This document shows positions 1 to 37,954 of a stretch of 37,954 bases of DNA, piece by piece. This DNA is from Dicyema japonicum (lineage: Eukaryota; Dicyemida; Rhombozoa; Dicyemidae): positions 12,726-50,679 of the forward strand of contig RDEW01000132.1 of NCBI GenBank assembly GCA_011109175.1. Reading direction: 5' to 3'. Numbering within the stretch: the first letter of the stretch is position 1; the number at the start of each line of letters is the position of its first letter. The translations under genes and the position numbers were made by a program. Under the pieces are notes generated by a model that saw only the letters and a program-made list of their open reading frames with translations, was not told where the DNA came from and made no database searches.

Positions 1-61
1 AAGCCAAGATGTTGTCGACATCTAATCACTTTCTCAAAGCCTAGTGACACAAAACTCTGAT

Positions 62-345
62 TTGCTCTATTTATATTCACAAGGCTTTTGACTCAATACC
101 CAGAAAAATCTTGATTCGAAAGATCTATGGTCCCTAATCTCCAAGGGATTTAAACGATGGCTCGCAAATTTTCTAACAGGACGAAGAGTGGTAACAGAAG
201 CATAGCAATATCCCCTTGTCACCGTCACTGTTTAATCTTTCTGTATGATCTACCAATCAATTCCGACTCGAATACATTATCTCTCTCTTACGGACGATGT
301 CATCTCAGCATACAAAGGAAAAAGCGTGCTGAGAGCTACCGAACA
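62..345 (+). pseudogene. LINE reverse transcriptase relic
   Basis: This is a decayed piece of a non-LTR retrotransposon reverse transcriptase, read from conceptual translation in several frames. In order I can see a KAFDSIPRK block (the first catalytic Asp region of the palm), a segment resembling WLANFLTGRR, a PLSPSLFNL block, and a degraded YADDV box near 287-302. In that box the Ala codon has lost bases, so the frame shifts and the two Asp codons follow in the next frame. Frame changes and stops make it non-functional. The order and spacing fit a jockey/CR1/RTE-like LINE, but the clade cannot be fixed by eye. The element runs off the left edge of the window. Confidence 0.75.
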
Positions 346-709
346 ATTGTAGCATATGCACGACCACCAGAATGAATTACTAAACAATAATTCAATGACC
401 ACGAGTACAGACAATAGTTTTTGATTGGCTAACTATTGGACTGGTCATGATTGTAAAAGAAATCTCATGCAAGAGCACAGTCAAAATTCTTGTGGTAACT
501 TTAGACGGTCAGCACTCATGCGTCTACCTGGCGAACAAAATTAGCGGGAAAAAACATCGATAAACTTCACATCGTTCAACTGAGATCCGCCAAATCACAA
601 CAAACTCAGTAATTCGAAAATTTAGTTTTTGTTTCCCTCCCCTCATCCTGTGGTCTGAAAGTTAGCAAACTCAACTCGCCTCGTTTCCATTACTCAGACT
701 CGTCTCGAC
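346..709. other. No recognisable feature
   Basis: I see no coding pattern, repeat or structural RNA here. It may be decayed 3' sequence of the adjoining LINE relic. Confidence 0.4.
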
Positions 710-1078
710 TTGTCCCCAAAGGAGCAGAACATCGAGGAACTCTGTAAAAACGTGATCCCTTTGGCTACTAAAATATACTCAAAGTACACGTGGTTATCAT
801 CCTATGATTCATTATCTGAAAAAATAGCTCAAAGACCTTCATCGTTGATCACAAAGCCTGGGTCTATTTGTTTGGCCTTCAAGAAGTCAAGGTTGACGGT
901 TCAAAGAGGTCTTGAGAGGTTATTTTATTATTTAAGTTATTTTTGTTTATTATTGACTCATTCAGGTATTAATAATGTTGCCCCTGACGGTAACGATAAT
1001 AGTCTCTTTCGACGCTCCATTGACTTTGGTGAGGATGAGTTGACTCAATCGAAATCAGGCGTTTTTAATTTCCGGTAA
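710..1078 (+). CDS. Unidentified open frame, 122 codons
   Basis: I do not recognise this open frame. Its first 70 residues look coding-like: mixed composition, with a segment reading KNVIPLATKIYSKYTWLSSY. An AT-rich, Tyr/Leu/Phe-rich stretch follows (about 918-965) that looks like one or two short introns read through, with GT starts and an AG end near 965. The last part is acidic and hydrophilic. Given the intron style of other genes in this window, a spliced gene is possible, but I could not fix exons that keep one frame into the following sequence. A short acidic open frame at 1141-1203 might be a later exon. Alternatively this is a chance frame. Confidence 0.25.
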   Translation: MSPKEQNIEELCKNVIPLATKIYSKYTWLSSYDSLSEKIAQRPSSLITKPGSICLAFKKSRLTVQRGLERLFYYLSYFCLLLTHSGINNVAPDGNDNSLFRRSIDFGEDELTQSKSGVFNFR

Positions 1079-1235
1079 TTCATGCATGAAATATCTCTGA
1101 GTTTTCCATTTAGTCAATGTTCATTATAACACCGGGGATTATGGAGTATAAAGACATTTTGAGAGAGAACGTGGAAGATAATCTGTCCGAAGATGAAATG
1201 TAATATCTTAGGTTAATTGTATGTTGCTAATAATA

Positions 1236-1236
1236 N
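1236..1236. other. Single-N scaffold join
   Basis: An isolated N marks a join between contigs. It falls inside what would be the fourth intron of the minus-strand ribosomal protein S4-like gene. The sequence to its left no longer matches that protein, so the gene is probably cut by the join. Confidence 0.7.
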
Positions 1237-1248
1237 TCACGTGTGTAC

Positions 1249-1690
1249 AGTTTTCTTAACCTTGCAGAGCTTCACCTGGGGACATGAGATCTTTGTATAC
1301 CTCAGCCACGGCTTCTCCAATAGGAGTCGGCTTGAATCTTCCCTTGGCATCGTGGAGCATCCTGTAGTGCTTGTTCACCTTGGAGAGGAAGATCACGTCT
1401 TCCATAGAGAACTAAGCTTACTCATTAGGCCGATCGGAAAGCGATGATGCGTTATGATTTTCCTGTCGACCATTACGATCCTTCTTTTGACTATTTTCTT
1501 TGTCTCCTGATAGTTAAGGGCAAATTTGAACCACTCTCGAGGTATCAATGCCATCGGAATACACTCTCGCTGTTTGTGAGACTTAGGGCAAACTTACTGA
1601 GCATCCACTTCTTGGGAGCATTTACTTGTTTCAAATGTCTCTTTAATCCTTTAACACCCTTTAAGAATAAAGTATAAACATGCAAACCAT
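1249..1690 (-). CDS. Ribosomal protein S4 (eS4)-like gene, N-terminal part
   Basis: This resembles the small-subunit ribosomal protein eS4 (RPS4). Minus-strand exons, 5' to 3', are: start codon 1688-1690; 1658 downwards (KGLKRHLKQ, APKKWML); 1422-1581 (HKQRECIP, KFAL, ETKKI); 1301-1398 (HYRMLHDAKGRF); 1249-1275 (KLCKVKK). Blocks occur in the order and nearly the spacing of animal RPS4. Introns are tiny: 29 nt (1659-1687), 23 nt (1399-1421) and 25 nt (1276-1300), all GT-AG, and two of them restore both frame and exact spacing to the family. Between the second and third exons about a dozen conserved residues are missing and the frame slips, so there is a local deletion, an assembly error or decay. 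Sequence divergence is high for this family. The 3' half is lost at the scaffold join. Introns argue against a retrocopy. Confidence 0.7.
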
Positions 1691-2289
1691 ATCAACGCGT
1701 ATTTCAATTTATTTGAAATTAAATATATTTAATATTTGTGGTTCAATAAATTTAAAAATTAAAAAAATTTATTATTATTGAATATATTGTGATCAAAAAT
1801 TCCGCAAAAAAGACATACTCCCACGGACCAGATAACATTCCTGTTATTTTATTAAAAAATCTTGAAGCCGCACGTGTGGAAATATAACAATTATGTTTCT
1901 ACAATAGTTGCCTATAATAATAAGTTATGCGATGAATTCAAGTCGAGGGATTGTTGAAAGATTCAATCAGACGGTCTCATTAAGATCCAAGAATTTTAAT
2001 TGGTCCTTTCCAATACCAGTAACAAGGTCTCCCTGAATTCTTGGATTAATGTTGGACAGAATGTTGAATTTCAACTCCCACGCGAAGAAAGAGTTAAATT
2101 AAAGGCCTGCGTGATTGCTACATGTGTGAAACTATAACTATTATGGTTTTACGCATATTGCCTATAATAACGGTGGTGATCTAGGGTTTCTAAATATATT
2201 AAAAAAATACTCAAATAAAATCTTGTATTGCACGTTGTGTCGTTTGTACGTAAAAACATTAATCAGTATGCTGATGAATATTTTAGAAG
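1691..2289. other. AT-rich sequence, no gene seen
   Basis: This is AT-rich intergenic sequence upstream of the S4-like gene. A loosely repeated block recurs at about 1873-1925 and 2110-2165 (GTGTGGAAATATAACAATTATG-like, then TTGCCTATAATAA). No coding pattern was found. Confidence 0.4.
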
Positions 2290-2576
2290 ATGTCGAAAGA
2301 CGTTGGTTGTACAAATCGTCATGAAAAGTATCGTCAGATTAAATCCACACATTTTATAATCATTAATGAACATTATACAAAGAAACGTCTCAGAAAATCG
2401 ATGTATCAAATATTCTTTGAAAAGCCGACAGAGGAAATTTATCAAAGAAACATTTTTCTCAGTTAAAATTATGAAATTTTCTAATCTCATTAAAATTATT
2501 GCAGAATGTGGGGTAGTCCAAGACCGAACAATCGGATCCCAACTCAACTGTATTCTCTTTTCCTTTAACCCATGAG

Positions 2577-2835
2577 ACAATAATAATACAAAGACCTGAG
2601 TTAAACGAATACATTGATGCTTGTGTTTATCGTGTTAGAGAATATCTGAATGACAGATTGAGTCATAAAATGATTGTGATTCAAGTAAATAATAATTCAA
2701 AATGAGGAGACTAAAATTATTATAGAATTGTCCGATAATCTCAAATCGCAACAAAAGAGTTTCCAATTTTTGATGAGCAAATCCTATTCCATGCACGTTG
2801 AATCCCAATATCTTTTCGAAAATGTAACGGCATAG
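2577..2835 (+). CDS. Unidentified two-exon coding segment with 22-nt intron
   Basis: Two blocks, 2577-2684 and 2707-2835, join in one frame across a 22-nt GT-AG intron (2685-2706) and give 78 residues followed by TAG. The product looks alpha-helical and coiled-coil-like (RPELNEYIDACVYRVREYLN, then a segment containing LKSQQKSFQFLM). There is a weak resemblance to the C-terminal coiled coil of nucleoporin Nup54 (SHKM and LKxQQ blocks), too weak for a name. A possible 5' exon at 2290-2461 starts with ATG and ends at a GT followed by a 43-nt AT-rich stretch ending GCAG. Linking it to 2577 needs an 8-nt exon, which I do not trust. The frame stays open for 34 codons after the TAG, so the end may be a nonsense change. 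Confidence 0.35.
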
Positions 2836-2953
2836 TCCGACAATGATATTAAAAAATTAAATGTCCAGCCAGAGATCGCAAAAAATAGAGAAAAAATTAT
2901 CATATATAATAAAATGTGTCATATAAAAGTGGAGGTTTAGTAGTGTATACATT

Positions 2954-3323
2954 ACTACCCCGGGGTCATTATCGACACCAGGCGGTGTGCTTCAAAAAAG
3001 TCCAAACATTCCCGGAGAAAACCCTCAGTCCACTGTGGAAAAAGGAATGAGTGGGGGCGAGCAATTGACCCAATATCTGGCCGATGTTAGAAGAAGACCA
3101 CTCTCTTCCCTACTCAACTGGATTATCAATATACAACTCTGCTAAGGAATTCGTTTGTAGAGGGTCTTCATACAATCCAGACCACCCGCCTCAGGACGAC
3201 CTGTTGGGTAATCTGTTAATGGTTGCTTTCTATGGTCAATCAGAATTTCACGGAAACTTAACAGATTATTTAATGGGACCTATCCTTCAAGCGGATTGTG
3301 AACTATTACAAGAATTGGATTAA
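2954..3323 (+). pseudogene. Unidentified coding-like region with frame change
   Basis: Two overlapping open frames look like one protein interrupted by a one-base slip. The first (2954 to about 3147) reads TPGGVLQKSPNIPGENP, then GGEQLTQYLADVRRRPLSSL. The second (from about 3084) reads STGLSIYNSAKEFV, then DDLLGNLLMVAFYGQSEF and ends LLQELD before a stop at 3321-3323. Base composition is richer in GC than the flanks, as expected for coding DNA. No GT-AG intron explains the slip. I do not recognise the family. It could be a host gene exon with an indel or a mobile-element fragment. Confidence 0.35.
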
Positions 3324-4069
3324 GACTGATCTCTGCAATATCGAGGATTAGTCGAGGTTGGGTAGCTCTATGGAACAAACGTCTCTATCACCTCACAAAG
3401 GTCTATGCAAATTAATCTTAGCTCCTTCAATGTACGACCAGATGAAACCACGATAATAAACAGTCGAACTTTTCCTATAACTGGTATCCCTATTTGACTG
3501 TGAAGATCTCATCGAGAATCGACATCAAAGAATCCTCATAAAGGGGAACTGTATAATTTTGGGTGAGGGTTCATTTCAAAATATAGTTAGCCAACGGTAA
3601 CTAAAGATAAGTCAGTCACAAGAGAATCATTATTATTCACGAATATATGCTCTGATGCCTGCCTCTGCTGTAAATTCCCAAAACTGTGAGGAGATGAAAC
3701 GCTCACTGTTTCCAAGAAATACCAAAGTCGCTAGTGAGGTTTAACTTTTGGGGATTTTCTGAACTGTGAGAATAAAGAGAGAGACCCAAGCAAGAAGAAT
3801 GTTGTTCTTTATTTTAGCTCAGAATACAGAAAAGAGAACCAAAAAAGTTTTTAGTAGAACGAGAATAAATTACGGCAGTTGGATTTCCATGATACTCCTA
3901 ATCGTAGTGAACTGTGAGTCTCAACTTTGAAAAAATCTAGACCATTTGATTCACATGAACTCTAACTCAACTTGGGGAAAATAGAAAAAAAACTTCAACA
4001 TCAAAACGAGAATCCTCTTCAATGACACGATTATCTCTACCAAACATCGTGTGAACATGATTGACCAGG
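3324..4069. other. No recognisable feature
   Basis: A short open stretch just after 3323 (RLISAISRISRGWVALWNKR) may continue the preceding coding-like region in another frame. Beyond about 3420 I see nothing. Confidence 0.3.
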
Positions 4070-4132
4070 GTGAATAAAATCGATGACAAAAATCGTGTTA
4101 CAGCTGTGAATAAAAACGATGACAAAAATCGT
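4070..4132. repeat. Two-copy tandem repeat, 36-bp period
   Basis: GTGAATAAAA, one variable base, then CGATGACAAAAATCGT occurs at 4070 and again at 4106 with one internal difference. Each unit contains the small inverted repeat CGAT...ATCG. Confidence 0.75.
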
Positions 4133-4410
4133 CATAAAAGCACTTAAGAGCGACGTAAGATGCCTCACCACAATATACTGCCAATTTGTCTGGCGAGTAC
4201 CTGTGGAAGCGCACGGTCAGTGGCCAATTCCAGTTCTTCCAGGGAACTGCCAATAGCGTCACTGTCTCTAATTTAAGCCTATGATGGTTAACCACATTTG
4301 CTTGAGCAACAACAAATTTAGTGAAAGCTTTTGGATAATAAATATTTTTGATTAAAGAGCATTTGAATTTTTTACTTTACTGACAAAAATCGCCCTAATT
4401 ATCGGCGAAG

Positions 4411-4431
4411 ATGAGACATATGACGTCTCAT
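4411..4431. other. Short inverted repeat
   Basis: ATGAGAC, a 7-nt spacer, then GTCTCAT forms a perfect 7-bp stem. No neighbouring gene explains it. Confidence 0.4.
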
Positions 4432-4634
4432 TAACTGACCCTGTCAGCCTCACTTCTAACACTTAATTAGTGCCATGACTTTTGGTTTTGTCGTAATTTA
4501 GTGATTTGAGTTTAATATAAATAAAATTTTCTGTCTGTTATGTGGAGATGGAAGTTATCAACTACACTAACTTAACAGAGATTAAATAATGCTGCCCTTA
4601 CATCCACAAGAACAATATAGGTCAGCTTGCATAA

Positions 4635-4820
4635 GAATTTTGTGTTCTTATTGCGATCAGGCATAACTTGACCTATAAGTTATGTTAATGTACATTTGTT
4701 ATACCATTTCTTGTTCAACTCCCTACAGAATTTTGTGTTCTTATTGCGATCAGGCATAACTTGACCTATAAGTTATGTTAATGTACATTTGTTATACCAT
4801 TTCTTGTTCAACTCCCTACA
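4635..4820. repeat. Perfect 93-bp tandem duplication
   Basis: Bases 4635-4727 and 4728-4820 are identical by eye. Each unit holds an inverted repeat CATAACTT / AAGTTATG with a 7-nt spacer. Perfect identity implies a very recent duplication or an assembly artefact. Confidence 0.9.
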
Positions 4821-5309
4821 TCGGAAAACATAAATAATATCTTTATTACTTACGTCGAAGACATCCTACTTGAAATCAAGACATCCAACCGAACATGACC
4901 ATATGCAACAGCACATATGTCGAAAACACGTTTAGTTTCAAAACAGAAAAATCAAAAATATTATTCTTCACTTCGGACAAGAGATAATCAACAATTGTGA
5001 CATATTAAACCCTCGTGGCAATAAAGTAACTAACAATGGGAATATTCTGTAAGTTCGTAATTCCATGGTCATAGTCAAAAATTAGCAGAGCAGCCAAAAG
5101 CACTTGGAATGGTTGTTGTGTTAATTTCAGGCGAGAAAATGATAGAAAGATAGATTGACAAATAATCTTGATTCCAGTACTTCATGATTTCACATAAATC
5201 GTCTCCGAAATTCAATTTCTGAATGTGTTCACACCGTCTTCACGATCTATCGCAAAATCCATAAAACATCGTAAATTAAAACGACGCTTAGTCTCTTCTG
5301 TGACACGAA

Positions 5310-5430
5310 CAGCCCTGACTTGTTGGGCATGTGTTCTCAATTCAGTTAACCGACTGCTATGCTGTTCTGCTGATTCTTCGTCCCTTATAGTTGTGAATGT
5401 GTTCTCAATTGCTCTAAACTATTTTTTACC
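5310..5430. repeat. Isolated copy of the 67-bp minisatellite unit
   Basis: AGCCCTGACTTGTTGGGCAT, then GTGTTCTCAATT, then GCTATGCTGTTCTGCTGATT closely matches the four-copy tandem array at 25651-25931. About one and a half units are present, with the second unit fading near 5430. The open frame across it is not considered a gene. Confidence 0.75.
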
Positions 5431-5639
5431 CACGTTGGCTGTCTGCCATTGTCCCTTATCTCCGGGATCTTGTATTAGTGCCTAGAAAAGATTAAAGTGG
5501 AAAGTTGTTAAAGTTAGCATTGAGGTCACGTCAATAACAAGATGATATTGACCGAAAAGAATTTTGACTGACCTAAAAAATTAAGTTTTGACCTTTTTTT
5601 GTACATTGCCAAAAGTTTTGACTTTATTTGATTTTATAA

Positions 5640-5985
5640 CTTTTGATTTATATAATATTTTTGATTAAAAACTACATTTTTATAAGTTTTAAACAATTTT
5701 AAAGAACATATCAATTTTTGACTTTATTGACAAAAATCGCCTTAATAATAAATCAAATAAATAAATAAATTATTTAATTGTACAACACCCAAAATTCAGA
5801 GAAAGTATGTCAGAGTTAATGTTTTGTCGGGACTAAATTCTGCAATATATTATATTACGAAAGATAATCCGCCTCAAGATATCAATCAAATTACTGATAT
5901 TCTATATGCTGCACAGTGTGCTNACTTTATTGACAAAAATTGCCCTAATAATAAATCAAATAAATAAATAAATTATTTAATTGTA
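5640..5985. repeat. Repeat duplicated across a single-N join
   Basis: Bases 5718-5780 (ACTTTATTGACAAAAATCGC, continuing through ATAAATCAAATAAATAAATA) recur at 5924-5986 immediately after the N at 5923, with two mismatches. A more distant relative lies at 4327-4402 (TTTTTGATTAAA, then TGACAAAAATCGCC). This is probably overlapping contig ends of an AT-rich dispersed repeat. Confidence 0.65.
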
Positions 5986-5989
5986 TTAA

Positions 5990-6766
5990 TAAAAATTTAT
6001 ATTTTTAAATGTCAACCATCATTAATTAATTAGAATTTACACGTTGTCGTCACATTCTGTGGTAGTCTGTTGTTATTTTTATAGTTGTTCTATATCATTA
6101 TTTCTTCACTATTGAAAATGCAGGATTTATCAAGCTTTTATCGAATAAATCTTTGATTCATCCATTCATTATGTTGTTTTTATTTGTGAAGAAATTATGT
6201 GATTTTCAACTCTATTACAGTGAATCCATTTTCCTTTTTATTACTTGTTTCATTGTCAGTGTATTCATATTCAAAAAATCCTCAAATTTTATATATTGAA
6301 AATGTATTTGTATCTATTCTTTCGTCACTAATTTCGATTTCCTGATTTTCATTGTTGTGAGTTGAAGAAAACTCTTGCTAACACTTGAAGGTGGCTTAAG
6401 AATTGTGTCACATAGGGGCTAGAACATTTGAAGACTAATGATGAAATTACAGACCATCCCTTCCACATTCAAAAATTAACACAACAGCCATTATCAGAAA
6501 CGACTAATTGAATTAGGGTTATGACTGATCCGTTCGATGCCATCAATCACACATGAGGTGACAATCCTTCCACTGTGGTCGTAGTAGTTTTCATTCGTCT
6601 TCAATGACTCTAAATTACACTTAAGAATAATACGACCAATGAGTTTCGACCATCTTACCATTAATTATCATTTTGAAGAATAATCGTGGTTTCTCTGAAG
6701 ATGGAAAGCCGAATCCAAAATTTCCACTAGGACATATATGTTGCTTATTCTACAAGTATTTTTTAT
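5990..6766. other. AT-rich sequence, nothing seen
   Basis: Long AT-rich intergenic DNA without coding pattern, recognisable repeat or RNA gene. Confidence 0.4.
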
Positions 6767-6962
6767 TTCAGATTTGAAAAAATACGATTCAGGGGATATT
6801 CCTCCATCAGATGGTTGGTTGAAAAGACATTTCGCATCCATGAAATGGGTTTATAATTTGGTTTCGCTTTCCAAATCAATGTTTCCAAGACGATTATATT
6901 TGGCACATGGTTCTATTTGTTCAGATCATATAAACCATTGGATAATACATGATATCCTCTAG
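6767..6962 (+). pseudogene. Possible CENP-B/Tigger-type HTH fragment
   Basis: After a splice-acceptor-like TTATTTCAG (ends at 6770) an open frame reads KKYDSGDIPPSDGWLKRHFA. The PPSDGWLKRHF block resembles the SxGWLxxF motif of the second helix-turn-helix in pogo/Tigger transposases and CENP-B-like proteins. Nothing of the DDE catalytic domain is visible, and the rest is short. It may be a transposase relic or an exon of an unrelated gene. The next recognisable sequence, 19 bp after its stop, is the left edge of the long repeat. Confidence 0.3.
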
Positions 6963-7749
6963 AGATGTCCTTAAATTCAGCTGCTTCTCTGCGGATTTTT
7001 ATCGAGATCACACTATACTGGCTCTGATGGTATCTATTTAAAGTAATGCAAAAATTATGCTTTCTTAATTTCAACTATTGTGGCATCGTTTTTTAATCCC
7101 AATATTTTATGTCACCTTCCTTCGAGGAATTTAACCAATTGTTTCGATTTTTTATTGGACTTGAAAAAATATACATTAAATTTATTGCTTTTTATGATTT
7201 TCAAAACTATTATTATTTAATAAATAAATTCTTTTAAATTTGTAATAAATAAAAATTTAGTCAAAATTCAACTGTGATTGAGTCGAAATGTAGTTTCTTG
7301 ATAAGATATTTCTTGTTTTTTGTTCATGATCTTATGGCAAAAATGGTTTTAAAACATTTGACTAAATATAGAACAAACCAAAATTTTGGCTTTAAGATGG
7401 CAACACTCCCCCTATGCGACTTTCGGCCGCGGAGTTTGATACTGAGTCATTAAAAATATAGAAAAATTCCTAACCAAAATTTTCTTCATACCATATCCCT
7501 ATCGTCAATAAAATAGTCACACTAACCCTATGCAGCTTACGGTCACTGCCTGTGTAATCGAGCGCGTCCGAACTGGATCAATTGTTCATGACAGTTACAT
7601 TTATAATAGTTTACATTCCATTCGTAACCTAATTAAAAAATTTAAGAAAATATCATACCGGCAATTTAATGTCAATATTTAATTATTATTTTAATTTAAT
7701 GTCACCAATGCCTTTTGAAGCCTTGATATGAACCATGGAACGCGCCATA

Positions 7750-7771
7750 GTGACTGCGAAGGTGCAGTCAC
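7750..7771. other. Perfect 8-bp hairpin in copy A
   Basis: GTGACTGC, loop GAAGGT, then GCAGTCAC. In copy B (32310-32331) the arms are GTGATTGC and CCAGTCAC, so the pairing is weakened. This argues against strong selection on the stem. Confidence 0.6.
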
Positions 7772-8298
7772 TCGACCGATACGTGCCTGTGTGGGGTCGA
7801 GGGAGGAGCATCGGACCAAGATGGGGTCCCTGCTAGAGCGTGCAAAATCATGTGATTAATTAGTTTTTGTAACCGTGGTCTCTGGTGTTATTATTATTAT
7901 TAAACCATCCATAGGAGTTCTCCCTAGACGGCACTTTATTCAAGTCCAAGTATATGAAGACTGCTGAGATAGGCCGAGATCACCTGAATTTTTCATTCTG
8001 TCTATGACGCTGATTTTCTGATTTAATAAATTTAATTTTAAAAAAAACTTAAGTATATTTCCTGGTTTTCTACTCTCACATTCAACTCCAGGGGTCTTGA
8101 CTTGTCAAATAGGCACCAACTATGTCTGGACCTTGAACTGTATCGATTTTCTGGATACCTTTGACTTGTTCATGTGCAACCTTCAATTCCAACATTCCGC
8201 AGGACATAAAACAACGTGGGAAAGGTTCCCGACTTTCGAACACCGAAAATCCGATAAAGATTTATAATCGAATATATTACCAGGGATCGAATATAATG

Positions 8299-8540
8299 CG
8301 TGTAAAGAGTGAAGGCATTGTACAAAAGATGCTTCTCTGGACCCCTGAACATGAAGATGAGGTGGAAACTGTTTGGTCAAATTCTAAGAATGAAATGAGA
8401 TACGCCAGCAAACAAATTCTTTGAAACGTGGAAAAAGTCATAGGGCGTCTACGTATAACGCTTCCCTAAGTTCTTAGCGGAGATTCGAGACCAGTAAACA
8501 GATCACTAGGGAACGGGGAAGACCTTAGTAGTCTGCGGAG
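8299..8540 (+). pseudogene. LINE 3' tail, copy A
   Basis: This encodes in shifted frames the end of a LINE ORF2 (RVKSE, RCFSGPLN-like and LFGQILRM-like segments, seen better in copy B at 34548-34720). The join to the upstream repeat at 8278-8299 carries a ~20-bp filler containing a second CGAATATA beside the original one. This marks the deletion junction of the 1.7 kb present in copy B. Confidence 0.7.
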
Positions 8541-8975
8541 TTTGGCACTAAATATGATTCTATGTTGTTGCTTATAATAATTAATTTAATTTTAATTTAT
8601 TAACCCCGGATACACAGAGAAAGAAGTTAAAGTAAAAAACTAGTTAAGTGTATCCAGTTTCCAATTTCACAAAAACAGAGTCTATCCGAAATCAGCATAA
8701 AGAAAAAACGTCCATACTTGCAGTTGTAGAAACCTCTTCAGTGGATGATTCTTTTTCGTGATAGCCAGGCACTGGGCGCCACCTAGACAGGATCACATGG
8801 CGCCACTCTAATAAAAAGAGAAAGAGGAGGAACAGATAAACAAGCAGAAAACATCATCCAATTATCCACGCAGCACCACGCGGCAAAACCTATAATAATA
8901 AAAATTTGCTTATAAAGTTAACGAACTTGAGATTATTCATCACGCAAAGGTGAAAATAATCCTTGTGGTCATCAC

Positions 8976-9203
8976 TTGGGATGGAATTGTCCCCAAATTC
9001 TTCAAAGGCCACCTGGATGCCTTCAAGGTAAGGAATGGGTCAAAGCTTACATACAGACGTTAGTGTTACGGAAGACTTTGGAGAGTATGCAAGCTGAGGA
9101 GAGGCATGGAGTACCGATGCCTGTTGATGAGGAAGACGGCATGGAATGTCAACCTAAGGTAGTCTCTGAATGTGGGGAATACAGCGACGTAACACGCCTA
9201 TAA
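8976..9203 (+). CDS. Open frame shared by both long-repeat copies (A)
   Basis: A 75-residue frame (begins MGWNCPQIL, ends GEYSDVTRL) is intact here and in copy B (35230-35457). I do not recognise it. The two versions differ at 11 bases, of which 8 change the amino acid and 9 are transitions, so there is no sign of purifying selection between them. The second half is acidic (PMPVDEEDGMECQP). It may be a fragment of a retroelement Gag-like or ORF1-like protein, or a neutral frame that has not yet been broken. Confidence 0.3.
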   Translation: MGWNCPQILQRPPGCLQGKEWVKAYIQTLVLRKTLESMQAEERHGVPMPVDEEDGMECQPKVVSECGEYSDVTRL

Positions 9204-9456
9204 AGGCAATAGAGATTAGCCCCAAGAATAGAAGATTGAGTTAGACGGGTGTTATAAAATAATTACTTATACTTATTGTTTGATTAATATTAAAATAGTA
9301 AGTTAGACGTATAACTTGTTGATTATTTTTATGTATTTATTTTAATAAATCTGCTTAGTTTTTATTAAATTTATAAATCTATTGTTTAATTCAATTTTTC
9401 GGGCCGCGTTTTGTCTTGTGTGGCTAATTGGTTGAAAATTCATCTTCCTTGCTCTG

Positions 9457-9495
9457 TTGGCGTCATTGGATCCACCTTATTTAGGTGACGCCCAA
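9457..9495. other. Long hairpin in copy A
   Basis: GGCGT (9459-9463), an internal 9-nt bulge, CACCT (9473-9477), loop TATTT, AGGTG (9483-9487), ACGCC (9488-9492), with flanking TTGG / CCAA extending it partly. Copy B has the same stem with one loop change (TACTT) and no stem change. Function unknown; it could be a retroelement untranslated-region structure. Confidence 0.5.
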
Positions 9496-11164
9496 TGTCC
9501 GGCCGGCATTCAAAAGGATCCAACTATTCATTCCACGTGATACAATTTCGTTCCTCGGCAACGAGTTTTGGAATCGAGCACAGCTCTACGGACGAAGTCT
9601 ATTGAATCACTGTTCTTGTTGAAGGTCTTGCTGGAACGCGTCAGGATCAAGGAATTTGTTAATTTGATTAACCGTCTGTCTCTGGAACAATTTATTATTA
9701 TACCGTGGTCCCACTAGAAAAACGTTTTAAAAACAAGGTTGATTTTTTAAACTTTACTATGAAGATCAAACCCAGTCAAAAAGGACACATAAAATTACGA
9801 AACGATGGACTTCTGGAAAGGTCCCCTCTCCAAGACATTTGGATTTCCTAATCTGCATGAACCGAGGACCGGGTCCGTGCGACTACGAGCATACAGTTAT
9901 ACGGCCGATACGTATTGTGTGCTCGCGGGACGAACATTCGCCAAATTGAGGTCTCTGTTGGAGTTTTCCGGGATCACATGAGTGGTTAGTTTGATGTTAC
10001 CTTGGCCTGACAGGTTAAAAGCTAGGCAATATTTGACTTTATGTTAAATTTAACTGGAAGATGCTTTTACATGACGTCATGGAAAAGATCAATCTGATAG
10101 CATGGATCTTAAGCGGATGTCTGACGAATAATCTACGAGTTCAACGAACGAAACGAACTTAAAATATTGTACTTGCTCGGACATTGGAGTTGCAGATTCA
10201 TTCGCTAATAAAGTCAGTTTCATAATATTTTTAATAAGAAAAATCGACAAAAATATAAATTTTATTTATTCGTATATAATTTTTATTTATTTAATTTTTT
10301 TTAAAAAACTAAAATCAACATTCTCAGCGGCTGAACAGGTTTTTGTGGCGAAGGTATCAGGTGACGTTTTATAGTCATCCCGGCTTTAAAGAAAAGATAG
10401 ACTTATTTTTTAAATTGTTTAAACTTACATGTTTAATGTACTCGCCCTGATTTTTGTGAATTAATTTTATTCAAACAAAAAAATTAGTATTAAATCAGTC
10501 TCTTGCTCCCAAGAGACACTGTTCATTGCCACGAATAACAACAGTATTCAGCTCATGTGAATCCCATCTCTATTCGCGGAATTTCCCAGCGCGCCACACG
10601 AATTCCCGATTTTTTTGATCAACATTCTTCCAACCGCCACAGACATCAAAAACGATCGGAAGAAAAGAAAACAATCCAAAGGACTGAAGTGATGCTACGG
10701 GTAATCGGTGATCCTGTGATGAAGTTGATTGATTACTTAAGCGTGATAATTATATTCTGTTAGATGCGTTTGAAAATCTATAAAGTTTCAATTTTCCAAT
10801 TTTATGTTTTTGTTAGTTGATTTGTTTACCCCCAGTCCTTCATGTCAGACTGTTTTGAGGGAAGCTTTTATACTTTTTTAAAGAGAATCCCGAAATTATG
10901 CTGGTGGAAAAAAATAATGCCAAAATATGAGAGAAAATTTGACTAACATCGACAACGTGGGAACTTCAAAGTATAGGAGATGTAATAATATTTTCTAATG
11001 GGACTAAAAACGAGTAAAAAGAAAAAGAACAAGAATTCAAGAACACTTTCAATGTCTTGGATTAGTTAGCATGACTGTTCTTACTTCTTGAACGAAGTGT
11101 GATTTCTGCCTATGTTGAGGTTTACTAAAAAAACTGCACTTTTACGGCAGAGCCATATTAGCTA

Positions 11165-11410
11165 GCTCCTAACAGCATGAAACACACTTTTTTAAGTTAA
11201 GAACAATTATTATAACTAATCGATGAGGGAAAACCAAGGAATGCTCTTCACTTATTTTTTTCTTTTTGTGGGTGTATTCCTTTATAACCATCCGGTTCTG
11301 TAGTGAAATGTTCACTGATGACAACGTCACTCGGCAAGCCAAAGCAGTGAACCTAAGACCGAAAGTAGTGCGTTTCGAACTAGAACCTTCAGGCCTCTTG
11401 CCCTGCACTC
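11165..11410 (-). mobile_element. 5'-truncated SINE-like repeat
   Basis: Read on the minus strand, 11410 to about 11165 aligns with the SINE at 23795-24115. It shares the central core (GTCATCAGTG, then CACT, GAAC, GGA, TATAAAGG), the AGTGAAGAGCATTCC segment, and the sequence running into the right end of the long repeat. The tRNA-like head is cut: a B-box-like TAGTTCGAAAC remains near 11375, but no A box is found. Confidence 0.6.
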
Positions 11411-13052
11411 GTTTGCTGAGAAATAAAGATCATATAATCAATATTTAAGCTTAGTAATGATTTTTGACTTGATTTGTAATAAACCTACATTTTTAACTTT
11501 TATTATTAGAAACGGAATATCGAATCAAATAAACTATAATTTCTATACATGCCCCCTTTTATGATCCTGTTAATTAATATTCTCCATCATCGAAGTCAGA
11601 CTCTCAAATCATCAAGGTCTTCGTTGGTCCTCAATGCTATCTTTGAAGGCCTCTGATCTCCATTGAGAATTTCAGACCTCATACGCTCATGTCTATGGAA
11701 TCTTTCTGAGTTTTATATTCATTCTAAAAATCTTTGGATGACTCAAAAAAATTGAGTTATCTCTGGTATTTTTGAGGTATTTGGTCGTGAATTTGTAGAA
11801 AGGTTGTTCAGCAAAGTAGCTGCCCTCGCCAACTAACGTTCTCGTCCAATCACAACTGTTCCAGAGGATTGCCACAAAGTTGAGACTAATGACTTTTTAT
11901 GTAGCTTCCAGAAATGCGGCAAGTTTTAATAACATCTATAAAGAGATATAGAAGCTAGAAACATGGATTCGGGAGTTAAAAAATAGGATTCATTCGATAA
12001 TTTGGAAAAAATTTTCTGCATATCACTCAGTCGTTCAAATTTTACGAGTTTCGGCTCAATTTGACGAAAAACGTGAGAATAAGGTAAAGACAACCGATTA
12101 CTTTTGTAAAATTAATTTTTAATATTTATTGTTTGTCTGAGATTATAAAATACAGACAACGTTGTTCTATTGACACCTTTGGTTTTAGAAGCACTTGACG
12201 GCCTAATGAAAGGTCGGAAAGAACTGGGAACGTAAACATGGCCCTCGTCCTATAACCACTGCCAGGAAAACTAATAAATAGTTGCTGAAAATGTTTATCT
12301 GTTGGCTACATTTTTAGGCAGTTTTTTCCACGAGTAGGTAACCTATGTGAAAACCAATGGGATCAGCCTTCTGAGAACATAACTGACTTCTGTAGCTAAC
12401 AAAGCCAAAATTTTTCTTTTATCAAAAATTACTTCACGGTTCGTTTATTAGTGGCTACTACTAGCGTCAAGCTTTCGATCAAGATCTTGGAGTCGATCAT
12501 ATATGGCGACGTTAAAAATAATTCTCAATTCAAAGTCCTTCTCAGATACCTTGAAAATTCCCCAAAATATGAGGTGAAACCATGCTCGATATGAAGAGCA
12601 TTAAAGGAGGTTGTTTTTCTTGATTACTTATCTAGCTGAGGGCATTCCAAATAATAACCGGTAAGGACTAAAGGAGAAAATACCAAGGGCTTTTCCACCG
12701 GTTTGGCATAAAAAATCGATTTAATATGATGGACAAAAAACGAGTATTTTATGGCCTCTATTCTCATTAATACTTGTAGTCGTATATACTGTCGTAACGC
12801 TAATGTCGATAACGTAGATTATTGAGTAAGAAAAGGCGCATGCATTCCCTCACGGAGAAATTGAAATAGCATGCATTCACTCTTAAACACGACTGATTCT
12901 AAACCTCTTTTAAGTTTATATATGTTAAGGTATAGCCTCTCTTCGTCTGCGAATCTCATATACAATCGTACCACAGAGAATACGACGAATCTCAACATCG
13001 ATATCCTCTTACTCATATGGTTCGATGTTGATCAGTCATGGGTGATACAGTA
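11411..13052. other. No recognisable feature
   Basis: I found no gene, repeat or structural RNA that I can defend. A minus-strand frame at 12819-13016 reads plausibly (MSKRISMLRFVVFSVVRLYM) but matches nothing I know and shows no splice signals linking it to others. Confidence 0.4.
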
Positions 13053-13160
13053 GCCGTCCTGACTGCGATGCTATTCCCTTTCAGGAAGACGAGCGAAGTT
13101 CGCTCAAATAATCAGCAGCACTCACGTAAATCTCACGTGCGTGTAGAAAATCCAATTTCC
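13053..13160 (+). repeat. Palindrome-bearing dispersed repeat, copy 1
   Basis: GCCGTCCTGACTGCG, then CTATTCCCTTTCAGG, then the perfect palindrome GAGCGAAGTTCGCTC (13091-13105), CAAATAATC and TTCCTAGACGACC. Copies lie at 16388-16500 (plus) and 33010-33112 (minus). Confidence 0.75.
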
Positions 13161-13689
13161 TAGACGACCCAAAAATTCCACCGTTGAAGGAGTTACGACA
13201 ATATCTTGCCTATTCACTTTGAACACTAAATCCCTCAGGCGAATGTCTCACTATATGTTCATACTTTGTTAAGGTTTCTTTCTTTACACTATTCATTATC
13301 TTCAATTGTTTTGTTAGAATGACGTCATCCACATGTCTCACCTGTCAGAGGCGACACCTACTACAGGAAACACGAGAAGAGATCATTTGTTTTCTCTCAC
13401 TTAATTAGATGTGGTCCATGTGAGATAAAGCGTCACATCCGTACTTTTCAACAAAGAGCTAAGGTTTACCAAGGTGGGCGAAACCTATTTGAGAGCATCA
13501 ATTACTGAGGAATAAAGATTTCGATTCATGCGCTTTTCTTAGGTATGGTTGGTGTATAATAAACCTAACGTTGAGGAGAAAGAGCTCTTTTATTGTCGAT
13601 TGGCACATCTATGAAGTTTGTTTTAATTTTAGTTATACCAATAACATCTCTCTATTTTTAATAAAAATCTATATGTAAGGTATAGCGGA

Positions 13690-13800
13690 TAGTAGTAGCA
13701 AATAAAATGGAATCAGGCCAGAGGAGATCGCCGTGGAACCAATTAAGAAATAAGCTATAAAGAAAATCCTCCAGCCATTGTTTTATGTTTGGATGTACAT
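13690..13800 (+). repeat. Dispersed repeat, first copy
   Basis: Related to 15240-15350: CCAATTAAGAA, TAAGCTA, AAGAAAATC and TTTATGTTTGGATG recur in the same order with about 75-80% identity by eye. Confidence 0.6.
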
Positions 13801-14096
13801 TCGACATGGAGATCTTAATAGGCCTCGAAACAGAGTCGAAGGGCTATATTGTATGTTGATTAACACCACCAAGGGTCCAGGTGTTTAAGGTTAGTAAAGT
13901 TGTCGTTAAAGACCCTGCTTGATTTTATGTTGAAAAAAACCATAGACAGATAATATCGAGAATTTTGCAGGTGAGGCATATGGGTTAGTAAGAGAATAGA
14001 GGAATCCTATTGGAACCCAGGATCGGTCTTATATCAAACAACTTTATATAAAAAATAATAAATTATTCCAATAAAAAAGCAAAAAATTTATAAACT

Positions 14097-14976
14097 TCAG
14101 AAACTATCAGACTCATTATTTTGTTTGACGTCGGTGACGAACATGCCATTGGCAACAAGTAAAGACTCGTCTCTATCATTAAATTCACTAATCGTGGGGT
14201 CGATATTTTTAGATTCGTTGTTCAACTCTTTGAGAGGTTTATCCAATATAATAGATTCCTCTTCATAATTGTCCCAAGAAAATAGTTAAAAGTGATACCA
14301 AGTATGATTGTCATTACTACTTTCTTTTAAATTGTCACTATCTCTCATCATAGACATATCCTTAATATGGTAGTCGGTATTTTCGATACTTTTCGGTTTA
14401 AAATAATATAGTTTGCAAACTTTTTGGGATTTTGTTTTGATTTTTCCTAAAAATCAACGATTTATCAATTTACATTTTTAGTTTTATGACTTCAACAATT
14501 CTCATCCATTTCACAATTCGATAATGAATTGCACAATTCTACTAGTTATAAGATGAAAAAAATTATTATATTTTAATTAATTATGGCGGCATATGAAAAA
14601 TATACAGATCGACCATAAAGAAGTGTAAAAAAATAAATAAATATTAAATATTTTCCATCTAAAATAAAAATAAAATGTACTGTGATATAATGTCCTTACA
14701 TAATAAAGAGTCCACATCTACTGATCACTTTAGAATGATGCACCAAAGATAACTTCAATTGAAGACAAGTGTTTGATGAAAAGCTCTATGTTTACAATCT
14801 CTACCACAGCTGGACTTCAATTATCAACAAACAACATAAAGTCTGTCGTTTATTTTTTTAAAATTTATGAGGCTGTTTGATTGCGTGATTTTCAGTAATT
14901 TTTTGATGTCTTTTTTTTGGAAACCCCAATGTGTGGGTTTGAACGATTTCGTAGTATAAAGTAGTAGAGAAAATCT
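14097..14976 (-). CDS. Unidentified multi-exon gene with ultrashort introns
   Basis: I do not recognise the protein. On the minus strand the 3' part is convincing: 14491-14538 (YRIVKWMRIVE), 14421-14446, 14299-14388 (IENTDYHIKDMSMM), 14097-14274 (DNYEEESIILDKPLKELN to a TGA). Introns are 44 nt (14447-14490, GT-AG), 32 nt (14389-14420, GT-AG) and 24 nt (14275-14298, GT-TG, holding an in-frame TAA). The tail is acidic and Asn/Ser-rich. A likely 5' part is 14836-14976 (KPTHWGFQKKDIKKLLKI, then NFKKINDRLY), followed by a 21-nt GT-AG intron and a short exon (RDCKHRAFHQTL) that may continue across a 23-nt GT-TG gap into HHSKVISRCG. The link between the two halves is uncertain, and the 5' end lies at or beyond the scaffold join at 15018. 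Confidence 0.5.
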
Positions 14977-15018
14977 TTAGTGACTTCAGTATTGTCTCAT
15001 CACGAGGTATTAACATTN

Positions 15019-15227
15019 TATTGGAACCCAGGATCGGTCTTATATCAAACAACTTTATATAAAAAATAATAAATTATTCCAATAAAAAAGCAAAAAATTT
15101 ATAAACTTCAGAAACTATCAGACTCATTATTTTGTTTGACGTCGGTGACGAACATGCCATTGGCAACAAGTAAAGACTCGTCTCTATCATTAAATTCACT
15201 AATCGTGGGGTCGATATTTTTAGATTG
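15019..15227. repeat. 209-bp exact duplication at a single-N join
   Basis: Starting directly after the N at 15018, this is identical by eye to 14009-14217. It contains the last exon of the unidentified gene, then diverges in mid-exon. Overlapping contig ends or a haplotype fork is the simplest reading. Confidence 0.85.
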
Positions 15228-15239
15228 TTAAAATATCGT

Positions 15240-15350
15240 GGCGAAACAAATTAAATAGAATTAGGACATAGGAGAACTCCATGAGACCCAATTAAGAAGT
15301 AAGCTAGAAAGAAAATCATACAGCTATAGGTTTATGTTTGGATGCTATAG
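15240..15350 (+). repeat. Dispersed repeat, second copy
   Basis: Partner of 13690-13800. A short internal repeat (GCTATAGGTTTAT, twice near 15323-15356) follows. Confidence 0.55.
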
Positions 15351-15599
15351 GTTTATATTTTTTTATCCAGGAAAAGTCATCAAAAAACTAGAGAAAAAGA
15401 GAAACCGAAATAAGGTTGATTTTACAACTACTTCTGTAGATAGTAAAGGAAGTATAAATCTTCAGAACTCTGGACCATCCAAACATTGTAAAGTTTGTCG
15501 ACTTTTGAGGACCATCTAAAACCTTATCATATTATTGAAATCTCGAGCATAGAGTAGTATTACATCATTTTCAGTCATTGTTGAAAGATTTTTTGTTAA

Positions 15600-16250
15600 T
15601 GGGAACTACCTTGAAAGCACTGGAGATGCGAGAAGACTTGCATGCCTCAAAACGACTAGCTGCCATTCAGCAAATTCCTTACAGAACGCTTATCCTTGTG
15701 CCAAAATTGATAACCTGCATATTGTTGAGGCAGTGAGAATTGTCTAGTCTTAAAATGTGTGCGGAACGAAAATGTCGTTATGGCCGTTTGATATATTCAT
15801 ATGGTTATATTCTTCCACTGTAGAGCAAGTTGAGTGGTGGCCATTTCCAAAAGCAAGCCTGAATCAACGTGATGTTGAAAACACACTTTCATCTGTTGGC
15901 TACCACTGCAGTTTGAGACGACAGATCTCACCCAAGAAGATGGAAAACGCCCCGACGGGATGACAACATTCCCTTTTACTAATGGTCGGGTTTGGGAAGC
16001 TATGTATATTGATAAATACTCTCAGAAAAATTTGGCCGCTTCAGTCTCGTATAACAAGTCATACTTCTTAGCAAACCGACGATCGGAAGAGAAAGAAGTA
16101 CCGAAGCATTACGAGGATTATTTGTTTGTCCTATTTGCTGCGGATAATTCATGAATCCTTACTCCAAAAGCGGACGATCTAGTCAGTCGGAGCGGCTCAA
16201 TGATCCAAGGGGTCAACAAAGATCAACGTGAGACTAGATGATTTCGAAAG
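15600..16250 (+). pseudogene. LINE ORF2 C-terminus, frameshifted
   Basis: This is the end of a LINE polyprotein, split over frames. Readable blocks are MREDLHASKRLAAIQQIPYR, AERKCRYGRLIYSYGY, and DDNIPF / MTTFPFTNGR with a following DKYSQKNLAASVS. They match in order the minus-strand relic at 21560-22895 (AERKCRCGRWIDPFGYHPLS, GKRPDGMTTFPFANGR, VDTYSPSNLVASAS). The Cys and His residues of the CxCGxxxDxxGxHxLxC-type motif are mostly lost. Multiple stops and shifts make it inactive. Confidence 0.75.
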
Positions 16251-16387
16251 CTTATCCCGATTGGCATTTAGAGAAAACAGCATAGGTATTCAAGATCCTT
16301 TATTAAATGCTTTTTTGACAATTTTTTAAATAAAATTGGTTATTTATTGTAAAAACAAAATAAAATAAGCAAAATAGCCATACCCCT

Positions 16388-16500
16388 GCCGTCCTGATTG
16401 CGTGGGTATTCCCCCTCAGGGTAGCGAGCGAGAATTGCTCAAATAACAATCTGTACTCACAGGGGTTTCTTGTTCGTACATATATCTGATTCCTTAGACG
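16388..16500 (+). repeat. Palindrome-bearing dispersed repeat, copy 2
   Basis: GCCGTCCTGATTGCG, CCCCTCAGG, then a worn palindrome GAGCGAGAATTGCTC (16426-16440), CAAATAAC, CTCACAGG and TCCTTAGACGACC. Same order as 13053-13160. Confidence 0.7.
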
Positions 16501-17055
16501 ACCTGTTTTGTTATTATTTTTTCTGGGTGTTTTTGAGGACCAAATTGTTAGGATTTAACCCATTTGCCCAAACTTTTTTGTGGTACGCAGTTGCACATGT
16601 GTTGGGCCTTCAGGACTGGGATAGTTGTCAGGACCATAGGTCTCTCAGGGACCAAAAAATATGACTTTAAGATTTTGCATTTATTGATAACGCATTGGCA
16701 ACAATCCGAATGTTGTTTGAAGCTACGGTGTCTATTTACGAGACGTACGAGAATCGACTTCCTATCAGAAACAGAAAGATGGTCATTTCCAATTAAACGT
16801 TTTCCGTATCGTCTACAGTAACGAAGGGAAATAAATCTCCACCAAAGCTCGTTTTGTAAAATATTTAAAAAAATTGTTTAATGTTGATATTTATACTTGC
16901 CTCCGCCCAAAAAATGTAAAATTAAATCAAAGAGATAGCTGACTGCCATTATCAACCTTAAAAAGTTATTTCTTAAGATTCCTAGCTATTCCACTTAATA
17001 AGCTATAAGAACATTTTCAAAGAAATTAGGAAAATGATACAATACTAAACAATTG
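16501..17055. other. No gene seen; 3' flank of ECT2-like gene
   Basis: Two overlapping plus-strand frames (16470-16664, 16564-16821) are open but unrecognised and overlap the dispersed repeat. I take them as chance frames. From 16860 the sequence is AT-rich. Confidence 0.35.
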
Positions 17056-20000
17056 TTAATTAGTTTTCTTAACACAAAATCTACCGAGTATTCCAGATTT
17101 CGACTTTTTTTCAGAATTCATTTCTGACTTATTTTCAGTATTCTTTTCAGACTTTTTTTCAGAATTTTTTTCAATAATAGGAGAGAACTATCAATCAACT
17201 ATTTATGAACAATACAGCAGATCCGATTATACTCTTCATGCGAGAAATACGCTTTAAAACCGATGAATGGTACGAAAAAAGTGAAGTTGTCTCAATTCGA
17301 TCTGAATAATTGATAGAAGCCTAAAAATTATCCAGTTAATACCTTCGCAATATTCATATTCATGTTACTTTCTGAAGTTGTTTTAAACTTATTAAAACCC
17401 GAATTACCAAATGATAACATCCGAGTCAAACTATGCCTCAATCTAAATAAATTCAACAAAAACAAAAACCTTGACGATACTGACCGAATGACATTTGATG
17501 GAAGATTATCAATACCACAGTGAAAAATTAGCGAATTCTACATATAAAAAAAAACTTACGTTGCTGCAGGAGGTGGAATTACTGATATGATTTGCCAAAT
17601 CGTCAATAACCTTCTTTTTAACTTTGCAATCACTTATTTCTTCTCTAATAAGAGAGAATGCACAAATAAGCTCACTCATGAAATTAACCGAATGCCAACC
17701 CAATGCAAATATATAATCTGAATATAAAAAAGAAAAAAAACCGTCGTCATTTAAAAAAATGATGCGACGTATAAACGAATGAGGCAGCATTGCGATGTGT
17801 TTATATGGTTTTGTCTGTTTATATCCAGGAATGTTAATTTTTTTTCTACATTTGCACAACTAATAGCAATATTTGAATATGAAACCTCAATATGGTCGTT
17901 GAATACACAAATGATCATTTCGTCTCCTTCTTTTACCAGCAGGTTGGATAACTCTGTCACTTTAATTTTCATCAACAATTTGCGACTGGACGATTGCAAT
18001 GATCTCTTTGTTATTAAGATAATGAAAAACTGGACATTTGGATATATCATTTGTAAGATCAAGCAAACATGCATGATTATCATTTTTTTCACAAAACCGT
18101 TCAATCTTTCTAAAAATAAATATACTATAAAACAATAAAGAGTCTTGTAGCAAAGAAACTGTTTGAGTAAGAAATGAATAATCAGGAAACTTCTCTGGAG
18201 TGTACTTTAACATTTCTGGTCTAATAATAATAATCNCTCTTTGTTATTAAGATAATGAAAAACTGGACATTTGGAGATATCATTTGTAAGATCAAGCACA
18301 CATGCATGATTATCACTTTTTTCACAAAACCGTTCAATCTTTCTAAAAATAAATATACTATAAAACAATAAAGAATCTTGTAGCAAAGAAACTGTTTGAG
18401 TAAGAAATGAATAATCAGGAAACTTCTCTGGAGTGTACTTTAACATTTCTGGTCTAATAATAATAATCAGTAACCTTGCATGAGAAGTTTTGTCTGAGGA
18501 AGCCGTTGAATAGGTCTAATATAAAGATCAAGGAGTTTCTGTTTTGCACTCACTTCAAAAGACTCTTTAAGCTAAAAGTAACAAATAAATTTAAAAAAAT
18601 GATAAAAAATAAAAACAGCAAAATAAGATTAAAAAGGATTAACGAAAAAACCTTAACAAATGCCATGAATTTTGGTTTTTCGAACATCAAGTTTTTAAAT
18701 CGTTTAATTGCATCTTTGTAATTNNNNNNNNNNNNNNNNNNNNNNNNNNNNNNNNNNNNNNNNNNNNNNNNNNNNNNNNNNNNNNNNNNNNNNNNNNNNN
18801 NNNNNNNNNNNNNNNNNNNNNNNACATGCATGATTATCACTTTTTTCACAAAACCGTTCAATCTTTCTAAAAATAAATATACTATAAAACAATAAAGAAT
18901 CTTGTAGCAAAGAAACTGTTTGAGTAAGAAATGAATAATCAGGAAACTTCTCTGGAGTGTACTTTAACATTTCTGGTCTAATAATAATCAGTAACCTTGC
19001 ATGAGAAGTTTTGTCTGAGGAAGCCGTTGAATAGGTCTAATATAAAGATCAAGGAGTTTCTGATTTGCACTCACTTCAAATGACTCTTTAAGCTAAAAGT
19101 AACAAATAAATTTAAAAAAATGATAAAAAATAAAAACAGCAAAATAAGATTAAAAAGGATTAACGAAAAAACCTTAACAAATGCCATGAATTTTGGTTTT
19201 TCGACCATCAAGTTTTTAAATCGTTTAATTGCATCTTTGTAATTGTTCAGAAATCTCATGTAATATCGAGTAATTGGGTCAATCCTTTTAATATAAATTT
19301 CCCCAATTGATGCTTTATCGTTCCAATTAGCAGCAATTTCGGACATTTCTGATAAAATTGCTCTATGAATTTCATAAAGGTGATTTATAGTCCCAAAAAT
19401 ATAATTGATGTCAGAGATAGATATAAGTTTTTTCTTAGGATCATCGGCCAATTGGAAGAGCTCAGTGTAAATATTCTTAAATATAAAAATTCAAAGAAAA
19501 CTTTTCCAATAAACTCCAGTACACTACAATAATTTATTTCTGTATTGTAAAGCTCGTCAAATATACAAAGTCGCCTAGCATTGACTGCCGTTGAAGGCGT
19601 TTTCTTCTGGCCTTTCGAATAACTATTTGAAGACATTCCTAAACATTTAACAATTGCATCTTTTAGCCTTAAATTCTAATATTTATACTTGAGTGTGTGG
19701 AAGACGGCGAAGGTACCTTATTTTTTTCCTCAATAGAATTTTCGGAGAGAATAGATATGTTGACTGTACGCAACTGAGAGTTTGGCTTTTCTTCTACCAG
19801 TTCTGCCAGAGTAAATTGCTGTTTTTTGTCTGGAAGTTGAATATTCTACAATTTAAAAGAAATATACATTTAGACGAACCCCATAAGAGTTTACGTTCAT
19901 GTATATGTTAAGTTGGATGCATTTCCAGAACCACTGAAATCAAAAATTCAAGCAAACTTCCGAACTAACAACAACCACATTGAAATTTGAAATAATTGGG

Positions 20001-21126
20001 ATTTCCGAATCATTGTAATTTTCGAAAACAACCACGTGGGTACATTTAGAATTTATCATTTTAACATAAATACCATCAAATTATATAGGAAATAAACTAA
20101 CCATATTTACTTATTAAATAACTGTAGTGTTGCAAATCATCTTCTGAAGAAAGTCCTAAAAATGCAATGTGAAGACCATGGAAGCAATTGATTTGATGCT
20201 TCACCACGAAATCCTCCGATAGAGGATCGAAAGTTTCATCATCACGGGCTTTCCAAGACTCAATTATCCAAGAATCTGTTAGAACAGATATCCCCAGGGC
20301 TGAGCCTCGAGTTGCTTCAAAAGAATCGACTCGTTGACTTATGATGATTTGAATTTCTCGAGAAAAATGTTTTTTAACAAATGCCGACATATTATGAAGT
20401 AGCAAAATATAATTATCCTGATTAAGTTAAAAAAAACAGTATATAATTTATATATAAAATAAATGAAATTTCGACAAAAAATAAATATTTGAAAATTATA
20501 TAATTTTTTTTCGTAAAAATACTAAAATTGCTAAACAAATTTACGGATATGATGCAATTTAGCCAAAATATAATAATTTAATCGCAAAAATGTTATTCAA
20601 AACTTAAACTTTTGAATAAAATGACAATTTAATAATATTAATTACCAAGTAAATATGTTGATTTATGAGAAATTAAAAAATATATTAAAGTTGCTCAATC
20701 TACTTAAAAACAATAATTAGGATATGTTTACTAACCAAAGTTTCTCGATCAAAGCCCACGCTGAAGGAAATTGTTACATTTTTTAGTTTTTCGTTGTATG
20801 TTGGTCTCGTTAACCAAGGAATACTCTGTCAATCAACAAAAATCATACATCGTATTGTTTTACATAGTTTATGAACATTTTAGGACTAATGATAGATCTA
20901 ATGGTGTGTCGATTCGCCATAAAGGCATCTGATTCAAAATCGTTGGTGACTAAGCAATATTTTGCAACGTTTTTTAATGAAAATTCTGAAATATCATTAA
21001 TAAATAAAATTTTTTGACTAACACTCTATTTTTGATAAAATTGTTATTACAAACCATAGCGGCGCAATGAAGTTCCGAGTTTATGCTACTTGGCTGGATT
21101 CCAACAAATACTATAATTTTCTCCAT
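17056..21126 (-). CDS. ECT2: ECT2/Pebble-type RhoGEF, 18 exons
   Basis: ECT2 activates RhoA at the division plane in cytokinesis. Exons (minus): 21055-21126, 20864-21025, 20736-20825, 20102-20417, 19958-20073, 19895-19933, 19689-19845, 19502-19659, 19173-19475, 18996-19092, 18126-18215 with 18031-18101, 17886-18005, 17742-17859, 17560-17717, 17470-17537, 17343-17442, 17216-17320, 17056-17187. Frame holds throughout, giving about 823 residues (human ECT2 about 880-910). Order: three BRCT-like regions (GSALGISVLTDSWIIESWK; CTHVVV; EWFWKCIQ), DH (FDELYNTEINYCSVLEFIGK; NYIFGTINHLYEIH; WNDKASIGEIY; LYIRPIQRLPQTKLLMQ), PH (MIICVFNDHIE; KHIAMLP), basic tail (SVSSRLRHSLTRMLSFG), and an EKNSEKKSEKN-like repeat ending SGILGRFCVKKTN. 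Intron lengths in order: 29, 38, 318, 28, 24, 49, 29, 26, 80, 23, 24, 25, 26, 24, 22, 27, 22, 28 nt. The assembly breaks inside the eleventh exon. No promoter recognised; an AG at 21140-21141 could accept a spliced leader. Confidence 0.92.
18102..18125 (-). other. 24-nt GT-TG intron in the DH domain
   Basis: The unspliced frame would add exactly eight residues (YSIFIFRK region) to the last DH helix relative to animal ECT2. Removing 24 nt from GTATAT to AAGATTG keeps the frame and gives gap-free alignment into DNHACLLDLTNDISKCP. The nearby GT-AG options are 16 or 20 nt and shift the frame. Alternatively the eight residues are a real insertion. Confidence 0.45.
18237..18723 (-). repeat. Duplicate haplotype copy of ECT2 DH exons
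   Basis: These bases repeat 18824-19245 and overlap 17995-18235, covering the end of the ninth exon, the tenth (18475-18571) and part of the eleventh. They are bounded by an N at 18236 and a 100-N gap. The copies differ by a few substitutions: Asn/Lys in SANQK, Val/Phe in NLMVEKP, Leu/Val and Asn/Ser in the eleventh exon. They also differ by 3 bp in the short intron (26 nt here, 23 nt at 18973-18995). This pattern fits allelic contigs placed end to end. Confidence 0.85.
18724..18823. other. 100-N assembly gap
   Basis: A fixed-length gap of exactly 100 N inside the ECT2-like gene. No exon seems to be lost in it, because the flanks overlap. Confidence 0.95.
20074..20101 (-). other. 28-nt GT-TG intron in the ECT2-like gene
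   Basis: The preceding exon ends in codons for SKY and runs straight into an in-frame TAG. There is no AG between that TAG and the codons for CTHVVV, so a canonical acceptor is impossible. Removing 28 nt from GTTAGT to TTTGATG restores the frame and the BRCT alignment. The direct repeat ATGGT flanks it, so the exact cut is ambiguous by a few bases, but only one register has GT at its start. Confidence 0.6.
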
Positions 21127-21141
21127 ATATACAACCTAAAC

Positions 21142-21559
21142 TGATATCCTCGTATTTATATATTTATTTATTTAATGATTGTATAATAATTCGTAACTAT
21201 TGTATAATAATTGTATAATAATTTTTTTTATTTATATAATTATTATAATAAATTTTAAATTAAAAAAAATATTTAATTCAAATACTGCTTGTTCTTCAAG
21301 TTCGAAATACAAGCAAAGTTGCCACTGTGACCTTCATGTAATACTGATGACCACAGGACAGATCACCTTTTCTCGTGCTTGGTTTTATCAATTTTTAATT
21401 TTAATAAAATTGAAAAATACAGTCACTTGTTTTGTGATGGAACTCCTATTGTCAGAACGATTTTAAAATTAAAAAGTGGATGTAAAAATTAAATTAAGGC
21501 ATCTGAATGACCATGCTATTTCCCCTAACAATAGCCAACGAGATACGTTCTCGGAACCA
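21142..21559. other. AT-rich 5' flank of ECT2-like gene
   Basis: Very AT-rich runs (21180-21290) with TATAATAATT repeats. This is the likely promoter-proximal region for the minus-strand gene, but no specific element can be named. Confidence 0.35.
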
Positions 21560-22895
21560 ACCTTGGTCACAGCTTGAATCATGGAGCCGATCTTACGAAC
21601 CAACTCATCTGCTTGAGGGCCAAGGATTCCTGACGTTTCCACTGCGAATGGAACAAAAAGATACTCCTCCGAAATTCTCTGGTACTTCCTCCTCTTTCGT
21701 TACTCGGCCTGCTTTGAAGCATGTCCTGGGTCTGAAGCAGAAGCAACCAAATTAGACGGGGAATAAGTATCAACACACGTCGCGTCCCAGATCAGGTTTC
21801 GTCCGTTGGCGAATGGAAAAGTCGTCATCCCATCAGGGCGTTTTCCATCGTTTCGGCAAAGACCACCAGGTTCTAATAGGCAATGGTGTCCTGCAGAGGC
21901 AAAGGAATTCTTTAATGTCATGTTAAGACAGGAGTGCCAGGGGAAACGACCCGCACTCATCTTGCATGACAAGGGATGATAACCAAAAGGATCGATCCAA
22001 CGTCCACAGCGGCATTTTCTTTCGGCACACAATTTAAGACCAAGACGAAGCGAGGTAGCTATTCTCACAGCCTCATCATCCAACAAGTTTCCAATTTCGG
22101 CAGATGGATAAGCGTACAGCGGCATTTTCTTTCGGCACACAATTTAAGACCAAGACGAAGCGAGGTAGCTATTCTCACAGCCTCATCATCCAACAAGTTT
22201 CCAATTTCGGCAGATGGATAAGCGTTCATCCAGGCCCACGTCTAGTGGCAACTGGCTGTTTTGAGGCTGGCTCAGCCTTCTTACATCTTCCGTCTTTTCA
22301 AGGGACTCTTTCTTCTTTTCGAAGACACAAAACAAATAGGACTTTTGCTTATCACAATTGACCGGAGCATCCAGGTACAAATTCATCCATTCATCCCAGG
22401 CTCCCGACGGCTTCGGCGGTACGTTTAGTCAGGAAGTAGAGTGAAGGACCGTATCCACTAAACGCCTTGACGATCCGAACGAAGATAAATAGGCGCGAAA
22501 AGCAACGTCCGAAGGAAGAGAAAGACCCAAACCACCGCAGGCTACAGGGAGTGAGGCCTGTAACCAACCGAAATCATCCAAAAGAACATTAAGAATGGAC
22601 CCCATCGTCGACCGGATATCCATATCAATTAACGATAGAAGGTCTTTTTCGGCGTAGCATGGGGATCCCAGTAGAATAAAAAAGAGTTTTGGAAGAAGGA
22701 GACAATTCTTCAGCATAAAAAAGGCGACATGTCGGTCCAAAAAACTCATCCTGTCGGCATACTGACGTAAATTAGTCCTTTTGCCTTCCAATAACTCCCT
22801 TACCCGGTTTACCAAAATCCCACACCCAAGGAAGTCGAGAGAATCAATATGAGTCTCCCTAACCCCTGGGATGATTTCGCAGAGTTTTCTATGAA
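21560..22895 (-). pseudogene. LINE ORF2, post-RT to C-terminus
   Basis: This is the longest LINE relic in the window, read right to left. 22895-22429 gives ETHIDSLDFLGCGILVNRVR, then HVAFFMLKNCLLLPKLFFIL, DFGWLQASLPVACGGLGLSL and FRAYLSSFG. After frame changes, 22140-21700 gives IATSLRLGLKLCAERKCRCG, WIDPFGYHPLSC, SAGHHCLLEPGGLCRNDGKR and PDGMTTFPFANGR. The thumb-like QASLP/GGLGL block and the C-terminal Cys/His motif, followed by a conserved GKRPDG segment, are typical of a LINE group common in marine invertebrate genomes. A perfect 110-bp tandem duplication interrupts the frame. The reverse-transcriptase core lies beyond 22895 and is not recognisable. Confidence 0.85.
22006..22225. repeat. 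Perfect 110-bp tandem duplication
   Basis: 22006-22115 and 22116-22225 are identical by eye. The length is not a multiple of three, so the LINE frame it lies in is broken. Confidence 0.9.
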
Positions 22896-23309
22896 AAAAA
22901 AGTGGATATACAAATTTAAAATTTCCTTTTTCGTAAAAAGTATTCTATATACTAAAATTTATCAATTACAATCATTTTTCGTTTTTTTCTGAATTTCCAA
23001 TTAAGAGGTTCCTTTTTTTTCCTTTTCCTACCAAGACAAACTTTCCCGCAGTTCGATATTTCAGACTAAAATAAAAATTTCAGAAAACTAATTCAATTGA
23101 AAAAGGCTCAATTCTAAATTTGGCATCTTTAAGTTCTACAGAATGCTCAATCTAAAGTTATATATTAGTTTTACTTTCTTTCGTTTGTGGATGTATACAT
23201 TTGAATTGTAATTTCTGGGCAAACTATCTAAAAAAACGACAATGAAGACATAAATTGCAATGAAAGAAGCAGCCTTTACCTGAGCCGAAAAGATGCATGC
23301 CAGCTTTGA

Positions 23310-23425
23310 TCCTCCACTCCACTGGATGGGTTACGACAATTGCAAGTATGGACGTATTTTACCTTTATATGTAATTCCGGATAGACTCTGTTTCTGTAGA
23401 AGTGGAAACTGGATACACTTAATTA
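23310..23425 (-). repeat. Solo inverted fragment of the long repeat
   Basis: The reverse complement matches 8645-8755 and 34895-35000: AAGTGTATCCAGTTTCCACT, ACAGAGTCTATCCG, and ACGTCCATACTTGCA. The block therefore moved independently of the 4-6 kb unit. Confidence 0.7.
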
Positions 23426-23680
23426 ATTGTTTATTTGATTTACAGGAATTCTAAGACGACTTTCATGGGGGTCATATCTATTTTTATATCGTGGATTCGT
23501 ACGGCGTTGTGTGAGTCAATGCAGTTTCTACATTTTTTTATTTTCATTGGAGGTTATAGCTGTGGTTTTGTCAAGTCTGTCACTATTAATCTGTTTGGAA
23601 GAATCTTTTCAAAAATTTTAGCTTTATTGTCACCGCATTTTCATGTATGACTGCCTTCCTTAGNCTGCAATCACTCTACG

Positions 23681-23750
23681 GTCTTTAACAATCTCAGAGA
23701 CCCACGGAAATGTCTCTAAAGTCTTTAACAATCTCAGAGAACCAATGCAA
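23681..23750. repeat. Two-copy tandem repeat, 40-bp period
   Basis: GTCTTTAACAATCTCAGAGA occurs at 23681 and 23721, shortly after a single-N join at 23664. Confidence 0.7.
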
Positions 23751-23794
23751 TAACTCTAATCTTTGGCCTACCTTAGTAATATTAATAATATTGG

Positions 23795-24115
23795 CACTTT
23801 CTGAGGAGCCATATCAGTTATAGCTCCTCTCAGGGAGAACACACACTTATTTTAAGCAAAAAACAATTATAATATCTATTCGAGGGAGGATCAGGGAATG
23901 CTCTTCACTTTTTTGTTGTCATTTTCTTGGGTGTATTATGTCCTTTATAGACATTCCAGTTCCGAAGTGAAGTTCACTGATGACGGCGTCAATCGTCAAG
24001 CCAAAGCATATTGATGCGTGGAACCTTGAACCGAAATGTGAAGTATCAGGATTCGAAATAACGACTTTCAGGTTTCTTGCACGGCAACGGTCACACTGCG
24101 CCACCCGGCCGACTA
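23795..24115 (-). mobile_element. tRNA-derived SINE with shared core
   Basis: Read from 24115 leftwards it begins with a tRNA-like head. An A box TGGCGCAGTGTG (complement of 24092-24103) is followed about 35 nt later by a B-box-like TTTCGAATCC (complement of 24049-24058). Next come a body (TTTCGGTTCAAGG), a core (TTGACGCCGTCATCAGTG, CACTTCGGAACTGGAAT) and a TATAAAGG segment with A-rich tail. The core is shared with 37600-37800 and 11165-11410. The anticodon-arm region does not fold as a working tRNA, so this is a retroposon. Confidence 0.75.
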
Positions 24116-24599
24116 CTTTAGAGAATTGATAAATCAGGCAGCTTTATAAAGGTAACGAATAAAAGATTGTGAGCATTCAGCATCCCTTTATTGGATCCTA
24201 ATGGGGGAATTTAAAAGATTGGAATCGATTTTTGACCCAAAACCTGTTCTTCAGAGATGACCTCAATGTGTAAAATTATAAAAATGAAAGAAATCCTGGA
24301 CCATTTGCCATTTATGTAAGAATAGATGCCGCAAGGAGATTATGTAAAACGTGATTGAAATTGAAATTTATTTCCAGAGATCACAGTTTAAAGACAAAAA
24401 CAAGAAATTATGTGATCCCGGTGAATTTCAATAGGGCTCTCATCTTGGCCCGGTGGTCTTCTCGATCCAACACAAACACGCAGTGGACGAATGATCCTTT
24501 GTATCGTTTAGTTTGGCCTACTTTTCTTCTTATTATGTCTTTCAAGGGGTAGATGTAGAATTTAGATCTCCTTTGATCCAGTTTTCGATAACACTATTT
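24116..24599. other. No recognisable feature
   Basis: I see no gene or repeat here that I can support. Confidence 0.35.
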
Positions 24600-24830
24600 T
24601 TGGGTTGCCGGCAATTCTCTGGGTATTCGTCATGTAATTGAAGGGCCCCATGATGCACATGCATATAATATGCATGGCTCGACGTACTGGCTGTATAGTG
24701 ATTTCAGAACGGGATGATTTCCTATCTTCCATAAACCAGAGATCCCTTTCAAGAGGTTGATTTTCTTTTCACATTTGTTTAAAACATTTCCCACGTGGCA
24801 CGAGAAAGTCATATGGGTGTCGAATACTGC
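24600..24830 (-). pseudogene. LINE reverse transcriptase C-terminal relic
   Basis: The minus-strand frame 24812-24630 reads SCHVGNVLNKCEKKINLLKG, then HPVLKSLYSQYVEPCILYAC and ASWGPS. This is the region after the catalytic box of LINE polymerases (KCxKKINLLK, LYxxYVxPxIxYA, WGP). A diverged copy of the same region is at 28850-28990. Confidence 0.75.
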
Positions 24831-24839
24831 TCCCAGGAT

Positions 24840-25650
24840 CTTCTGCCATTTTGGAATGGCAACTTGTTTCCATCTGCTTCTAAGTCTAAGATTCCTAAAC
24901 TTCCACTTTTGCGAAGTCTAAGATTCCTAGACTTCAAAGAGCATATTCAATTGTTGGTAATAAAAATAACTTTGGAAAAGATGATTGCTTCATATTGCAA
25001 GTAGTATATAAAACTAAATTAAAGAATCAAGAAAATTAACTATAGTTTGTACAGCGAAGAAATCCACGAGGGTAGTAAAGAGTCATTGGTTTATTATAAG
25101 TTAAATAAAATGATGAAGCAAAGCGCAGTACAAGAGACCAACTACATATCTGTCTAAAAATGAAACGTCTCCAATATATAATAAAATATTAAGCTTGTGT
25201 GTGCTTTTCCGTAAAAATTTTCCAAATGGTCTACAATTGGTAACAAAGTAAAAACAAAGTAGTAAAGACATCAATTGTTATATCTGTCGATAATCATGAC
25301 GAAACTAATCAATAGCATTTTTATATCAAGACATGGCCAAAATTTTTTTATTCTGCTGGTTAACACGATGGTTGTTTTTAACCCACTGATATATTATTAG
25401 AATTTTTTACACATCGACTAAAGTCTAACTACAGATTAAGATTTTGGATATAAAGTCCGACATCGGTTTGGAATACCAAACGTTCCAAAAACCAAAACTG
25501 TTACAAAAATTGAAGTTTTAACTTAAAAGTTATAAATTAATTATAACTTTATGAAATAACAATGTATAAATTAAAATTAACAATTTATTGTGGTTTATTG
25601 GCATTTTTTCAGAATCAAGGAAATTAAAAAGAATTAAGTCACTCTGGGAC
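24840..25650. other. AT-rich sequence with one hairpin
   Basis: GAAGTCTA, 7-nt spacer, TAGACTTC forms a hairpin at 24913-24935. Its left part repeats at 24882-24903 (AAGTCTAAGATTCCTA). Nothing else was recognised. Confidence 0.4.
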
Positions 25651-25931
25651 CTCCACAGCCCTGACTTGTTAGGCATGTGTTCCCAATTAAGTTAATCAAA
25701 AGCTATGCTGCTCTGCTGATTCTTAATCCCACATTTGTTGTAAATGTGCCTTTAATTAGGATAACCAACTGCTATGCTGTTCTGATGATTCTTCATCAAG
25801 CAATTGTAGTGCACGTATCCTAAATTCGGTTAACGACATTTCTACTGTTCTGTTGATTCTTCAACCGAATTTGTTGTACCCGTGTCCTCAAATGGTTAAC
25901 TACTGCGATGTTGTTCTACTGATTCTTTAGA
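25651..25931. repeat. Minisatellite, four units of 66-69 bp
   Basis: Four tandem units each end in a GATTCTT motif (at 25718, 25787, 25855, 25921) preceded by CTATGCTG-, GTTAA- and TTGTTGTA-like segments. Units differ by 15-30% from one another. The hAT element begins directly after the fourth unit. A related stretch lies at 5310-5430. Confidence 0.8.
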
Positions 25932-25932
25932 C

Positions 25933-27608
25933 CAGGGGTTCTCAACCTGGGGTCGATTCGACCCCAAGGTGTCTAAAATCAATCCATATCGATCGTAATG
26001 TGGTCGAAAATGAAATATTTGGGGGTCGAAAATAAATTTAATATATTTAATCTTTTTCAATTTAAATTAAGTTGTTTATTTTTAAAGTGGTAAACCTTTG
26101 TTCTTTAAAATTTTTTAAAATTACCATGCTTGTTTTTGTTTGTGTATGAGTCGTCCTTCTACATTAAAAATTCGTCAATATAAAAATGAATATTTGGCAT
26201 TTGGATTTATAAAATTTTTTTAAATAGACCATATTGCTTACTCTGTAACAAATTATCAAATGATGCAATGAAACCGTCCAAATTGTTGGATCATTTAGGA
26301 GTAAACATTCGGATAAAAAAGATAAACCATTAGAATATTTTGAAGAATTAAAGGATTCTTTTCGTAAACAAAAAACGATTGGCAGTTTTTACAAATAGTA
26401 GTGAAAGAAACAATAGTTGTTATTTTAAATTATATTTAGGACGACTAATTGCATCCTATAAAATTGCAATGATTATTGTTAACAATGAGAGTTCCCATGT
26501 TTATGGTGAAAATCTCATCAAACCATCTATATCAGTGATTCTATCAGATCTGATGGGTTTAAATCCCGACGAAATTTTAACATCCTGTGACAATTAGCAA
26601 TGATTCAATTCGCCGAGGATTGACGAAATGTCAGATAATGTTGAACATATTTTATGTGAATTTTGCTGTGGCTAAAGAAACATATGTCCGTCTTGTGCTT
26701 CACACTGAGGTTATAGTTTCCAATTTTATTTTACAGGTTCGAAATGCATTAGAACGCATTAGAACGATTTTCAATATTGTTTGACACAATCGTAAATTTT
26801 CTTACTTCTGAGGGTGACAAAAATTTAGCAGATTTAATTGTATCGAAAAAGTAAGTTATATAAATATAACTTGGAAAAAAGAAATTATTATAATATTCCC
26901 GAATTCTACTCAATTGGTCAAACATTTGATGATGAAGATATTAACAACTTTTTGCAACATTTATTAAGTATAGAAAAAAGATTTGATTGTTCGATTCAAG
27001 ATATTCTTGAATTAGAAGTTCCATCTTGGATGATAATCCGTTTTTGTCAAAGCCAGAAGAACAAAAAAAATATTCAAGAAGAATTCAATCCAGAATTAAA
27101 AATATATTATAATGATTTACAATCACCTGTTATTTTTTGGCAAAATATAAAAGTGAAAGAGAGTTATTCAAAATTGTGGACAGAAATAGCACAATTGCTA
27201 CTTGATTTTTCGACATCATACTGTGTTTAATGCGGATTTAGCATTCCACATCGAATTGTAAATAAAGAACGAAACAGATTGAAAATGTCCATTAAAGGAG
27301 ATCTTCGTTTAAAAATAACACAAATAGAGCTAGATATCGAATCTTTGGTCAAAAAACATCAGTCACAGGGATCTCATTGGTATTTAATTTTTTTATTATA
27401 GATTTATGCTAAGATACCAACTTAACATCGAATATATACTTTTTTTGTTTGATTTGATTATTAACAATGAATTCATTTTAGATAGTTAACTAATTTTACT
27501 TAGAATTGTCTGTTCTAAATAAAAAAGTTTTAAGGGGTCGATTAAATAATAGGGGGGTCAAAAAAAAAAGTCAAGGGTCGACGAGCAAAAAAAGGTTGAG
27601 AACCCCTG
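25933..27608 (+). mobile_element. Degenerate hAT transposon, ZBED/SCAND3 type
   Basis: Terminal inverted repeats CAGGGGTTCTCAACC (25933-25947) and its exact complement (27594-27608) bound the element. The flanking octamers CTTTAGAC and GCTTAGGG share a TTAG core, like an aged 8-bp target duplication. The GGGGTCGA motif recurs near both ends, including a palindrome at about 25948-25965, as expected for transposase-binding sites. Inside, frames read a BED-type zinc finger end (CLLCNKLSNDAMKPSKLLDH), EYFEELKDSFRKQKTIGSF, and at 26838-27230 the C-terminal dimerisation region (FWQNIKVKESYSKLW, LLLDFSTSYCV, then stop instead of Glu before CGFS). The RNase-H-like centre is mostly deleted, and several stops and shifts make it non-autonomous. 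Confidence 0.88.
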
Positions 27609-27959
27609 GCTTAGGGTGTTTGAATGATTCACGTGGAGGACGTTGAACATTGAAAGTCCCATATTTACCTTTACAAGTGACTTACTCCTTACCAAGGGCC
27701 TGTAAAACTACTACTTAATATTCGGGTTGGTTTTTTGAATATGGAGGGTTTGTGGGCTTCAAGAGTCCTTGATGATACCAAGTTGTTTTTGGATGTTTAT
27801 CCTAGGAAATATCAGAACGACTTTGACCGACTGTAATTGATGTGGTTGGATGAAAGTTACTACTTTCAAGTGGTGAATAAAGTTGTCAACCAACAATAGG
27901 ATCTCGACTTTTAAAAGGTGTTGTTGATACTGTTAAACTATGATCTTTGATTGGAACTA

Positions 27960-28315
27960 TTATGTGATTGAGACCAGGCTTAATGCTATTTTGAAGTTGG
28001 GGAGTTTAGTTGCCAGTAAAAAATTTAAGTCATTGTAGGAACTTTGGATTGTTAAATGCTAAATTTTTGCTTTCTTCGGGCATGTTGTCCCCTCTGACTC
28101 CCTGGAAAGAACCATTATGCTGAGCAATATTACTGGGAAGAGAAGACCTGGTCAACCGAAGACTCGATGGCTATCCACGGTGAAAGACGAAAGACGTCAT
28201 GGGAATATCTATATAAAGGCTACTCCAAATTGCGATGGATCGGGAGAGTGAAGGAAATTTGTTCATGAGATCTCCAAAGGTCGGACACGATTTAACTGGA
28301 TAACGTAACATAAAT
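27960..28315 (+). pseudogene. LINE ORF2 tail, plus strand
   Basis: Frames read RLNAILKLGSLVASKKFKSL, then SDSLERTIMLSNITGKRRPG, QPKTRWLSTVKDERR, and after a shift RKFVHEISKG. This is the familiar end of jockey/L2/CR1-like LINEs (FGHV, GKRRPGRPKTRWxDxV, then WRxxVH). Stops and shifts show decay. Confidence 0.7.
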
Positions 28316-28444
28316 TTTGCTTCTTGTGTTTTTAATTTTTTTAAGATTGTTAGGAGTATTGTATATAGTGAAATCTTTATGTGATATGTCCAATTATTAT
28401 TAAAAGCAATCCCTAGAAAACATAAAGTTAATTAAGTCTTATTT

Positions 28445-28785
28445 GTGTCATATTCCGAATCATCCCACCGTCAGCCTCGACCATGATCTTCTGTCGCTCT
28501 CTTAGGTGCGATATAATCTCTTCTGTCAGTTTCGACGAACCTTATAGGTCTTCATTCAAGATTGTCGTAAGTGTCGTTCTTGGTCTTCCACACAATCTGG
28601 CTCTTGTGTGGGCTAAGTAGTTGTCCTTTCCATAGTCCTACAAGCCGCCTAATCAACCTGATAAACTTTGCTGGGATGAAGTCAAGAACGCCAGACGTCT
28701 CAACGAAGATCTACTGGAATCTAACCGATCCCGAATCTTATGGTGCTTCCTTAATATCTACGTTATGTCTCGAATCGTAACTATT
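28445..28785 (-). pseudogene. LINE ORF2 tail, minus strand
   Basis: On the minus strand, segments such as GRPRTTLTTILNEDL and a preceding TPAKFIRLIRRLVG resemble the end of another LINE group (LFGHILR, TPA, GRxxTTxxTTLNxDL). It sits head-on to the plus-strand tail at 27960-28315, so two LINEs converge here. Confidence 0.5.
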
Positions 28786-28849
28786 AGCTAAAATGAATTA
28801 ATAGTTCACTTTCACTCTATTCGCACTTTTCTGGATAAACATGATCTCG

Positions 28850-29250
28850 GCATTTGGCCACAAGATGCATGTGCAATAAATACATGGTTCGATTTAGTGG
28901 TTATATTACGTTCTTAGAATAGGGAGTTGTCTTACATAGCTTTGAGAGGATTTTCAGTAGATCTTTACGTGTCATGAGAAGCACATGTGCATAATAATGA
29001 TTTTTTAGGATTTCTTGAAGGGGTATTGAGATCGTTTTCATGAGATTACTCGCCTTCTCAGTCTCTTGTCCGGACGTGAATAGATAGGTGACTGATTTTT
29101 TGTGTTAATCGATAGTCGGTTGTACTTAACAAACCGTATAGTAATCCAAAGGTTGAATTCCCTCCTGATCGTCCGAGTATTGCCGATTTCGTTTTCATTT
29201 CCCACTATAAAAGGCTGGTTAAGATTGAGTTAAACGAGATAGGTGAGAGT
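28850..29250 (-). pseudogene. LINE reverse transcriptase relic, minus strand
   Basis: Frames read EFNLWITIRFVKYNRLSINT (the segment just after the catalytic box) and SYVRQLPILRT, then IEPCIYCTCILWPNAE. The latter parallels HPVLKSLYSQYVEPCILYAC at 24600-24830. Several stops are present. It may be the upstream part of the LINE whose tail is at 28445-28785. Confidence 0.55.
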
Positions 29251-29598
29251 GGTGATTCCTAGAAGGTAATTATGAAGAATCCGTGATATCCAAAGTAAAC
29301 GAATCCCTCAATCACTAAGGAAGTGAGCCAGCCAAGATTAAAATTTATAGAGACTCCAATTTGAAAATCTTCTACACGATAATTTTAATGGTAGTAAATC
29401 GAACGCTTTGCAGATATAAATAGATCAAAGTAGTTATCAGATGTCTACGTTTGTGGAAAACACGGGTAAAATTGGTGAGAATAAAAGATGACTAAATTCG
29501 CCCCTTCCTTTTAAAAACACATTGAAACGGTATATCCTGTAGAACATCCATGATTTTGAAAGAGGTAGTTTTCATGGATTTCAGACATCTAACACAAA

Positions 29599-37954: not shown

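Follow-up and report, generated by a model that had tools for sequence, protein, structure and literature searches.

Does the ECT2-like gene of Dicyema japonicum carry an intron that is removed at TG rather than at AG, and is such an ending a recurrent property of the ultrashort introns of this organism? A preliminary description of the 37,954-nucleotide stretch of DNA analysed here (the window; C37:12726-50679, in a genome of 64.67 Mb and 191 contigs) had proposed four short GT-TG introns, two in the ECT2-like gene (cases 1 and 2) and two in a second gene (cases 3 and 4). We drew the ECT2-like exons by hand, preferring GT-AG introns wherever the frame was kept. The resulting product matched the Pfam families RhoGEF (E 8.7e-31) and BRCT (E 3e-12) as well as PDB entry 6l30_A ("Protein ECT2"; E 1.9e-49), which we take to be human ECT2; the ECT2 comparison rests on PDB and Pfam. 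Around case 1, the model comprises the following features:

18891..21126, minus strand: hand-modelled part of the ECT2-like gene, 11 exons, 540 codons
20102..20417, minus strand: exon 4 of the model, upstream of case 1
20074..20101, minus strand: case 1, candidate GT-TG intron of 28 nt, GTTAGTTTATTTCCTATATAATTTGATG, phase 1, in the second BRCT domain
20077..20101, minus strand: alternative case 1 cut of 25 nt, ending TTTG and thus GT-TG as well
19958..20073, minus strand: exon 5, beginning IYVKMINSKCTHVVVFENYN, downstream of case 1
20074-20078 in the window, 186545-186549 in the second copy on contig C117: case 1 acceptor letters

The letters at 20101-20074 were as first described, with in-frame stops in the segment and no AG ahead of the conserved CTHVVV block. 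Past the GTTAG of the donor itself, no AG occurs in the window copy before 7 nt from the end of exon 5, and the next AG ends 137 nt from the donor (81 nt in the C117 copy). With 28 nt removed, AAATATG is joined to GTATTTATG and the product aligns to ECT2 (6l30_A) without a gap across the junction. The 25-nt cut (TTTG/ATG; slash, splice site) joins AAATATG to ATGGTATTTATG, yielding a product one residue longer. In the window copy the BRCT score was 33.4 bits with the 25-nt cut versus 30.8 bits with the 28-nt cut; it was 27.4 bits in the C117 copy after TG splicing, and the unspliced pieces reached 16.9 bits or gave no match. The acceptor context scored 1.79 for the 28-nt cut versus -0.37 for the 25-nt cut, short GT-AG introns scoring 1.23. 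The donor scored 4.51, compared to a median of 3.73 (interquartile range 2.85-4.78) for 376 short GT-AG introns. Case 1 thus presents a GT in the donor consensus context of this genome, as in U2-type introns, and departs from that type at its 3' end, which is TG in both copies. U12-type introns bear the donor motif RTATCCTT, which GTTAGT does not match, and cytoplasmic splicing of the IRE1/RtcB type employs paired hairpin cleavage loops.

Support for case 1 comes from the second copy. A DNA search with 19700-20420 retrieved two places, the window itself and C117:186187-186890 (88%). The C117 copy (L071) is 84-89% identical to the ECT2-like gene of the window, and its counterpart of case 1, GTTAGTTTTTTCCTATATAATTTGATG, is 27 nt long compared to 28 nt in the window and also ends in TG; a 1-nt difference in length between intact flanking frames is what an intron allows. 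The direct repeat ATGGT, which had been thought to flank case 1, is not conserved, the second copy reading ACGGT...ATGGT. All other introns of the model (9/9) are GT-AG in both copies. Over 537 codons (three were excluded for gaps), omega between the copies is 0.40 with no stops (0.35 for the part upstream of case 1, 0.45 for the part downstream), at 221 differences in 1611 codon sites (13.7%). Neutral simulation with 222 substitutions produced a mean of 8.5 stops, and none of 2000 runs remained stop-free. A TG common to two diverged, jointly constrained copies makes a base error unlikely.

We then searched for joins with GT-AG or GC-AG ends, 15-400 nt in length, that preserve the frame and introduce no stop; donors were allowed between 90 nt upstream and 12 nt downstream of the exon 4 end, and acceptors as far as the last position of exon 5. 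Two such joins exist in the window copy and eight in the C117 copy. Two of them lie at equal offsets in both copies: one of 133/132 nt with GT-AG ends, the only GT-AG alternative that the copies share, and a longer one of 169/168 nt with GC-AG ends. The first of these is:

19965..20097, minus strand: shared GT-AG alternative of 133 nt (132 nt in C117), coordinates derived from the offsets

The GT-AG join stops 7 nt short of the end of exon 5, the exon sequence after it beginning TTCGGAA. It removes the CTHVVV core, and its product has no Pfam match, BRCT included. The GC-AG join costs the core plus further sequence. An 81-nt GT-AG option in C117 scored 13.7 bits for BRCT and uses an AG that the window copy lacks. 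Within the searched range, no frame-keeping AG acceptor leaves the BRCT core intact.

These joins bear on the possibility that both ECT2-like copies are past needing a TG splice, either because they are decaying or because a working transcript is made through the 133/132-nt GT-AG intron with half of the second BRCT domain gone. Such an explanation is possible though not one we favour. It would draw on the stop-free, in-frame GT-AG option in both copies, on two frame-breaking gaps in the C117 copy (2 nt in exon 2 and 1 nt in exon 9), given which that copy may be decaying, and on exon 5, where constraint by itself is not significant (55% of neutral simulations were stop-free, and the third-position count was reached in 11%). 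Against it stand an omega of 0.40 with no stops over 537 codons, the absence of any Pfam match for the skipped product, and the sequence in and around CTHVVV, which continues to match BRCT in both copies and, in the window copy, ECT2. The better explanation in our view, with a probability of roughly 0.6, is a real mini-intron of U2 type at case 1 that has no terminal AG and would be removed at TG after 25 nt (TTTG) or 28 nt (GATG); the conserved sequence is best read as a constitutive TG acceptor.

For the remaining cases, canonical splicing was either found or available. The relevant features are:

18110..18133, minus strand: canonical GT-AG intron of 24 nt replacing case 2, GTTTTATAGTATATTTATTTTTAG
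14275..14298, minus strand: case 3 segment, GT-TG, 24 nt
14744..14766, minus strand: GT-TG 23-mer nearest to case 4, next to GT-AG segments 23 and 26 nt long
18236..18823: assembly artefact, with a single-N joint at 18236, a 100-N gap at 18724-18823 and near-identical ECT2-like exon repeats around it
15018: joint of one N, next to a near-identical copy of 14013-14222 (210 nt, 97%)

Case 2 (18125-18102) had been proposed because its removal deletes exactly eight extra residues. The letters exist, but a GT-TG cut is not needed, as exactly eight codons are likewise lost with the canonical intron 18133-18110; the second copy likewise has a 24-nt GT-AG intron at this site (GTTTCATTGCATATTTATTTTTAG), and case 2 was rejected as a GT-TG intron. 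At case 3 (14298-14275), GTATCACTTTTAACTATTTTCTTG does contain the in-frame TAA reported for it, but a cut at TG is not required, since stop-free, in-frame GT-AG introns of 57, 60 and 78 nt also connect the two open frames. The segment lies in poorly assembled sequence, adjoining the local repeat (97%) whose end is marked by an N joint. A copy on C56 (99%) ends at an N joint exactly at the segment and is hence uninformative, and a copy on C117 (66%), whose frames appear disrupted, has ATAG/GGACA, with its AG, at the corresponding position. As judged from the sequence, case 3 is a weak candidate for a GT-TG intron. The interval given for case 4, 14772-14750, neither starts with GT nor finishes with TG, and this case was rejected as misplaced and with canonical neighbours. 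Moreover, segments of 20-30 nt on the minus strand that run from GT to TG occur at a chance density of 34.9 per kb versus 30.7 per kb for GT to AG; at such a density, the mere presence of a GT-TG segment close to an interruption does not count as evidence.

The ECT2-like gene, too, sits in badly joined sequence, some of its exons occurring two or three times near N joints in a pattern as from gap closing. Reading frames that by their appearance are reverse transcriptase-like and belong to a mobile element lie on the minus strand at 21700-22944 of the window.

To place these cases among the introns of the genome, we applied a home-made semi-Markov gene finder to 235,609 bp in 53 merged intervals. 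This sample, neither random nor blind to the finding, consisted of loci at Cpn60_TCP1, protein kinase and tRNA-synthetase matches, eight pattern loci, the window and the second ECT2 copy. The training decode gave 430 introns with a length peak at 23 nt, and about 73 kb were called coding. When other dinucleotides were allowed, a stricter decode returned 426 GT-AG introns plus three others, and a looser one 421 GT-AG introns plus five others, two of them GC-AG. With acceptor and donor exceptions separated, there were 419 GT-AG introns, nine non-AG acceptors and twelve non-GT donors, so that non-AG acceptors were no more frequent than the noise represented by donor exceptions. Three of the nine were GT-TG: the C117 ECT2 intron, C133:300003 and C83:259165. 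Among the others, three were rejected. The GT-AA call at C137:437667, within a valyl-tRNA synthetase-like gene, is accounted for by a GT-AG intron of 25 nt together with the loss of one G; a GT-TT call (C126:711804) by a 19-nt GT-AG intron recognized by eye; and a GT-CT call (C137:440139) reproduces a canonical intron in shifted position. A further GT-TT call (C37:31672) lies within the duplicated ECT2 stretch, and GT-GA (C53:266272) and GT-CT (C45:589949) calls are at or near the edge of a sampled interval. The window's own case 1 was uncalled in every decode. When AG was changed to TG in the 376 short introns, 115 were recovered exactly and 177 nearby (about 47%), a limited sensitivity that would allow a TG share of up to about 1%. 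A count of DNA patterns gave 111 matches versus 140 in a reversed control and is uninformative on splicing.

The repeated GT-TG pattern of the preliminary description did not hold up, case 2 being canonical, case 3 having canonical options, case 4 being misplaced and 419 introns being called as GT-AG. TG acceptance is supported at case 1, through the second copy, but not as a repeated property of ultrashort introns. By the conservation of its sequence, case 1 is the only one of the four to gain real support; it is a rare exception in an otherwise GT-AG genome, in which the other three cases are unnecessary.

The two GT-TG calls outside ECT2-like genes are:

C133:300003, acceptor 299979-299980: GT-TG candidate of 25 nt between DWWCLGIVIYYMYFRK and FPYLKMD, in a kinase gene
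C83:259165, acceptor 259143-259144: GT-TG candidate of 23 nt

With a 24-nt GT-GG segment and the 25-nt GT-TG segment both removed, the C133 product keeps the HRD, DFG and DWW motifs and scores 165.4 bits for Pkinase; the score is 149.9 bits with the 24-nt segment retained and 151.5 bits with a GT-AG skip replacing the GT-TG cut. The 24-nt segment, GTTCGTTCTTTTTGCCCACCTTGG at C133:300247 on the minus strand (L067), is in frame and splits the kinase HRD motif, and would be GT-GG if it were an intron. It ranked 97th among 16757 scored segments, indicating that hidden in-frame introns cannot be separated from coding sequence by score. Seven further, kinase-like places in the genome match the C133 gene at 67-70% (on C16, C109, C117 and C133; L062 and L087-L092), and at the DWW intron all seven have AG (short pieces of six, plus L062). 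The sole relative compared over its full length, L062 on C117, reads HSD (if spliced) and NFH versus HRD and DFG in C133. At C83, none of the MIT scores reached the Pfam cut-off of 30: the TG cut gave 21.4 bits, read-through 18.2 bits and a GT-AG cut 14.7 bits. Both the C133 and the C83 candidate can be explained by a single missing base, a lesion that recurs in this assembly.

One-base lesions were seen at several sites. A CCT epsilon-like gene at C181:714337-715969, with GT-AG introns of 22-24 nt, has one at KLDIT/VEDY (by eye), and others lie in the valyl-tRNA synthetase-like gene and in two C45 kinases. In a PKA-like gene (C101:666466, minus strand; L041) a donor appears as GA, as would result if GTAATTG had lost a T. 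Gene names (Tec-like, PLK-like, PKA-like, ULK3-like, CCT epsilon and valyl-tRNA synthetase) are presumptive, the family matches obtained being Pkinase, MIT, Cpn60_TCP1 and tRNA-synt_1 only.

Lesions of this kind raise the question whether the GT-TG candidates are assembly errors in which TAG became TG by loss of an A. Besides the lesions in seemingly conserved genes (CCT epsilon-like, valyl-tRNA synthetase-like and the two C45 kinases) and the C101 donor, which would be GT with its T missing, 11 indel events, one or more of which fall in a frame resembling that of a mobile element, were decoded in the roughly 73 kb called coding. An error of this type would suit C133, C83 and case 3. At case 1, however, two independent errors would have to hit one and the same base in loci that differ at 13.7% of codon sites, and as an account of the candidates we regard assembly error as very improbable.

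A further possibility is that, in a regular minority of about 1% of its mini-introns, this organism relies on constitutive TTG acceptors. The occurrence of case 1 in both copies, the Pkinase score of the spliced C133 product (165.4 versus 151.5 bits with the in-frame GT-AG skip) and, below the Pfam cut-off, the MIT scores at C83 all point in this direction, and a finder that recovers 177 of 376 altered introns could have missed others. Yet the nine non-AG acceptor calls (three TG) show no excess over the twelve non-GT donor calls, one-base deletions can explain C133 and C83, and AG stands at the matching intron in all seven C133 relatives, making such a minority unlikely. We consider it quite unlikely, too, that the spliceosome constitutively uses TTG (perhaps also GG) 3' splice sites in about 1% of minimal introns, picking them by their spacing from the branch region and not by AG, notwithstanding a U2AF35 homologue.

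Based on the DNA and its conservation, we infer that the exons at case 1 are joined at TG by the spliceosome in vivo. One conserved GT-TG mini-intron is probably real, and the TG end in both diverged copies hints that the splicing machinery is able to use TG there. The donor and the branch/polypyrimidine region probably commit the intron to splicing, with the second step then probably falling on the closest site that can be tolerated, at a fixed and short spacing. A U2AF35 homologue is present at C88:973792-974433 (identity 49-66%), so loss of this reader of AG was rejected as the reason for TG use.

The introns surveyed here resemble the ultrashort introns reported for dicyemids, with lengths near 23-27 nt, several per gene, and a peak at 23 nt compared to a mean of 26.2 nt (n = 16 introns; PMC2222250) and, in Dicyema sp., a median of 27 bp (PMC6543705); genome size and GC (0.378 in the DNA analysed) likewise resemble the 67.5 Mb and 36.7% GC given for Dicyema japonicum (PMC6736024). 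According to the excerpted text of PMC2483917, dicyemid introns lack a branch-point signature and show the weakest signal at the 5' boundary, and such weak signals would suit a splice site set by spacing. TG acceptors, present in case 1, do not figure in the excerpts of the dicyemid intron papers (PMC2222250, PMC6543705, PMC6736024), and among the papers found by literature searches no title or abstract opening reports non-canonical splicing or short GT-TG introns in dicyemids.

Case 1 is also like the U2-like non-canonical introns of human (PMC4176328) and plants (PMC6310983) in combining a rare non-AG acceptor with an otherwise normal consensus, those surveys resting on RNA-seq and case 1 on DNA conservation. 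If real, it would be a warning that GT-AG-only annotation of short-intron genomes breaks real genes.

The closest counterparts are the TG 3' splice sites of human U2-type introns, among them GNAS intron 3 (Szafranski et al. 2007, PMC2374985), which share with case 1 a TG acceptor behind a GT donor in a coding gene, U2-type signals and TTG, CTG or ATG contexts. In the excerpted text of that report, the human TG acceptors are alternative partners of an AG, sought at up to 36 nt, and none is constitutive. Case 1 differs in that, past the donor's own GTTAG, no AG lies within 36 nt (the next ending 137 nt from the donor in the window and 81 nt in C117), in that the intron measures 24-28 nt, and in that use of the next AG would cost the BRCT core. 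A constitutive TG without a close AG, in a 24-28-nt intron and in two copies, would test the need for AG near the minimum intron size.
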